DNA of 64,000 bases from Mycobacterium sp. NBC_00419. Its GTDB lineage: Bacteria; Actinomycetota; Actinomycetes; Mycobacteriales; Mycobacteriaceae. Positions 1 through 64,000 of the stretch are shown here, in pieces. Both the position numbers and the translations under genes were made by a program. Location: positions 682,001 to 746,000 of the forward strand of contig NZ_CP107931.1 in the NCBI RefSeq assembly GCF_036023875.1. The letters are read 5' to 3'. Each line of letters starts with the position of its first letter. Position 1 is the stretch's first letter. The notes below the pieces were generated by a model. That model had not been told where the DNA came from. It did not search any database and saw only the letters and a program-made list of their open reading frames with translations.

Positions 1-657
1 CGGCTCGATGTAGGCGTTGAACTCCATTTTAGTGGCAACCCCGACTAGCTTCTCTTGATACTCTGAAAACTTCGATGCGCGGATTCCGGAAACCACCGTC
101 ATGGTGTAGCGATAAATGAGCGCCGCTCCGAGCAGACACGCGCAGACTATGGATAGCCATTTACTTGAACTGAACAACGCAAGGACACCGGTAATGACTT
201 CCAGCGAGCGGATCAGAAACCTCAGCTGGAACCGGTGAAACCACGATGCCACAAGGGACATAATGGCCAGAATTAGATTCCAGCTCCGAAGTTTCACCAA
301 AGTCCTGGGAATTGTCCAGAACAGGAAAATAAGCGGGAATAGCGCAATGTAGATCAAAAGCGCCCAAGCTTTTCTGAATACCGCAATCAGCAGGGCGACT
401 ACGCCGAGGATTACCAGGAAGCGGAATTGCACGATCAGATCGAACGGCGGGCCGAGCTTTTCTGCGATAAACCGGTCAAAGTCAAAAACGAACAACTTGG
501 TCAGCGCGAGGCCCCAACAGAGCGCGCCGAGAACACCTCCAACGCGGGAAATACGACGCCAATTCCGCTTGCGCGGCTTCGCGCTTACCTCAGGCGAATC
601 CTCTGCCTTGAGTTCCAGCACCGACACATCAACTTTGTCCCAAAGTGGAAGCGTCAA
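1..657 (-). CDS. multi-pass membrane protein, C-terminus off the left edge
   Basis: No family recognised. An open frame of 219 codons runs from a TTG at 657 to the window edge without a stop. I chose the TTG because an AAAGGGGGA ribosome-binding site lies just upstream; no ATG occurs near the N-terminus. A charged cytoplasmic N-terminus (about residues 1-38, with a KPRKR stretch) is followed by about five or six hydrophobic segments, near residues 40-58, 80-94, 99-116, 127-140, 150-160 and 168-182, so it is an integral membrane protein. Base composition is visibly lower in GC than the rest of the window and codon use is mixed. It lies beyond the 3' end of tRNA-Val, which suggests it belongs to an integrated element. 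Function unknown. Confidence 0.65.
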   Translation of the reverse strand, partial: MTLPLWDKVDVSVLELKAEDSPEVSAKPRKRNWRRISRVGGVLGALCWGLALTKLFVFDFDRFIAEKLGPPFDLIVQFRFLVILGVVALLIAVFRKAWALLIYIALFPLIFLFWTIPRTLVKLRSWNLILAIMSLVASWFHRFQLRFLIRSLEVITGVLALFSSSKWLSIVCACLLGAALIYRYTMTVVSGIRASKFSEYQEKLVGVATKMEFNAYIEP

Positions 658-767
658 CGCTCCCCCTTTCCGCCCGGCCTTCACCCCGCTGACCTATTCG
701 TGGCCTAACGGGGGGTCGGCTACCAATGCTGATCTGGACCGAAACTGGCCCCTAACAGGGACTTCAC

Positions 768-842
768 TGGTGGGCGCGGAGGGTTTCGAACCCCCGACCG
801 CTGGTGTGTAAAACCAGAGCTCTACCACTGAGCTACACGCCC
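768..842 (-). tRNA. tRNA-Val (anticodon TAC)
   Basis: Read on the minus strand, the sequence folds as a full cloverleaf. The acceptor stem GGGCGTG pairs with CGCGCCC, the D-arm contains TAGCTCAGTGGTAGAGC, the anticodon stem CTGGT/ACCAG encloses loop TTTACAC with anticodon TAC, and the T-arm carries GGTTCGAAACC. The discriminator A and a genomically encoded CCA (768-770) complete the 3' end. It decodes GUA valine codons. The 3' end faces the AT-richer gene at 1-657, the usual side for tRNA-targeted integration. Confidence 0.96.
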
Positions 843-889
843 GTGCCCGGGCAGGTTACACGGACCGCGCGGGTGCAGGGAAATCCAGG

Positions 890-1354
890 TCAGGCCCTCA
901 GCGCGGCCAGCGCCTCGGCCCACACCGACTGGTCACGGGCCTCGCCGGGCTCTTTGCACTCGGCGAAACCGATCATCCCGGAGCGGTCGACGGCGAAGGT
1001 GCCGCGGTTCGGATAACCGGCCTGCTCGTTGAACACTCCGTAAGCCTGGGCGACGGCGCCGTGCGGCCAGAAGTCGGACAGCACCGGGAACAGGAAGCCG
1101 CTGTGGACGGCCCAGATCTTGTGGGTGGGCGGCGGGCCCACCGAGATCGCCAGCGTGGCGGTGTCGTCGTTCTCGTAGACGGGCAGGTGGTCGCGAATCC
1201 CGTCGAGTTCGCCCTGACAGATTCCGGTGAACGCGAGCGGGAAGAACACCAGCAGGACGTTCTTGCGGCCGCGGAAGTCGCGCAGTGTGACGGGTTGACC
1301 GTTTTGGTCTTTGAGGGTGAAGTCAGGCGCCTCGGTACCGACGGCGGCGGTCAC
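890..1354 (-). CDS. ahpE: alkyl hydroperoxide reductase E, one-cysteine peroxiredoxin
   Basis: This 154-residue thioredoxin-fold peroxidase reduces organic hydroperoxides and peroxynitrite in the cytosol. The peroxidatic cysteine is Cys46 in [13 protein letters not shown]; no resolving cysteine sits at the usual 2-Cys position, and mycothiol/mycoredoxin is the expected reductant in mycobacteria. The stretch [12 protein letters not shown] and the SDFWPHGAV motif match mycobacterial AhpE (Rv2238c) closely. Its ATG overlaps the stop of the upstream DUF3052 gene by four bases (ATGA), so the two are translationally coupled. Confidence 0.95.
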
Positions 1355-1779
1355 GAATGCCGTCCGGCAGCCTTCGACTTCGGTTGCACCAGTCGGCTGG
1401 CGCTCCAGTCACCCAGGTTGGCCGACGACGTCGGCATCAGGCCGGCGGTCGGGGCCGACTCGGCGATCTCCGCGGGAAGCACATGCCCAGGCTTGCCGGT
1501 CTTGGGCGTCAGGACCCAGATGATCCCGTCGTCGGCCAGCGGCGCGATCGCGTCCATCAGCCGGTCCACCAGGTCCCCGTCGCCGTCTCGCCACCACAGC
1601 AGGACCACGTCGACAACCTCGTCGGCGTCCTCGTCGAGCAGCTCACCACCACTGGCGTCCTCGACGTCGACCCGGATGTCGTCATCGGTGTCTTCGTCCC
1701 AGCCCAACTCCTGAACGACCTGGCCCTTCTGCACACCCAGCCTCTGGGCATAGTTCGGGGGGCCATCCTCCGCGACCAC
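1351..1779 (-). CDS. DUF3052 family protein (Rv2239c-like)
   Basis: A 142-residue cytosolic protein of unknown function, conserved in actinobacteria and always close to ahpE in mycobacteria. The N-terminus [22 protein letters not shown] and the acidic stretch with [21 protein letters not shown] followed by [17 protein letters not shown] are characteristic of the family. The start is GTG at 1779, eight bases after a strong AAAGGAGG site. It is the first gene of a two-gene operon with ahpE. No catalytic motif is evident. Confidence 0.88.
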
Positions 1780-1865
1780 CGTCGGGACCTCCTTTAATCG
1801 TCAGGGTCGGCTGTCTAGGGTTTATCGTCGCACGACACGGGCGAATGCATGCCGCGCGGTGGGGA

Positions 1866-2480
1866 CTAGTACGTCGCGTCGCACAGACTCAAGGCGTTAG
1901 ACCTGGTGTCGTTGAGGGCGCCGATCGTTGTGTTGAACTCCCCGGCAGGCGCCCGAGCGGTGATCGCCTTGGCCGTTGCGCGGGCACCGTCGATCCAGTC
2001 GGTGAACGCCTGCTTCAGTTCCTGCGGGATGGCGTCGGTGATGCTGCCCGCCACCGCGTCGGCACTCTGGTTCAGCGCGTCGACCGCGGGTCCCTCGGTG
2101 GCCGTGGTGTTCCCACCACCGTCGTTGAAGGCGCTCACGTAGGCGTTGACCGCATCGATGGCGTCGGCGCTGGTGGTCGAGAGTGTCTCGCAGGTGTCGT
2201 GCATGGCCTGCGTGGTCAGCGACTCCTGACGCTCGGACTCGCGCACCCGCGACGACTCCGCGGATTGCGATGCCGACACCGAGACCGAGGTCCGGTAGGC
2301 CGGAGCGTCGCCCGCGTTGACCCGGGGCGTGCCGTCACTGACCGTGGTGCAGCCCACCACGCCCATGGCGATCACCGCGGCGCCGGCGGCCAGCAGACCG
2401 CCGATCCGCAACCCCCGAGCCTTACTGATCAGCACAGCCCGAGAGGTTACCGGCAAATGGCCCGGTCCGGCGCGGTGCAT
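1866..2480 (-). CDS. putative lipoprotein (Rv2240c-like)
   Basis: An exported protein of about 204 residues. The hydrophobic stretch LRIGGLLAAGAAVIAMGVVGC ends in a lipobox (VVGC), so it is probably a lipoprotein anchored on the outer face of the plasma membrane. The rest is Ala/Ser/Thr-rich with heptad-like helices and one C-terminal cysteine (SLCDATY). I start it at the ATG at 2480; the frame is open further upstream but would overlap aceE. A GTG at 2435, giving a compact signal peptide, is an equally good start. The position beside aceE matches Rv2240c of M. tuberculosis. Role unknown. Confidence 0.72.
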   Translation of the reverse strand: MHRAGPGHLPVTSRAVLISKARGLRIGGLLAAGAAVIAMGVVGCTTVSDGTPRVNAGDAPAYRTSVSVSASQSAESSRVRESERQESLTTQAMHDTCETLSTTSADAIDAVNAYVSAFNDGGGNTTATEGPAVDALNQSADAVAGSITDAIPQELKQAFTDWIDGARATAKAITARAPAGEFNTTIGALNDTRSNALSLCDATY

Positions 2481-2583
2481 TAATTTCACCGGTCGCTGTC
2501 GGCTACTACTCGTCGGTACTGCCCCGAGTGCGGCACGATAGTGGGCAGAGGGTGCAAAACCTGCGCCAGCTACTAAGGAGCTG

Positions 2584-5376
2584 ATGTTGACCACCGAGTT
2601 CGCGCGCCACGATCTGGCTCAAAACTCAAACAGCCCAACCGAATCTGATCGTGTGCGAGTGATCCGCGAGGGAGTCGCGTCCTATCTGCCCGACATCGAC
2701 GCCGAGGAGACCAGCGAGTGGCTCGAGTCATTCGATGACCTGCTGGCGCGCTCCGGCCCGGCCAGGGCCCGATATCTGCTGCTGCGCATGCTCGAACGCG
2801 CCGGCGAGCAGCGGGTGGCCATTCCCGCGCTGACCTCCAGCGACTACGTCAACACCATCCCCACCGAACTGGAGCCCTGGTTCCCCGGCGACGAGGACGT
2901 CGAGCGCCGCTACCGCGCCTGGATCAGGTGGAATGCCGCGATCATGGTGCACCGGGCGCAGCGTCCGGGTGTCGGCGTCGGCGGCCACATCTCCACCTAC
3001 GCGTCGTCGGCGGCGCTCTACGAGGTCGGCTTCAACCACTTCTTCCGCGGCAAGGCCCACCCGGGCGGCGGCGACCACGTGTTCATCCAGGGCCACGCCT
3101 CCCCCGGTATCTACGCGCGCGCGTTCCTCGAAGGCCGCCTCAGCAGCGACCAGCTCGACGGTTTCCGCCAGGAGCACAGCCATGCCGGCGGCGGGCTGCC
3201 GTCCTATCCGCACCCGCGGCTGATGCCGGACTTCTGGGAGTTCCCGACGGTGTCGATGGGCCTGGGTCCGATGAACGCCATCTATCAGGCCCGGTTCAAC
3301 CACTATCTGCATGACCGCGGCATCAAGGACACCGCCGACCAACATGTGTGGGCGTTCCTCGGTGACGGCGAGATGGACGAGCCGGAGAGCCGCGGGCTGA
3401 TCCAGGTGGCCGCCAACGAGGCGCTGGACAACCTGACCTTCGTCATCAACTGCAACCTGCAACGCCTCGATGGCCCGGTGCGCGGCAACGGCAAGATCAT
3501 CCAGGAGCTGGAGTCGTTCTTCCGCGGGGCGGGCTGGAACGTCATCAAGGTGGTGTGGGGCCGCGAGTGGGACGCGCTGCTGCATGCCGACAAGGACGGC
3601 GCCCTGGTCAACCTGATGAACACCACGCCCGACGGTGACTTCCAGACCTACAAGGCCAACGACGGCGCCTACGTCCGCGATCACTTCTTCGGCCGCGATC
3701 CGCGCACCAAGGCGTTGGTGGAACCGATGACCGACGCCGAGATCTGGAACCTCAAGCGTGGTGGGCACGACTACCGCAAGGTCTACGCCGCCTACCGTGC
3801 GGCGATGGAGCACAAGGGCCAGCCGACGGTGATCTTGGCCAAGACCATCAAGGGCTACTCGCTGGGCGCTCACTTCCAGGGTCGCAACGCCACCCATCAG
3901 ATGAAAAAGCTTGCGCTGCAAGATCTCAAGGACTTCCGCGATGCTATCCGCATCCCGATCAGCGACGCCCAGCTCGAGCAGGACCCGTATCTGCCGCCGT
4001 ACTACCACCCCGGCCCCGAGGCACCGGAGATCCGCTACCTGGTGGATCGTCGCCGCGCACTCGGCGGGTTCCTGCCGGAACGCCGCACCAAGGCCAAGGT
4101 GCTCAAGCTGCCGCCGCGCGATGCCTACAAGGCACTCAAGAAGGGGTCCGGCCACCAGCAGGTGGCCACCACGATGGCGATCGTGCGTACCTTCAAGGAA
4201 CTGTTGCGGGACAAGGAGATCGGACATCGCATCGTCCCGATCATCCCCGACGAGGCTCGCACGTTCGGGATGGACTCGTGGTTCCCGAGCCTCAAGATCT
4301 ACAACCGCAACGGCCAGCTGTACACCGCGGTGGACGCCGAGTTGATGTTGGCATACAAGGAATCCGAGATCGGCCAGATCCTGCACGAGGGCATCAACGA
4401 GGCCGGGTCCACGGGGTCGTTCATCGCAGTCGGCACCTCGTACGCTACGCACAACGAGCCGATGATCCCGATCTACATCTTCTATTCGATGTTCGGCTTC
4501 CAGCGCACCGGCGACAGTTTCTGGGCGGCGGCCGATCAGATGGCCCGCGGCTTCGTGCTCGGCGCGACCGCCGGCCGCACCACACTGACCGGCGAAGGCC
4601 TGCAGCACGCCGACGGGCACTCGCTGCTGCTGGCGTCGACCAACCCGGCCGTGGTGGCCTACGACCCGGCGTTCGCCTTCGAGATCGCCTACATCGTCGA
4701 GAGCGGGCTGGCCCGGATGTTCGGGGAGAACCCCGAGAACATCTACTTCTACATCACGATCTACAACGAGCCCTACGCTCAGCCGCCGGAGCCGGAGAAC
4801 TTCGACCCCGAGGGCCTGTTGCGCGGGATTTACCGCTATCGCGCGGCCACCGAGAAGCGTTCCAACGTCGCTCAGATCCTGGCCTCGGGGGTGGCGATGC
4901 CCGAGGCCCTGCGGGCGGCGGACCTGCTGGCCGAACGCTGGGATGTGGCCGCCGACGTGTGGTCGGTCACCAGCTGGGGTGAGCTCAACCGCGACGGAGT
5001 GGCGATCGAGAAGGACCTGCTGCGCCATCCCGACCGGCCGGCGGCGACGCCGTATGTGACCCAGGTACTCGGCGATACCGCCGGGCCTGTGGTCGCGGTC
5101 TCGGACTGGATGCGTGCGGTGCCCGAGCAGATCCGGCCGTGGGTGCCCAACACCTATGTGACGCTGGGGACCGACGGCTTCGGATTCTCCGACACCCGTC
5201 CTGCTGCCCGCCGCTACTTCAACACCGACGCCGAGTCGGTCGTGGTGGCGGTGCTCGCGGCACTGGCCCGGGACGGCGAGATCGACCCGTCGGTGGCGGT
5301 GGCCGCGGCGCGGGAGTACCGGATCGACGACGTGATGGCGGCTCAGGTCTCCTACGTCGATCCCGGGAGTGCGTAG
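2584..5376 (+). CDS. aceE: pyruvate dehydrogenase E1 component, homodimeric type
   Basis: This 930-residue thiamine-diphosphate enzyme decarboxylates pyruvate and acetylates the lipoyl domain of E2 (DlaT in mycobacteria), feeding acetyl-CoA into the TCA cycle and fatty-acid synthesis. The ThDP/Mg motif is clear as [10 protein letters not shown] with a downstream [10 protein letters not shown] segment. The N-terminal E1 signature [19 protein letters not shown] stretch and the [10 protein letters not shown] and [11 protein letters not shown] motifs match the AceE family at full length. AAGGAG lies six bases before the ATG. It stands alone on the plus strand, followed by an inverted repeat and then mabR. 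Confidence 0.97.
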
Positions 5377-5392
5377 CCGACGCTTCGATCGC

Positions 5393-5453
5393 CGCGAGTG
5401 TGCATCCTCATACGCCGCAGCCGGCGTGTTGCGGACGGAACCGCACACTCGCG
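5393..5453. repeat. intergenic inverted repeat after aceE
   Basis: Two perfect 11-bp arms, CGCGAGTGTGC (5393-5403) and GCACACTCGCG (5443-5453), enclose a 39-base loop that holds a second hairpin, ACGCCG (5412-5417) with CGGCGT (5422-5427). The element lies 17 bases after the aceE stop. It could act as a transcription-processing or termination structure without a U-tract. Its style resembles the short dispersed palindromes seen between mycobacterial genes; that link is from memory, not from a search. Confidence 0.7.
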
Positions 5454-5512
5454 ACGGGGAGAACCCCGCGTCTTTGGTGGGAACATCCATAAAAGGGGCG
5501 TAGCTTTTAGGG

Positions 5513-6796
5513 ATGCCCGACAATCCTCGTTCGGACGCGCCGCCGCCCTTGCCATTGGCGGTTCTCGCCAACGTGCCCGAGTCCACCCTGCGCCGGCTCA
5601 AGCAGTACTCCGGGCGGTTGGCCACCCAGGCCGTGCATGCCATGGAGGAGCGACTGCCGTTCTTCGGTGAGCTCGAGGCCTCGCAGCGCGCCAGCGTCCA
5701 GTTGGTGGTGCAGGCCGCGGTGGTGAACTTCGTCGAGTGGATGCGCGATCCGGCCAGCCAGGTCGGCTACACCGCGCAGGCCTTCGAGCTGGTGCCGCAG
5801 GACCTCACCCGCCGCATCGCGCTGGCCCAGACCGTCGACATGGTCCGGGTCACCATGGAGTTCTTCGAAGAGGTGGTGCCGCTGTTGGCCCGCTCCGACG
5901 AGCAGCTCACCTCCCTGACCATCGGCATCCTGCGCTACAGCCGGGACCTCGCCTTCGCGGCTGCGGCCTCCTACGCCGACGCCGCAGAGGCCCGCGGTTC
6001 CTGGGACAGCCGGATGGAGGCCAGCGTGGTCGACGCCATCGTGCGCGGGGACGCCGGACCGGAACTGTTGTCCCGGTCGGCGGCGCTGAACTGGGACACC
6101 AACGCGCCCGCGACGGTGGTCGTCGGCACCCCACCGCTTGGGCGGGAGGATCTGGCCAGCGAGGACATCCGCGAGATCGCGGCCCGCTTCGATCGCGGGG
6201 CCCTGGCCGACGTGCACGGCACCTGGCTGATCGCGATCATCTCCGGGCCGCTGTCCCCGACCGACAAGTTCTTCAATCAGCTGCTGACGGCGTTCTCCAG
6301 CGGACCCGTCGTCATCGGCCCGACGGCGGCGATGCTCACCGCCGCCCATTACAGCGCCACCGAGGCGATCTCGGGGATGAACGCCGTCGCCGGTTGGAGC
6401 GGGGCGCCTCGGCCGGTACTGGCCCGCGAACTGCTGCCCGAGCGGGCGCTACTCGGCGACGCCGCGGCGATCGCCGCGCTGCACACCGAGATCATGCGAC
6501 CACTGGCCGATGCCGGCCCGGCGCTCACCGAGACACTCGATGCTTACCTCGACAGTGGTGGCGCGATTGAAGCTTGCGCGCGGAAACTGTTCGTTCATCC
6601 AAATACTGTCCGGTATCGCCTAAAGCGGATAGCCGATTTCACCGGCCGGGATCCCACGCTGCCGCGCGATGCGTATGTGCTACGGGTCGCGACCACGGTC
6701 GCGCGGCTGGGTTACCCACCGTCGCCCCAGACCATGGCAAACAGATCTGTCGCCCAGCTCACACCGGCGCTGGTGGGCATCAACGGCATGAAGTGA
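5513..6796 (+). CDS. mabR: MabR, PucR-type regulator of the FAS-II operon
   Basis: A 427-residue transcription factor orthologous in position and layout to Rv2242 (MabR), the acyl-CoA-responsive regulator of mycolic-acid biosynthesis. The N-terminal two thirds form a sensing region with a GGDEF-related fold typical of the PucR family. The C-terminal helix-turn-helix is clear near residues 345-395 (GAIEACARKLFVHPNTVRYR). It sits directly upstream of fabD. A TAGCTT hexamer (5501-5506) lies six bases before the ATG with no good Shine-Dalgarno, suggesting a leaderless transcript. Confidence 0.9.
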   Translation: MPDNPRSDAPPPLPLAVLANVPESTLRRLKQYSGRLATQAVHAMEERLPFFGELEASQRASVQLVVQAAVVNFVEWMRDPASQVGYTAQAFELVPQDLTRRIALAQTVDMVRVTMEFFEEVVPLLARSDEQLTSLTIGILRYSRDLAFAAAASYADAAEARGSWDSRMEASVVDAIVRGDAGPELLSRSAALNWDTNAPATVVVGTPPLGREDLASEDIREIAARFDRGALADVHGTWLIAIISGPLSPTDKFFNQLLTAFSSGPVVIGPTAAMLTAAHYSATEAISGMNAVAGWSGAPRPVLARELLPERALLGDAAAIAALHTEIMRPLADAGPALTETLDAYLDSGGAIEACARKLFVHPNTVRYRLKRIADFTGRDPTLPRDAYVLRVATTVARLGYPPSPQTMANRSVAQLTPALVGINGMK

Positions 6797-6846
6797 GCCA
6801 GGCCACAGATCGCGGGATGGTCTCATTGGAGTCGCATCACATGCAC

Positions 6847-6867
6847 TTTTGTGGACAACCTACAAAA
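6847..6867. promoter_or_regulatory. candidate MabR operator upstream of fabD
   Basis: The sequence TTTTGT (6847-6852), nine bases, ACAAAA (6862-6867) is a perfect inverted repeat in the mabR-fabD gap, 67 bases before the fabD start. It has exactly the TTTTGT-N9-ACAAAA layout I recall for the mycobacterial MabR site in the FAS-II promoter. MabR is encoded immediately upstream, so local control of fabD-acpM-kasA-kasB-accD6 is expected. Confidence 0.85.
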
Positions 6868-6933
6868 ACCTAAGACAAGGTTCATAATCTCTTACACCGC
6901 GCAAAACCGGTTTCACAGTGTTCCCTTAATAAC

Positions 6934-7842
6934 GTGATTGCTTTGCTCGCCCCCGGACAGGGATCACAGACCCCCGGCATGCTCGCGCCATGGCTCGAGT
7001 TGCCCGGTTCTGCCGATCAGATTGCGACCTGGTCGCAGATCAGTGGTCTGGATCTGGCCCGGCTCGGCACCACGGCGTCGGCTGAGGAGATCACCGACAC
7101 CGCGGTCACCCAGCCGTTGGTCGTGGCGGCAACCCTGCTGGCCAACGCCGAACTGGTGAAGCGCGGGACCCTGGCCCACAAGAAGACCGTCGTGGCCGGG
7201 CACTCGGTCGGTGAGATCGCCGCCTACGCGATCGCCGGCGTCATCTCCCCCGACGATGCGGTCAAGCTGGCCGCTGTCCGCGGCGCCGAGATGGCCAAGG
7301 CCTGTGCGGTGGAGCCCACCGGTATGTCGGCCGTCCTGGGCGGCGATGAGGCCGAGGTGCTGGCCCGTCTCGAGGCACTGGACCTCATCCCGGCCAACCG
7401 CAACGCCGCGGGCCAGATTGTGGCCGCCGGCGCGCTCGCAGCATTGGAGAAGCTGGCCGAGGATCCCCCGGCCAAGGCCCGCGTCCGCCAGCTGGCCACC
7501 GCAGGCGCCTTCCACACCCACTTCATGGCCTCCGCACTGGACGCCTACGCCGCCGCGGCCGCGGATGTGGCCACCGCCGAGCCGACCACCACGCTGCTGT
7601 CCAACGCCGACGGCCAGCCGGTCGCCTCGGCCGCGGACGCCATGGACAAGCTCGTCGCACAGCTGACCCGCCCCGTGCGCTGGGACCTGTGCACCGAAAC
7701 ACTGCGTCAGCTCGCAGTGGAGGCGATCGTCGAGTTCCCGCCCGCGGGCGCCTTGACCGGTATCGCCAAACGAGAACTTCGGGGAGTTGCGACGCGCGCC
7801 GTCAAGACACCCGCAGACCTGGACGAATTGACCGAGCTCTAG
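6934..7842 (+). CDS. fabD: malonyl-CoA:ACP transacylase
   Basis: This 302-residue enzyme moves malonyl groups from CoA to AcpM, supplying extender units for FAS-II elongation of meromycolate chains. The serine nucleophile is in the AGHSVGEIAAYA motif, with the acyl-enzyme GAFHTHFM histidine motif downstream and an N-terminal LLAPGQGSQTPGM-type signature. The start is GTG at 6934; no strong ribosome-binding site precedes it. First gene of the five-gene FAS-II operon. Confidence 0.96.
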   Translation: MIALLAPGQGSQTPGMLAPWLELPGSADQIATWSQISGLDLARLGTTASAEEITDTAVTQPLVVAATLLANAELVKRGTLAHKKTVVAGHSVGEIAAYAIAGVISPDDAVKLAAVRGAEMAKACAVEPTGMSAVLGGDEAEVLARLEALDLIPANRNAAGQIVAAGALAALEKLAEDPPAKARVRQLATAGAFHTHFMASALDAYAAAAADVATAEPTTTLLSNADGQPVASAADAMDKLVAQLTRPVRWDLCTETLRQLAVEAIVEFPPAGALTGIAKRELRGVATRAVKTPADLDELTEL

Positions 7843-7922
7843 ACGCGGGCCGGATCCAGGGCAACCGCATAAGCACCACAGATTTACCAAGAAGAACAAC
7901 CGATTACGAAGGGAGCCACACT

Positions 7923-8216
7923 GTGGCCGCCAGCCAGGAAGAAATCATTGCCGGTCTCGCCGAGATCATCGAAGAGGTCACCGGTATCGAGCCGTCCGAG
8001 GTGACCCCCGAGAAGTCCTTCGTCGACGACCTGGACATCGACTCGCTGTCGATGGTGGAGATCGCGGTTCAGACCGAGGACAAGTACGGCGTGAAGATCC
8101 CCGATGAGGATCTGGCCGGCCTGCGCACCGTCGGTGACGTCGTGAACTACATCCAGAAGCTCGAGGAAGAGAACCCCGAGGCTGCCGCTGCTCTGCGCGA
8201 GAAGTTCGCACAGTGA
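7923..8216 (+). CDS. acpM: meromycolate acyl carrier protein
   Basis: A 97-residue acidic carrier protein that holds the growing meromycolate chain on a 4'-phosphopantetheine arm. The attachment serine is in [12 protein letters not shown]. It has the extra C-terminal tail rich in Glu/Ala ([18 protein letters not shown]) that distinguishes AcpM from ordinary ACPs. I chose GTG at 7923, preceded by GAAGGGAG, over the longer open frame that reaches back into fabD. Its stop overlaps the kasA start. Confidence 0.97.
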
Positions 8217-9463
8217 CCAAGCCTTCCACTGCTAACGGCGGTTTCCCCAATGTTGTGGTGACCGCCGTAACGGCGACAACCTCAGTCGCGGGCGACATTG
8301 AGAGCACGTGGAAGGGTCTGTTGGCCGGCGAGAGCGGCATCCGCGTTCTCGAGGACGACTTCGTCACCAAATGGGATCTGCCGGTCAAGATCGGTGGGCA
8401 CCTCAAGGATCCGGTCGACGACCACATGGGTCGGCTCGACTTCCGCCGGATGTCATACGTCCAGCGGATGTCGAAGTTCCTCAGCGCTCAGCTGTGGGAA
8501 ACCGCCGGCAAGCCGGAGGTCGATCCCGATCGCTTCGCGGTCGTGGTCGGCACGGGCCTGGGTGGTGGCGAGAAGATCGTCGAAACCTACGACGCGATGA
8601 ACGAGGGCGGGCCCCGCAAGGTGTCCCCGCTCGCCGTTCAGATGATCATGCCCAACGGTGCGGCGGCGGTCGTCGGCCTCGAGCTCGGGGCCCGCGCCGG
8701 CGTCATCACGCCGGTGTCGGCCTGCTCGTCGGGGTCGGAGGCCATCGCTCACGCATGGCGTCAAATCGTCATGGGTGACGCCGATTTCGCGGTCTGTGGT
8801 GGCGTCGAAGGCGGCATCGAGGCGTTGCCCATCGCAACGTTCTCGATGATGCGCGCGATGTCGACTCGCAACGACGAGCCCGAGCGGGCATCACGTCCGT
8901 TCGATAAGGATCGCGACGGGTTCGTCTTCGGCGAAGCCGGTGCGCTCATGATCATCGAGACCGAGGAGCATGCCCTGGCCCGCGGCGCCAAGCCGCTGGC
9001 CAGGCTGTTGGGTGCGGGCATCACGTCGGACGCCTACCACATGGTGGCGCCGGCTCCGGACGGCCTGCGGGCCGGCCGGGCGATGACGCGGGCGATGGAG
9101 CTGGCGGGCTTGTCCCCCAAGGACATCGACCACGTCAACGCGCACGCCACCTCAACGTCGATCGGTGACATCGCCGAGGCCAATGCCATCCGGGTCGCCG
9201 GTGTGGACCATGCCGCGGTGTACGCACCGAAGTCGGCGCTGGGCCACTCGATCGGTGCGGTTGGCGCCCTGGAGTCGATCCTCACGGTGCTGGCTCTGCG
9301 CGACGGTGTCATCCCGCCGACGCTGAACTACGAGACACCGGATCCGGAGATCAATCTGGACGTGGTCGCGGGTGAACCCCGTTACGGCGATTACCAGTAC
9401 GCGATCAACAACTCGTTCGGATTCGGAGGACACAACGTGGCGCTCGCCTTCGGGCGCTACTGA
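8213..9463 (+). CDS. kasA: beta-ketoacyl-ACP synthase KasA
   Basis: A 416-residue condensing enzyme that starts elongation of the meromycolate chain. The Cys-His-His catalytic set is visible: cysteine in [12 protein letters not shown], histidine in [11 protein letters not shown] and histidine in GHSIGAVG. The start GTG at 8213 overlaps the acpM stop (GTGA), so translation is coupled. It is a paralogue of the next gene, with near-identical motifs. KasA is the target of thiolactomycin and is essential in M. tuberculosis. Confidence 0.97.
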
Positions 9464-9491
9464 TCCTGGGGGAAAGGACGAGCGACAGAGA

Positions 9492-10754
9492 ATGGCAGGG
9501 TTGACACAACTGTCAACGGGGAAGAGTTTCCCCAATGTGGTCGTCACTGGCGTTGCCATGACGACCGCCCTGGCATCTGACGCCGACAGCACCTGGAAGG
9601 CGCTGCTGGACGGGCAAAGTGGAATCCGGCTTCTCGAAGACGAGTTCGTCGAGAAGTACGACTTGCCCGTCCGGATCGGCGGTCATCTCGTCGAGGAGTT
9701 CGACGGGCAGCTGACGCGGGTGGAACTGCGTCGGCTGTCCTACCTGCAGAAGATGTCCACCGTGCTGAGCAGGCGGGTGTGGCAGAACGCCGGCTCCCCG
9801 GAGGTCGACACCCGGCGCCTGATGGTCTCGATCGGAACCGGTATGGGTTCGACCGAGGAGCTGGTGTTCGCCTACGACGGCATGCGCGCAAAGGGTCTGC
9901 GGGCGGTGTCGCCGTTGGCGGTTCAGATGTACATGCCCAACGCCGCGGCCGCGGCGGTCGGCCTGGAGCTCGGCGCCAAAGCCGGTGTGATCACGCCGGT
10001 TTCAGCGTGTGCTTCAGGTTCGGAGGGTATCGCCCAAGCGTGGCGGCAGATCGTTCTCGGCGAAGCCGATATCGCGGTCTGCGGCGGCGTCGAGACCAAG
10101 ATCGAGGCGGTGCCGATTGCCGGATTCGCTCAGATGCGCATCGTCTTGTCGACCACGAATGACGATCCCGCCGGTGCCTGCCGGCCGTTCGACCGGGATC
10201 GCAACGGTTTCGTGTTCGGCGAGGGTGGCGCGCTGATGGTGATCGAAACCGAGGAGCATGCCAAGGCCCGCGGCGCCAACATCCTGGCCCGGCTCATGGG
10301 TGCGGCCATCACCTCGGACGGCTACCACATCGTGGCCCCCGACCCCACGGGCGATCAGGCCGGACAAGCGATCACCCGGGCGGTCCGGGTCGCCGGACTC
10401 CAGCCCACCGACATCGATCACATCAACGCGCACGCGACGGGCACTCAGGTTGGTGACGTGGCGGAAGGCAAGGCGATCAACAACGCGATGGGCAAGCACC
10501 GTCCGGCCGTCTACGCGCCCAAGTCGGCGCTGGGTCACTCGGTCGGTGCCGTCGGAGCGGTGGAGTCGATCCTGACCATCATGGCGCTGCGGGACGGCGT
10601 CGTCCCGCCCACGCTCAACCTGCGCAACCTCGATCCGGAGATCGATCTGGATGTGGTGGCCGGAGAACCCCGGCCAGGCAACTACCAATACGCGGTAAAC
10701 AACTCATTCGGATTCGGTGGCCACAACGTCGCGATCGCTTTCGGAAAGTACTGA
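9492..10754 (+). CDS. kasB: beta-ketoacyl-ACP synthase KasB
   Basis: A 420-residue condensing enzyme that extends meromycolates to full length, which in M. tuberculosis is needed for acid-fastness. Catalytic motifs are [21 protein letters not shown] and GHSVGAVG. I place the start at ATG 9492, after GGAAAGGAC; the longer open frame into kasA is not needed and would add unrelated residues. It follows kasA by 28 bases in the same operon. Confidence 0.96.
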
Positions 10755-10800
10755 AAACCGAAGGCGCTGGCGGCAACCGGCGCGCACAAAGGAGATTTGG

Positions 10801-12234
10801 ATGACGATCATGGCACCTGAGACGGTCGGCGAATCGCTCGACCCGCGCGACCCGTTGCTGCGCCTGCGCACCTTCTTCGACGACGACACCGTCGAGCTGC
10901 TGCACGAGCGCGACCGCTCCGGTGTGCTGGCCGCATCCGGCACCGTCAACGGTGTGCGGACCATCGCGTTCTGCACCGACGGCACCGTCATGGGCGGCGC
11001 CATGGGCGTGGAGGGCTGCCAGCACATCGTCAACGCCTACGACACGGCCATCGAGGAGCAGAGCCCGATCGTGGGCATCTGGCACTCCGGCGGGGCCCGG
11101 CTGGCCGAGGGCGTGCGCGCGCTGCACGCGGTGGGCCTGGTGTTCGAGGCGATGATCCGCGCGTCGGGTTACATCCCGCAGATCTCGGTCGTCGTCGGGT
11201 TCGCCGCGGGCGGTGCCGCCTACGGGCCGGCGCTGACCGACGTCGTCATCATGGCCAGCGAGGGCCGGGTGTTCGTCACCGGGCCGGACGTGGTCCGCAG
11301 CGTCACCGGTGAAGACGTGGACATGGCCTCCCTGGGCGGCCCGGACACCCACCACAGGAAATCCGGTGTGTGCCACATCGTCGCCGACAGCGAGCTCGAC
11401 GCCTATGCGCGTGGCCGCCGGCTGGTCGGATTGTTCAGCCAGCAGGGTCATTTCGACCGCAGCAAGGCTGAGGCCGGCGACGTCGACCTGCACGCGCTGC
11501 TGCCGGAGTCGCCCCGCCGCGCCTACGACGTGCATCCGTTGGTGGAGGCGCTGCTGGATTCCGATGACGAGGGCGGCTCGACCTTCGAGGAATTCCAGGG
11601 CAAGTGGGCTCCCTCGATCGTGGTCGGCATCGGCCGGCTTGCCGGTCGCTCCGTTGGCGTGCTGGCGAACAACCCGCTGCGACTGGGCGGCTGCCTGAAC
11701 TCCGAAAGCGCCGAGAAGGCAGCACGTCTGGTGCGGTTGTGCGATGCGTTCGGCATCCCGCTGGTCGTCATCGTCGACGTGCCGGGCTACCTGCCCGGTG
11801 TCGACCAGGAGTGGGGCGGTGTCGTGCGACGCGGCGCCAAGCTGCTGCACGCCTTCGGTGAGGCGAGCGTCCCACGGGTGACGCTGGTGACCCGAAAGAT
11901 CTACGGCGGGGCCTACATCGCGATGAATTCGCGCTCGCTGGGCGCCACCAAGGTGTTCGCCTGGCCGGACGCCGAGGTCGCCGTGATGGGCGCCAAGGCT
12001 GCGGTCGGGATTCTGCACAAGAAGAAGCTGGCCGCTGCGGCCGATCACGAGCGCGATGCGCTGCACGAGGAGCTCGCCGTCGAGCACGAGCGGATCGCCG
12101 GTGGCGTGGACTCGGCCATCGAGATCGGCGTGGTGGACGAGAAGATCGATCCGTCGCACACCCGCAGCAGGGTCACCCAGGCCCTGGCCGAGGCTCCCGG
12201 GCGCCGCGGTCGCCACAAGAACATCCCGCTGTAG
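10801..12234 (+). CDS. accD6: acyl-CoA carboxylase carboxyltransferase subunit AccD6
   Basis: A 477-residue biotin-dependent carboxyltransferase subunit that makes malonyl-CoA (and can make methylmalonyl-CoA) with an AccA3-type alpha subunit, providing substrate to FabD. The crotonase-like fold motifs for CoA and biotin binding are visible: WHSGGARLAEG and VGFAAGGAAYGPAL in the N-terminal half, and DVPGYLPGVDQEWGGVVRRGAKLL in the C-terminal half. The ATG at 10801 follows AAAGGAG. Last gene of the FAS-II operon; it ends eight bases before the convergent permease. Confidence 0.95.
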   Translation: MTIMAPETVGESLDPRDPLLRLRTFFDDDTVELLHERDRSGVLAASGTVNGVRTIAFCTDGTVMGGAMGVEGCQHIVNAYDTAIEEQSPIVGIWHSGGARLAEGVRALHAVGLVFEAMIRASGYIPQISVVVGFAAGGAAYGPALTDVVIMASEGRVFVTGPDVVRSVTGEDVDMASLGGPDTHHRKSGVCHIVADSELDAYARGRRLVGLFSQQGHFDRSKAEAGDVDLHALLPESPRRAYDVHPLVEALLDSDDEGGSTFEEFQGKWAPSIVVGIGRLAGRSVGVLANNPLRLGGCLNSESAEKAARLVRLCDAFGIPLVVIVDVPGYLPGVDQEWGGVVRRGAKLLHAFGEASVPRVTLVTRKIYGGAYIAMNSRSLGATKVFAWPDAEVAVMGAKAAVGILHKKKLAAAADHERDALHEELAVEHERIAGGVDSAIEIGVVDEKIDPSHTRSRVTQALAEAPGRRGRHKNIPL

Positions 12235-12242
12235 CCCTCGGC

Positions 12243-13625
12243 TCAGCGATCGGCGGTGGCCGGCACGGCCATTTCAGGCTCGTGCCGGTCACGGTTGAAC
12301 CGCTTGTTTGCGAAGTACAGGCCCACCACCACGGCCCACGACAGCAGGCTCAGGAGCAGCTGCGAGCGCAGCTTGTCGTCGAGGGACATCTGCACCAGGA
12401 TCGCCAGCATCCCCACGATGGTGAGGATCGACAGCACCGGGAACAGCCACATCTTCATCCGCAGTTCGGCGCCGCGATGGCGGTAGCGCAGCACGATCTG
12501 CGAGATGGCGATCAGCAGGTAGACGAACAGGATGATCGCGCCGCTGGAGTTCAGCAGGAACGCGAAGATCGAATCCTCGGCGAATGCCGCGGCGATGACG
12601 CAGGCGAAGCCGACGATCGACGAGAACAGGATCGCATTGGCAGGCACACCCCGAGGGGTCACCTGGACCAGCAGCCTGGGGGCTTCCCGTCGCGCCGCGA
12701 GCACGAACAGCATTCGTGAGGCCGTGTACATCCCGGAATTGAGACAACTCAGCACGGCCGTGAGCACGACGGCGTTCATGATGTGGTCGGCGTAGGGAAT
12801 GCCCATCTCGGTGAACGCGGCGACGAACGGCGACGCCGCCAGCCCGTTGTCATTCCAGGGCACGATCGTCACGATCAGGAACACCGAGAGCACGTAGAAC
12901 ACCAGGATCCGCATGATCACCGAATTGGCCGCCCGGGCAACGGCTTTCTCGGGGTCGGACGACTCAGCGGCCGCGATGGTCGCGATCTCCGGGCCGACCA
13001 TGGAGAAGATCACCGTCACGATCCCGACCGTGATCACCCCGGCACCCATGGGCAGGAACCCGCCATGGCTGGTGAGGTTAGAGAAGTCCGCCGACTTGCC
13101 CGGCCACAGGCCGAACACGAAGCAGGCGCCGATCGCGATGAACACCAGGATGGCCGCGACCTTGATCCCGGCGAACCAGAACTCGAACTCGCCGTATGAC
13201 TTCACCGAGAACAAGTTGGTGGCCGTCATCAGCACCATGAACGCCAAGGCGCACAACCACAATGGGACGTCGATCCAGTATTCGACGATCTTGGCGCCGG
13301 CGATCGCCTCGAAGCCGACGACGATCACCCAGAAGTACCAGTAGAGCCAGCCGACGGAGAAGCCCGCCCAGTGGCCGAGAGCTTCGCGGGAGTAGTCGGC
13401 GAAGGACCCGGTCGACGGGTTGGCGACGGCCATCTCCGCCAGCATTCGCATGACCATGATGATCAGCACCCCGGACAGCGCGTAGGTGATGAACACACCG
13501 GGGCCGGTGTCGCCCATCACCACCCCCGACCCGACGAACAGGCCGGCGCCGATCACACCGCCGATGGCGATCATTCTCAGTTGCCGCTGGTTGAGGGCCT
13601 TCTTCAAAGCTGGTGTGTCTGACAT
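12243..13625 (-). CDS. amino acid permease, APC superfamily
   Basis: A 460-residue transporter with about twelve membrane helices. The N-terminus RQLRMIAIGGVIGAGLFVGSG is the signature of the amino-acid transporter (AAT) family, which includes GABA, aspartate/asparagine and serine/alanine/glycine carriers; substrate cannot be told from sequence. The ATG at 13625 follows a GGAGGACGCC site. The frame is open far upstream into glpD in another frame, but that part is arginine-rich shadow sequence. Convergent with accD6. Confidence 0.87.
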   Translation of the reverse strand: MSDTPALKKALNQRQLRMIAIGGVIGAGLFVGSGVVMGDTGPGVFITYALSGVLIIMVMRMLAEMAVANPSTGSFADYSREALGHWAGFSVGWLYWYFWVIVVGFEAIAGAKIVEYWIDVPLWLCALAFMVLMTATNLFSVKSYGEFEFWFAGIKVAAILVFIAIGACFVFGLWPGKSADFSNLTSHGGFLPMGAGVITVGIVTVIFSMVGPEIATIAAAESSDPEKAVARAANSVIMRILVFYVLSVFLIVTIVPWNDNGLAASPFVAAFTEMGIPYADHIMNAVVLTAVLSCLNSGMYTASRMLFVLAARREAPRLLVQVTPRGVPANAILFSSIVGFACVIAAAFAEDSIFAFLLNSSGAIILFVYLLIAISQIVLRYRHRGAELRMKMWLFPVLSILTIVGMLAILVQMSLDDKLRSQLLLSLLSWAVVVGLYFANKRFNRDRHEPEMAVPATADR

Positions 13626-13687
13626 GGCGTCCTCCGGCTGTGCGGGAAATGGGCATTGAATGCCCATTCGCACGGAAGTTATACCTG

Positions 13688-15226
13688 TCAGGTGGTCGCG
13701 GCGAGCAGCTCCTGTGCGGCGGCCAGTGCGCGCTCCCGGTCGGCGGCGACCAGTCCGATGCGGGTGCGCCGGTCGAGGATGTCGTCGGCGCTGAGCGCGC
13801 CCTCGTGGGTGACGGCGAACTCGAACTCGGCGCGGGTCACGTCGATCCCGTCGGCGACGGCCTCGGTCGGCCTCTCGCACCGGGCCGAGGCGATGACGTT
13901 GGGCGACTCCGCTCCGTAGCGGGCCACCAGCGACCCGGGGAGCTCGCTCGAGGTGCGCAGGGTGGCAACGGGATTGGCAGGTGCCCCGACCAGGGGCAGA
14001 TTGCGGGTCCGGCACGGCCCCGCGGTGATCGACCTGGCCGCGAACGCACGATCCAAGGTGTCTTCGGCCATGTGGCGGTATTCGGTCAGCTTGCCGCCGA
14101 CGACACTGAACACCCCGGACCCCGATTCCAGGACGGCGTGGTCGCGAGACAAGTCGGATGTCCTGCCTTCGCCGGTGTCGATGAGCGGCCGCAGACCGGC
14201 GTACGCGCCGGTGACGTCTGCGGTTCCCAGCGCGGTTCCCAGCGCCGTGTTGACGGTGTTCAGCAGGAAGTCGACCTCCGCCGCACTGGGCTGCGGCTCG
14301 TCGGGAACCGGGCCGGGCGCGTCCTCGTCGGTCAGGCCCAGGTACACCCGGCCGAGCTGTTCGGGCATCGCGAACACGAAGCGGTTGATCTCACCGGGTA
14401 TCGGGATGGTCAGGGCTGCAACGGGATTGCCGAACGAGGCGGCGTCGAACACCAGATGCGTCCCACGGCTCGGGCGCAGTTTGATCGCGGAGTCCACTTC
14501 ACCGGCCCACACCCCGGTCGCGTTGATGACCACCCGGGCGTTCAGGGTCAGCGTCTCCCCCGTGAGCTCGTCGACCAACTGCACCGAGTCGCCGGTCCCC
14601 GAGGCCGCCGACACCCGGGTGAGGATCCGCGCGCCGTGCTGGGCGGCGGTACGGGCGACGGCGGTGACCAGTCGGGCGTCATCGATCAGCTGTCCGTCGT
14701 AGGCGAGCAGCGCGCCGTCGAGCCCGTCACGGCGCACCGTCGGCGCCATCGCCACGGCCTGCTGAACACCGATCCGGCGCGAGCGAGGCAACGTCGAGGA
14801 TTTCGTACCGGCAAGCAGGCGCAGCCCGTCACCGGCGATGAATCCGGTACGCACCAGGGCCCGTTGGGCGCGGCTCATCGACGGCAGCAGCGGCACCAAC
14901 TGGGGCATGGCGTGGACCAGGTGGGGCGCGTTGCGGGTCATCAGGATGCCGCGCTCGATGGCGCTGCGCCGCGCGATGCCGACATTGCCGGTGGCGAGGT
15001 AGCGAAGGCCGCCGTGAACCAGCTTGGAGCTCCACCGGCTGGTTCCGAAGGCCAGGTCGTGCTTTTCCACGAGGACGACCGACAGCCCGCGGCTGGCGGC
15101 ATCCAGCGCGACGCCGGTACCGGTGATGCCGCCGCCGATGACCACGACGTCGACGCGTCCGTCGGCACCGAGCGTGGCCAGGTCAGCGGCACGGCGGGCG
15201 GCGTTGAGGGCAGTGAGGTCACTCAT
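13688..15226 (-). CDS. glpD: FAD-dependent glycerol-3-phosphate dehydrogenase
   Basis: A 512-residue flavoenzyme that oxidises glycerol 3-phosphate to dihydroxyacetone phosphate and passes electrons to the quinone pool at the membrane. The Rossmann motif VVVIGGGITGTGVALDAA, the FGTSRWSSKLVHGGLRYL segment and VVGGKLTEYRHMAED match GlpD/GlpA. It corresponds to GlpD1 (Rv2249c). Its ATG overlaps the stop of the upstream tetR gene (ATGA), so the regulator and enzyme are one operon. Confidence 0.94.
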   Translation of the reverse strand: MSDLTALNAARRAADLATLGADGRVDVVVIGGGITGTGVALDAASRGLSVVLVEKHDLAFGTSRWSSKLVHGGLRYLATGNVGIARRSAIERGILMTRNAPHLVHAMPQLVPLLPSMSRAQRALVRTGFIAGDGLRLLAGTKSSTLPRSRRIGVQQAVAMAPTVRRDGLDGALLAYDGQLIDDARLVTAVARTAAQHGARILTRVSAASGTGDSVQLVDELTGETLTLNARVVINATGVWAGEVDSAIKLRPSRGTHLVFDAASFGNPVAALTIPIPGEINRFVFAMPEQLGRVYLGLTDEDAPGPVPDEPQPSAAEVDFLLNTVNTALGTALGTADVTGAYAGLRPLIDTGEGRTSDLSRDHAVLESGSGVFSVVGGKLTEYRHMAEDTLDRAFAARSITAGPCRTRNLPLVGAPANPVATLRTSSELPGSLVARYGAESPNVIASARCERPTEAVADGIDVTRAEFEFAVTHEGALSADDILDRRTRIGLVAADRERALAAAQELLAATT

Positions 15227-15804
15227 GGGGCGAGGTATCCGTTCAGGACGCGGGCGAGTTCGATGGCCAGGGCTTGCGTGTCGAGGATCGTCTCGACGAT
15301 CGCGGCCGACTGGATGGACGACTGGGCGATCAGCAGGACCATCGCCGACATCTGCCGGACGTCGCCGGCCCGGACGCTGCCGTCGGCCTGGCCGGCGCGC
15401 AGCTCGTCTTCGACCAGGTCGATGAGGATCTGCTGGCTGGTGCCGAGCCGGCCGGCGATGTAGACCATCGCGAGGTCGGGTGCCGAGCGCAGGACCGAGA
15501 CGATCAGCTCGTCGTCGCGCAGCCGTCGGGCCACCTCGACAATCCGGGCCACCAGCCCTTCGCGGCCTGGTCGGCGCGCGGGAATCGACTTCCAGGTGCC
15601 GGTGATCCGGTCGGTGAGAAGCGACGCCAGGATCGCGCGGGTATCGGGCCAGCGCCGGTAGATCGTCGGGCGGCTCACTCCGGCCCGGCGTGCGATCTCG
15701 GCCAGGGTGACCCGTTCCACGCCATAATCCCGCAGGCAGCTGGCCGCCGCGGTCATAATCCGGTCGTCGATGTCCACCGACTCCGCGTTACTGATTGACA
15801 GCAT
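15223..15804 (-). CDS. TetR-family regulator (Rv2250c-like)
   Basis: A 193-residue regulator. The N-terminal DNA-binding domain is clear: RVTLAEIARRAGVSRPTIYRRWPD near residues 33-56. It is translated just before glpD and diverges from the FAD oxidase gene with only 17 bases between starts, so it probably controls both directions. The ligand is unknown; glycerol or lipid-derived molecules are a guess from the neighbours. Confidence 0.9.
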   Translation of the reverse strand: MLSISNAESVDIDDRIMTAAASCLRDYGVERVTLAEIARRAGVSRPTIYRRWPDTRAILASLLTDRITGTWKSIPARRPGREGLVARIVEVARRLRDDELIVSVLRSAPDLAMVYIAGRLGTSQQILIDLVEDELRAGQADGSVRAGDVRQMSAMVLLIAQSSIQSAAIVETILDTQALAIELARVLNGYLAP

Positions 15805-15821
15805 GTGTAATACTGTAACGC
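15785..15821. promoter_or_regulatory. divergent promoter and candidate TetR operator
   Basis: GCGTTACTG (15785-15793) and CTGTAACGC (15813-15821) form an inverted repeat with one mismatch across the two divergent starts. A TACTGT hexamer (15811-15816) lies five bases before the plus-strand ATG at 15822, so that gene is probably transcribed without a leader. The left arm is inside the first codons of the tetR gene. Binding by the adjacent TetR protein is inferred. Confidence 0.45.
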
Positions 15822-17438
15822 ATGGTCAACGATGCCGCCCACACCACCCTGATTCCGCCGATGGCATGGAACGCCTGGGGCGACCCGCACGCCGCCAAAC
15901 CACTGTCCGATGGAATCCGCAGCCTGCTCGAACAGGCCCTCGGCGTGCAGGCCACCACCATCGCCGCACCCACCATCGACGAGGTGCAGGTGCGGCCGTC
16001 GTCACTGCCTGACGCCGACCGCGAGGGACTCGCAGCGATCGTCGGCGCCGACTACGTCCGCACGGGTGATCGCGATCGCCTGCTGTACGCGGGTGGCAAG
16101 TCAACGCTGGACCTGTTGCGCCGCAAGCAGACTCATCAGGACGCTCCGGACGCGGTGCTGCTTCCTTCCGGTGAGGACGAGATCGCGGCGGTGCTGGCCT
16201 ACTGCACCGAGCACGGCATCGCAGTCGTTCCGTTCGGTGGCGGCACCAGCGTGGTCGGCGGTCTGGATCCGATTCGTGGCGAGTTTGCCGCGGTGATCTC
16301 ACTGGACCTGCGCCGCCTCGACCAGCTGCACTCGCTCGACGAGACCTCACAGGAGGCCGAACTCGGCGCCGGCCTCACCGGACCGGACGCTGAGCGGCTA
16401 CTGGGTGAGCGGGGCTTCTCGATCGGACATTTCCCGCAGAGTTTCAAGTTCGCCACCATCGGCGGATACGCGGCCACCCGGTCCTCGGGCCAGGATTCCG
16501 CGGGCTACGGCCGGTTCAACGACATGATCCGCGGGCTGCGGATCGTGACACCCGCCGGCGTGCTGGATCTCGGCCGGGCGCCGGAGACCGCGGCGGGCCC
16601 GGATCTGCGCGAGCTGTTCTCCGGGTCCGAAGGCGTGTTCGGCATCATCACCCGCGTGCGGCTGCGGGTCCATCCGGTGCCGGAGACGGTGCGGTACGAG
16701 GCATGGTCGTTCCCCGACTTCAGCACCGGCGCCGCAGCCCTGCGCACCGTCACGCAGATCGGCACCGGCCCGACCGTTGTGCGGTTGTCCGACGAAGCCG
16801 AGACGGGCGTCAACCTGGCCACCACCGGCAACATCGGCGAGCAGACCATCACGGGCGGCTGCCTGGGCATCACCGTGTTCGAGGGCAGCGCCGCGCATAC
16901 CGAGAGCAGGCACGCCGAGACCAGGGCCGTGCTGGAGGCCAACGGTGGAACCTCGCTCGGCGAGGCCCCGGCCCGCGCCTGGGAGCACGGCCGTTTCGAC
17001 GCGCCCTATCTGCGCGACTCGCTGCTGGCGGCAGGCGCGCTCTGCGAGACCCTCGAAACGGCGACCACATGGGCCAACGTGCCCAACCTGAAGGCGGCCG
17101 TGACCGAGGCGCTGACCAATTCGCTGGCCGAAAGCGGGACAGCGGCGCTGGTGATGTGTCACATTTCGCATGTGTACCCCACCGGAGCGTCGCTGTACTT
17201 CACCGTCGTCGCCGGACAGCGCGGTGACGTCACCGAGCAGTGGCGGACCGCGAAAGTCGCTGCCTGCGAGGCGATCACACGCGTCGGCGCGACCATCACC
17301 CATCACCATGCCGTGGGGGCCGACCATCGGCCGTGGATGACCGCCGAGGTCGGCGAGCTCGGCGTGAAGGTGCTGCGCGCTGTGAAGCAGGCGGTGGATC
17401 CGGCCGGAATCCTCAACCCGGGCAAGCTCATTCCATGA
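15822..17438 (+). CDS. FAD-binding oxidase, alkyldihydroxyacetonephosphate-synthase-like
   Basis: A 538-residue flavoprotein of the vanillyl-alcohol-oxidase fold. The PCMH FAD-binding domain carries VPFGGGTSVVGGLDP near residue 135, followed by GFSIGHFPQSFKFATIGGYAATRSSGQDSAGYGRFNDMI, which is typical of alkyl-DHAP synthases; the C-terminal FAD-oxidase domain holds an ITHHHAVGADHRPW segment. The reaction in mycobacteria is not settled; ether-lipid synthesis is suggested by family only. The matching region of M. tuberculosis is annotated as two genes (Rv2250A, Rv2251), whereas here it is one intact frame. Overlaps the next gene by ATGA. Confidence 0.87.
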   Translation: MVNDAAHTTLIPPMAWNAWGDPHAAKPLSDGIRSLLEQALGVQATTIAAPTIDEVQVRPSSLPDADREGLAAIVGADYVRTGDRDRLLYAGGKSTLDLLRRKQTHQDAPDAVLLPSGEDEIAAVLAYCTEHGIAVVPFGGGTSVVGGLDPIRGEFAAVISLDLRRLDQLHSLDETSQEAELGAGLTGPDAERLLGERGFSIGHFPQSFKFATIGGYAATRSSGQDSAGYGRFNDMIRGLRIVTPAGVLDLGRAPETAAGPDLRELFSGSEGVFGIITRVRLRVHPVPETVRYEAWSFPDFSTGAAALRTVTQIGTGPTVVRLSDEAETGVNLATTGNIGEQTITGGCLGITVFEGSAAHTESRHAETRAVLEANGGTSLGEAPARAWEHGRFDAPYLRDSLLAAGALCETLETATTWANVPNLKAAVTEALTNSLAESGTAALVMCHISHVYPTGASLYFTVVAGQRGDVTEQWRTAKVAACEAITRVGATITHHHAVGADHRPWMTAEVGELGVKVLRAVKQAVDPAGILNPGKLIP

Positions 17439-18331
17439 TCGGCACCGTCACACTGCTGACCAACCCGATGTCGGGGCACGGCAATGCGCCGCACGCCTCG
17501 GAACGCGCGGTTGCCCGGTTCCAGGAGCTTGGCGTCGACGTGGTCGCGATCGTCGGCCGTGACGCCGCACATGCCCGGGAACTGGTCGACGAGGCGTTGA
17601 GCCGGGGCACCGACGCCCTCGTGGTGGTGGGCGGCGACGGGGTGATCCGGCTGGCGCTGCAGGCGCTGGCGCGCAGCGGCGTTCCGCTGGGGATCGTGCC
17701 TGCGGGCACGGGCAACGACCACGCACGGGAGTACCGGTTGCCGACCGCAGATCCCGAGGGCGCCGTCGACATCATCGCGGCGGGGCATACCGAGACGGTC
17801 GACCTCGGCCTGATCACCGGCGCCGACGGCAGCACCACGTGGTTCGGCACTGTCGCGGCAACGGGTTTCGACTCGCTCGTCAGCGATCGGGTGAACCGGA
17901 TGAGTTGGCCGCACGGGCGGATGCGCTACAACGTCGCGATGGTGGCCGAGTTGTCGAAGCTGCGGCTGCTGCCGTTCCGGATGGTCCTCGACGGCCAGCG
18001 CGAGATCAACACCAGGCTGACGCTGGCGGCGTTCGGAAACACCCGCAGCTACGGCGGCGGAATGCAGATCTGCCCGGGCGCCAACCACTCTGACGGGATG
18101 CTCGACATCACGATGGTGCATTCGGAGTCACGCACCAGGCTGATCCGGTTGTTCCCGACGGTGTTCAAGGGAACCCACGTCAACCTCGACGAGGTCACCG
18201 TCGACCGGGCCCGGACCATCACCGTCGAATCCCCCGGCATCAATGCCTACGCCGACGGCGACTACGTCTGCCCGCTTCCCGCTGAGATCTCTGCGGTGCC
18301 CGGCGCGTTGACGATCTTCGTTCCCGCCTAG
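17435..18331 (+). CDS. dagK: diacylglycerol kinase (Rv2252-like)
   Basis: A 298-residue lipid kinase that phosphorylates diacylglycerol to phosphatidic acid, and in mycobacteria is tied to phosphatidylinositol-mannoside synthesis. The nucleotide-binding GGDG motif is in VVVGGDGVIRLALQAL, followed by GIVPAGTGNDHARE; the C-terminal half has the GGGMQICPGANHSDGMLD segment of the DagK/YegS family. I start it at ATG 17435, whose bases overlap the previous stop. It is coupled to the FAD oxidase, suggesting linked glycerolipid metabolism. Confidence 0.92.
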   Translation: MIGTVTLLTNPMSGHGNAPHASERAVARFQELGVDVVAIVGRDAAHARELVDEALSRGTDALVVVGGDGVIRLALQALARSGVPLGIVPAGTGNDHAREYRLPTADPEGAVDIIAAGHTETVDLGLITGADGSTTWFGTVAATGFDSLVSDRVNRMSWPHGRMRYNVAMVAELSKLRLLPFRMVLDGQREINTRLTLAAFGNTRSYGGGMQICPGANHSDGMLDITMVHSESRTRLIRLFPTVFKGTHVNLDEVTVDRARTITVESPGINAYADGDYVCPLPAEISAVPGALTIFVPA

Positions 18332-18762
18332 CGTTCCAATGCCGCTGCGCAGGCCTTCAGGATGGCGCCGAAGTTCCACGGAAGCAGCCGGGAGGTCAAG
18401 GCCTCCATGGCTTTTCCGCCGCCGCGCAGCGGATGGGTATAGCGCGAATCCCAACTGACGTGAGTCCCGCCGGGCGCCGGCGTGAACGTCAGGGTGCCGC
18501 CCTCGTGGTCGAAAGCCGGAACCGAACTGATGATCAGGTACGAATAGCTGCGCGGCGGGTCGTAGGTGGTGATCTCCTCGCGAAACCACATGCCGGTGGC
18601 GACCGCCCTGCGCACCGCGCCCACGCGCGGTTCCGAGACACCGTCGACCCAGTTGGCCTTAAGGAGTAGCGGCGCGGTCGTCAGATTCGCCGGGTCGGCG
18701 AGCCACGTGAAGACCTGATCGGACGGCGCGGCGATGGTGCGTTCGACGTGAATCAGGACCAT
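18328..18762 (-). CDS. SRPBCC-fold lipid or ligand-binding protein
   Basis: A 144-residue protein of the START/polyketide-cyclase-like fold. The pattern [23 protein letters not shown] at the N-terminus and [20 protein letters not shown] followed by a long C-terminal helix are typical. I begin at the ATG at 18762; the longer frame reaches across the divergent HNH promoter. Ends with four bases of overlap with dagK on the other strand. Ligand unknown. Confidence 0.78.
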
Positions 18763-18812
18763 GACGTCCAGGCTAGGCGTGACGACGATTTCTGTCGGGG
18801 CCGCCGCTATAC

Positions 18813-18828
18813 TAGAACGTATGTTCGA
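18813..18828. promoter_or_regulatory. LexA (SOS) box over the HNH start codon
   Basis: TAGAACGTATGTTCGA matches the mycobacterial SOS box TCGAAC-N4-GTTCGA at 11 of 12 fixed positions. It covers the ATG at 18821 and abuts a TATACT -10 hexamer (18808-18813) that lies seven bases before the start codon, implying a leaderless transcript that LexA would block. DNA-damage control of 13E12-family genes is known in M. tuberculosis. Confidence 0.8.
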
Positions 18829-20290
18829 TAGCGGTCTTCGATCGGCCAGCGACGCAGCTGTCGTCTCCGCGATCCAGGACCTCGCCCGCCACGAGGCCGA
18901 GACCGCGGCCCGGCGCATCGCGGCGATCAGTGAGCTGGTGCGCCGCCGGTGCGGTGACGACGAGCGGGCCTACTGGGCCTGCGATCCGTGGGATGCCGCC
19001 GCCGCCGAGATCGGCGCGGCCCTGGGCATCAGTCGGGGCCGGGCTTCCGGGGAGATGCACCTGGGCCTCTCGCTGCGCTACCGCTTGCCGCAGGTTGCCG
19101 AGTTGTTCACCGAAGGCCTGATCAGCCACCGGGTGTGCTCGGTGATCGCCGACCGCACCGACCTGATCCAAGACCGCACGGCACTGGATCGCATCGACAC
19201 CGTCCTCGCCGAGCACGCCCGGTCCTGGGGCGTGCTCTCGGTGTACAAGATGGAGAAAGCCATCGACGCGTGGGTTGACCAGATCGACCCCGGCGCCCTC
19301 CACCAGACCCGGTCCCGGGCTCGGGACCGCGACGTCCAGTTCGGCGCCCAACACGACACGGCGGGGTCCACCTCGGTGCGCGGCCGCCTGTATGCCACCG
19401 ATGCCGCCCTGCTCGACCGTCGCCTCATGCAGATGGCGCGCGGCGTGTGTGACGACGACCCGCGGACCACCGGGCAACGGCGGGCCGACGCACTCGGCGC
19501 GCTGGCCGCCGGTTCGGACCGCCTGGCCTGCCAATGCGGATCGCCGACGTGCCCGGCGTCCGGCGACGACGGCCGCTCAGCCGCTGTCGTCATCCACGTC
19601 GTGACCGACGCCGACGTGGATGCCATCGAACCGGACCCGAACATGTCGGGAGAGGGTTTCGGCACCGTCGACTCCCCCGCCGACCCGCCGGCCAGGAAGT
19701 CGACGGCGACGCTGACCGGTCGCGGCGGGATTGTTCCGACCCCGATGCTTGCCGAGTTGATCCGTGGCGGTGCCACCGTGCGGCACGTTCGCCAGCCGTC
19801 CGACCAACCCGAGCCCGGCTACCGGCCGTCGGCAGCGCTGGCGGAGTTCGTCCGGTTCCGGGACCTCACCTGCCGTTTCCCGAACTGCGACGTGCCCGCC
19901 GAATTCTGCGACATCGACCACACGATCCCGTGGCCGCTCGGCCCGACACATCCGTCGAATCTGAAATGCACGTGCCGAAAAGAGCACCTGCTCAAGACAT
20001 TCTGGGAGGGCTGGTCGGAGATCCAGTTCCCCGACGGAACGGTCGAGTGGACGTCGCCGACCGGCAACACCTATGTGACGCATCCGGGCAGTCGGGTGTT
20101 CTTCCCGCAATGGGACGTCACGACCAGCCCGCTACCGCCGCCAAAAGAAGCCGACCCGTCGCACGCGCGCACACTGATGATGCCGACGCGGCGCCGAACC
20201 CGCGCACAGGACCGGGCCCGCTACGTCAGACGGGAACGCGCACTCAACGACGCTCGCGTCGCCGAACGCAACAAGCCGCCGCCGTTCTGA
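18821..20290 (+). CDS. 13E12-family protein with DUF222 and HNH domains
   Basis: A 489-residue protein of the REP13E12 family. The DUF222 domain fills about residues 20-330. The C-terminal HNH nuclease motif is intact: cysteines in CRFPNCDVP, the DIDHTIPW His motif, then the HPSNLKC and CRKEHLLKT segments. An HNH fold suggests DNA cleavage, but the cellular role of the family is unknown. Several copies are usual in mycobacterial genomes and some serve as prophage integration targets. The start was chosen from the SOS box/-10 placement. A strongly basic C-terminal tail follows the HNH domain. Confidence 0.9.
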
Positions 20291-20297
20291 TCGTGGC

Positions 20298-20810
20298 TCA
20301 GCCGACTCCCCGGCTCAGCCAGCTCACTTCACCGCTGTCGCCGCCATCGCGATAGGGCTCGAGCGCGTCGTCCCATGCGGTGCCCAGCACCGAATCCAGC
20401 TCCGCGGCCAGGGTGTCGGCGCCGGCGGCCATGAGTGCACGCAGGCGCATCTCGCCGACCATCGTGTCACCGTTGGCGCTCATCGATCCGCTCCACAGAC
20501 CCAGCTGCGGGGTGTGGCAGTACCGCTGACCGTCCACGCCCGCACTCGGATCCTCGGTGACCTCGAAACGCAGCACAGACCAGGAGCGCAGCGCATTGGC
20601 CAACCGCGCACCCGTGCCCACCGGACCAACCCAGTTGGTCACGGCGCGCAACTGACCAGGCATGGCCGGCTGCGCGGTCCACTTCAAATTCGCCCTGGCA
20701 TTCAGGGTCGACGACAACGCCCACTCGACATGTGGGCACACCGCCGCGGGCGAGGCGTGCACATACACCACGCCAGTCGTCGCGTCGGCGAACTGGTTCG
20801 ACGCACGCAT
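20298..20810 (-). CDS. DUF3145 family protein (Rv2256c-like)
   Basis: A 170-residue actinobacterial protein of unknown function. The opening MRASNQFADATTGVVYVHASP and the RYCHTPQLGLWSGSMSANGDTMVGE stretch mark DUF3145. The ATG at 20810 has a good AAGGAG seven bases before it; a longer frame of 13 residues upstream is not needed. No membrane segment or known catalytic motif. Synteny with Rv2256c supports the call. Confidence 0.88.
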   Translation of the reverse strand: MRASNQFADATTGVVYVHASPAAVCPHVEWALSSTLNARANLKWTAQPAMPGQLRAVTNWVGPVGTGARLANALRSWSVLRFEVTEDPSAGVDGQRYCHTPQLGLWSGSMSANGDTMVGEMRLRALMAAGADTLAAELDSVLGTAWDDALEPYRDGGDSGEVSWLSRGVG

Positions 20811-20918
20811 ACCTTGCTCCTTCGGCTCCACGAGGGACGTCTTCCCCAACGACCTGGTGTTTCCGAAGATGCAGTTGTTTCGTGCGTGTTTATTGTGCCT
20901 TGTGAGGCCCCTGTTGCG

Positions 20919-21746
20919 CTAGTCAGCGCTGTAGTCTCTCAGAACTTCATCAGACAACGCCGGCCACAACGGTTTGGCCCACTCGTCGAAGTCGCGCGCC
21001 GTCAGGACCACCAGCGCCAGCCTGCGGTCAGGATCCACCCAGATGAAGGTGCCCGTCTGGCCGAAATGGCCATAGGTGCGCGGTGAGTTCGCCGACCCCG
21101 TCCAGTGCGGTGATTTGTCGTCCCGGATCTCGAAGCCCAGCCCCCAGTCGTTGGGCCGCTGGACGCCGAACCCGGGCAGCACGCCGGTCAGCCCCGGGAA
21201 CTGCACACTGGTCGCCTCGGCGTGCATCTCGGCCGAGACGGTTCGCGGATTCAGCAGGTCAGCAACGAATATCGCCAGGTCAGCCACCGTCGACACCGCA
21301 CCGTAGCCCGCCGCGACCGCGCCCTCGGTCAACCGTGAGGTACCCATGCCCAGCGGTCCGAAGATCGCCTCGGCCACATACTGCCCGAATTCGATTCCGG
21401 AGCTCTGCTCGATCGCCTCGGCCAGCACGGTGAAGCCGTAGTTCGAGTACACCCGTCGCTTGCCGGGCTCGGCCATCACCTCTGCGGAATGCATCGACAG
21501 CCCAGAGGCATGCGCAAGCAGGTGGCGGATCGTGCTGCCCGGCGGTCCGGCCGGGGTGTCGAGGTCGACGACACCCTCTTCGACGGCGACCTGGGCGGCT
21601 CGGGCGACGAGGGGCTTGGTCACCGAGGCGAGCCGGTATTCGGCGGCCTGGTCGCCGTAGGTCGCGAGCACTCCCGCCGGTCCCACCACTGCGGCAGACG
21701 CGGCCGGTACCGGCCAATCGGCGATCAGGTCGAGGGGCTCAGGCAC
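20919..21746 (-). CDS. serine hydrolase of the class C beta-lactamase family (Rv2257c-like)
   Basis: A 275-residue penicillin-binding-protein-like hydrolase. The catalytic SxxK is in ASVTKPLVAR, the YxN motif is YSNYGF, and an HFGQTGTF segment takes the place of the KTG motif. There is no obvious signal peptide, so it may be cytosolic; esterase or peptidase action is possible and beta-lactam hydrolysis is not implied. Follows the DUF3145 gene in order in M. tuberculosis too. Confidence 0.86.
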   Translation of the reverse strand: MPEPLDLIADWPVPAASAAVVGPAGVLATYGDQAAEYRLASVTKPLVARAAQVAVEEGVVDLDTPAGPPGSTIRHLLAHASGLSMHSAEVMAEPGKRRVYSNYGFTVLAEAIEQSSGIEFGQYVAEAIFGPLGMGTSRLTEGAVAAGYGAVSTVADLAIFVADLLNPRTVSAEMHAEATSVQFPGLTGVLPGFGVQRPNDWGLGFEIRDDKSPHWTGSANSPRTYGHFGQTGTFIWVDPDRRLALVVLTARDFDEWAKPLWPALSDEVLRDYSAD

Positions 21747-21825
21747 AGCGGTGAGCCTAATGCCCGGGGCCCTCGGTATCGTTCAGCGATACTGCCGTAA
21801 GGCATTCCGGCGCCGCCACGCTAAG

Positions 21826-21845
21826 GTTTGACTCATGAGTCAAAC
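21826..21845. promoter_or_regulatory. perfect 20-bp palindrome over the mscR start codon
   Basis: GTTTGACTCATGAGTCAAAC reads identically on both strands and is centred on the mscR ATG. A TAAGGT hexamer (21822-21827) seven bases before the ATG fits a leaderless promoter whose -10 overlaps the palindrome. Placement suits a repressor site, but part of the symmetry is also coding sequence (Met-Ser-Gln-Thr). Confidence 0.6.
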
Positions 21846-22920
21846 AGTGCGCGGTGTGATTTCTCGCAAGAAGGGCGAACCCGTCGAGCTCGTCGACATC
21901 GTCATCCCCGATCCCGGTCCGGGCGAGGTCGTGGTCAACGTGACGGCGTGCGGCGTCTGCCATACGGACCTGACCTACCGCGAGGGCGGCATCAACGACG
22001 AGTATCCCTTCCTGCTGGGCCACGAGGCCGCGGGCACCGTCGAATCCATCGGCGACGGCGTCACCAACGTCGCGCCCGGCGACTTCGTGATCCTCAACTG
22101 GCGCGCGGTGTGCGGCCAGTGCCGCGCCTGCAAGCGCGGACGCCCCTGGTACTGCTTCGACACGTTCAACGCCACCCAGAAGATGACGCTGACCGACGGC
22201 ACCGAACTCACCCCGGCGCTGGGGATCGGCGCCTTCGCCGACAAGACGCTGGTCCACGAAGGCCAGTGCACCAAGGTCGATCCCGAGGCTGACCCGGCGG
22301 TGGCCGGCCTGCTCGGCTGCGGCGTGATGGCCGGCCTCGGTGCTGCGGTCAACACCGGTCACATCGGCCGCGACGACACCGTCGCGGTGATCGGCTGCGG
22401 CGGCGTCGGCGATGCCGCGATCGCCGGTGCGGCCCTGGTGGGCGCCCGCACGATCATCGCCGTCGACACCGACAACACCAAGCTGGCCTGGGCCCGCGAA
22501 TTCGGCGCCACTCACACCGTCAACGCCAAAGAGTTCGACGTGGTCGAGACCATCCAGGACCTCACCGACGGGTTCGGTGCCGACGTGGTGATCGACGCCG
22601 TCGGCCGCCCGGAGACCTGGAAGCAGGCGTTCTACGCTCGCGACCTCGCCGGAACCGTTGTGCTGGTTGGTGTTCCGACTCCGGACATGAAGCTGGAGAT
22701 GCCGTTGGTGGACTTCTTCTCCCGCGGCGGCGCGCTGAAGTCGTCCTGGTACGGCGACTGCCTGCCCGAGCGCGACTTCCCCACCCTCATCAGCCTCTAC
22801 CGCCAGGGCCGGCTACCGCTGGAGAAGTTCGTCTCCGAGCGCATCGGCCTCGACGGCATTGAGGATGCCTTCCACAAGATGCACGCCGGTGAAGTGCTGC
22901 GCTCGGTGGTCGTGCTGTGA
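21835..22920 (+). CDS. mscR: S-nitrosomycothiol reductase / mycothiol-dependent formaldehyde dehydrogenase
   Basis: A 361-residue medium-chain zinc dehydrogenase that, with mycothiol as co-substrate, oxidises formaldehyde and reduces S-nitrosomycothiol. The catalytic zinc ligands are in [10 protein letters not shown] and GHEAAG; the structural zinc site is [15 protein letters not shown]. The NAD-binding motif is [16 protein letters not shown]. The next gene overlaps it (GTGA) and encodes the metallo-beta-lactamase usually paired with MscR, as in Rv2259-Rv2260. Confidence 0.94.
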
Positions 22921-23540
22921 GCGGCATCGAGCGGGTCGTCACCCACGGCACCTTCGAACTCGACGGCGGCAGTTGGGAAGTCGATAACAACATCTGGATC
23001 GTCGGCGACGACAAAGAGGTCATCGTCATCGACGCCGCCCACGACGCGAAGGCCATCACCGACGCCGTGGGCAACCGGCACGTCGTCGCGGTGGTGTGCA
23101 CGCACGGCCACAACGACCACATCACCGTCGCCCCCCAGCTCAGCAAGGACCTCGACGCCCCGGTCCTGCTGAACCCGGCCGACGACATGCTGTGGCGAAT
23201 GACTCACGGCGACAAGCCGTTCCACACCATCTCCGACGGCCAGGTCCTCAAGGCCGACGGCATCGAGCTGCACGCCATCGCCACCCCGGGCCACTCCCCC
23301 GGTTCCACCTGCCTCTACGCCCCGGCCCTAGGTGCGGTGTTCTCCGGCGACACCCTGTTCCAGGGTGGGCCCGGCGCGACGGGCCGGTCGTTCTCCGACT
23401 TCCCGACCATCCTCGGGTCTATCAAGGACCAGCTGGGCAAGCTACCCGCCGACACCGTCGTCTACACCGGCCACGGCGACACCACCCGCATCGGCGACGA
23501 ACTGGTCAACTACGACGACTGGGTGGCTAAGGGCAGCTGA
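22917..23540 (+). CDS. metallo-beta-lactamase-fold hydrolase paired with mscR (Rv2260-like)
   Basis: A 207-residue metallohydrolase. The metal-binding motif THGHNDHI (HxHxDH) is near residues 61-66, with further ligands in [10 protein letters not shown] and [10 protein letters not shown]. The glyoxalase-II-like arrangement and coupling to mscR suggest it hydrolyses a thioester such as S-formyl-mycothiol; that is an inference from context. Ends one base before the convergent dehydrogenase gene. Confidence 0.88.
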
Positions 23541-24698
23541 CTAGGGCGCGGTGACCGCGCTGCGGGGATCGATGAGGATCTTCGCGTGGGTCTCCGGGTC
23601 GCCGAGCGCCGCGAAGGCCGCGGCGACACCGCCCAACCCCACCTTGCCGGTCACCAGCGGCGTGGCATTCAGCTTGCCGTCGGCCAGCATGTGCAGCGTG
23701 TCGCGGAATTCCAGTGGCGTGTAACCGAACACGAACCGCAGGTCGATCTCCTTGCCGATGGCCATGGCCGGGCGGATCTTGTCGTCGCTCATACAGACGC
23801 CGACGACGACCACCCGCGCGTTGAGCGGCGCGGCGCCGATGACACCGTCGATCATCCCCGGCACGCCGACGCATTCGAAGATCACCTGCCGCTTGGGTCC
23901 GGCCGCGCCGAGTGCGTCGGCGGCGCGGTAGACGTGCTGCCAGCCGGGCAGCTTGCGCAGCTTCTCCATCGACCCGACGGCAAGGTCAGCCAGCCCGGAG
24001 AAGTCGGTGACCACGCCCTTGCCCACCGCCCTGTCGTAGGGCGAGTCGACCTTCGGGTCCACCACGATCTCGGCACCGCAGCGGCTGGCCAGGGCACGCC
24101 GACCCGGGGAGAAGTCGCTGGCGACAACGGTCTCGACACCGAGAGCCTCGAGCTGACAGATGACGGCCAGCCCGATCGGTCCGCAGCCGATCACGATCGC
24201 GGTGTCCCCCTTCTTGATCTCGCTGCGCCGCACCGCATGCAGGGCGATCGCCATCGGCTCGGTGAGCGCGGCGATGTCCATCGACAGCCCGTTCGGCACC
24301 GGGAACGTCATTGCCGCCTCGACCAGGACCTGCTCGGCGTAACCGCCCGGCGCCAGCGGGGAAAGACCGGTGAGCTGCACGCCGCCGTGTGCTCGCACCA
24401 TCGGGAATGACACCACCCGGGTGCCGACCTTGAGCGCCTTCGGGGTCTTGACGCCGCGTTCGGCGATCTCGCCGGAGAACTCGTGTCCCATCACCGTCGG
24501 GGTGGTGCTGCGGATGCAGTCGTGGTAGCCGACCTCATCGAGCACGTCGGCCAGTTCGTCGCCGTGGTCCTTGGCGTGCAGGTCGGATCCGCAGATACCG
24601 CAGCTGCGGACGTCGAGCACCAGCTGCCCGTCCCCGGGACGCGGCGCGGGCATCTCGATCACCGACAGGGTTGCGTTCACACAGCTGACAGCCTTCAC
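23541..24698 (-). CDS. medium-chain zinc alcohol dehydrogenase
   Basis: A 385-residue NAD(P)-dependent dehydrogenase. Catalytic zinc ligands are in CGICGSDLH and MGHEFSGEI; the Rossmann motif is AIVIGCGPIGLAVI. The four-cysteine structural zinc loop found in MscR is absent: the corresponding segment (VVSFPMVRAHGGVQLTG) has no cysteine. Substrate unknown. Its start lies 18 bases from the stop of the SHOCT-domain gene, and both are on the minus strand. Confidence 0.88.
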   Translation of the reverse strand: MKAVSCVNATLSVIEMPAPRPGDGQLVLDVRSCGICGSDLHAKDHGDELADVLDEVGYHDCIRSTTPTVMGHEFSGEIAERGVKTPKALKVGTRVVSFPMVRAHGGVQLTGLSPLAPGGYAEQVLVEAAMTFPVPNGLSMDIAALTEPMAIALHAVRRSEIKKGDTAIVIGCGPIGLAVICQLEALGVETVVASDFSPGRRALASRCGAEIVVDPKVDSPYDRAVGKGVVTDFSGLADLAVGSMEKLRKLPGWQHVYRAADALGAAGPKRQVIFECVGVPGMIDGVIGAAPLNARVVVVGVCMSDDKIRPAMAIGKEIDLRFVFGYTPLEFRDTLHMLADGKLNATPLVTGKVGLGGVAAAFAALGDPETHAKILIDPRSAVTAP

Positions 24699-24716
24699 GT
24701 GGCCGAGTGTAGACGC

Positions 24717-25436
24717 CTATCCCTTGAGTATCCGGCGCTTCTCCGCCTCGAATTCCGCCTCGGTCAGGGCACCCGAATCGCGCAACGCAGCAATAGTTTT
24801 CAGCTGCTCGAGCCGTACGCCCTGATCGGTCGGGGTAAACGGGTCGACGGGCGCGAGGGCGGTGGGCAGGTCCTGAAGGCCCACGCCCGGCGATCCGCCG
24901 CCGCGCATGCGCTTGAACACCCGCGACAGGAGCACGTCGAGCAACCCCACCCCGAAGATCGCGGCGAACACCCAGTGCAGATAGTCGTAGTCACTCTCGT
25001 GCCCGAACGCCAGCCGCGGGTTGATGTAGCCGTTGACGTCGCCACCCGTCCGAATCCCGTAGACGCCTGCCACCGGAACCTGTGCGGTCCAGATCCGCAG
25101 ATGGGTGTCGCTGTTGACCGTCGTTGTACCACTGCGGCTTTCGGTGAGCACCGGATCCGCTGCACCGTCGGGCGGGATGATGCTCAGCTTCAACGCGGGC
25201 ACCGGGAAACTTCCCGAGGTCGACCCGGTCACCGAGGTGTGGAAGCTGATCTGCACCTCACCGGCAGGCAGCTCGACCTGACCCGATCCCGGGATCGGAA
25301 CCTCGCCGTAGGCGTCGAACTCGTCGAGGACGAACGCGTTGAGTGCCATCACGATGATGAACCCGATCCCGCCAACAAGCATCGTGATGATTCCGCAGAC
25401 GGCCATGATGCGCGAGACCGACCAGGTGCCCTTCAT
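24717..25436 (-). CDS. membrane protein with C-terminal SHOCT domain
   Basis: A 239-residue protein. A membrane helix lies near residues 8-32 (IMAVCGIITMLVGGIGFIIVMAL), then an extracytoplasmic beta-rich region, a second helix near residue 155 (WVFAAIFGVGLLDVLL), and a C-terminal SHOCT motif (LEQLKTIAALRDSGALTEAEFEAEK). SHOCT is a short oligomerisation domain common at protein ends. I start at ATG 25436; the upstream TetR gene ends 13 bases earlier, so both likely share a transcript. Confidence 0.78.
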   Translation of the reverse strand: MKGTWSVSRIMAVCGIITMLVGGIGFIIVMALNAFVLDEFDAYGEVPIPGSGQVELPAGEVQISFHTSVTGSTSGSFPVPALKLSIIPPDGAADPVLTESRSGTTTVNSDTHLRIWTAQVPVAGVYGIRTGGDVNGYINPRLAFGHESDYDYLHWVFAAIFGVGLLDVLLSRVFKRMRGGGSPGVGLQDLPTALAPVDPFTPTDQGVRLEQLKTIAALRDSGALTEAEFEAEKRRILKG

Positions 25437-25449
25437 GGCGGGAAGTGTG

Positions 25450-26130
25450 TCACGCCGGGCTCTGGGCCGCCGCACCAATCAGCCAGGTTCGCAGACCGGC
25501 GCGCAGGCCGTCGGCGAAGCGGCACGCCGGATCGGGAAGGCCGAGCTCCTGGACCGCCTGTCGCACCGGCTCGGTGGGCACCGAGAACGGATACGTGCCC
25601 GCCACCAGCGACAGAATGCCCTCGCCGAGGAAACCCACGAACTCCTCGGCCAGCCACGGCAGCTGCCTGCCGACGACGCCCGAGAGCTCGGCGATCGTCT
25701 GCACGGCCCGAACCTTGAAGTCCCTGGCGAACTCGACCGAGATGTTGCGCTCCAGAACCCCGGCCATCGCGCCCAGCAGCTCGCACAGCATGGCGCGCTG
25801 CACCAGCGAGTCCGCGATAACGTCTGCTACTCGAATCTCGTTGGCGTAATCCGGTTTCCGGGTGCGCGGTCGACCCAGGCGCTGCTCCAGGTCTACCAGC
25901 CAGGACCGGCACTCCTCGTCGAGCACCTCCAGGAAGATCGCTTCGCGGCTCTCGAAGTAGCGCAGCACGTTCGACTTGGCCAGGCCCACCCGTTCGCTGA
26001 TATCGCGCAGGGTGACCTCGTCGACCCCGCCGGCAGCCAGCGCCTCGCGCGCGGCGGCCAGGATGGCCGTGCGGCGGGCGGCCAGCTGCTCGGGCCGGCG
26101 GGCCCGCTGGAAGGTCGACGTCACAGCCAT
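25450..26130 (-). CDS. TetR-family regulator
   Basis: A 226-residue regulator with a standard N-terminal helix-turn-helix (VTLRDISERVGLAKSNVLRYFES) and a variable ligand-binding C-terminus. It diverges from the SDR gene at 26190 across 59 bases that contain two copies of one 13-bp sequence, the probable operators. It likely represses the SDR gene and its own operon with the SHOCT-domain gene. Confidence 0.9.
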   Translation of the reverse strand: MAVTSTFQRARRPEQLAARRTAILAAAREALAAGGVDEVTLRDISERVGLAKSNVLRYFESREAIFLEVLDEECRSWLVDLEQRLGRPRTRKPDYANEIRVADVIADSLVQRAMLCELLGAMAGVLERNISVEFARDFKVRAVQTIAELSGVVGRQLPWLAEEFVGFLGEGILSLVAGTYPFSVPTEPVRQAVQELGLPDPACRFADGLRAGLRTWLIGAAAQSPA

Positions 26131-26139
26131 GAATTTAGC

Positions 26140-26174
26140 AGACCACCGTTCTATTGTTATCAGACCAGCGTTCT
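26140..26174. promoter_or_regulatory. tandem operator-like sites between tetR and SDR
   Basis: AGACCACCGTTCT (26140-26152) and AGACCAGCGTTCT (26162-26174) differ by one base and are 22 bp apart, two DNA turns. Each is an imperfect palindrome with AGA...TCT ends. They sit between divergent genes, one of which encodes a TetR protein, so two dimers on one DNA face is the simplest reading. Confidence 0.65.
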
Positions 26175-26189
26175 GTTAATGTCACCGGC

Positions 26190-27137
<948 letters not shown>

Positions 27138-27187
27138 CCGTCGGACGACTACCGTCACCTGCTGACAAGCAAGTACGGGAGGTCGCC

Positions 27188-27424
27188 ATGTCACCTGACG
27201 AAACCAAGCCCTCCGGCGGCGCGGTGCAGCGTTTCGCGCTGCGTTACTGGCTGGCCATCCTGCTGGTGGCGCTCGCCGCGGTCTTCATCGGCCAGAACCG
27301 CGATCGCCAGCAGGTACATGTTCTGTGGATCACCGTGGAGTCACCGATGTGGCTGCTACTGACGGCGATGCTCGTTGTGGGCGTCGTCGTCGGTCTGCTG
27401 TTGCACCGCCGTCGCCGAGCCTGA
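27188..27424 (+). CDS. LapA-domain (DUF1049) small membrane protein
   Basis: A 78-residue protein with two membrane helices: YWLAILLVALAAVFIGQN near residues 20-37 and WLLLTAMLVVGVVVGLLLH near 55-73, joined by a short loop and ending in RRRRA. This is the layout of LapA/YciS-type proteins. ATG 27188 follows GGGAGG. The next gene starts two bases after the stop. Confidence 0.83.
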   Translation: MSPDETKPSGGAVQRFALRYWLAILLVALAAVFIGQNRDRQQVHVLWITVESPMWLLLTAMLVVGVVVGLLLHRRRRA

Positions 27425-27425
27425 T

Positions 27426-28514
27426 GTGCCCGAGTCCAGCTTCGTGGTGCGCCCACAGCCGATGGACAGCGCCACCTACACCGCCTCCTCGCGCCTGCAG
27501 GCAGCCGGATTACGCTCTGCCATAGAACTTTTCGAGCAAGCCGCCCGAACCGTTCCGCTGCCCAGAGCACCACAGCCGATCGCGATCGCCGACTACGGCG
27601 CGGCCAACGGCTTCAACTCCCTGCTGCCCATCTGCGCGGCCATCGCGATCGTGCGGCAACGCACCCGCGCCGACCACGCCATCCTGGTAGCCCACACCGA
27701 CGTCCCCGACAACGACTTCACCGCGCTGTTCGCCACGTTGGCCGACGACCAGGACAGCTACCTGAAGCGGGATTCCGCAACCTTCGCCTCAGCTGTCGGA
27801 CGTTCGTTCTACGCGCAGATCCTGCCCTCGGACAGCATCGCTCTGGGCTGGAGTTCGTGGGCCGTGCACTGGCTGAGCCGGATACCGACCCCGATTCCCG
27901 ACCACGTGCAAATCTCCTACAGCTGTGACGAGCAGGCGCGCCGCGCGTACGCCCGCCAGGCCGCCGAGGACTGGCACGAGTTCGTCGCGTTCCGCGGCCG
28001 CGAGTTGGCGCCAGGCGGTCGGCTGGTGGTGTTGACCGTCGGCCTCGAGCCCGATGGCGGCTCGGGGTTCCGGGCGGCGTTCGACGCGATCGTGACGGTG
28101 TTGCGAGAGTTGGTCGATGACGGCCTGGTCACCGGCGACGAGACCCGGCGGATGTCGATTCCGTCAATGGGCCGCGACGAGAAGGACTTCCGTGCGCCGT
28201 TCGCGCCCTCGGGGCGTTTCGAAGGCCTCTCGATCGAGCACCTGGAGATGTTCAACGCCGAGGACCGGTTCTGGTCGCAGTACCGCACCGACAAGGACGC
28301 GCGGGCATTCGGCGCGAAGTGGGCTGGGTTCCTTCGTGCCTCGATCTTCCCCACCCTGGCCGCGGCGCTGGACGGCGGCGTCACCGATTCGCGGGCAACC
28401 GAATTCGTCGAGCGCCTAGAAGCCGGGGTCGCCGCTCACCTGGCCGCCGAACCCGAGCAGATGTCGATCCCGCTGGCCAAACTCGTCCTGGCCAAGCGGG
28501 ATACGTCAACCTGA
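27426..28514 (+). CDS. SAM-dependent carboxyl methyltransferase (SABATH-like)
   Basis: A 362-residue methyltransferase related to the plant SABATH family that methylates small carboxylic acids. Recognisable parts are YTASSRLQAAGLRSAIELF at the N-terminus, the SAM-binding IADYGAANGFNS, a LGWSSWAVHWLSRIP segment and RELAPGGRLVVL. The start is uncertain: GTG 27426 sits directly after the previous stop, while ATG 27462 removes 12 residues. The substrate is unknown. Its last nine bases overlap the Hsp70-like gene on the other strand. Confidence 0.78.
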   Translation: MPESSFVVRPQPMDSATYTASSRLQAAGLRSAIELFEQAARTVPLPRAPQPIAIADYGAANGFNSLLPICAAIAIVRQRTRADHAILVAHTDVPDNDFTALFATLADDQDSYLKRDSATFASAVGRSFYAQILPSDSIALGWSSWAVHWLSRIPTPIPDHVQISYSCDEQARRAYARQAAEDWHEFVAFRGRELAPGGRLVVLTVGLEPDGGSGFRAAFDAIVTVLRELVDDGLVTGDETRRMSIPSMGRDEKDFRAPFAPSGRFEGLSIEHLEMFNAEDRFWSQYRTDKDARAFGAKWAGFLRASIFPTLAAALDGGVTDSRATEFVERLEAGVAAHLAAEPEQMSIPLAKLVLAKRDTST

Positions 28515-30230
28515 CGTGCTGAGCTGCGGAAAGAACTGCGGCAGTCCGGGAATCGTCGGGATGGGCGGAATGGCCGGAATGGTCGGGATCACCGGCGGCG
28601 GCTGAGTCGGTGGTGGCGGCGCGGTGACGGTGGCCGTCTCGGTGACCGGTGGCGGCGTCGACACCGTGGTGGTGACGACAGTCGTGGTCGCGGTCTCGGT
28701 CACCGGCGGTGGCGGTGGTGGCGGCGGCGCCTCGGTCGTCACCGGAGGTGCCTGCACCACCCGGGTCTGGACCACCGGAGCGGGCGCCGGAGCGGGCGCC
28801 GGGTCCGGTGCCTGCACCACGGTCCGCAGCGGCGGCTGCTCGACCGGTGCCGCGAGTTGCGCCGGCGTTGGCGACTCCGCTGGTGGCGCGGTGGTGACAC
28901 TCGGGGTCGGCTGTGCCGGCGCGGCGGCGCTGCTGTCGTTGCGCAGCGCAACCGTCGTGGCGGCACCGGCCATCGCGATCACCAGCAGGGCCGCCGCCAC
29001 CACCGGCAGCGGTCGCCGGTACCACGGCTGTGCGACCTCGACCGCTTCGGCGGGACCGTGTTCGAAGTCGATCTGCGGACGGACGACGACAGCCGGCACG
29101 ACAGCCGGCTCTGCCACCGGCAACCGGACCTCTGGCACGTCAGGAGCCGCAGACCAGGCCAGCGCCGCCCCGGTCTGCGGCGCCGGCGCCGCGACCGGTA
29201 CCACCGGTGCAGCGGCCAGTGCGGTGGGACTGTCGTCAGCCGGACCGCGGGCAGCCCGCAGCGCGGCGCCGATCGCCGGGATGAGCGCCGGACGTGGCAC
29301 GGTGACGACGGGCACCCGCAGGTGTTCGGAGAGCGTCGTGGTGATCACCGGGGTTGCCGCGCCGCCGCCGATCGAGGCGACGGCCACCAGATCGGCGGGC
29401 CGGACCCCAACGCGCTCGAGCAGCTGGTGCACCGCGGCCACCAGGTCGGCCAGCGGACGGCGCACCACGTCATCGAGTTCGGTGCGGGTGAGCCGCACGT
29501 CGCCGACAAAGCCCGGCAGGTCGGCGGGCAACGCCGTGACCGAGACCGTCGAGAGGCGTTCTTTTGCGGCCCGGCAGTCGGCCCGTAACCGGCTCAGCGA
29601 TCCGAAGGCCGATGTGCCGGTGACATCGAGCGTCCGGCCGGCCGACAGTTCGGCGAGCACGTGGGCCAGCACGCCCTGGTCCACCAGGTCCCCCGAGAAG
29701 TCCAGATGCCGAAGCGGCGCCTCGATGGGCCGGTAACCCGCCGAGGCATCGAGCAGGGCGACCGAGGTGCCGCTGCCGCCGAAGTCGCACAATGCGACGA
29801 TGCCGCGGGTCGGCAGCCCGGGATCGGCCTGCAGGGCGGTCGCCGCCGCGGCCGCATCGGGCATCAGCAGTGGTGGGCCTGCTGACCATTCCGGGATGCG
29901 GCCGACGGCGCGGCGCAGGGCCTCGACGGCCCGGGTTCCCCAATGTGCGGGATAGGTGATGGCGGCGGCCCCGGGCAGCGGCCGTCCGGCGGTCGCCTCG
30001 TAGGCCAGTGCGCGCAGGGCCTCAGCCAGCAACCTGTCCGCCGGATGCGCCGACCCGTCGGGCGCGACGATACCCACCGGATCCCCGACCCGGTCGACGA
30101 AGTCGGTGATCGTCACGCCGGAGAGCGTGAGAACCGGCTTGCGCGTGACACTTCGGTCCGGGGTCACCGCGGCCAGGGTGGTTGCACCGACCGACAGGCC
30201 GATGGCCGGTTTCGTGTGGTCAGTCATCAC
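28506..30230 (-). CDS. membrane-anchored Hsp70-like ATPase with proline-rich tail (Rv2264c-like)
   Basis: A 574-residue protein with three parts. Residues 1 to about 340 form an Hsp70/actin-like ATPase fold: phosphate motifs GLSVGATTLAA and ALCDFGGSGTSVALLD, and the adenosine motif VASIGGGAATP. The substrate-binding domain of true Hsp70 is missing. A single membrane helix follows (PLPVVAAALLVIAMAGAATTVAL, about residues 405-425). The remaining 150 residues are Pro/Thr/Val-rich and would lie outside the membrane. The layout suggests a sensor or scaffold rather than a chaperone; function unknown. Synteny matches Rv2264c. Confidence 0.83.
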   Translation of the reverse strand: MMTDHTKPAIGLSVGATTLAAVTPDRSVTRKPVLTLSGVTITDFVDRVGDPVGIVAPDGSAHPADRLLAEALRALAYEATAGRPLPGAAAITYPAHWGTRAVEALRRAVGRIPEWSAGPPLLMPDAAAAATALQADPGLPTRGIVALCDFGGSGTSVALLDASAGYRPIEAPLRHLDFSGDLVDQGVLAHVLAELSAGRTLDVTGTSAFGSLSRLRADCRAAKERLSTVSVTALPADLPGFVGDVRLTRTELDDVVRRPLADLVAAVHQLLERVGVRPADLVAVASIGGGAATPVITTTLSEHLRVPVVTVPRPALIPAIGAALRAARGPADDSPTALAAAPVVPVAAPAPQTGAALAWSAAPDVPEVRLPVAEPAVVPAVVVRPQIDFEHGPAEAVEVAQPWYRRPLPVVAAALLVIAMAGAATTVALRNDSSAAAPAQPTPSVTTAPPAESPTPAQLAAPVEQPPLRTVVQAPDPAPAPAPAPVVQTRVVQAPPVTTEAPPPPPPPPVTETATTTVVTTTVSTPPPVTETATVTAPPPPTQPPPVIPTIPAIPPIPTIPGLPQFFPQLSTSG

Positions 30231-30263
30231 CGAAAATGTCGGTGTGACCGCCGCGGACGTTAC

Positions 30264-31337
30264 TCAGCGAATGGTGCCGCGGCCCGGGATCAGGGGCAGA
30301 TCCAGGGGTGTGACCCAGCCCGGGGGCAGGTCGTTCACCGCCGGGACGGCATTGAGCGCGCGCAGCCCGGTGGCCAGGCAGCCCGCGGTGGCCGCATCGC
30401 GCCCGGAGCCGTCGGTGAAGCGGAACGCGGTCTCCTGGAAGACGCTCGGCGTGCCCTCGATGTCGACGCGATAGACGTCGTCCTGCTCGCCGGAGGGCCA
30501 GTCCGGTGCCGCGTCGTGTCCGATGCGGTTGACGTGCTCGAGCTGGATGCGGGTTTCGCCGTTGTAGACGCCGTTGATGGTGAATCGCACGGCCGCCACG
30601 TGGCCTGCCTCGATGACGCCCTTGACCGTCTTGCGTTCGGTCGGGGTCACCCACTTGTCCCACGTCGTGGTGATCTCGTCGAGTTCGATCCCGGCGGCGT
30701 AGGCGATCATCGGCACGGTCGCGCCCCACGCGAACACCAGCACATCGGAGTTCTGCAGCAGCGGCTTGAACTCCGGCTCCCGGCCGATGCCCATCTCGAA
30801 TTCGTAGTCACCCTCGTAGTTGGTGTAGTCCAGCAATTCCGAGGCGCGGACCCGGCGGACCTGCGAGCACAGCCCCATCAGGGTCATCGGGAACAGGTCG
30901 TTGGCGAAACCCGGGTCGATGCCGGTGGTGAAGCACGACGACTGGCCCTCTTCGCAGGCCCGGGTGATCGGGTCGATCCAGTTGGGCGGGTTCAGGTGCA
31001 TCTTGGGCCACACCCACGGTGTCATCGCCGTCGAGCACACGTCGATCCCGGCGCTCAGGAAACGGCTGATGACGTCGATGTTGGCGTCGGCATGCGCGGC
31101 GGTCGGGCCGTAGTGCACGAGAGCGTCGGGCTTCAGCGCGATCAGCGCATCGATGTCGTCGGTGGCGCCGATGCCCACCGCTTCAGCCAGTCCGCAGATC
31201 TCGCCGACATCGACACCGACCTTGGCCGGGTTGCTCACACCGACCCCGACCAGCTCGAATTCCGGATGCGCGAGCACCTCCGGGATGACCATCTTGCCGA
31301 CGAAACCGGTACCCCAGATCACTATTCGCTTAGCCAC
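30264..31337 (-). CDS. dinucleotide-binding oxidoreductase, DapB/amine-dehydrogenase-like
   Basis: A 357-residue protein with an N-terminal Rossmann motif IVIWGTGFVGKMVIPEV and a central DALVHYGPTAAHADANIDVI stretch. It resembles dihydrodipicolinate-reductase-like NAD(P)H-dependent proteins frequently annotated as 2,4-diaminopentanoate or amine dehydrogenases. The mycobacterial substrate is unknown. It starts 18 bases after the Rieske gene, on the same strand as the carotenoid operon, so it may be its last gene. Confidence 0.8.
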   Translation of the reverse strand: MAKRIVIWGTGFVGKMVIPEVLAHPEFELVGVGVSNPAKVGVDVGEICGLAEAVGIGATDDIDALIALKPDALVHYGPTAAHADANIDVISRFLSAGIDVCSTAMTPWVWPKMHLNPPNWIDPITRACEEGQSSCFTTGIDPGFANDLFPMTLMGLCSQVRRVRASELLDYTNYEGDYEFEMGIGREPEFKPLLQNSDVLVFAWGATVPMIAYAAGIELDEITTTWDKWVTPTERKTVKGVIEAGHVAAVRFTINGVYNGETRIQLEHVNRIGHDAAPDWPSGEQDDVYRVDIEGTPSVFQETAFRFTDGSGRDAATAGCLATGLRALNAVPAVNDLPPGWVTPLDLPLIPGRGTIR

Positions 31338-31355
31338 GCTAGGAGCCTAGCTGGA

Positions 31356-32357
31356 TCAGTTGTCGCGCAAAGCGAATCGGCGTTCGGCGTAGGCCAGGTC
31401 GTCGCGCCACAGCCGTGCCGCCGCCACCCGCATCAGCGGGGTGATCATCGGGGCCACCCGAAGCGAATGCTTGAAGCCGGTGCGGTCGGACTGGGCGATC
31501 ACGGCTTCGATCACGGCGGTGCGCGGCCGGCCGTCAGGACCGGGTCCCAGCGGCGTCGCATGGGTCTCCACCACGCTGCCCGCACCTTCGCCGTCGACGA
31601 TGCGCATGACGATGGTGCGTGGCTCCGGGGTGGTGAACTCCGCGATCACCGGGACACCGAGGCGGCCCATCCGGAACGTCACGGCGACCAGGAAGCGGTC
31701 GGCGGCCTCGTCGGCGTCGTCGGGCGGGGCGCTGAGCACCTCGAGTTGGGTGAACGAATAGGGGTGGAACCACGCGCCGTGCCACGGGTCCAGCCGGTTG
31801 GCGATGATGTCCGACGGTTCGCAGACCCCTTCGAGTCGGGTCACCGCGGCCAGCGCCGCACCCTCCGGACGCACCGGAATCACCGGCGCATCGAGTGCCT
31901 GCTCACCACCGATCCGGTCGAGCCGGACCCACACCAGCACACCATCGTCGAACGCGGGCAACGGTTTCCAGCCGAATTCGCGCTTGCCTTCCAGCTTCAG
32001 GCCGTGCCACGGACAGATCAGCGTCCCGCAGTTCACGGTTCCGGTGGCCAGATCGGCGCCCAGGTGCGGGCAGGCCGCGGGTCCGACGTGCAGCCCGCCC
32101 TGCTCGTCGCGCCAGGCCACGATCTCCGCACCGCCGACCCGGGTGCCAAACGGCTTGTCGGTGCGCACGTCGGAGCTGGCGGCGAACACGAACCAGTTTC
32201 CGCTGGGCCGTTGCTCGGCACGGCGCAGCGCCGCGTCGATCACAGCGGGCTGGGCGTCCTGATACGTCGGCTTCTGGTTGGCCCAGTCCAGCTTCGGAAC
32301 AACCTGCAGCGGAAGTCCTTTGGGAAATCGTGCGGCCAGCCGCGACTTGATGCTCAT
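31356..32357 (-). CDS. Rieske [2Fe-2S] protein of the carotenoid cluster (DUF5914-like)
   Basis: A 333-residue protein with an N-terminal Rieske domain: CPHLGADLATGTVNCG and ICPWHGLKLEG give the Cys-x-His and Cys-x2-His cluster ligands near residues 106-127. The C-terminal 190 residues resemble the DUF5914 domain found with Rieske domains in actinobacterial carotenoid clusters. The ATG overlaps the crtU stop (ATGA), so it is translated with the pigment genes. Oxygenase-type modification of the carotenoid end group is a reasonable guess; the partner reductase is not in the window. Confidence 0.8.
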   Translation of the reverse strand: MSIKSRLAARFPKGLPLQVVPKLDWANQKPTYQDAQPAVIDAALRRAEQRPSGNWFVFAASSDVRTDKPFGTRVGGAEIVAWRDEQGGLHVGPAACPHLGADLATGTVNCGTLICPWHGLKLEGKREFGWKPLPAFDDGVLVWVRLDRIGGEQALDAPVIPVRPEGAALAAVTRLEGVCEPSDIIANRLDPWHGAWFHPYSFTQLEVLSAPPDDADEAADRFLVAVTFRMGRLGVPVIAEFTTPEPRTIVMRIVDGEGAGSVVETHATPLGPGPDGRPRTAVIEAVIAQSDRTGFKHSLRVAPMITPLMRVAAARLWRDDLAYAERRFALRDN

Positions 32358-33892
32358 GACGCCCGGGCCTTCCTCGGAGTTGCCAGCCGGCGCAGGACCG
32401 GTGAACGTCCCTGCACCGGAACGGTGTGCACCGTGTGCCCGCTGACCCCCCATCCGGCCAGCAGACCGTTCGCGGCCGTCCATCCGGTGGTGGCGGCTCG
32501 CTCCATCAACGCTACCGGCAGGTCGATGCGGATACCGTCGCCGGCGAGCATCAGATTGGGCACCGGTGTCTCCACGGTGGGCCGGTTGGCGAAGGCACCC
32601 GGTGCGAACAGCGGGCAATCCTCACGCAGCAGCATTGTTTCCTTGACGATTCCGGCCGTCGCCGTCTCCGGGTAGAGCTGATGCAGACGGGCCAGCATCT
32701 TGTCCCGAAGTCCGTCGAAGGGCGGCGGGTCCACCACCGAGTACGAGTGCACCTCGACCACCGAACCGCCGTGGGCGCGAGCCCACTGCGCGGCCTGCTG
32801 TTCGTAATTGCTGACGACGCTGATGTTGTCGACGGGCTCCAGTCCCCCGGTGCCCAGGAACGGCGGGCGCCCCGGTTCCAGCGGCCGGTCCAGCCACAGC
32901 CGCTGCACCACGAACGGCGGCGCCGTCTGCAGGCCGGCAACCTGTTCCCGCCACCGCTCGTCGCCCAGTCCCGGTGAACCGGCCACGATCTGGCGCAGAC
33001 TGCCCGGATCGGTCGCCAGCACCACTCCGTCGGCGTCGATGGTCCTTCCGTCGGACACCCTCACCTGCATGGTCTTTGGCCCGCCCACGCTGACCGACTC
33101 GGCAGTCACGCCGGTGTGGAACTGGACCCCCTGCTCGATCAGATACTCCCCCAACGGATCCCACAGCGCGGTGTTGAAGTTCGACTCGGCGACGTCGAAT
33201 ACCAGACCCTCGCTGGAACCCAGGAAATAGATGTGGAACATCGCCGCCAGCTCCGCAGCCGACAGCTTGTCGGGGCGGGCGAAGAAGCTGCGGGCGAACA
33301 CCTCGAAGGCCAGGTGCCTGGCCGCGACCGGGAAGTTGATGTTCGTCAGGAAGGTCTCGGCGTCCAGGTCGTCGAGCTGGTCGTAGATATCGGGCACCGA
33401 GACCGCGGCCAGTGGCGCGGCAGCGGGAGCGTTGAGCCGCACCAGGTCTCGCATCCGGAACGTGGGGCTGCGCAGCGCGAACACCAATGCGTTCCACGGC
33501 GGGGTCTTGGGCAGCCCGCGGAAGGTGTCACGGCGACCCTGCCCGTCGACCAGCGGGTAGTCCTCGACGGCCCGCAGCCGATCGAGCCCGGGATCGCTGC
33601 GCCGCAACAACGCGCGCAGGTTGTAGTACTGCCGGAAGAACGCGTGGAATCCTCGGTTGTTGGCCACCTCGGTGCCGTCTTCGAGCTTCTCGGTCCAGCC
33701 GCCGACGCGGCCGCCCAGATAATCCTGGCGTTCCAGGACCTCGACGGATACACCGCGTTCGGCCAGACCGGCGGCGGCGGCAAGGCCGGCGATACCGGCG
33801 CCGACCACCACGACATGCGGGGTGTTGGGCAGTGCGTTGGCGTGCGGCAACCCGGACTGCGCCGGGTGGGCGACTCGGCGTGGATCGATCAT
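32354..33892 (-). CDS. crtU: CrtU-type carotene desaturase/methyltransferase
   Basis: A 512-residue FAD-dependent enzyme. The N-terminal dinucleotide motif is VVVVGAGIAGLAAAAGLAERG, with GRVGGW and an NNRGFHAFFRQYYNLR segment typical of CrtU; the C-terminal flavin motif is NLMLAGDGIRIDLPVALMERA. CrtU converts beta-ionone rings to aromatic rings with methyl migration, giving isorenieratene. I start at ATG 33892, which overlaps the methyltransferase stop. Its usual substrate is beta-carotene, yet no lycopene cyclase gene is found in this cluster. Confidence 0.85.
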   Translation of the reverse strand: MIDPRRVAHPAQSGLPHANALPNTPHVVVVGAGIAGLAAAAGLAERGVSVEVLERQDYLGGRVGGWTEKLEDGTEVANNRGFHAFFRQYYNLRALLRRSDPGLDRLRAVEDYPLVDGQGRRDTFRGLPKTPPWNALVFALRSPTFRMRDLVRLNAPAAAPLAAVSVPDIYDQLDDLDAETFLTNINFPVAARHLAFEVFARSFFARPDKLSAAELAAMFHIYFLGSSEGLVFDVAESNFNTALWDPLGEYLIEQGVQFHTGVTAESVSVGGPKTMQVRVSDGRTIDADGVVLATDPGSLRQIVAGSPGLGDERWREQVAGLQTAPPFVVQRLWLDRPLEPGRPPFLGTGGLEPVDNISVVSNYEQQAAQWARAHGGSVVEVHSYSVVDPPPFDGLRDKMLARLHQLYPETATAGIVKETMLLREDCPLFAPGAFANRPTVETPVPNLMLAGDGIRIDLPVALMERAATTGWTAANGLLAGWGVSGHTVHTVPVQGRSPVLRRLATPRKARAS

Positions 33893-34617
33893 TTCGGAGC
33901 GTCCGCCAGGAACGTGTGCACGATGTCGCGCTGCCAGCCGGGCATGGTCTCGCTGTGCACGCCGGTGAACCCTGCCGCGACGAGCCTGCGCTGGAAGTCC
34001 CGGGCTCCGTCGAAGGTGTTCACGCTGCGCCACAGATGACGGTAGAGCGTGCTGTCACCGGTCTGCCGCCAGCCGGCCGGGATGATGATGCCCCAGCAGA
34101 CGGCATTCCAAATCGCCTTGGCGACACGGGAATCGCTCACCGAGTACTCGTGAACTGCCAGGGTCGCCCCGGGCCGCAGCAGTCCGCGGAAGGTCCGCAG
34201 CGTCGAATCGGGGTCGGCCAGGTTACGCAGCAGATAGGCGGCCAGGATCCCGTCGAACGGTCCTTCCACACCCGCCTCTGCGATCCCCTCGATCGGGCTG
34301 TGCACGAACTGCACGGTGTCCGGCCACGACTTGGCTCTCGCTTCGGCGAGCATGCCTGCCGACGCGTCGACCGCGACGATCTCGGCATACGGCGCCGCCT
34401 CGAGCAGGGCCGCCGTCGACGCGCCCGTGCCGCAGCCGGCATCGAGCAGGCGCAGCCCACGTCCGCCGCCGCTGATACGCATCCGCCGCGCCGAGATCCG
34501 CAGGTGGTCGTGATAGCCCGGATTCGCCCCGACCAGCTTGTCGTAGGCCTGGGCGCCGACGTCGAAGGCGCCGGGAACCTGCTCCCGGCGCAGTCCTCGC
34601 TGGCCGACACTTACCAC
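33889..34617 (-). CDS. SAM-dependent methyltransferase of the carotenoid cluster
   Basis: A 242-residue class I methyltransferase. The SAM motif is LRLLDAGCGTGASTAALLEA near residue 57, followed by IVAVDASAGMLAEAR. It resembles UbiE/Coq5-type enzymes and the methyltransferase-like CrtT of Streptomyces carotenoid clusters. The start is GTG 34617, eight bases after GGAAAGGA, which lies inside the preceding 29-codon ORF. Overlaps crtU by four bases. Its role in pigment synthesis is not established. Confidence 0.83.
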   Translation of the reverse strand: MVSVGQRGLRREQVPGAFDVGAQAYDKLVGANPGYHDHLRISARRMRISGGGRGLRLLDAGCGTGASTAALLEAAPYAEIVAVDASAGMLAEARAKSWPDTVQFVHSPIEGIAEAGVEGPFDGILAAYLLRNLADPDSTLRTFRGLLRPGATLAVHEYSVSDSRVAKAIWNAVCWGIIIPAGWRQTGDSTLYRHLWRSVNTFDGARDFQRRLVAAGFTGVHSETMPGWQRDIVHTFLADAPK

Positions 34618-34700
34618 TGAGGGTCCTTTCCATAGCTCACCATCAACGTCCAGTATTCGACGGTGCGCGATAGCGCGGCGCGCAAACCCGCGAATTCCAT
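34611..34700 (-). CDS. 29-codon ORF coupled to crtB
   Basis: No family recognised. The ATG at 34700 overlaps the crtB stop (ATGA) and the TAA at 34611-34613 overlaps the methyltransferase gene by seven bases. The peptide starts MEFAGLRAALSRTVEYW and ends MVSYGKDPQW. It could be a real small protein, or a linker that keeps ribosomes moving from crtB to the next ribosome-binding site. Third-position GC is high, like its neighbours, which mildly favours coding. Confidence 0.42.
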   Translation of the reverse strand: MEFAGLRAALSRTVEYWTLMVSYGKDPQW

Positions 34701-35632
34701 CAGGCGGCGCCGTACCTTCTGGCCCGCCGGGCGCGGATCAGGCCACCGGCGAACACCTGTATGCGACGGCCGGTCCCCACGGTGGCTCGCTGGCTGAACA
34801 CCTCGAAGTTGATCGCCTCGATGCGGTCCAGGATCTCCGAGTAGAGGGTGAAGGCGGTGGTCACACACGGGCGCGACTGCGGGGCCAGCAGTGCGATGCC
34901 CTTGCGGGCTTCCCGATAGATCTCCCGGGTGATCTCGTGCTGGGCGGCCAGCGCCCGGCGCACCCGGTCATCGGTGCGGTTGCTGCGGTGGCACCAGGTC
35001 AGCAGGTCACGGTCCACACCGAATGCGGCGAGTTCGTCGGCCGGCAGGTAGACCCGGTTGCGATCCAGGTCCTCGTCGATATCCCGCAGGAAGTTGGTGA
35101 GCTGAAACGCCCGCCCCAGCGCCTCGGCGCACGGCTCGGCCTCGGCGGTCGGCACGACCGTCCCGAGGATCGGCAGCATCTGCAGCCCGATCACCTCGGC
35201 CGACCCGCGCATGTAGTGGTTCAGCGCGGCCCGGTCGGGATAGTCCGTGACGGTCAGGTCCATCCGCATCGAGGTCAGGAAATCGTCGAAGAGGTCCAGC
35301 GGGATGCGGTAGGTGCGGGCGGTGTGCAGCACCGCGGGCAGCACCGGTTCACTGGGATCGGCTGTGCCACTGAAGAACTTGGCCGACAGGTCATCGAGGC
35401 GGGCTTCCCGCTGCGCGGTGGTGGCTGTCGAGTCGAGGTCGTCGAGGATGTCGTCGGCGTAGCGGGCGAAGCCGTACAGCGCGTGGACGGCCGGTCGCTG
35501 AGACGGTGCCAGCAGCCGGGTGGCCAGGAAGTAGGTCCGGCCGTGCTGGGCGTTGAGCTTGCGGCAGTACCGGTAGGACTCGCGGAGCCGCTCGTCGTCG
35601 ATCCCCGCGGCGTGTAACTCGGTGTGGATCAT
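34700..35632 (-). CDS. crtB: phytoene synthase
   Basis: A 310-residue trans-isoprenyl transferase that joins two geranylgeranyl diphosphates to make phytoene. Both aspartate-rich motifs are present: ARYADDILDD near residues 58-66 and RDIDEDLDRNRVYLP near 178-192. The start ATG 35632 lies two bases after the crtI stop; the longer open frame is shadow sequence inside crtI. At the membrane surface, its product goes to CrtI. Confidence 0.94.
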   Translation of the reverse strand: MIHTELHAAGIDDERLRESYRYCRKLNAQHGRTYFLATRLLAPSQRPAVHALYGFARYADDILDDLDSTATTAQREARLDDLSAKFFSGTADPSEPVLPAVLHTARTYRIPLDLFDDFLTSMRMDLTVTDYPDRAALNHYMRGSAEVIGLQMLPILGTVVPTAEAEPCAEALGRAFQLTNFLRDIDEDLDRNRVYLPADELAAFGVDRDLLTWCHRSNRTDDRVRRALAAQHEITREIYREARKGIALLAPQSRPCVTTAFTLYSEILDRIEAINFEVFSQRATVGTGRRIQVFAGGLIRARRARRYGAA

Positions 35633-35634
35633 CG

Positions 35635-37158
35635 CTACCTGCTTCCCGACCTGGTGATGGTGCGCTTTCGAGTGAGCTCGTCGGCCGGTCCGGCGACCCG
35701 ATCGGCGGCCAGGCGGCCGGACAGCAGCGCGGTGGGCACCCCGACGCCGGGAACGGTGGAGCCGCCGGCCAGCACCGCGTTGTCGACACCGCGCACGAGA
35801 TTGGCCGGCCGGAACGGCCCGGTCTGGGAGAAGGTGTGGGCCAGCGCGAACGGCGAACCGGCGGCCATCCCCTGCCGTGCCCAGTCCGCGGGGGTGACGA
35901 CGTCGAGGATGTCGGCGTCGTCGTCGAGACCCGGAAGCAGCCGCTCGGCCGCCTTCGCGACCACCTGGTTGGCGTAGGCGTCGCCGGCCGATGCCCAGTC
36001 CACGACGCCCGCGTCGAGGTTCGGCGCCGGGGCCAGGATGTAGAGCAGGTCGCGCCCGGCCGGGGCCAGGCTGGGGTCGCTCGCGGTCGGCCTGGTCACC
36101 AGAAGCGACGGGTCGCTCATCAGCGTGCCGTCGCGGATGATCTCGTCGAAGGTGCGCGCCCACTGCCGGCCGAAGCTGATGTTGTGGTGCACCAGCTTGT
36201 CGCCGACCGCGGGGACACCGGCGTGGATGACGACGGCCGAGGGGGCCGGCAGGATCTTGATCGGACGGCGTGGGGTACGGCCGAGAAGGTGATAGCTCAG
36301 CGGCAGCTCGGTGGTGAGAACCACTGCGTCACAAGCGATCCGGTCTCCGTTATCGGTGCGCACAGCGGTGATCCGGGTGCCGGACTTCTCCAGCGAGGTC
36401 ACCGAGGACTGGTAGCGGAACTCCACCCCGGCCGCGGCCGCAGCGGCGGCCAGCGCCTCGGGCACCGCGCGCATGCCGCCGCGCGGGAAGTACACCCCGG
36501 CGACGGTGTCCATGTAGGCGATCACCGCGTAGGCGGCCAGTGCCTGCTGCGGCGGGACACCGGCGTAGAGCGCCTGGAAGGTGAAAACCCGTTGCAGCCG
36601 TTCGTCTTTGATGTACTTGCTGACCATCTTCTCCCAGCCGCGGAAGCCACCGAGTGCGGCCAGCCGGGCCAGTTGGGGGGTCAGCAGCGACAACGGGGAG
36701 TCGAAGTTGGAGGCGATGAACCCGTTCATCTCCACCCGGTAGAGCTCGGTGAGCCAGTCGCGCAGCCGGTGGTAGCCGGCCGCCTCGGCCGGACCGGCGA
36801 ACTCCTCGATGGCGGCGGCCATGGCGGCGGCGTCGGTGTGCACGTCCAGCGAGGACCCGTCGGCGAACGACGCCCGGTAGGCCGGATCGACCAGATCCAA
36901 ATGCAGGTGGTCGTCCATCGAGGCGCCGACGGCGGCGAATGCCTCTTCGATGATGTCGGGCATCGTCAGCACGGTGGGACCGGTGTCGATGGAATACCCG
37001 CGAATGTCGGCCTGGCCCATCCGCCCGCCGGGGAACGGGTAGCGCTCCACCACCGTGACCGACCGGCCGCGCCCGGCGAGCTGCATCGCAGCGGACAGGC
37101 CCGACAGTCCGGCTCCAACCACCACGACGTGGTCAGTCGCCCCTGGGACGGTACGCAT
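35635..37158 (-). CDS. crtI: phytoene desaturase
   Basis: A 507-residue FAD enzyme that desaturates phytoene to lycopene. The N-terminal motif VVVVGAGLSGLSAAMQLAGRG, the FPGGRMGQ segment and the C-terminal GGSTVPGVGVPTALLSGRLAADRV signature are typical of bacterial CrtI. Two adjacent ATGs exist (37161, 37158); I use the second, six bases after AAGGAG. It follows crtE by 16 bases. Confidence 0.95.
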   Translation of the reverse strand: MRTVPGATDHVVVVGAGLSGLSAAMQLAGRGRSVTVVERYPFPGGRMGQADIRGYSIDTGPTVLTMPDIIEEAFAAVGASMDDHLHLDLVDPAYRASFADGSSLDVHTDAAAMAAAIEEFAGPAEAAGYHRLRDWLTELYRVEMNGFIASNFDSPLSLLTPQLARLAALGGFRGWEKMVSKYIKDERLQRVFTFQALYAGVPPQQALAAYAVIAYMDTVAGVYFPRGGMRAVPEALAAAAAAAGVEFRYQSSVTSLEKSGTRITAVRTDNGDRIACDAVVLTTELPLSYHLLGRTPRRPIKILPAPSAVVIHAGVPAVGDKLVHHNISFGRQWARTFDEIIRDGTLMSDPSLLVTRPTASDPSLAPAGRDLLYILAPAPNLDAGVVDWASAGDAYANQVVAKAAERLLPGLDDDADILDVVTPADWARQGMAAGSPFALAHTFSQTGPFRPANLVRGVDNAVLAGGSTVPGVGVPTALLSGRLAADRVAGPADELTRKRTITRSGSR

Positions 37159-37174
37159 CATCGACTCCTTCTCA

Positions 37175-38305
37175 TCAGGTCTCTCGCAGCGTGCAGGCCG
37201 CGGCCATGTTGGCCAGCGTCGACTGCACCCATGGGTCAATTCTGTTGTCGCACACGTGATCCTGTGCGGTCGCGACCAGCTCGTCGATCAGGTCCTCGAT
37301 CCACTCGACGGCGCCGGTCGCCACGATCAGGTTGCGCCACCGGGCGATGTCGGCGGTGCCGAGTTCCTCGGCATTCATCAGCTCGACGAACTGGCGGCGG
37401 ATCGTTCCATCGGCCATCTGATGGGCTGCGACGACGACACTGGTCGCCTTGCGCTCGGCGAGGTCCCCGCCGATGGGCTTTCCCGTTACCGAGGGTGTAC
37501 CGAATACGCCAAGAATGTCGTCCCGGAGCTGGAAGGCCTCGCCCACGGCGCTGCCGTACTCGCCCAGCGCACCGATGAGCTCCTCGCGACCGGACATCGC
37601 GGCGCCGATCTCCAGCGGCCTGCGCACCGTGTAGTTGCCCGACTTGCGGCGGGCGACGTCGAGCACCTGGTCCAACGTGGGCAGGGCGCCGTAGTCGTTG
37701 GCGACGTCGGCGAACTGGCCGACCGCGAGCTCGATACGCATCAGGTCGTAGCGTCGCCAGGCCCGCGCCAACGCGTCGGCGGAGACCCCGCTGTCGCGCA
37801 TCATCTGCTCGGCCCACACCAGACACAGATCCGACAGCAGGATCGCCGCCGAGGCGCCGAACCGCCACTGCGACCCGGACAGGCCGTTCTGGCGATGCCA
37901 CTGACCGAACTGGACATGCGCGGCGGGCTGTCCCCGGCGCATGTCCGAGTCGTCCATGACGTCGTCTTGCAGCAGGGCGAACGCGTGGAGCAGTTCCAGA
38001 CCGGCGCTGGCCCGCAGCGCGGCGTCGTCGGCCGGTGCCCCGCACAGCCAGCCCAGGTACATGAAGGTGGAGCGCAGGCACTTGCCCCCACCGACGAACT
38101 GGACCAGCACGTCGGCGGCGACGTCGATGCCGGCGCCGGCCAGTTGCGGGACGCAGTGGTTGTCGACGAAGTCGGCGACGTGGGCCAGGGCGCCGTGTCG
38201 CACGCCGTTACGCCAGATCTCGAACTGCGCGTCGTGTTCGGTGGCCACACCACTGGCGGTGGGCACACGCGCGCCGTTCAGCGAGACTGCGTCAGATGCG
38301 CGCAA
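37175..38305 (-). CDS. crtE: geranylgeranyl diphosphate synthase
   Basis: A 376-residue prenyl transferase, first enzyme of the pigment pathway. The first aspartate-rich motif is LLQDDVMDDSDMRRGQPAAH and the second is FQLRDDILGVFG; GGGKCLRSTF provides the diphosphate-binding lysine/arginine region. I start at TTG 38305, six bases after AAGGAG, since the ATGs further upstream lack a ribosome-binding site and would add 10-27 unrelated residues. First gene of the operon, behind a SigF-like promoter. Confidence 0.92.
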   Translation of the reverse strand: MRASDAVSLNGARVPTASGVATEHDAQFEIWRNGVRHGALAHVADFVDNHCVPQLAGAGIDVAADVLVQFVGGGKCLRSTFMYLGWLCGAPADDAALRASAGLELLHAFALLQDDVMDDSDMRRGQPAAHVQFGQWHRQNGLSGSQWRFGASAAILLSDLCLVWAEQMMRDSGVSADALARAWRRYDLMRIELAVGQFADVANDYGALPTLDQVLDVARRKSGNYTVRRPLEIGAAMSGREELIGALGEYGSAVGEAFQLRDDILGVFGTPSVTGKPIGGDLAERKATSVVVAAHQMADGTIRRQFVELMNAEELGTADIARWRNLIVATGAVEWIEDLIDELVATAQDHVCDNRIDPWVQSTLANMAAACTLRET

Positions 38306-38362
38306 TGGCTGCTCCTTCCCCGTGGCGGGCCACCTCGACCCGGGCCGAGCACCGTGCATGCG

Positions 38363-38387
38363 ATACCCCCCTGGATGCCGATGCAAC
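38363..38387 (-). promoter_or_regulatory. candidate SigF promoter of the carotenoid operon
   Basis: On the minus strand, GTTG (38387-38384), a 15-base spacer and GGGTAT (38368-38363) fit the mycobacterial SigF pattern GTTT-N15-17-GGGTAT with a perfect -10 and one mismatch in the -35. Transcription would start near 38356, about 50 bases before the crtE TTG. SigF control of carotenoid synthesis is known in M. smegmatis. Confidence 0.6.
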
Positions 38388-38533
38388 CAGACGGCGGTGC
38401 TCTTAGGTCCAATTCAAGGCGAGTGGTGACCCGGATGCCTTGTCAGAACGCACATGGTCACGTACGCGTAATTTTTCCCGGGCACCTGCGCAACACCCCG
38501 GAAAGCGGCTCTAGCTGCTGGAATACTGGTGGG

Positions 38534-38971
38534 ATGCAGACAGTCATGGACGACGCCGTCACCACTGCCGGATCGATCTCGACCACCACCAGTGCGGCGG
38601 TGGCGGGGTCTATCGCCACCGTGGGCAGCGTCGCCGTGGCGGGATCGATCGCCACGTCCGGCAGCGCCGCGGTGGGCGGATCGGTCGCGACCGCCGGCAG
38701 CGCGGCGGTGGCCGGGTCGTTGGCGACCGCGGGTAGCGCGGTGATCGCCGGCTCGGTCGCGACGGCGGGCAGTGCACTGATCGCGGGCTGTGTGATCACC
38801 GTGTTGTGCGCACTGATGCGGGAATGCGTCGGATGCGCGGCCTGCTTCGCATGCCGCAGATGTATGGCGTGCCTGGCCTGTGCCCGGTGCACCGACTGCG
38901 TGGGTTGCATCGGGTGCTACAACTGCTCGGGATTGCGCAACGCGGTGGGCGTCCGCAACGTACACGCCTGA
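38534..38971 (+). CDS. repeat protein with cysteine at every third residue
   Basis: No family recognised. A 145-residue protein in two repetitive parts. Residues 21-80 are five 12-residue repeats of the form AAVAGSIATVGS, with Ser, Thr or Val at every third place. Residues 86-131 continue the same three-residue register with cysteine: 14 Cys in all, 12 of them consecutive at spacing three (for example CRRCMACLACARCTDC). The end, SGLRNAVGVRN, keeps the register with Leu, Ala, Val, Val. The regular spacing suggests a stacked beta-helix or a metal- or thiol-rich surface. No signal peptide is obvious. A GAATACT hexamer region lies just before the ATG, suggesting a leaderless transcript. Divergent from crtE; an SDR gene follows 18 bases later. 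Confidence 0.75.
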   Translation: MQTVMDDAVTTAGSISTTTSAAVAGSIATVGSVAVAGSIATSGSAAVGGSVATAGSAAVAGSLATAGSAVIAGSVATAGSALIAGCVITVLCALMRECVGCAACFACRRCMACLACARCTDCVGCIGCYNCSGLRNAVGVRNVHA

Positions 38972-38989
38972 TCAGGCGGAGAGGCCGGC

Positions 38990-39730
38990 ATGACACAGCT
39001 GAGCGGGAAAGTCGCCCTGGTGACCGGAGCGTCGTCGGGACTCGGGGCGGCGGTGGCGCAGGTCTTCGCCGAACGGGGCGCCACGGTCTACGGGATCGCG
39101 CGCGACACCGACCGGATGGCAGGAGTGTTCGAATCCGTGCCCGGCGGTGCGTATGCGTCGATCGACATCACCAGCGCACAGGCCTGCCAGGATGCCGTCG
39201 CGGGCTGCATGGAGCAGTTCGGCAGGCTCGACGTCCTGGTCAACGCCGCGGGCTTCCACCAGATGCGCCACACCGCGTCCGTGGCCGACCAGGATTGGGA
39301 CTACGACCTGGCAGTCAACCTCAACGGACCGTTCTACCTGAGCCGGGCAGCACTGCCTCATCTGCTGGAGGTCGGCGGCAACATCGTCAACGTGGCCTCG
39401 ATCGCCGGGGTCGAGGGTGAGGTCTACTCGGCCGGTTACTGCGCCGCCAAGCACGGACTGGTCGGGCTCACCCGGGCGCTGGCCGTGGAGTTCACCAAGG
39501 AACAGCTGCGGGTCAACGTGGTGTGTCCCGGCGGGATGCTCACCCCGCAGGTGACGGAGTTCGCCACCCCGGACGACGCCGACTGGAATCTGATCATGCG
39601 CATCGCCGCACCCCGCGGAATGATGGACCCGCGCGACGTCGCCAAGGTGATCGCCTTCCTGGCCAGCGATGACGCCTCGACCATTCACGGCGCCGTCTAC
39701 AACGTCGACAACGGCAAGACCGCCGGCTAG
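38990..39730 (+). CDS. short-chain dehydrogenase/reductase
   Basis: A 246-residue classical SDR. The NAD(P) motif is VTGASSGLGAAV, with LVNAAGFHQM, the catalytic serine in VASIAGVEGE, and Tyr/Lys in YCAAKHGL. The GG at IHGAVYNVDNGKTAG is the usual C-terminal end. Substrate unknown. It sits 18 bases downstream of the Cys-repeat gene and probably shares its transcript. Confidence 0.9.
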   Translation: MTQLSGKVALVTGASSGLGAAVAQVFAERGATVYGIARDTDRMAGVFESVPGGAYASIDITSAQACQDAVAGCMEQFGRLDVLVNAAGFHQMRHTASVADQDWDYDLAVNLNGPFYLSRAALPHLLEVGGNIVNVASIAGVEGEVYSAGYCAAKHGLVGLTRALAVEFTKEQLRVNVVCPGGMLTPQVTEFATPDDADWNLIMRIAAPRGMMDPRDVAKVIAFLASDDASTIHGAVYNVDNGKTAG

Positions 39731-39749
39731 CCCCGGGGGGGCAGGGGAA

Positions 39750-40205
39750 CTAAGGCGAGGCCTCGAACCGCCGCCGGATTCCGGCCAGCATCTCCTGATG
39801 CGCCGCCACCGCCTGCTTGGCCGTCATTCCCAGCAGCGGCCACGGCGCACTGATGCGGAGGCGCTCGGTCAGCCGGGTGCCGGTCGGGATCGGCTCGAAG
39901 GACACGACACCCTCGAGGCGCACCCGGGGGAACTGGCGGGCCTCGGTGAGTACCGGGCCGTTGCGGGGCACCCGCACAGTGGCCGTATAGCTGATCGGCA
40001 GGGTCGCGAAGCCCAGCGGAATCCGGTCGGACACCCGGTAGGTGTGGACGTACCCGTCGTCGGAGTCAGTGCGGTGCAGCGTGCGCACCGCCACTACCAG
40101 CGGGTGCACATCCTTGATGTTGTCGAGATCGACATAGTGGTCGCGGACGGCGTCGGGCGTGCCCGGCACATCCTCGGTGATAGTCCGGTCGACCGGCCCG
40201 GCCAC
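39750..40205 (-). CDS. SRPBCC-fold protein
   Basis: A 151-residue protein of the polyketide-cyclase/START-like fold: VDRTITEDVPGTPDAVRDHYVDLDNIKDVHPL at the N-terminus, a central antiparallel sheet with ISYTATVRVPRNGP, and a C-terminal helix AKQAVAAHQEMLAGIRRRF. Ligand unknown. The DUF732 gene upstream ends nine bases before its start, so they are likely one unit. Confidence 0.75.
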   Translation of the reverse strand: MAGPVDRTITEDVPGTPDAVRDHYVDLDNIKDVHPLVVAVRTLHRTDSDDGYVHTYRVSDRIPLGFATLPISYTATVRVPRNGPVLTEARQFPRVRLEGVVSFEPIPTGTRLTERLRISAPWPLLGMTAKQAVAAHQEMLAGIRRRFEASP

Positions 40206-40214
40206 GAAGAGTCC

Positions 40215-40553
40215 TTACTGGACGGCGGCGCGCTGCAGCACGCCGATCTGCTCCGGGCAGTAGGTGTTGATCGCCGCGCCCAGGAACTGCACGGACTGTG
40301 CCTGGGTGGACCCGTTGGGCAGGTTGGTCAGGATGAACTTGGCCGACTGGTACGCGTCGGTGTCCAGGCCGTTGTTCAGGCGCTTGCAGGTGATCTTGCC
40401 GATCCAGGCGTTGTAGTCACGCGGACCGTAGATCCCGAAACCGTGCAGCTCATTGGCGAAGTCGATGTCGGGGTCGGCATGGGCCGGAACGGCCAGGACC
40501 ATCGGCGCCGCGACGGCAGCAGCGGCGACCATGGCAAGCCTCGTGACGTTCAT
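40215..40553 (-). CDS. DUF732 exported protein
   Basis: A 112-residue secreted protein of a mycobacterium-specific family. A signal peptide runs to about residue 27 (MNVTRLAMVAAAAVAAPMVLAVPAHA). The mature part has the DUF732 pattern DFANELHGFGIYGPRDYNAWIGKITCKRL...AQSVQFLGAAINTYCPEQ with two cysteines that can form a disulfide. I start at ATG 40553; a TACAAT hexamer (40562-40567) eight bases upstream suggests a leaderless or very short leader transcript. Function unknown. Confidence 0.87.
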   Translation of the reverse strand: MNVTRLAMVAAAAVAAPMVLAVPAHADPDIDFANELHGFGIYGPRDYNAWIGKITCKRLNNGLDTDAYQSAKFILTNLPNGSTQAQSVQFLGAAINTYCPEQIGVLQRAAVQ

Positions 40554-40901
40554 GAAGAGGAATTGTAGGCCAGCTAACCAGCGGTGCGGAAGCCCTCCGG
40601 CGCATGGCCTATCCGGAGACCGAAACACGCTGCGGCACAACGCAGATGCGAGATGCCACCCATCACATCCGGACGGCCGGTGTGACCTAGGGCACGAATG
40701 ACGGAGGGAAATCGGTCAGGGAAGCTACCGCGGGGTATCGTCCGATCAGTTAAGTGAGCTAATCTCTTGAGTTAAATCGACCAATCTGTGGCGGCGCGAG
40801 AAAATCGGGGTTGAGATGAGACTGACGGGCACCCTCACGATCGGCGTCGCAGAAATGTGCGCGTTGCCCGTGTCGGCGTCCTGACGTCCTCGGGATAACC
40901 A
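40554..40901. other. non-coding gap between DUF732 and mmpS genes
   Basis: This 348-base divergent region holds no convincing gene. It contains a TACAAT hexamer serving the minus-strand gene, an AT-rich 26-bp imperfect palindrome at 40750-40775, and a GGGTAT at 40733-40738 without a good SigF -35. The regulator of mmpS-mmpL is not encoded next to it. Confidence 0.6.
40750..40775. promoter_or_regulatory. AT-rich imperfect palindrome upstream of mmpS
   Basis: The 26 bases begin TTAAGTGA and end TTGAGTTAA, symmetrical at TTAA and at two further positions on each side. They stand out as an AT island in a GC-rich gap, 127 bases before the mmpS start. A regulator site is possible but symmetry is weak. 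Confidence 0.35.
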
Positions 40902-41333
40902 ATGGTCAAGGCAATTCGACGCGCATGGATTCCGGTGGTCATCATCATCGTGGTGGCCATCGCGGGTTTCTCGGTGTTTCGGCTGCATGGGGTGTTCGGC
41001 AAGACCGAACTCACCCGGCCCGGCAGCGGCCTGGCCAACGACACCAAGCCGTTCAATCCCAAGCAGGTGACCTACGAGATCTTCGGTCCGCAGGGCGCGG
41101 TAGCGACCGTCAACTACCTCGATCTCGATGCCCAGCCCCAGATCGCGCGTGATGTCACGCTGCCGTGGTCGGTCACGCTGACCACGACCGCCCCCGCGGC
41201 CAGCGCCAATGTGGTCGCCCAGGGTGACACCGACACCATCGGCTGCCGCATCCTGGTCGACGGCGTCCTCAAGGACGAGAAGACCTCGTCCGGGGTCAAC
41301 GCACAAACCTTCTGTCTGGTGAAGTCCGCGTGA
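40902..41333 (+). CDS. mmpS: MmpS accessory membrane protein
   Basis: A 143-residue protein with one N-terminal membrane helix ([18 protein letters not shown]) and an extracytoplasmic domain of the MmpS fold: [25 protein letters not shown] and two cysteines (GCRILVDG and FCLVKS) that likely form a disulfide. MmpS proteins assist the partner MmpL in exporting lipids or siderophores. The mmpL GTG overlaps its stop. Confidence 0.93.
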
Positions 41334-44221
41334 GCCGGCCACCCGGAGCGCACCCGCGGATTCCCCGGTTTGTCCGGAGTTTCGCCGTGCCCATCGTGCT
41401 GTTCTGGATCGGCCTCGTCGTCGTCCTGAGCGTCGCGGTCCCCCCGCTCGAGCAGGTGAGCCAGGAGCACACGGTCTCGCTGGCGCCCGACGACGCGCCG
41501 TCGATGCAGGCGATGAAGCGGGTCGGTAAGGACTTCCAGGAGTTCGACTCCAACAGCAGCGCGATGATCCTGCTGGAGGGCGATCAGCCGCTGGGCGCCG
41601 AGGCCCACCGGTACTACGACGGCCTGATCCAGAAGCTGCGCGACGACCCCAAGCACGTCGAGCACATCCAGGATTTCTGGGGCGATCCGCTGACCGCCGC
41701 CGGCTCCCAGAGTGCGGACGGCAAAGCCGCCTACGTCCAGGTGTATCTGGCCGGCAACCAGGGCGAGAGCCTGGCCAACGAGTCTGTCGACGCCGTGCAG
41801 AAGATCGTCACGGCCAACCCGCCCCCGGCCGGGATCAAGGTCTACGTCACCGGCCCGACAGCACTGAGTCACGACCAGCACAACGTCGGCGACTCGGCGG
41901 TCAAGGTCGTCGAGATGGTGACCATCGGCGTGATCTTCGTGATGTTGCTGCTGGTCTACCGCTCGATCGTCACCACGATCCTGGTGCTGGTGATGGTCTT
42001 CCTGGAACTGACCGCGGCCCGGGGGGTCATCGCGTTCCTGGGCAACGCCGAGGTCATCGGTCTGTCGACGTTCGCGGTCAACCTGCTGGCGACCCTGTCG
42101 ATCGCCGCGGCCACCGACTACGCGATATTCCTGTTCGGGCGCTATCACGAGGCCCGCCTGGACGGCGAAGATCGCGAAACCGCGTTCTACACCATGTACC
42201 ACGGCACAGCCCACGTGATCCTGGGCTCGGGCCTGACCATCGCTGGTGCGACGTTCTGCCTGCATTTCACGCGCCTGCCCTACTTCAAGTCGCTGGGCTT
42301 CCCGTTGGCCATCGGCATGCTCGTCGTGGTGTTCGCGGCGCTGACATTCGGGCCCGCGGTCATCGCGATCGGCAGCCGGTTCAGAAAGGTCTTCGAGCCC
42401 AAGCGGAAGATGAACACCCACACGTGGCGCCGGGTGGGCACCGCGGTGGTCCGCTGGCCCGGCCCCATCCTGGTCGCCTCGATCGCGCTGGCGTTGGTCG
42501 GCCTCCTCGCCCTGCCGTCGTATACGACCAACTACAACGACCGCAATTACCTGCCCAAGGACATCCCGGCCAATATCGGCTACGCCGCGGCGGACCGGCA
42601 TTTCCCGCAGGCGCGGATGAATCCCGAACTGCTGCTGATCGAGACCGACCACGACGTGCGCAACCCGGCGGACATGCTGGTGATCGACCGCATCGCCAAG
42701 AATGTCTTCCATATCCCGGGCATCGGACGGGTGCAGACCATCACCCGCCCGCTGGGCACGCCGATCGAGCACACCTCGATCCCGTTCATCATCAGCATGT
42801 CGGGCACCAACCAGACGATGAACATGTCCTACCTGCAGGACCGCATGAAGGACATGCTCAAGATGGGTGACGAGCTGCAGGTCAGCATCGACACCATGGA
42901 ACGCATGCTGGCCCTGACCAAGCAGATGGTGGGCGTCACCCACGACATGGTGGCCAAGACCAAGCAGATGGTGGCCGACACCAACGAGATCCGGGACCAC
43001 CTGGCCGATTTCGACGACTTCTTCCGGCCGATCCGCAACTACCTGTACTGGGAGCCGCACTGCTTCGACATCCCGATCTGCTGGTCGTTGCGCTCGATCT
43101 TCGACAGCCTGGACGGGATCGACACTCTCAGTGACGATCTGGCGTCACTGGTCGTCGACATGGACAGGCTCGACGTCCTGATGCCGAAGATGGTCCAGGT
43201 CATGCCGCCGATGATCGCGACCATGAAGAGCATGAAGGCGTCGATGCTGACGATGCAGTCGACGATGAACGGCTTCCAGGACCAGATGCAGGCGATGCAG
43301 GACAACGCGACCGCGATGGGACAGGCCTTCGACGCCTCGAAGAACGACGACTCGTTCTACCTGCCGCCGGAAGTCTTCGACAATCCCGACTTCAAGCGCG
43401 GCCTCAAGATGTTCGTCTCTCCGGACGGAAAAGCGGTGCGGTTCATCATCTCTCACGAGGGTGACCCCGCGACGCCGGAAGGCATCTCGCACATCGACAA
43501 GATCAAGAACGCCGCGTTCGAAGCCCTCAAGGGCAGCCCGCTGGAGGGTTCCAAGGTCTTCATGGGCGGCACCGCGTCGGTCTACAAGGACATGCAGAAC
43601 GGCGCCAACTACGACCTGCTGATCGCCGGGATCGCCGCGCTGTGCCTGATCTTCGTGATCATGCTGGTGATCACCCGAAGCATCGTCGCCGCGGCGGTGA
43701 TCGTGGGCACCGTGGTCTTGTCGCTGGGCGCGTCGTTCGGGTTGTCGGTGCTGTTGTGGCAGCACATCCTCGGCCAGCCACTGCACTGGCTCGTCCTCGC
43801 CATGGCCGTGATCATCCTGCTGGCGGTCGGATCGGACTACAACCTGCTGCTGGTCGCGCGGTTCAAAGAAGAGATCCACGCCGGACTCAACACCGGTATC
43901 ATCCGGGCAATGGCTGGCAGCGGTTCAGTGGTGACGTCAGCCGGCCTGGTGTTCGCGTTCACCATGGGCTCGATGCTCATCAGCCCGCTGCGGGTGGGCG
44001 GCCAGGTCGGGACGACGATCGCGCTCGGCCTGCTGTTCGACACACTGATCGTGCGGTCGTTCATGACACCGTCGATCGCCGCGCTGCTGGGCAAATGGTT
44101 CTGGTGGCCGCAGCGGGTGCGTCAACGCCCGCTGCCACAACAGTGGCCGTCGCCCCGCGACGACTCGGACAATACGGATCGGCTATCCGTGGGCGCGAGC
44201 CCTGAAGGAGGTTCTACATGA
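41330..44221 (+). CDS. mmpL: MmpL family RND transporter
   Basis: A 963-residue RND-type exporter with about eleven or twelve membrane helices in two halves. The first half has the helix-pair with [27 protein letters not shown] carrying the proton-relay Asp-Tyr; the second repeats it as [21 protein letters not shown] methionine-rich coiled-coil region spans about residues 480-670, as in the MmpL4/MmpL5 group that works with MmpS proteins. Probable substrates in that group are siderophores and glycopeptidolipids; which one applies here is not visible. Uses GTG 41330, overlapping mmpS. Confidence 0.95.
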
Positions 44222-44673
44222 CAACGATGAGCACCACTCTGCGCATGGGCGCGGCAGCGGCCGCCCTGGCGATGGCCGCGGTGGCACTGCCCGCGACGGC
44301 TGCCGCGGACGCCTCCGACGACTACCCGATCCCGCACCGCATGATCATCACGACATGCACCGCCGAACAGATCATGGCGGCCGCACGCGACGTGACACCG
44401 GTCTACTACGAGCGCTACATGATCGACTACAACAACAAGTCGCCTCAGGTTCAGCAGGCCGCCCAGGACTACGTTCACTGGTTCTACTCGATGGACGCCG
44501 CCGCCCGCCGCGGCTGGTCTGAGGAGATGGCGACCAACATCTACTCCGATCCGCTGGCGTTCCAGTGGCCCAACCACGCCAAGCTGTTCTTCAACAACAA
44601 GGGCGTGGCCGCCAAGACCACCGACGTCTGCATGAACTACGCGCCGAACGACATGTCCGTCTGGAACTGGTGA
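44218..44673 (+). CDS. secreted DUF5078-like protein
   Basis: A 151-residue exported protein. A signal peptide covers about residues 1-31 (ending LPATAAA). The mature part has [33 protein letters not shown], an [17 protein letters not shown] stretch and a C-terminal [11 protein letters not shown]; two cysteines could form a disulfide. It overlaps mmpL by ATGA, so it is the third gene of the export operon and may be a periplasmic partner. The DUF5078 label is from memory. Confidence 0.77.
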
Positions 44674-44752
44674 GATGACCCGACACCTGCTGTTAGACGG
44701 CTGTTCAACCGGCGTTCCCCGCGCTGCAAGGCGCAACCGCGACAGTCCTCGC

Positions 44753-45040
44753 ATGTCGCTAGGATTGCGCTCCATCGCCACCTTACTGACCGGTCTCGGC
44801 GCGTCGATCGCGTTGGCCCCCAACGCTTTAGCCGATCCGCCGAACATCCCCGAGCCCGGCTCGGAGTCGGTGGCGTCCACCATCGGCGACCTCGACAACC
44901 TCGGCTACGACGTCACACTGCAGTACGAGAACGGTGTCCCCAACGGGGGCTTGTCGGAGTGCACAGTCACCGACATCAATACCGTCGGCTCGGCCGGTAG
45001 TCAGCCGATCGCCTACGTGACGATCACCTGCGACAAGTAG
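44753..45040 (+). CDS. small secreted protein
   Basis: No family recognised with certainty. A 95-residue protein with a signal peptide to about residue 28 (LTGLGASIALAPNALA). The mature domain VASTIGDLDNLGYDVTLQYENG...LSECTVTDINTV...VTITCDK has two cysteines and resembles small exported mycobacterial proteins of unknown function. I start at ATG 44753 since the upstream 26 residues are not signal-like. It follows the DUF5078 gene by 79 bases. Confidence 0.7.
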   Translation: MSLGLRSIATLLTGLGASIALAPNALADPPNIPEPGSESVASTIGDLDNLGYDVTLQYENGVPNGGLSECTVTDINTVGSAGSQPIAYVTITCDK

Positions 45041-45060
45041 TTTCAGCTCGCCGGATCGGC

Positions 45061-46926
45061 TTAGCGGGGCGGATCGCCTTGCCACATGAAGCTGTTCACG
45101 TACTTGCCCATGTCCAGGGCGAGTTCGAGGTTGGCACCGGAGGGATGTCCGCTGCCGAAGTCGGGGCTGAACCGATGAAACGGTCCGACAGCCGAGGCCA
45201 CCAGCGCGTAGTCGTTCTTGACCGCAGTCAGCACCAGAATCCGTAGCCGGGTGTAAGTGGCGTCCGGATCGGTGGGATAGACGTCGGCCACCACCCCGTA
45301 ACCCTGTTGGTATCCCACTGTGGCGTTGGGGATTTCGTATTCGACGACGGCATCCGGGTAGCTGCGGGTGAGAATCTGCTCGGTGATCTGCCGGGCGCTG
45401 CGGCCGACCGAGGGCTGTCCGAAGAGTTCCATCGTGCCGGTATCGCCTGCGATGTAGTCCAGCACGACGCCGTTCGGGTCGGTGTCGGCTCGATAGGCCG
45501 TCCCCGGGGCCGGATAGTTCACCGAGAACTCGCCGTGACTCGATACGAACCGCGGACTAGCCGCCACCGGCACCCCCATCGGCGGACGTCCACAATCCGG
45601 CGGGCAGATGTAGCGCTGCACACCCGCTGGGGTGATCGCGAACGAGACGACGAAGGCCGCCGCCGCCGCGATACCGAGTCCCGCTCCCATCACCGCCGCC
45701 ACCCGCGCGCGCGTGCTGTGCCGGACCGGCACCGCCTGATAGGTATCGGCAGGCATCGCGTAGCCGAGTTGGGGCCGGGCGCCGACGGGGGGCTCGCCCG
45801 GCGGGTAGGCGCGCCGAGCGGCGCGCGACGACCGCGACGCAGCGCGGGTCGCCACCCCACACCTGGGGCAGAAGGCCGCGGCCGGGACGACGTGATCGCA
45901 GTAGGAACACAGCACCGGCTCGGACGTCGTCACCTCGTCGTGCACTTCGTGCAGCAATGCCACCTGAACACCGATCCGCAGGACGAGCAGAGTCAGGCCC
46001 GCGATCGCGAGATGCAGAAGCAGTTGGAAGTCGTCCCGCACCCGCAGCGTCTGGACGAAGCCCAGCGCCAGGTAGATCGACACCGCGGCGGTCAACGCCA
46101 AGGGGATGGCGCGGACCGGCCGGGCAAACCAGATCGCGATGCCGACCAGGCCGCCGACCGCGGCCGCGATCACGGGCATCGCCAGACCGCGGATCCCCGC
46201 CTCGGCGAGAATCGGGCCCATCGGCTGACCGTCGGTCCAGGGCCCGGTGGCCAGTTGCGGCGCCAACCGGGTCAGCGTGCTCGCGGCGGTGAACACCAGC
46301 GCGCCGAGTGCGCCGACGGCGAAGCCGTCCAGCGAGTCGCGGACGCGAGGCTGCATCGCCCACACCGCCACCGCGGGCGCGAGCATCAGCATCGCTCCCG
46401 CAAGCGGAAAGACGAAGCTCTCCACCAGAATTGAGCCGACTGCTCTGGAACCGCCCAAGCCGACGTCGGCAGCTCGGGCGACCATCGGTCCGCCGATCAA
46501 CCCCCACATGACGCCGAGAACGACACCGAGTCCGACGGTGAGCGTCAGCCAGCGCCTGGGCAGATCCGGATGGATCGCGGCGGCACGAAGGTAGAGGGCG
46601 AACAGCAGTGGCAGCCCGAGCACGGCCGCGCCGATCAGCGGGGCCTGCCAGCCGGCAACCGTGAAGCCGACGAGTGCGGCCGCCACTACCAGGAGTCCGA
46701 GCCGCAACGCGCGGCGCGATGTCGGGGGCACCTGGGGGAACAGTGAACTTGCCACCGCGAATCGCAGTACATGCTCACGAGGAGCCGCGGCGTAGTGCGC
46801 CAGCCGGAGCCGGTTACGTCCGTCGCCGTCAGGGTTGGTCAGATCCGCACCGCAGTGCAGGCAGAAGGCCGCCGATGCAACGGTGCGCAGGCAGGAACCG
46901 CACGTCATCACACCGCGTTGCATCAC
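45061..46926 (-). CDS. zinc-ribbon polytopic membrane protein
   Basis: A 621-residue protein of unknown function. An N-terminal zinc ribbon (CGSC...CLHCG, residues 9-25) precedes about eight membrane helices (residues 70-330). A second zinc ribbon (CSYCDHVVPAAAFCPRCG, near 345) lies in a cytosolic loop, then another helix near residue 420 (VMGAGLGIAAAAAFVVSFAI) and a C-terminal extracytoplasmic domain of about 170 residues beginning SPRFVSSHGEFSVNYPAPG. The start could be GTG 46926, the next ATG, or ATG 46908. No homologous function is recognised. Confidence 0.75.
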   Translation of the reverse strand: MMQRGVMTCGSCLRTVASAAFCLHCGADLTNPDGDGRNRLRLAHYAAAPREHVLRFAVASSLFPQVPPTSRRALRLGLLVVAAALVGFTVAGWQAPLIGAAVLGLPLLFALYLRAAAIHPDLPRRWLTLTVGLGVVLGVMWGLIGGPMVARAADVGLGGSRAVGSILVESFVFPLAGAMLMLAPAVAVWAMQPRVRDSLDGFAVGALGALVFTAASTLTRLAPQLATGPWTDGQPMGPILAEAGIRGLAMPVIAAAVGGLVGIAIWFARPVRAIPLALTAAVSIYLALGFVQTLRVRDDFQLLLHLAIAGLTLLVLRIGVQVALLHEVHDEVTTSEPVLCSYCDHVVPAAAFCPRCGVATRAASRSSRAARRAYPPGEPPVGARPQLGYAMPADTYQAVPVRHSTRARVAAVMGAGLGIAAAAAFVVSFAITPAGVQRYICPPDCGRPPMGVPVAASPRFVSSHGEFSVNYPAPGTAYRADTDPNGVVLDYIAGDTGTMELFGQPSVGRSARQITEQILTRSYPDAVVEYEIPNATVGYQQGYGVVADVYPTDPDATYTRLRILVLTAVKNDYALVASAVGPFHRFSPDFGSGHPSGANLELALDMGKYVNSFMWQGDPPR

Positions 46927-46965
46927 CCGTCGGTTTTACCCGAAGTGCAGCCGACGTGCGCGACC

Positions 46966-47247
46966 TCAGCCGATCCCGTTCAGACCGTGGTGGTGATTTC
47001 CGGCGCCCTCGGTCGGTGCGGGCGGGGCCACCACCGGCGGGGTGAACTTGTTGCCTCCGTTGGGGTCCAACGACTTCTCCGTCGGTGACACCGGTGTGCT
47101 CGACGAAGGCGTGCCACTGGGCGACGTGGTACTCGGCGGAGCCTCCTTATCGCCGTTGCCACAACCGGCGACGAGCGAACTGAAGGCGATGAACATGGAT
47201 GCTCCGACAATGATTGCCAGACTGGTATAGGAACGACCTGCGTTCAT
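46966..47247 (-). CDS. small lipoprotein
   Basis: A 93-residue lipoprotein. The signal peptide ends in the lipobox SLVAGC (Cys at residue 29), followed by a low-complexity Ser/Thr/Pro linker and a His-rich end (GAGNHHHGLNGIG). ATG 47247 follows GAGGGGAAA. A perfect hairpin lies 21 bases upstream. Function unknown. Confidence 0.78.
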   Translation of the reverse strand: MNAGRSYTSLAIIVGASMFIAFSSLVAGCGNGDKEAPPSTTSPSGTPSSSTPVSPTEKSLDPNGGNKFTPPVVAPPAPTEGAGNHHHGLNGIG

Positions 47248-47268
47248 GGGATTTCCCCTCGTTAGGCT

Positions 47269-47288
47269 GCGGTGAAATAGTTCACCGC
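47269..47288. promoter_or_regulatory. perfect hairpin in the lipoprotein upstream region
   Basis: GCGGTGAA (47269-47276) and TTCACCGC (47281-47288) are exact inverted repeats around ATAG. The element is 21 bases before the minus-strand lipoprotein start, so it may be an operator at the promoter or a structure in the leader. Confidence 0.5.
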
Positions 47289-47502
47289 GCACGTTGTCGC
47301 CGACGGGATATGACTTCGCCGGGCTCAACGATACTGTCACGTTACAGCTGATCTGGCAACATCAATCGCTGGTCAATATATTTGCTGGAACGGCCGAGTC
47401 AGGCTCGGCGAGGTTTCAATTTCGCGTCGACCTGGAACACCCGGCCATCGAGCCGTGCGGCTGTGGGACGCTGGAAGTCCGTTACGTGAAAGGACCACCG
47501 AC

Positions 47503-47889
47503 GTGACCGCTCCCGTCATCGAACGCTGGCTCAGGTTCATCGAGAACGGCCAGACCGATGAGCTCGACGACCTGCTCGCCGAGGACGCGGTGTTCTACTC
47601 GCCGGCCGTTTTCACCCCACAGCACGGCCGGGAGAAGACGGCGGCGTATCTGCGGGCGGCCGAGAAGCTGTTCTCGCACAGCAATTTCCGCTATGTCGAG
47701 AAATGGATCGAGAGTCGTTCGGCCGTACTGGAATTCGCCGCCGAGGTGGACGGCCTCACCCTCGAGGGAGTCGACATCATTCGATGGAACGACGACGGCA
47801 AGATCGTGTCGTTCACGGTGATGATCCGGCCGCTGAAGGCGTTGCAGGCCATCGTTCCCAGGATGGGCGAACTACTGCTCACCTCCTGA
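47503..47889 (+). CDS. SnoaL/NTF2-like fold protein
   Basis: A 128-residue protein with the nuclear-transport-factor-2 fold: an N-terminal helix IERWLRFIENGQTDELDDLLAEDAVFYSP, then HGREKTAAYLRAAEKLF and C-terminal strands FAAEVDGLTLEGVDIIRWNDDGKIVSFTVMIRP. Such proteins bind or isomerise small hydrophobic ligands; substrate unknown. The start GTG 47503 follows GAAAGGA. About 255 bases upstream have no convincing gene beyond the hairpin above. Confidence 0.83.
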   Translation: MTAPVIERWLRFIENGQTDELDDLLAEDAVFYSPAVFTPQHGREKTAAYLRAAEKLFSHSNFRYVEKWIESRSAVLEFAAEVDGLTLEGVDIIRWNDDGKIVSFTVMIRPLKALQAIVPRMGELLLTS

Positions 47890-47956
47890 CGGGGAAACAT
47901 CGAGCGGGCCGCGGGCGATGGATGATGTGACAGAAGTGAATCGAGGGGTGAAGTTG

Positions 47957-49645
47957 ATGGGTCCTTCCAGGACAGCTGCCACATATGTGGGCCGGATGGG
48001 TGCGCTCGCGGTGGCCTTGGGCATCGGCACGGCGATAGCGAACGGCAGCGCCGCGGCGTGGGCCGAGGACAGCCCGGGCGCCGGTGGGGCCGGTTCGACG
48101 GCGAGTTCGTCGGGCACTAGTTCGTCCGGCACTGGCGCGAGTGCACCGGGATCAAGCAAGCCGGCATCCACCGGCGGCTCGGCGCGCGTCAAGCGCACGC
48201 CAGGTTCGGACTCCGCGGGTTCGTCGTCGTCGACGTCGGGCAAGGTCAGCGCCGTGCGCGGCATCGTGACCAGCTCCGGCGGCGCACTGACCAGCGGCAC
48301 CACGACAGCCACCGCCGAGGCTGAGCCGGGCGCCCCCACTCCGGCACCGGCGCCGGCCCTGTGGGCGCTGGCAGCGTCAGCGCGACGGGAATTCGAACCC
48401 ACGGCGGCGTCCCCGGTCACGACGTCGAGCGCCCAGGCAGCCCAGGCCACCACGCTGGCCGCGGCGGCGGTGACCACGACCGGCACGCTCAACACCAGGA
48501 ACGTCGGCTTTGTCACCGGCCCCAACATCACCAACGGCTTCGGCATCAACGGAACCGACCTCGGCATCATGTGGGAGAACGGACTGACCGGCAAGATCCA
48601 GTTGGCGTTCGGCGATACCTTCAGCGGGCCCAACATGACCGGCGACTGGCGCTCCAACGTGCTGCTGCTGAGCACCGACACGAACCTGACCAACGGCCTG
48701 AGTCTGCTGCCGACCGGTTACGCCTACCAGTTCATCCCGAGCGCGCCGGGCGCGCTGTTCCCGATCCTCAACTCCGAGGTGACGATCATCCCGACGTCGG
48801 CGATCTCGGTGAACCAACAGCAGTACGTCAACTACATGTCGGTGAAGTCCTGGGACACCCCCGGCCGCTGGACCACCAATTACTCGGCGATCTCGATGTA
48901 TGACGCAGCGACCGACAAGTGGGTGCTGGTGGGTTCGACGATCCGCTCGGCCGGCTGGTTCCGGTCCTCGACCCCGTATGTGGCGGGCAGCCAGAACTTC
49001 CAGCAGGCCGCCTATGTCCTGCAGCCCGCCGACCAGGTAGCCGAAGGTGAGCCGCAGTACGTCTACGCGTTCGGTACCCCGTCGGGCCGGGCCGGTTCGG
49101 CCTACCTGTCACGGGTGGCCGAAGGCAACATCACCGATCTGAGTAAGTACGAGTACTGGGACGGCAGCACCTGGGTGCAGGGCAAGCCCGCCGTCGCCGC
49201 ACCCATCCTCGGCGACTCCACCAGTTCCCCAGGGCTTTTCGGGGGGATCATCGACCTGGCGAACAATCCGAATTTCTTCGGCGGCTGGTTCGCCGGATTC
49301 ACCGGCGCCAAGACCGGTGGCAATGTCAGCGAGATGTCGGTGCAGTACAACGACTATCTGGGCAAGTACGTGGCGCTCTACGGCAACGGCCAGAACAACG
49401 TGGTGCTGCGCACGGCCGACCGGCCGGAGGGGCCGTGGTCGGATCCGATCACCATCGCCACCTCAGCCCAGTACCCGGGCCTCTACGCGCCGATGATCCA
49501 CCCCTGGTCGGGCACGGGCAAGCTGGTCGACAACAACAACAATCCCGACATCACCAACCTGTACTGGAACATGTCGCTGTGGGGCCCCTACAACGTGACC
49601 CTGATGCAGACCGACCTGACGCCGCTGCACACCACGGTGGTCTGA
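47957..49645 (+). CDS. exported DUF4185 protein
   Basis: A 562-residue secreted protein. A signal peptide of about 36 residues ends near SAAAWA, then a Ser/Gly/Ala-rich low-complexity linker to about residue 150, then a DUF4185 domain (NVGFVTGPNITNGFGINGTDLGIMWE ... GDTFSGPNM ... KYVALYGNGQNNVVLRTADRPEGPWSDP) with the five-bladed propeller look of glycoside-hydrolase relatives. Enzyme activity is unproven. I prefer ATG 47957, with GAGGGG upstream, over ATG 47918, which would lengthen the N-terminus by 13 residues. Confidence 0.82.
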   Translation: MGPSRTAATYVGRMGALAVALGIGTAIANGSAAAWAEDSPGAGGAGSTASSSGTSSSGTGASAPGSSKPASTGGSARVKRTPGSDSAGSSSSTSGKVSAVRGIVTSSGGALTSGTTTATAEAEPGAPTPAPAPALWALAASARREFEPTAASPVTTSSAQAAQATTLAAAAVTTTGTLNTRNVGFVTGPNITNGFGINGTDLGIMWENGLTGKIQLAFGDTFSGPNMTGDWRSNVLLLSTDTNLTNGLSLLPTGYAYQFIPSAPGALFPILNSEVTIIPTSAISVNQQQYVNYMSVKSWDTPGRWTTNYSAISMYDAATDKWVLVGSTIRSAGWFRSSTPYVAGSQNFQQAAYVLQPADQVAEGEPQYVYAFGTPSGRAGSAYLSRVAEGNITDLSKYEYWDGSTWVQGKPAVAAPILGDSTSSPGLFGGIIDLANNPNFFGGWFAGFTGAKTGGNVSEMSVQYNDYLGKYVALYGNGQNNVVLRTADRPEGPWSDPITIATSAQYPGLYAPMIHPWSGTGKLVDNNNNPDITNLYWNMSLWGPYNVTLMQTDLTPLHTTVV

Positions 49646-49649
49646 TCCG

Positions 49650-50327
49650 GTGAGCTTGGTCGCGGGACGGGGCCCCCTGGGCCCGGACCCGGCGGGCCGG
49701 TTCTCGGTTCCACTCCCCCAGGACGTGGCCTACGTCGAGCCGCATCCCCGGCGTATCGAGGCAATTCGCAACGGCCGCACAGTCATCGACACCGAGCACG
49801 CCCTCATGGTGCACCGGGCGGGCCGCCCGCTGAGCTACGTCTTCCCGCAGGACGAGATCGGCGACCTGCCCGGCGAGCCCGAGCCCCTGGCGCCCGGTTA
49901 TGTCCTGGTGCCGTGGAATTCGGTGGACACCTGGCTGGAAGAAGGGCGGCGACTGGTCCACTACCCGCCCAACCCGTACCACCGGGTCGACTGCCGCCCG
50001 ACCTCGCGGCGGCTACGTGTCGAGGTGGCGGGCACCACGCTGGTCGACACCGACGACACCGTGATCCTCTTCGAGACGGCTCTGCAGCCGCGGCTGTACG
50101 TCGCCCCGCAGCACGTCCGGATGGACCTGCTGACCAGAAGCGACACCAGCAGCTACTGCAACTACAAGGGTGTGGCGACCTACTGGTCGGCGAGGATCGG
50201 CGAGGTCGTCGTCGACGACGTCGCGTGGAGTTACGACGATCCGCTACCGGAAAGCATGCCCATCAAGGGACTTCTGAGTTTTGATGCGGCACAGGCCGAG
50301 ATGCAGGCAGAACTGCCGGACCCGTAG
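49650..50327 (+). CDS. protein with two DUF427 domains
   Basis: A 225-residue protein made of two similar halves. Each has the DUF427 pattern: an RRIEAIRNGRTVIDTEHALMVH strand set with PLSYVFPQDEI in the first, and RRLRVEVAGTTLVDTDDTVILFET with PRLYVAPQHVRMDLL and SYCNYKGVATYWSARIG in the second. Function unknown; such proteins are small beta-barrels. GTG 49650 starts it four bases after the previous stop, so it may be co-transcribed with the DUF4185 gene. Confidence 0.87.
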   Translation: MSLVAGRGPLGPDPAGRFSVPLPQDVAYVEPHPRRIEAIRNGRTVIDTEHALMVHRAGRPLSYVFPQDEIGDLPGEPEPLAPGYVLVPWNSVDTWLEEGRRLVHYPPNPYHRVDCRPTSRRLRVEVAGTTLVDTDDTVILFETALQPRLYVAPQHVRMDLLTRSDTSSYCNYKGVATYWSARIGEVVVDDVAWSYDDPLPESMPIKGLLSFDAAQAEMQAELPDP

Positions 50328-50336
50328 GTTGGTGCC

Positions 50337-51308
50337 ATGAAGTATCTCGAAGTCGACGGTGTGGGACGGGTCAGCCGCATCGGTCTGGGAACATGGCAGT
50401 TCGGCTCCAGCGAGTGGGGCTATGGCGACGAGTACGCCCAGGGCGCGGCACGCGACATCGTGCAGCGTGCGCTGGCGTTGGGAGTCACCTTCTTCGACAC
50501 CGCCGAGATCTACGGCTTCGGCCGCAGTGAGCGGATCCTCGGCGAGGCGCTCGGTGATGAGCGGGCCAATGTCGCTGTCGCCAGCAAGGTGTTTCCGGTG
50601 GCGCCGTTTCCGGCGGTGGTCCGCCAGCGCGAGAAGGCCAGCGCCCAGCGGCTCGGACTCGACCGGATCCCGCTCTACCAGATCCACCAGCCCAACCCGG
50701 TGGTCCCCGATTCGGTGATCATGCCCGGTATGCGCGATCTCCTCGACAGCGGTGCGATCGGCGCGGCGGGCGTCTCCAACTATTCACTGGAGCGCTGGCG
50801 CAAAGCCGATGCGGCACTGGGCCGGCCGGTGATCAGTAATCAGGTGCACTTCTCGCTGGCGCACGCCGGGCCGCTCGACGATCTCGTCCCCTTCGCCGAG
50901 CGGGAGAACCGGATCGTGATCGCGTGGAGCCCGCTGGAACAGGGGCTGCTCGGCGGCAAGTACGGCATCGACAACCGCCCCGGTGGTATCCGCGCCGCCA
51001 ACCGCTTGTTCGGAACCGAGAACCTGCGTCGGGCCGAGCCGCTGCTGCAGACACTGCGTGACGTCGCCGCGGACGTCGGCGCCAAGCCGGCGCAGGTGGC
51101 GCTGGCCTGGCTGATCGCCCTGCCCGGCGTGGTGGCAATTCCGGGTGCCTCCAGCGTCGAACAACTCGAATTCAACTGTGCTGCAGCCGACATCGAGTTG
51201 TCTGCCGAGGCCTTGGACGTACTGACGGCAGCGGCACGGGCATTCCGCCCCGCATCGGCGGCCCGGTTCTTGACCGACACCGTCCGGGAACGCCTAGGGC
51301 GCGGCTGA
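50337..51308 (+). CDS. aldo/keto reductase
   Basis: A 323-residue NADPH-dependent oxidoreductase of the AKR fold. The catalytic set is recognisable: Asp and Tyr in FFDTAEIYGFGRSERILGEAL, Lys in VASKVFP, and a His in YQIHQPNP. The C-terminal ALAWLIALPGVVAIPGASSVEQLE segment is the cofactor motif. Substrate unknown. Its last 15 bases overlap the acyltransferase gene on the other strand. Confidence 0.9.
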   Translation: MKYLEVDGVGRVSRIGLGTWQFGSSEWGYGDEYAQGAARDIVQRALALGVTFFDTAEIYGFGRSERILGEALGDERANVAVASKVFPVAPFPAVVRQREKASAQRLGLDRIPLYQIHQPNPVVPDSVIMPGMRDLLDSGAIGAAGVSNYSLERWRKADAALGRPVISNQVHFSLAHAGPLDDLVPFAERENRIVIAWSPLEQGLLGGKYGIDNRPGGIRAANRLFGTENLRRAEPLLQTLRDVAADVGAKPAQVALAWLIALPGVVAIPGASSVEQLEFNCAAADIELSAEALDVLTAAARAFRPASAARFLTDTVRERLGRG

Positions 51309-52193
51309 TTCGGGCTGGACGGCCCGGCTCCAGCCGAGTGGATTGAGGTTACGGAACGGGTCTGTCTCGCGCAGGGTCTGCAGATCGGCCAGGACACCTT
51401 CCAGCGCGGACTGGGTCCGTTCCTTGACGGTGGCTTCCCACGTCTCCGCTTTGGTGCGGGCGGGTTTCGTGGTGTCGATCGGCAGGGCGAAACGCAGGTA
51501 CATCCGCTTGGGATCGGGAAGCAGGGTGGGTCCCAGGCCGCGCGTCGGCGGGATGGCCATATCCGGCCGGCCTCCGATGCGCCGCCCGATGAACTGGCTC
51601 ACCCGCCCCACCGCGCTGTCTCGTTCGACCAGACCGTGATAGACGTCGTCGCCGCCGACGAGTCCGACGGGCACGATCGGGTAGTCGTGGGCGATCGCCA
51701 GCCGCGCGAATCCGCTTCTGCCCTGCCAACTCAACCGATACTCCTCACCCTTGAACTTGGGCATCTCGCGCCCACCGCCGGGAAACACCAGGATCGTTTC
51801 GTCGTTCGCCATCAGCGCAGTGGCGTTGGCCGGTGTACCGACCACCGCGCCGGCAGCCGCCAGTACGTCTGCGGCGACACCGCGCACGTCGCCGAATGAC
51901 TTCTCGGCAAGGCCGCGGACGCGAACACCGAGTTCGCGGTGCACGAAGTACGGGATCATCACGATCTCGGCCATCCCGAATGTCGTGTGATTGCCGACGA
52001 GCAGGAACCGGCCGTCCCGCGGCAGGTTGTTCAGCCCGTCGACATAGGGTTTGCCGAAGTCGACGACCGGATTCACCCGGTCGGCGACGGCGAAGATGGC
52101 TTTGGTGATGGCCTGTACACGCTCGGGCTGGTTGACCAGGCGCTCGAGTTCGGCCGGCATGCGGGAATCGTTGTCCGGCAATGGGTTCGACAC
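51294..52193 (-). CDS. lysophospholipid/monoacylglycerol-type acyltransferase
   Basis: A 299-residue enzyme of the glycerolipid acyltransferase superfamily. Block I is VGNHTTFGMAEIVMIPYF: the histidine is present but the usual HX4D aspartate is not; a Glu lies nearby. FPGGGREMPKFKGEEYRLSWQGRSGFARLA gives the later blocks, close to the MGAT-like subgroup. I prefer GTG 52193, six bases after AGGAG, over ATG 52199, which is too close to that site. It is probably membrane-associated. Confidence 0.8.
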   Translation of the reverse strand: MSNPLPDNDSRMPAELERLVNQPERVQAITKAIFAVADRVNPVVDFGKPYVDGLNNLPRDGRFLLVGNHTTFGMAEIVMIPYFVHRELGVRVRGLAEKSFGDVRGVAADVLAAAGAVVGTPANATALMANDETILVFPGGGREMPKFKGEEYRLSWQGRSGFARLAIAHDYPIVPVGLVGGDDVYHGLVERDSAVGRVSQFIGRRIGGRPDMAIPPTRGLGPTLLPDPKRMYLRFALPIDTTKPARTKAETWEATVKERTQSALEGVLADLQTLRETDPFRNLNPLGWSRAVQPESAAP

Positions 52194-52202
52194 AATCATC
52201 TC

Positions 52203-52304
52203 CTAGGGTAATGCCGCGGGTGATGCCGCCAGAAGCGCGGCGCAGGCGGTGGTCATTGCGACGATGGCGGTGGCGGCCGCCGAGAGGACGGCCAGCGTGC
52301 GCAT
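52203..52304 (-). CDS. 33-codon hydrophobic ORF upstream of the acyltransferase
   Basis: An ATG at 52304 opens 33 codons (MRTLAVLSAAATAIVAMTTA...) ending at a TAG whose bases lead straight into the AGGAG of the acyltransferase. The peptide is one long hydrophobic stretch. It could be a leader peptide or chance; no clear ribosome-binding site precedes it. Confidence 0.28.
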   Translation of the reverse strand: MRTLAVLSAAATAIVAMTTACAALLAASPAALP

Positions 52305-52390
52305 CGTGACCGATGGGGCTGGAATCCGTATACGCCTCAACACCTTTACCACTCAAATCCCTTTCGGCTGCGACCGATGCCAACCCCAAA

Positions 52391-52427
52391 CTGACCAAAC
52401 GACCATTTTGGTCAGTATGCCATACTG
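52391..52427. promoter_or_regulatory. double palindrome, candidate TetR operator
   Basis: CTGACCAAA (52391-52399) and TTTGGTCAG (52407-52415) are exact inverted repeats seven bases apart. CAGTATG (52413-52419) and CATACTG (52421-52427) form a second exact palindrome sharing three bases. They lie just before the GTG (52434) of a TetR gene, so autoregulation is likely; the acyltransferase promoter on the other side could be a second target. Confidence 0.7.
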
Positions 52428-52433
52428 GCTGCC

Positions 52434-53198
52434 GTGCCGACAGAAGCCGATTCGCGTGCGTTCAACTCGCGCGCCGATATAGTCACGACGGTGAGCACTT
52501 CCCTCGATGACCTGCCCGAACAGCACTCGGCGAAGGCGGCCAGGCTGCTGGCGGCGGCAAGTGATCTGCTCGTGGCACGCGGCGTCAAAGGATTCACCGT
52601 CGCCGACGTCGCACAGCGGGCTCACGTGGGCAAGGGAACGGTCTACCTGTACTGGCCCACCAAAGAGGACCTGTTGGTCGGGCTCATCGGCCGCAACTTC
52701 ATGAGCATCATGGACGGCCTGATCCAGCAGATCACCGACGAACCCGACCTCGTCCGCCCCTCGCGCTTCTGCCCCACGATGCTGCAGACGGTGACCACCA
52801 ATCCGCTCATCTCTGCGATGCAGGACCACAACGAAGACCTGCTCGGAGTCCTCGCCAACCACCCGCGCTCGGTCTCCCTGCACAGCACGCTGGGACCCAG
52901 CGCCATGCTGCACGGCATCCTGCCGATCTGGCGCCGCCATGGCCTGGCCCGTGAAGACTGGGATGTCGCCGACCAGGCCATCGCACTTCATCTTCTGATT
53001 ACCGGTGCCGTGCTGTCACAGCTGCGGCCCGTACCGGACTGGGTCGACGCCGATCCCCTGCGGGTGCTGGGCCCCGCCGTCACCGCCCTGCTGGGGCCGG
53101 AACGGGCAAACCGCAAGCAGGTGCAGGCCACCGCGACGGAGATCATCGAGTTTCTGCGCCAGGGAAGCGCCGCCGCCCTGCAGATCCTCAATGACTGA
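52434..53198 (+). CDS. TetR-family regulator
   Basis: A 254-residue regulator. The DNA-binding part FTVADVAQRAHVGKGTVYLYWPTKEDLL is near residues 53-80, and the C-terminal domain is all-helical. Start is GTG 52434, six bases after the double palindrome; GTG 52491 is a shorter option. Its stop overlaps the VTT gene by eight bases, so the two share a transcript. Confidence 0.88.
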   Translation: MPTEADSRAFNSRADIVTTVSTSLDDLPEQHSAKAARLLAAASDLLVARGVKGFTVADVAQRAHVGKGTVYLYWPTKEDLLVGLIGRNFMSIMDGLIQQITDEPDLVRPSRFCPTMLQTVTTNPLISAMQDHNEDLLGVLANHPRSVSLHSTLGPSAMLHGILPIWRRHGLAREDWDVADQAIALHLLITGAVLSQLRPVPDWVDADPLRVLGPAVTALLGPERANRKQVQATATEIIEFLRQGSAAALQILND

Positions 53199-53877
53199 GG
53201 ACACTGAACCCCCGGCCGTCAGGCGCTGGCCGCACATTCTGCGACTCGCGCTGTTCGTCGCGGTGCTGCTCACGGTCTTCTATCTCGTCGCCGTCTCCCG
53301 TGTCATCGACGTCGAACAGGTCCGGGACGCCGTCGCCGCCACCGGGCCGGCAGCGCCGCTGGCCTACCTACTGGTGTCGGCAGTGCTGGCGTCGATCTTC
53401 GTTCCCGGTCCGCTGTTGGCCGCCGGTAGCGGGTTTCTGTTCGGCCCGCTGATCGGCACGTTCGTGACGCTGGGTTCGACGGTGACGACGGCGACCATCA
53501 CCGCTTTCCTCGGACGGCGCGCCGGCCGGGACAGCGCTCGGGCGCTCATCGGAGCCGACTGGGCGCAGCGCATCGACGACCAGATCAAGCGCCGCGGACT
53601 GTGGGCTGTCGTCGGCCAGCGCTTCATCCCCGGCATCTCTGACGCCCTGGCGTCCTACGCGTTCGGCGCTTTCGGGATGCCGCTGTGGCAGATGGCAATT
53701 GGCGCTCTGATCGGATCAGCCCCACGGGCCTTCGTGTACACCGCACTGGGCGCCTCGGTCTCGGACCTGAACTCACCGTTGGCCTACGCGGCCATCGCGG
53801 TGTGGTGCGTCACCGCGATCATCGGGGCATTCGCCGCACACCGGGGCTACCGCAGTTGGCGTGCCCGGGGCCGATAA
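53191..53877 (+). CDS. VTT/SNARE-associated-domain membrane protein
   Basis: A 228-residue membrane protein of the VTT (DedA-like, TVP38/TMEM64) family. Helices lie near residues 16-35, 55-85 and at the C-terminus; the family motif FVPGPLLAAGSGFLFGPLIGTFVTLGSTVTTATITAFLGRRAGRD and GQRFIPGISDALASYAFGAFGMPLW are intact. Such proteins move or scramble lipids or small ions, unproven here. The ATG 53191 overlaps the tetR stop. The last about 240 bases are duplicated 1,093 bases downstream. Confidence 0.87.
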   Translation: MTEDTEPPAVRRWPHILRLALFVAVLLTVFYLVAVSRVIDVEQVRDAVAATGPAAPLAYLLVSAVLASIFVPGPLLAAGSGFLFGPLIGTFVTLGSTVTTATITAFLGRRAGRDSARALIGADWAQRIDDQIKRRGLWAVVGQRFIPGISDALASYAFGAFGMPLWQMAIGALIGSAPRAFVYTALGASVSDLNSPLAYAAIAVWCVTAIIGAFAAHRGYRSWRARGR

Positions 53878-53880
53878 ATG
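53640..53880 (+). repeat. segmental duplication, left copy (VTT 3' end)
   Basis: This stretch, inside and just after the VTT gene, matches 54733-54973 with a constant offset of 1,093 bases apart from one extra base in the right copy, cancelled at the end. Differences are few, so the duplication is recent. This copy keeps the VTT reading frame intact. Confidence 0.9.
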
Positions 53881-53885
53881 GTGGG

Positions 53886-53925
53886 GTGGCTGGCCTGCAC
53901 CCATGAATGCACCCTGGGCCTGGTG
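53886..53925 (+). pseudogene. DUF2237 remnant with internal deletion
   Basis: The GTG at 53886 aligns with the real DUF2237 start at 54979, but three bases later the sequence jumps to a stretch matching 55271-55305, removing about 287 bases. The match TGGCCTGCACCCATGAATGC is clear against the intact gene. The frame stops after six codons (TGA). It marks the left copy of the duplicated VTT-DUF2237 junction. Confidence 0.75.
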
Positions 53926-54286
53926 ACGCCGTCGACCGGTGGGCGACCCCGCACCGTCGACGCGACAACGGGGATCCCACCCCCGGTAGTCGACGCCGAC
54001 ACGATGATCTGCTTATCGCCGACTTGGCGCTGCCCCGCGCGAGCCGAGTCGAAGGACTTTCCTCTCGCTCACGGACGGCATCGGCGAGTCACGATCTTGG
54101 GGGCAGTGGAGCGGTGCGAGGCCTCGCCTTCAAGCGCAACCGCACCGCGCATGACGTTGCCACCACCGAACCCATCTGTCACACCAGCAACATAAATAAC
54201 TTTGACAACATCACCAAATTGACTCTGGCGTAACCGTTGCCAACATGAGGCAATACAGTTATATTGCCTGCTGAGGTGGTTTAATC
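53926..54286. other. inserted non-coding stretch of lower GC
   Basis: I see no gene here. The right half is much less GC-rich than the surroundings (AT runs near 54180-54300) and carries the inverted repeat at 54249-54268 plus the upstream region of the small secreted protein. It lies between the two duplication arms and appears to be foreign or inserted DNA. Confidence 0.6.
54249..54268. promoter_or_regulatory. inverted repeat before the small secreted-protein gene
   Basis: GGCAATA (54249-54255) and TATTGCC (54262-54268) are exact inverted repeats around CAGTTA, 18 bases before the ATG at 54287 and next to a GAGGTGG ribosome-binding site. It may be an operator or a leader hairpin. Confidence 0.45.
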
Positions 54287-54679
54287 ATGAAGACGAAAAT
54301 AGCTATTACCCTAGGTCTCTCGGCCATCTTCGGAACACTGTGCTCCCCACTGGCAAACGCAGATGCGCAGCTGGGCTGCGAGAGTGTTCCGTGGGGATTC
54401 CTGGCAACCCAAACACGCAGCATCTGCGACGGGCCGCTCCAGCCGGACGGCAGCTGGATCCGATTCCGCATGGTTTGGGTACCTGCACATGCAGTGCCGG
54501 TTCGGACAAGTTGCGGTACATACAGCTGCACCACAAGTGGCGGCTATTGGCAGGACGAGCAAGTATTCGAGAAGGTGAAGTACCCGGTTACGCCCGATAC
54601 CGTCGTGCCGGGCGAACCCGGATGGATGCCGCCGACGTACACCGACGCCGGTGGCTTTACCCCCATCAACTTCGGCTAG
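54287..54679 (+). CDS. secreted CDGP-type protein
   Basis: A 130-residue exported protein with a signal peptide to about residue 26 (ending SPLANA). The mature part holds WGFLATQTRSICDGPLQPDGSW, the CDGP motif of a mycobacterial family, and four cysteines (GCES, ICDG, SCGT, YSCT). Function unknown. The ATG follows GAGGTGG. The gene is enclosed by two copies of the VTT 3' end, and its first codons are AT-richer than its neighbours, both signs of recent acquisition. The CDGP label is from memory. Confidence 0.77.
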   Translation: MKTKIAITLGLSAIFGTLCSPLANADAQLGCESVPWGFLATQTRSICDGPLQPDGSWIRFRMVWVPAHAVPVRTSCGTYSCTTSGGYWQDEQVFEKVKYPVTPDTVVPGEPGWMPPTYTDAGGFTPINFG

Positions 54680-54732
54680 ATAGCCCAGCCACTGAGGGTC
54701 GGGCCGGGCAGGACCCGAACCCCGCGACGATA

Positions 54733-54973
54733 TGACGCCCTGACACCCTACGCATTCGGCGCTTTCGGGATGCCGCTGTGGCAGATGGCGATTGGCGCTC
54801 TGATCGGGTCAGCCCCACGGGCCTTCGTGTATACCGCACTGGGCGCCTCGGTCTCGGACCTGAACTCACCGTTGGCCTACACCGGCCATCGCGGTGTGGT
54901 GCGTCACCGCGATCATCGGGGCATTCGCCGCACACCGGGGCTACCGCAGTTGGCGTGCCCGGGGCCGATAATG
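54733..54973 (+). pseudogene. duplicated 3' end of the VTT gene, right copy
   Basis: Copy of 53640-53880 without the 5' two thirds of the gene. An extra base (ACACCGGCC instead of ACGCGGCC) breaks the reading frame near 54888, so it cannot encode the normal C-terminus. It leads directly into the intact DUF2237 gene, so this junction, not the left one, preserves the ancestral gene neighbourhood. The gap from 54680 to 54978 contains nothing else recognisable. Confidence 0.85.
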
Positions 54974-54978
54974 GTGAG

Positions 54979-55365
54979 GTGCCCGATCGCAATGTGCTTG
55001 GTGATGAACTGCAACCCTGCGGCAGCGACCCGCTGACCGGCTTCTACCGCGACGGATGTTGTTCGACCGGGCCCGAGGACATCGGATCGCACACCATCTG
55101 CGCGGTGGTCACCGCGGAGTTTCTGGAGCACCAGCGCTCCATCGGCAACGACCTGTCGACGCCGATGCCCCAGTTCCGGTTCCCCGGGCTGGCGCCCGGC
55201 GACCGCTGGTGCGTCACCGCCCGCAATTGGCTGCGGGCCCACCAGGACGGCTGCGCGGCGCCTGTCGTCCTGGCCTGCACCCACGAACGCACCCTGGATC
55301 TGGTCCCGCTGGAAACGCTGCAGCGCTACGCCGTCGACGTGCCCGACGATCTCGGCGGGCTCTGA
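54979..55365 (+). CDS. DUF2237 family protein
   Basis: A 128-residue protein of unknown function. The family signature is complete: NVLGDELQPCGSDPLTGFYRDGCC near the N-terminus, SIGNDLSTPMPQFRFPGLAPGDRWCVTARNW, and the C-terminal VVLACTHERTLDLVPLETLQRYAVDV. Cysteines and histidine could bind metal. The start is GTG 54979, one of the few places with GGTGAG upstream. It is convergent with the protease gene. Confidence 0.88.
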   Translation: MPDRNVLGDELQPCGSDPLTGFYRDGCCSTGPEDIGSHTICAVVTAEFLEHQRSIGNDLSTPMPQFRFPGLAPGDRWCVTARNWLRAHQDGCAAPVVLACTHERTLDLVPLETLQRYAVDVPDDLGGL

Positions 55366-55370
55366 GGGGC

Positions 55371-57011
55371 TCAGGTCGTCTGCGGTGCCAGACCCAACTG
55401 GCCGCCGCCTGCCGAATTCCCGAGGTCGTAGACGACGTCGTAGTGGTAGAAGAACTGGATGCCGGAGTTGAGGTAGTACTTCGCCTTGTCGGAGTCGATG
55501 TCGGCGGCGGCCTTGTCGTTCTGAAACTTGATCACCTGCGTTGTCTGGTCCTCCTGCTGGCGATCGGTCGTCGTCGTCACAGTGAAGAACGTCTCGTGCT
55601 GACCGGCAGTGGTGGTTCCCTTCAGGGAGAACGTCAGGTTGCCGGCCAGAACACCCTTCTTGGCGTCGTCGTGCGACGGCACCAGAATCTGGTCGTAATC
55701 GGCTGCCTCGGAACTCTTGTCGGTGTTGTGCACGGTGGTCGCGGCGCCGGTGTCGAGGACCACCTTCACCTTGGAATCGGTGACGACCGGCGTGCTGCCG
55801 TCGCTGATGTTGATCTTCGCCTTGATGAGCTGCTGCTTGTAGAAGCGGACATCGCTGTTGGGCACGGTGTTGCCCTTGGCGGACTCGTCGGGATCCATGA
55901 CGAAGAACGATGTCGACGGGTTCTGGAGGTCGGCTGCCGTCAGGCCGATCTGAACCCACGCCTGCTGGCTCTGGTCGTCGACGTGGACGATGAATCCTGG
56001 TGATATCCCGTTGCCGAAAGTGAACTGGGACAACAGGCTGGTGATCCCGTCGGCCTCGTAGTTGGTACCCACTCCGAAGTCGCCGTAGAAGGCCTTCTCG
56101 ACGGGCGGCGGATCGATACCGCCCGAGATCGTCGTGCCGCTGGGTGTCCAGAGATTGGTGTCGCCGTTGGTGATCAGGTTGGCCTGGCCGACCTGGACGG
56201 AGCCGGTGGAGGTCAGCGGCAGCGAATTGCCTTGTGCGAATAGCGATACCGTGGTGTTCGCCGCGACGCCGCTATAGGTGATGCCGCTGTCGTCGCCACG
56301 CGAGACCAGGGTGGTCGACCCCTTGACTCCGTTGCCCCACCAGTCGGAGGTATGCGGGTCGTTGGATGCATACGCTGCGAAGAAACCCGAAGCGCCGGTG
56401 TCGAATTCGAACAGTTTGGGCTTCGCGCCGTTACCGAGGGTTGCATAGATGCCGAGCTTCTTCGTGTCGGCTGTGCCGTCACCGTCGCTATCGATGGCGG
56501 TGAAGTACAGCGGCACCGTGATCGGTGTGGTGATCACACCGACGCTGGCCGGAAACAGCGTCCGTCGAACGAGATACAGCGTGCTCTCGGCGATGTAGGT
56601 GATGGGACCCTGCGGCAGCACGGAGAGCAGGTTCGCCACCGAATAGAGCAGGCCGTTCACCGCGTCGGGCAAGGTTTGGGACGACGTGGTCAGCGGGGCC
56701 GATAGTGGCGAGGCCTGTTGCCGCTTGGCTGAGCCGACCACGGTGGCCACCGGGCGCGCCGCCACCCGTGCCGCGGAGATGGCGGCGATGGGACGTGAGC
56801 GCGTGGCCGCGGCGGGGCGGGCCGATGTCGGTTTGTCTGCCGCGGACCGCGGCTTGTGGTGACCTGCCGAGGACGCACTGTGCGCGCCGGTGCTGTCGTC
56901 AGCGTGGGCGGTGCCGGGCGCCGCGGCCAGCGCAATGCCCATTCCGGTTGCCGCCACACCGAACTGAAGCCACCTGACCACCGTCAGCGATCTGTGCGCC
57001 GAACCACGCAT
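55371..57011 (-). CDS. secreted aspartic protease, PecA-like, without PE domain
   Basis: A 546-residue exported protein. A signal peptide runs to about residue 37 (APGTAHA), then a low-complexity Ala/Ser/Arg linker, then a pepsin-like region from about residue 165 with both active-site signatures: LFEFDTGASGFFAAY (Asp204) and KVVLDTGAATTVHN (Asp420). Two DTG motifs in one chain fit a bilobed aspartic protease. The domain resembles the C-terminal part of PecA/PE_PGRS35, which cleaves PE_PGRS proteins and LipY in M. marinum, but here a Sec signal replaces the PE domain. The hydrolase gene upstream ends 76 bases before its start. Confidence 0.82.
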   Translation of the reverse strand: MRGSAHRSLTVVRWLQFGVAATGMGIALAAAPGTAHADDSTGAHSASSAGHHKPRSAADKPTSARPAAATRSRPIAAISAARVAARPVATVVGSAKRQQASPLSAPLTTSSQTLPDAVNGLLYSVANLLSVLPQGPITYIAESTLYLVRRTLFPASVGVITTPITVPLYFTAIDSDGDGTADTKKLGIYATLGNGAKPKLFEFDTGASGFFAAYASNDPHTSDWWGNGVKGSTTLVSRGDDSGITYSGVAANTTVSLFAQGNSLPLTSTGSVQVGQANLITNGDTNLWTPSGTTISGGIDPPPVEKAFYGDFGVGTNYEADGITSLLSQFTFGNGISPGFIVHVDDQSQQAWVQIGLTAADLQNPSTSFFVMDPDESAKGNTVPNSDVRFYKQQLIKAKINISDGSTPVVTDSKVKVVLDTGAATTVHNTDKSSEAADYDQILVPSHDDAKKGVLAGNLTFSLKGTTTAGQHETFFTVTTTTDRQQEDQTTQVIKFQNDKAAADIDSDKAKYYLNSGIQFFYHYDVVYDLGNSAGGGQLGLAPQTT

Positions 57012-57087
57012 CGCGACTCCCGTGGGCTATGGACCAGTACTGGCGAAGGAATACCACGCGGCCGCACTCAGCGCCGGGGAATCGGCG

Positions 57088-58470
57088 TTATCCGGTGGGC
57101 GGCCGTACCGCACGCGGTCGCCCGCTCACGCCACTGGAGGACGGGCGGGCTGCGACCGCATGACCCGGTTTGCGGGCGGCGCGCGTAGTGCGAGCCGTGG
57201 CGCGGCGGGCCGATCGCGGTGCCGCCGTGGTGGTTACACCGGCCACCGTGGTGGCGGCTAGGGCCGGCGTCGGCGACGGGGTGTACGGCGCCGGCGGGCC
57301 ATAGGAGTCGATAGCCCCGGTATCCACCGGGGGTCCGCCCACCCCGTACGGGCCCGGCGGAGTGGTGTGGAAGGGCCGGTTCGCCGGGTCGCCGGAGATC
57401 AGCGCGATTCCGTTGTCCCATCCGGTCGGGATGGCCTCGAGGAAGTCCACCGTCGTCTTCAGAAGATCCGGGACGTAGAGCCATTTAGCGGGCGTGGGCT
57501 GGCCCGGGTTGATGGTGCGGTCGTAGCCCGCCTCGATGAGAACGCGTAGCGGTGGGTCCAGTATTGCTGCCAGCGGCGGGCCGATGAGCGGAATCTGTTC
57601 CAGCGGCATCAACAACGGAACGGTCTTGGCCGGCGCCAGGTAGTACGTCGTGTCCTGGTACTGACCCTGCAGCCGGATGTCAGTGGCTGCGAAATACGCC
57701 GGCTCGGGGTGTAGGTAGAGGAATCCGAGCAGCACATTGAGATCGGCCAGCAGGTTCAACGGGTTGGTCGGGAAGTCGGCGACCGGCTCATACTGATTGG
57801 CCACGTCGACCGTCGTAATGGGATGCGGCTCAGGTGAATTTGTCGTCATCGCACCGTTGAAGGACACGTCGATGATCGGAATGTAGGCACCGACGAAACG
57901 TTCCAGGATGCCGCCGTTGGGGCGGTTCGGGTTGGCGTTGACGACGAAACTCACGGTCGTACCCGGCGGCGGGTGCGCGATGAGGTCGTATTTCTCCAGA
58001 GCCGCGATGGCGGCGCTTTGCGAATACCCGTAGACCACGTAGGACGTGTCGGTGAGCGTTGCGGTCGCGGTGGACGTGAACGGGGGCTTGGTGACGGTGC
58101 ATGACGCCTTGCGAAGGCACGCATCGAGATTCGACAGTCCGATCGCCACCGACTCGTCATACGGCATGTCCCACAGTCCCGTATCGAAGCGGAACTGCTC
58201 CGGACCGTAGACCGCCACCCGTGAGCAACCCGGGTCTCCCCCGACGCACAAGCCGGAGGGCGCTACATAGACGGCGTCGGCGTCCTCGACGTACTCGGTG
58301 ATGTACTCGGTGGTGTCTTCGGGGATGCTCAGCGGATGCCCGGTGCCACCCATGAACAAGGCAGTCGCCGTGAGTCCGACGCCCATCGACGTCACGGGTG
58401 AGAGCGCCAACAGCGGGGCTGTGCCCAGTGCCAGAGCGGCAACTGCCCACGATAGAGCCGCACTACGCAC
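57088..58470 (-). CDS. secreted PE-PPE-domain serine hydrolase
   Basis: A 460-residue protein with a Sec-type N-terminus (MRSAALSWAVAALALGTAPLLAL). The PE-PPE alpha/beta-hydrolase domain covers about residues 40-290, with nucleophile Ser150 in VVYGYSQSAAIA and an acidic residue and histidine expected later (candidates in PVADFPTNP and HPEPAYF). The C-terminal 100 residues are Pro/Ala/Arg-rich. PE-PPE domains normally follow PE or PPE domains; neither is present. Esterase or cutinase-like activity on lipids is likely. The start is GTG 58470. Confidence 0.85.
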   Translation of the reverse strand: MRSAALSWAVAALALGTAPLLALSPVTSMGVGLTATALFMGGTGHPLSIPEDTTEYITEYVEDADAVYVAPSGLCVGGDPGCSRVAVYGPEQFRFDTGLWDMPYDESVAIGLSNLDACLRKASCTVTKPPFTSTATATLTDTSYVVYGYSQSAAIAALEKYDLIAHPPPGTTVSFVVNANPNRPNGGILERFVGAYIPIIDVSFNGAMTTNSPEPHPITTVDVANQYEPVADFPTNPLNLLADLNVLLGFLYLHPEPAYFAATDIRLQGQYQDTTYYLAPAKTVPLLMPLEQIPLIGPPLAAILDPPLRVLIEAGYDRTINPGQPTPAKWLYVPDLLKTTVDFLEAIPTGWDNGIALISGDPANRPFHTTPPGPYGVGGPPVDTGAIDSYGPPAPYTPSPTPALAATTVAGVTTTAAPRSARRATARTTRAARKPGHAVAARPSSSGVSGRPRAVRPPTG

Positions 58471-58594
58471 GGCGGGACCCCCGTCCCTTGCCTCGTCGTT
58501 GAATCCGATACAACGGTTAGCCGCCGCCAGTGTTGCAGAATTCGGGCGCCGCGATGCGGCATTTAGGTCACTTCAATCGCGGACCGTCGGCCGC

Positions 58595-59620
58595 TCAACT
58601 CCTGGTGACCACCATCTTCAGTGCGGGTTCCAGCCAGCGATCCGCCGCGTCATCCCAACCGACCGTGGTGGTCGGCACGGCCAGCGGGTCGATTCGCCCG
58701 GCGCCGACCAGATCGAGCAACTCGGGGAGATAGCGTCGGGAATCCGCCCGAGAGGTGTGGAAAGTGATTCCGCGCGTGTACATTTCGAGCAACGGCAGCG
58801 GAGTTTCCGGGGCGAAGTGGATCGTCACCACCGTGATACGTCCATAAGCTTCCGTGGAGCGGATCGCGCAGTTCAGTCCGTCGAGTTGTAGCGACGCGGC
58901 GACGACGATCGGGGCTCGCTCGAGACGCCGCGGGAACTGCCCGCCCACGTCGATCACGTCGGCCCCCAGGTCCGAAGCCGCCGCCAGTCGCTGGGAGTCA
59001 CTGTCGGCGTAGCGGATCCGCCCGGCGCCCAATGCCCGCGCGCACTGGATCGCGTACAAGCTGATCGAGGTGGCGTCGCCGCCGACGATGAGCACGTCGG
59101 ATCCGGGCCGTTCACGTAGTCCGTCGACGACGGCGCGGTAGCCGTCGATGACGTTGTCGGGGATGGTGGCCAAGGCGACGTCGCTGATCGACGGCGGGGC
59201 CTCCACCAGCAGGTGGTCGGCGTAGGGCACGAGCAGCAGGTCGGCCAGGCCACCGCCGTGACCGCCGCCGGACTCACCGAACCCGAACGCCGCCCCGGCG
59301 CGGGCCTGGCTGGGTAGGCAGGCGGCGTAGTGCCGTTCGCCGCACGGCGGGCACGTGCCGCACGACACCTGAAACGGCACGGCGACCCGCTGCCCGGGAC
59401 GGAATCCAGTCACCCCGGCACCGACGTCGACGACTTCGGCGGCGATCTCATGACCTACTGCGTACGGCCCCGGAAAGAGTCCGAAGCCGGCCATCGCGAC
59501 ATCGAGGTCGCAGCGGGAGACCGCCAGCGGCCGCACCACGGCCTGGCCGGGGCCGGCGACCGGATCCGTGGCGTCCTGCCATGCCAGCACGCCGGGCTCC
59601 ACGAACACGAGTTGCCTCAT
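58595..59620 (-). CDS. zinc-dependent alcohol dehydrogenase
   Basis: A 341-residue medium-chain dehydrogenase. The catalytic zinc region is SRCDLDVAMAG and GHEIAAEVVDVG; the structural zinc loop CGTCPPCGERHYAAC is complete. The dinucleotide-binding part is DVLIVGGDATSISLYAI, with a poor GxGxxG match. Substrate unknown. Separated by 124 bases from the PE-PPE gene. Confidence 0.86.
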   Translation of the reverse strand: MRQLVFVEPGVLAWQDATDPVAGPGQAVVRPLAVSRCDLDVAMAGFGLFPGPYAVGHEIAAEVVDVGAGVTGFRPGQRVAVPFQVSCGTCPPCGERHYAACLPSQARAGAAFGFGESGGGHGGGLADLLLVPYADHLLVEAPPSISDVALATIPDNVIDGYRAVVDGLRERPGSDVLIVGGDATSISLYAIQCARALGAGRIRYADSDSQRLAAASDLGADVIDVGGQFPRRLERAPIVVAASLQLDGLNCAIRSTEAYGRITVVTIHFAPETPLPLLEMYTRGITFHTSRADSRRYLPELLDLVGAGRIDPLAVPTTTVGWDDAADRWLEPALKMVVTRS

Positions 59621-59780
59621 AAGGGATGAGTATGCAACTCAGGCCGGACCAGCCACGAGGCCGCGAGGCGAACCTTCCATCAAGACGACAAGATCCCATC
59701 AGTAGGCGAATCTCCACTAGTGACCCCGCCAGTCTGCTTGGCTACACAACGGGGTGGGGCTTTCAACGGGGGGGAATTTG

Positions 59781-61364
59781 ATGATGACTGATGACGTGTG
59801 CGCCGGCCGTCGGCTAGGCGGTCTCTTTCGGGTCGCACCGGTGGTGACCTTGGGGGCGTTAGCCAGCGCCGGGATGATGTTGATGATCCCGCCGGGGGCG
59901 GAGTCGCTCTACCCCGCCGCACCCGTCGCGCAGGTGCAGCTACGGACCGCCAATGTCGAGCTGACCAGTTCCTCGGGTGGTCTCCTGGGGTCCGTCGTCG
60001 GCTTTCTGATCGGTAACGGGACACAGACGCATCCGAACGCGGGTGTGCTGATCGGCAGCGGCTACAACTACACCGCGGCGGATGACGTCTACTGCACGTC
60101 GCATGTCTGCAATGGCGGCAACGCCGGCCTGCTCTTCGGCAACGGTGGCAGCGGTTGGAGCCCCTTCGCGGGCTCGGGTCTGGCCGCCGGCAACGGCGGA
60201 AACGCCGCCTTGCTCCTCGGCAACGCCGGCAATGGCGGCGACGGTGCCGACGCCGCGTACACATTTGCCCAGCCCTTCGTGCGGACTGGGGCCGCCACGG
60301 CTGGTGGACGGGGTGGCCGCGCCGGGTTGTTCGGCAACGGTGGCATCGGCGGCAACGGCGGTGAAGATCGTGGTGGCAGGGACCAGACCGATCACTCGGT
60401 GGGCGCCAACGGTGGCGCGGGCGGAAGCGGTGGCCTGCTCTGGGGTGACGGCGGCGCAGGCGGCGCAGGTGGTTATGCCGAGAACCGCGTCGCGACTCCC
60501 ACCCCCACCAACAACAAGGCCACTGGCGGTTCCGGTGGCGAAGGCGGAAGCACCGGCCTGTTCGGCACCGGCGGCGCCGGTGGAGCCGGTGCCAAAGCCC
60601 TAGCGGACTCTGGCGTCGCCACTGGCGGCGATGGCGCTGACGGTGGACGCGGCGGCCTCCTGTTGGGCAACGGCGGCGCCGGTGGCAACGGCGGCGGCTA
60701 TACCCCCAGCACAAATCCGGACGACTGGTACAAGTTCGGGGTTCTCTCCGGCGTCCTGTACGCAGCCGGTGGGAACGGCGGCACCGGCGGCGACGCGACC
60801 ATCGGCTCCGGCGGTCTGGCCGGCGGCGGCGGCTCGGCGGCGTCAAACGAAGGCACCGCCGGCGGCGGCAACGGCGGCAACGGCGGTAGTGCCCGGTTCG
60901 CCGGCCAGGGCCAGTCCGGCGGTACCGGCGGAGGCGCTGTCAGCTTGCTCGGTCTCACTCAGGGCGGGGCAGGCGGCAACGGCGGTGCCAGCTTCCTCAG
61001 TCTCATCCGCGCGGCTTCCGGCGGCGCAGGCGGTGACGCCATGACTGCTAACGCTGGTGGCGGGGCCGCCCATGGCGGTAAGGGCGGCACCGGCGGTAAA
61101 GGCGGGCTGTTCGCCGTCGGCGGCACCGGCGGGGCCGGCGGTTCGCTCTCGAACCTTCCCATCTGGCATAACGCGGCGAATGGTGAGGCTGGCAACGGCG
61201 GCACCGGCGGCAGAGGCGGCCTCTTCGCCAACGGTGGCCGCGGCGGCGGCGGCGGCAACGCCAAGTCGCCGGGCTCCGGGGTGACACCCGGCACGGGCGG
61301 CTTCGGCGGACCCGGCGGCTTCGGCGGCCAGCCGGGTCAAACCGGCGCCAACGGCACCACGTAG
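59781..61364 (+). CDS. PGRS protein without PE domain
   Basis: A 527-residue protein. The N-terminus has a hydrophobic segment that could be a signal or anchor (VAPVVTLGALASAGMMLMI, residues 18-36). Residues 60-100 form a short entry domain (GGLLGSVVGFLIGNGTQTHPNAGVLIGSGY, then two Cys). From about 110 to the end it is Gly-rich PGRS sequence: repeats of GGxGGxGG with LFGNGG, LLLGNGG and AGGAGG units that form stacked polyproline-type sheets in structural models. It lacks the 100-residue PE domain usual for PGRS proteins. The ATG at 59781 follows GGGGGGGAA. Cell-surface location is expected. Confidence 0.84.
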   Translation: MMTDDVCAGRRLGGLFRVAPVVTLGALASAGMMLMIPPGAESLYPAAPVAQVQLRTANVELTSSSGGLLGSVVGFLIGNGTQTHPNAGVLIGSGYNYTAADDVYCTSHVCNGGNAGLLFGNGGSGWSPFAGSGLAAGNGGNAALLLGNAGNGGDGADAAYTFAQPFVRTGAATAGGRGGRAGLFGNGGIGGNGGEDRGGRDQTDHSVGANGGAGGSGGLLWGDGGAGGAGGYAENRVATPTPTNNKATGGSGGEGGSTGLFGTGGAGGAGAKALADSGVATGGDGADGGRGGLLLGNGGAGGNGGGYTPSTNPDDWYKFGVLSGVLYAAGGNGGTGGDATIGSGGLAGGGGSAASNEGTAGGGNGGNGGSARFAGQGQSGGTGGGAVSLLGLTQGGAGGNGGASFLSLIRAASGGAGGDAMTANAGGGAAHGGKGGTGGKGGLFAVGGTGGAGGSLSNLPIWHNAANGEAGNGGTGGRGGLFANGGRGGGGGNAKSPGSGVTPGTGGFGGPGGFGGQPGQTGANGTT

Positions 61365-61520
61365 TCCAGCACAACACAGCGGCGACGCGGACGGCAGTCG
61401 GTGTCGCCGTTGTGTAGCTGACCCAGCACACGGGCGCAGTGGAAGTCGACCGAAGAGCCACGAAGTGGATCAATGCGCCGCACCATGGACGGTGGCAGGC
61501 GGGCCGCCGAGGAGGGACCA

Positions 61521-62144
61521 ATGGGCGCAGCGCCACGACTCCCCGGCGTTTCCTCGCGTTTCGTCGGTGCCGATGGGCCCCGCCATCCGTGGACGACCGG
61601 AGACGTCACGGTCGATCTGCCCGTGATCGTCGACTGGGTGCAGACCGATCCCGTCACCGGCGACGAAGCGATACGGGTCAACGCGCGAGTCGATCTCGTT
61701 GACGGTGAGCCGCAGATCGTGCAGATATCCCTGGTTGCTCCTGCCGGACTCGATCTCGCGATGCTGCAGCGCGAGTTTCGGTGGGCCTCGCCCTTGAATG
61801 CCGTCACGGGAATACTGCCCCGGCTCATCGCAGCGGGAACCGACCCGTTCGCCGTCGACCTTCCGGTGACCGGATTCCCGGCTGTCGCCGCCCAGCCGCT
61901 GCGACATCGAAGGATTCTCACCGACGAGTTCCTGACCACGATCGCCCGCGAGTACCTGGCGCGCGGCCGCGGCTACGCCGCGAGCCTGGCCCAGGAGTAC
62001 TTCGTGACGTCTCGCACGGTGGTCAGTTGGGTCGAAAAGGCACGTGGCCGAGGCATTCTCACTGCGCCGCCCACCCGTGGGGCCACCGGCGGACACCTGG
62101 TCGGCAACCCCACGTCAAGGGATGTCGAGGATCAACCGGATTAG
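61521..62144 (+). CDS. hypothetical protein with C-terminal helix-turn-helix-like segment
   Basis: No family recognised with certainty. A 207-residue protein whose N-terminal half is beta-rich (VDLPVIVDWVQTDPVTGDEAIRVNARVDLVDGEPQIVQISL). The C-terminal part LTDEFLTTIAREYLARGRGYAASLAQEYFVTSRTVVSWVEKARGRGIL reads as a helix-turn-helix with a recognition helix. Such proteins occur around actinobacterial mobile and regulatory loci. The ATG 61521 has GGAGGGA before it. It overlaps the TetR gene end by four bases, convergently. Confidence 0.62.
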   Translation: MGAAPRLPGVSSRFVGADGPRHPWTTGDVTVDLPVIVDWVQTDPVTGDEAIRVNARVDLVDGEPQIVQISLVAPAGLDLAMLQREFRWASPLNAVTGILPRLIAAGTDPFAVDLPVTGFPAVAAQPLRHRRILTDEFLTTIAREYLARGRGYAASLAQEYFVTSRTVVSWVEKARGRGILTAPPTRGATGGHLVGNPTSRDVEDQPD

Positions 62145-62725
62145 GTCGACGTGTTCATCGAGCCTTGCCCTGGTCGCTGTGCGAAGGCGCGCAGCGCCTC
62201 GCGTGCGTCAAGGTCGGGTCTACCCAGATCGAGTTCGAGTAAGGCACATTCGGCGTTGGCGGCAACCCACAACCGCGCCGCAACACTGGGAGACGGCCAC
62301 CCCAGGGCCACGAAGTCAACGGCCAGCAGAGCCACGATCGCGTCGTTACGTCGGGTTATCTCGGCCTGAATCGGAAGCAGGCCGCGGGCTTCCAGGATGA
62401 GTGCGCGCACTCCCCGACTCCGAATGCACGCATCGAGGTAGGTGTTCGACATCACCGAGAGTCGTTCACCACCCGATGCCATGCCCGCTACCGCCTGCTG
62501 AACCTCGTCAAGAATGCCGTCGTGGAACCGGCGATGCAGTGCCACAAGGTAGGACGTACGGTCGCCAAAGTGGTGGAAGAAGGTTCCTTTGGCCACTCCC
62601 GCCGCCGCTGTGACGGCATTGACGCTCAGAGCCTCCAGACCCGTGGTCTCAGCCAGTGCGAGTCCGGTATCCAACAACGTATCTCGCGTCTTCTCCTTCG
62701 CGGCGGCGCGAACGCTTTCAGTCAT
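62141..62725 (-). CDS. TetR-family regulator
   Basis: A 194-residue regulator. The helix-turn-helix is VNAVTAAAGVAKGTFFHHFGDRTSYL near residues 38-63. It overlaps the Mpo1-like gene by eight bases and is the second gene of that operon. Two matching candidate operators exist: one in the promoter region at 63201-63222 and one inside the Mpo1-like gene at 62762-62775, near its own start. Self-regulation is likely. Confidence 0.9.
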   Translation of the reverse strand: MTESVRAAAKEKTRDTLLDTGLALAETTGLEALSVNAVTAAAGVAKGTFFHHFGDRTSYLVALHRRFHDGILDEVQQAVAGMASGGERLSVMSNTYLDACIRSRGVRALILEARGLLPIQAEITRRNDAIVALLAVDFVALGWPSPSVAARLWVAANAECALLELDLGRPDLDAREALRAFAQRPGQGSMNTST

Positions 62726-63161
62726 CGTGAGAGGCAGATCCGTTCATACATGGCATGTAGTTGACCGACCGGTCAGCCCTGCTGAGCATAACTCTCACAC
62801 GTGCTGAGAACGTCGCCGGCGGGACCGACACCCGGCGCAGCGCCTTGCGCGCGCCCCGGCGCGCAAGTATGTCGCCGTACGTCTCGCACACGTCGATCAC
62901 GCCGGTGAGCTGATAGGTGATCCAACCCTTGTGCGTCGACGGCAGATTCTTCTCGAAGACAACATGACCCGCGATCTGCAGTGCCCAGCCGCCGAGAAAC
63001 ATCGCCGCCCCGATACGGGGCCTAGCCGCCAGTAGCGGTATCCCCCAGACGATCACCGGTAAGCCAACCAGGTGAGTCAGCTTGACCCCGCGGCTGGTGT
63101 GCTGGGTGCGGTAGTACGCCATCTTCTCGGCGAACGGGGCGCCTACAGCAGGTGCAGTCAT
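62718..63161 (-). CDS. Mpo1-like (DUF962) membrane protein
   Basis: A 147-residue protein with membrane helices in LTHLVGLPVIVWGIPLLAA and RIGAAMFLGGWALQIAGHVVFE. The pattern YRTQHTSRGVKLTHLVGLP and GHVVFEKNLPSTHKGWITYQLTG is that of the Mpo1/YGL010w family; yeast Mpo1 is an iron-dependent dioxygenase for 2-hydroxy fatty acids, using histidines here represented by His22, His31 and His66-like positions. I start at ATG 63161, as the longer frame reaches into the operator. Confidence 0.83.
   Translation of the reverse strand: MTAPAVGAPFAEKMAYYRTQHTSRGVKLTHLVGLPVIVWGIPLLAARPRIGAAMFLGGWALQIAGHVVFEKNLPSTHKGWITYQLTGVIDVCETYGDILARRGARKALRRVSVPPATFSARVRVMLSRADRSVNYMPCMNGSASHDD
62762..62775. promoter_or_regulatory. 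intragenic candidate operator before tetR
   Basis: TGACCG-AC-CGGTCA is a perfect palindrome inside the end of the Mpo1-like gene, 37 bases before the tetR start. It shares the TGACCG/CGGTCA arms with the site at 63201-63222, so the same TetR dimer could bind both. Confidence 0.5.
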
Positions 63162-63200
63162 CGCGATTCCTCTCGTCAGCGGATCGGTGATTCGGTGTTT

Positions 63201-63222
63201 ATTGACCGACCGGACGGTCAAT
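63201..63222. promoter_or_regulatory. operator in the divergent Mpo1-hydrolase promoter
   Basis: ATTGACCG (63201-63208) and CGGTCAAT (63215-63222) are exact inverted repeats around ACCGGA, between the Mpo1-like gene start (63161) and the hydrolase start (63238). This suits repression of both directions by the TetR protein. Confidence 0.75.
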
Positions 63223-63237
63223 GAGTACCATCCGGTC

Positions 63238-64000
63238 ATGCCTTTTGTCGAGACGCGCGCCGGAACGCTGTGCTATCAAGACCACGGCGACGGACCGCTG
63301 ATCGTGCTCTTGCACGCAACTCTTCACGACCACCACGACTTCGATGCGCTCGTTGAACGTCTCGAGCCCGACTACAGGCTGGTGACACTCGATTGGCCGG
63401 GCTGCGGGCTCTCGGCGCCAGCGACCGAGCCTGCGAAGCTCAGCGCGACGTTGTTCGCCGATGCCCTCGAGGATCTCGTCGACCACCTCGCGGTGCCCTC
63501 GCTCTGCATCGTGGGTAACTCGGTAGGCGGCTTCGCCGCGGCGCGGTTGGCCCTCACCCGGCCGCAGCAGGTGGCGGGTCTGGTGTTGGTCGATACGGGC
63601 GGGTTCATTCCCATGACCACTCCGACCCGGCTGTTCTGCAAGGCCATGGGAACACCCTGGATCACCCGACTCGCGTTGCCCACCTTCGCCCGGCTCTACA
63701 TGAAGCCGACGAGTTCCCTGGACCACGAGATCCTGGAACGGGTCGTCAGCCGCGCCCGAACCAGTGCCGGCGTGCAGCAGGCGGCCGCACTCTGGCGCAG
63801 CTTCGCACGCGATGACAGCGATTTACGAAGCCGCGCAGCCCAACTCGTCACGCCCACCCTGATCGTGTGGGGACTGCGCGACAGAGCCATTCCGGTGTCT
63901 GCCGGACGCGCCACCCACGCGGTCATACCGAATTCTCGGTTCGAGGTGCTCGACACCGGTCACGTGCCATTCGCCTCGGCCCCCGAAGAGTTCCTGGCGC
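63238..64000 (+). CDS. alpha/beta hydrolase, C-terminus off the right edge
   Basis: At least 254 residues of an alpha/beta-hydrolase-fold protein. The oxyanion region is VLLHATLHDHHDFDALV, the nucleophile serine is in IVGNSVGGFAAAR, the acid in LIVWGLRDRAIP, and the catalytic histidine in DTGHVPFA near the window edge, so almost the whole catalytic domain is present. Esterase, lipase or C-C hydrolase activity cannot be told apart. It is controlled by the divergent operator with the Mpo1-like/TetR pair. Confidence 0.88.
   Translation, partial: MPFVETRAGTLCYQDHGDGPLIVLLHATLHDHHDFDALVERLEPDYRLVTLDWPGCGLSAPATEPAKLSATLFADALEDLVDHLAVPSLCIVGNSVGGFAAARLALTRPQQVAGLVLVDTGGFIPMTTPTRLFCKAMGTPWITRLALPTFARLYMKPTSSLDHEILERVVSRARTSAGVQQAAALWRSFARDDSDLRSRAAQLVTPTLIVWGLRDRAIPVSAGRATHAVIPNSRFEVLDTGHVPFASAPEEFLA

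Follow-up and report, generated by a model that had tools for sequence, protein, structure and literature searches.

A mycobacterial protein with twelve cysteines in three-residue register, predicted to form a Cys-cored beta-solenoid

Here, we describe a small protein of Mycobacterium sp. NBC_00419 in which 12 cysteines occupy every third residue of an uninterrupted ladder, a spacing that is almost invariant among its relatives. Its gene lies in the window, by which we mean the whole stretch of 64,000 nucleotides that was analysed (contig NZ_CP107931.1, positions 682,001 to 746,000). By structure prediction and residue patterns, the chain probably folds into a beta-solenoid with the cysteines in its core. 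We tentatively propose, with confidence somewhat short of even, that this prefolded solenoid with its 12-thiol core is a store of metal or thiol, with Cu(I) as the first candidate.

RESULTS

Repeat register and Cys ladder

The gene (Table 1) was found once in its own genome by genome search. Besides the ATG at 38534 there is a second candidate start, ATG at 38546, and in the list of open reading frames the same frame stays open farther upstream. Tandem Repeats Finder reported a DNA-level repeat of period 36 at 38567 to 38772. In the protein, two early ladder cysteines within the Ser/Thr part (residues 86 and 92) precede 12 cysteines in a row from 98 to 131, spaced by exactly three. Runs longer than five did not arise in any of 20,000 composition-preserving shuffles, and a run of five arose in six of them; the twelve consecutive register positions noticed in a preliminary description of this DNA are thus borne out. 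Self-identity of the protein peaks at lag 12 (0.50), with lower values at lags 24 (0.41), 6 (0.37), and 18 (0.31). The three-residue register claimed there for the whole chain holds through the repeats and the Cys ladder, with 12 as the strongest period, but not in the tail, where the supposed Leu/Ala/Val positions are in fact Ser132, Arg135, Val138, Arg141, and His144. Likewise, instead of five Val/Ser/Thr repeats of 12 residues we count about seven.

Table 1. Features of the Cys-ladder locus (positions in the window)
Feature	Position	Strand	Description	Basis
Gene for the predicted Cys-cored solenoid protein	38534..38971	+	145 aa + stop	Translation, family conservation, codon-level selection
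Ser/Thr part	38573..38824	+	Residues 14-97; about seven 12-residue coils with a predicted inward Ser-Thr-Ser-Val ladder	Translation, model, residue counts
Cys block	38825..38926	+	Residues 98-131; 12-Cys ladder, four per predicted coil, three coils	Model, residue counts
Conserved C-terminal cap	38927..38968	+	Residues 132-145; SGLRNAVGVRNVHA	Alignments of relatives
SDR (short-chain dehydrogenase/reductase)	38990..39730	+	246 aa; 18 bases after the stop of the Cys gene	Pfam, locus comparison
crtE-type polyprenyl synthase, divergent neighbor	37175..38386	-	Longest ORF; true start may be farther in	Pfam, NCBIfam
Stretch between crtE and the Cys gene	38412..38474	.	Conserved blocks ATTCAAG.CGA, CACATGGTCA, GTAA	Alignment of ten loci

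Residues and codons were counted over loci that passed an anchor and redundancy filter, with 103 kept, of which 92 were used for codons and 82 for residues. Among the 82 nonredundant relatives, the ladder cells of the Cys block are Cys in 969 of 984 cases and never charged, so that loss of the Cys spacing in relatives, which the preliminary description named as fatal to its reading, was not found. At the two positions in between, charged residues fill 10.6% and 24.1% of cells and large residues 41% and 36%. Ladder cells of the Ser/Thr part are chiefly Ser (629), Thr (313), and Val (302, out of 1308), and small residues (S, T, V, A, C, G) fill 99.4% of ladder cells in the Cys block and 96.6% in the Ser/Thr part. 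The outward cells of the latter are charged in only 1.2% and 2.4%, and the window protein has no charged residue between positions 8 and 95. For 72 of 103 members, the ladder ahead of the 12 cysteines, linker counted in, has an estimated length of 7 to 9.25 coils. In the cap motif SGLRNAVG, the residues G, R, and G are invariant in one set of 24 and one of 22 sequences, both including the window's own. Conserved residues are spread over most of the chain and the cap, and a division into leader and core is not visible in the alignment.

Predicted fold

AlphaFold2, in one run on 93 rows, returned a beta-solenoid of 12 residues per coil (pLDDT 77) with seven 9-residue strands, 12 apart, over residues 10 to 90 and no helix, consistent with the small beta-helix with a ladder of like residues that had been suspected from the sequence. 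In a structural search with this model, the Tenebrio antifreeze protein (1ezg) aligned over 81 of 82 residues. The ladder residues likely face inward, as Ser/Thr/Ser/Val over about seven coils and then as four Cys per coil over three coils. The pattern of inward and outward residues published for the beetle coil, in the excerpt of PMC8038014 available to us, matches the ladder and between-ladder residues seen here.

The window protein had no match in Pfam or NCBIfam at E <= 1 and none among PDB sequences at E <= 0.001, the best being a hexapeptide transferase at E 0.23. A left-handed hexapeptide beta-helix was set aside, with no Pfam match at E <= 1 and a period of 12, not 18; a ferredoxin (Fer4) was likewise unsupported, neither Pfam nor NCBIfam giving a match at E <= 1. 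The Pfam Collagen model was matched by 3 of 22 family rows (best E 0.00044), which we read as Gly-repeat composition.

Selection on the reading frame

Across 92 nonredundant loci the median dN/dS in frame is 0.32, and 0.48 without the ladder codons. The other forward frames give 1.13 and 1.67 and the antisense frames 1.50, 0.52, and 1.78, where 0.52 belongs to the antisense frame shifted by one and is read as a shadow of third codon positions. Differences at codon positions 1, 2, and 3 number 70,359, 56,678, and 119,496, and the 1104 ladder codons include 842 TGC and 247 TGT. Selection on the protein is well supported by the low dN/dS in frame as against the other frames and by these codon-position differences; evidence against translation of the frame, which the preliminary description had also named as refuting, was not found at the codon level. 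Stops occur in the other five frames in 38 to 91 of 102 loci (40 in the antisense frame shifted by one) and in the sense frame in 0 of 102, the last by construction, since only loci whose sense frame was open for 90 codons or more ahead of the cap had been chosen. In 59 pairs of close relatives (at least 75% identity, a 12% sample, 420-base stretches in part upstream of the gene), the commonest internal gap is 36 bases, the length of one coil (9 of 48 gaps), and 28 of the 48 gaps are multiples of three.

Distribution and annotation of the family

In the named genome collection, 207 stretches encode such proteins. The best 80 of these 207 come chiefly from Mycobacterium and Mycolicibacterium, with further ones from Pseudonocardia, Actinomycetospora, and actinobacterial MAGs; the labels of two loci (L075 and L094) as Bifidobacterium breve MAGs are doubtful. 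A first sample gave matches in 27 of 61 genomes. Twenty-three of the matching genomes, counting that of the window, belong to the same genus, which contributed 37 genomes to the sample; the remaining four matches are weak. In the genus sample, 136 of 296 genomes matched at E <= 0.001, nine of them weakly (E above 1e-20). In the phylum sample, 42 of 396 matched; outside the genus, most matches are weak and fall on the repeats. The Cys block itself was found outside the genus in at least four genomes (G600, G375, G634, and G649), with ladders of 9, 9, 10, and 8 Cys. Plasmids and phages gave no tblastn match to the window protein, in a search weakened by the low-complexity filter.

Predicted proteins yielded few relatives. 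A phmmer search with the whole protein returned at least 14 and a search with a 22-row alignment at least 40, several of which carry long N-terminal extensions resembling wrong starts; residues 84 to 145 alone gave 4 proteins from 4 candidates among 5.77 billion predicted proteins. The protein-collection search considers only proteins that have five-residue words in common with the query and are 0.55 to 1.75 times as long in total, and so misses distant or much longer relatives. Close relatives share words such as DCVGC and should surface as candidates; they are therefore mostly absent from the collection as predicted proteins. This near absence from 5.8 billion predicted proteins suggests that annotation pipelines lose a strictly conserved mycobacterial and actinobacterial family.

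A subgroup of relatives begins with a short hydrophobic stretch in the alignments. Similar Ser/Thr repeats were also noted in five predicted proteins (P0010, P0017, P0029, P0033, and P0034, the last named as from Candidatus Dormiibacterota), all but P0017 with a hydrophobic start; among the five, only P0017 has a longer Cys ladder.

Gene neighborhood

The neighborhood was compared over 81 loci, namely the best 80 of 207 and the window, with genes called by a GC-position rule, their ends approximate and some perhaps missed. The SDR gene reported close behind the Cys gene is indeed there (Table 1). In 18 of 81 loci, the Cys gene has next to it an SDR gene 78 to 90% identical to the window's; it lies downstream in 14 (including L030 to L036, L038, L039, and L044) and upstream in four (L079, L080, L091, and L097), and the outer neighbors differ between the two arrangements; L033 and L034, both in this count, are from one isolate. 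We take this switch of order as a sign that the two genes are linked within one group and not family-wide.

The divergent carotenoid neighbor noted earlier is likewise present in the window, but a crtE gene is the immediate called upstream neighbor in only 10 of 81 loci, and a crtI-like gene in 6 more. As neighbors vary across loci, the carotenoid link is not general. The conserved intergenic blocks, seen in the window and in six of nine other crtE-linked loci (L037, L052, L062, L075, L094, and L095) and not clear in L031, L058, and L070, are possibly the operator and promoter of the crt operon.

By neighborhood, 21 of the 81 loci lie next to an sdh-type operon, 28 next to some of crt, SDR, and mmpS/L, and 32 next to none of these. 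In representatives of the sdh group, flavoprotein and iron-sulfur subunits were recognized by Pfam; the third gene (279 aa) had no Pfam match at E <= 1e-5. The 113 neighbors of the 32 partnerless loci include NUDIX proteins in 8, while enoyl-CoA hydratase, AAA, and beta-lactamase-fold proteins each occur in 5, and no widely shared Pfam family was found among the 25 of 95 families listed; part of the recurrences come from closely related species. A conserved metal or modification partner was not found among the called neighbors of family loci.

Two further repetitive stretches were noted in the window, a 42-base tandem repeat (42900 to 42987) inside a putative MmpL-like gene at 41330 to 44221, and several 9-base tandem repeats with one of 48 bases at 60332 to 61328, which we take to be of the kind seen in a Gly-rich PE-PGRS-like gene.

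Cys-ladder proteins of phages

In a search for other Cys-Xaa-Xaa ladders, at least eight proteins on viral contigs with long ladders were found among the matches listed (L158, L159, L178, L193, L204, L209, L237, and L257); many other matches listed in the pattern scan resemble translations of simple repeats. None of ten ladder proteins matched Pfam at E <= 0.1, and nine of nine given to PHROGs (L193 and L209 not among them) matched PHROG_15341. The window protein matches this profile at E 6.3e-6 (residues 85-135 to profile positions 35-85 of 276), a match that may rest on Cys spacing alone. The earlier statement that no described family has this build holds for Pfam and NCBIfam and for the open-access literature searched, but the phage family PHROG_15341 shares the Cys spacing. 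PHROG_15341 and the other phage proteins resemble the window protein in their uninterrupted Cys-Xaa-Xaa ladders, with 53 Cys in L178, but differ in mostly polar residues between the cysteines and in their end domains, and those read have no Ser/Thr coils. Nineteen phage ladders gave no clear signal of a 12-residue period. The end domains of the phage proteins also occur in a phage of Flavobacterium and one of Paenibacillus, and a weak match to a Campylobacter plasmid was found for the ladder region of L204.

DISCUSSION

The arrangement of the protein leads us to a working model in which the small and probably nonexported chain would form a beta-solenoid of 12 residues per coil, each third residue being directed into a narrow core. 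This core would consist of Ser-Thr-Ser-Val over about seven coils and of Cys at all four inward positions in the last three, and the conserved SGLRNAVG cap would close the end of the solenoid. The likeliest role of the 12 packed thiols would then be that of thiolate ligands for a soft metal, with Cu(I) as the first choice, followed by Zn(II) or an Fe-S cluster, and the protein would be a rigid, prefolded metal or thiol store of the metallothionein-like or Csp-like kind. The rise of a coil is about 4.7 A, and linear S-Cu-S units would fit cysteines stacked at that distance. By eye, the window protein begins without a signal peptide, and the cytosol is reducing; for these two reasons, metal ligation appears to be the best explanation of 12 axial thiols. 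Reduced thiols, metal binding, the identity of the metal, and the intracellular site are points that we infer. We hold the model only tentatively because no metal gene recurs nearby, the outside is uncharged and hydrophobic, and one subgroup has hydrophobic starts.

It is doubtful, and here we only speculate, that the family represents a new class of metalloproteins, in which thiolates, four per coil and stacked about one coil rise apart, would hold a polynuclear chain of Cu(I), Zn, or Fe-S, with the actinobacterial Ser/Thr coils as a hydrophobic stalk seating the thiolate head at the membrane and a longer version with a polar outside in phages.

The alternative to be taken most seriously, if unlikely, is that, as in beetle antifreeze proteins, the Cys ladder is oxidized and serves only to hold together the end of a surface or envelope solenoid. 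The beetle type, in which positions C2 and C8 of the coil are bridged according to the excerpted text of PMC8038014, has the same coil length and inward spacing. A hydrophobic outside would suit an envelope or self-assembling protein, and a hydrophobic N-terminal segment precedes similar repeats, by eye, in four of the predicted proteins mentioned above as well as in the subgroup of relatives. The window protein itself, however, starts without a visible signal peptide and carries Cys at all four inward positions of a coil, as opposed to two in the beetle coil, and two crossed bridges within so narrow a coil look strained.

Quite unlikely in our judgment is a purely structural or self-assembling solenoid of a membrane or fiber, with a hydrophobic Ala/Val/Gly wall, a polar hydrogen-bonding core, and cysteines that are just well-packing small residues. 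The long uncharged stretch of the window protein, the rarity of charge in outward cells of the Ser/Thr part, and the similar ladder length in most members fit such a role. However, the 12 sites are almost wholly Cys, though the upstream coils of the same predicted fold use Ser, Thr, and Val.

That the gene encodes the precursor of a ribosomally made, modified peptide (of the thiazole/oxazole type with Cys-Xaa-Xaa repeats, or a lanthipeptide) is very improbable. Ser, Thr, and Cys at each third place would be the residues modified, and in Bacillus the genes for a family of Cys-Xaa-Xaa precursors lie far from those for its enzymes, one of the precursors having escaped annotation (PMC2674419, in the portion at hand). 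The thiazole/oxazole and LanC-dependent versions nevertheless fail because the host genome, listed as 100% complete, has no YcaO match (5 of 14 control genomes do) and no LanC-like match (1 of 14 controls), the latter bearing on the lanthipeptide classes that use LanC. Moreover, no shared modification enzyme was recognized among the neighbors listed, and the spread of conserved residues described above shows no split into leader and core.

Hardly more credible is an attenuator, in which translation of the Cys codons would sense cysteine and control the downstream gene. Short poly-Cys ORFs are reportedly such cysteine-responsive attenuators in mycobacteria, and the SDR gene starts 18 bases behind the Cys gene. 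Against it stand selection also on non-Cys codons, a chain of 145 residues in which a conserved cap follows the cysteines, the lack of a downstream gene common to the family (SDR in 14 of 81 loci), and the absence of a terminator-like site in the region and of an Rfam match between 38200 and 39100. An ice-binding protein of the beetle type, which coil length and predicted fold would allow, is the least probable reading, as Thr, which would form the outward array, is found in only 34 of the 2615 outward cells of the Ser/Thr part (26 of 1307 and 8 of 1308).

If the thiolate core does bind metal, it would be one set in a beta-solenoid, of use for the biology of metal storage and for protein design; we found no account of such a core, or of a bacterial Cys-cored solenoid of 12 residues per coil, in the open-access literature searched. 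If it does not, the family would still be bacterial proteins predicted to have the 12-residue coil of the beetle antifreeze type, a repeat not identified in bacterial antifreeze proteins according to the part of PMC8038014 that treats them.

Among known systems, the Tenebrio molitor antifreeze protein (1ezg), with TCTxSxNCxxAx repeats in the excerpted source, shares the 12-residue coil, inward small residues three apart, and cysteines in the core. It differs from the window protein, which is bacterial, lacks the outward Thr (TxT) array, and has a core of Ser-Thr-Ser-Val in most coils, to be replaced by four Cys per coil in no more than the final three. In the Tenebrio type, as given in the same excerpt, a disulfide joins positions 2 and 8 of each coil. 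Heterocycloanthracin-type bacteriocin precursors, as partly documented, also have Cys mostly at each third residue and are easily missed by gene callers, but they need a cyclodehydratase set, and the window's host has no YcaO match. MymT is likewise a small Cys-rich mycobacterial protein; it has 4.9 kDa, and the excerpt describing it, on which this comparison is based, mentions neither a ladder nor a solenoid. Csp1 and Csp3, in the sections consulted, carry many Cu(I)-binding cysteines inside a protein that folds without metal, and Csp proteins illustrate that a Cys-rich interior can store Cu(I) (PMC7558416, excerpt). They are four-helix bundles, as opposed to the beta-solenoid predicted here, for which metal binding is our proposal. 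As neither the Thr array nor the four-helix bundle was found, we assign the protein to neither the Tenebrio-type nor the Csp class; its shape would be of the Tenebrio type by prediction and its interior possibly a thiol store of the Csp type.
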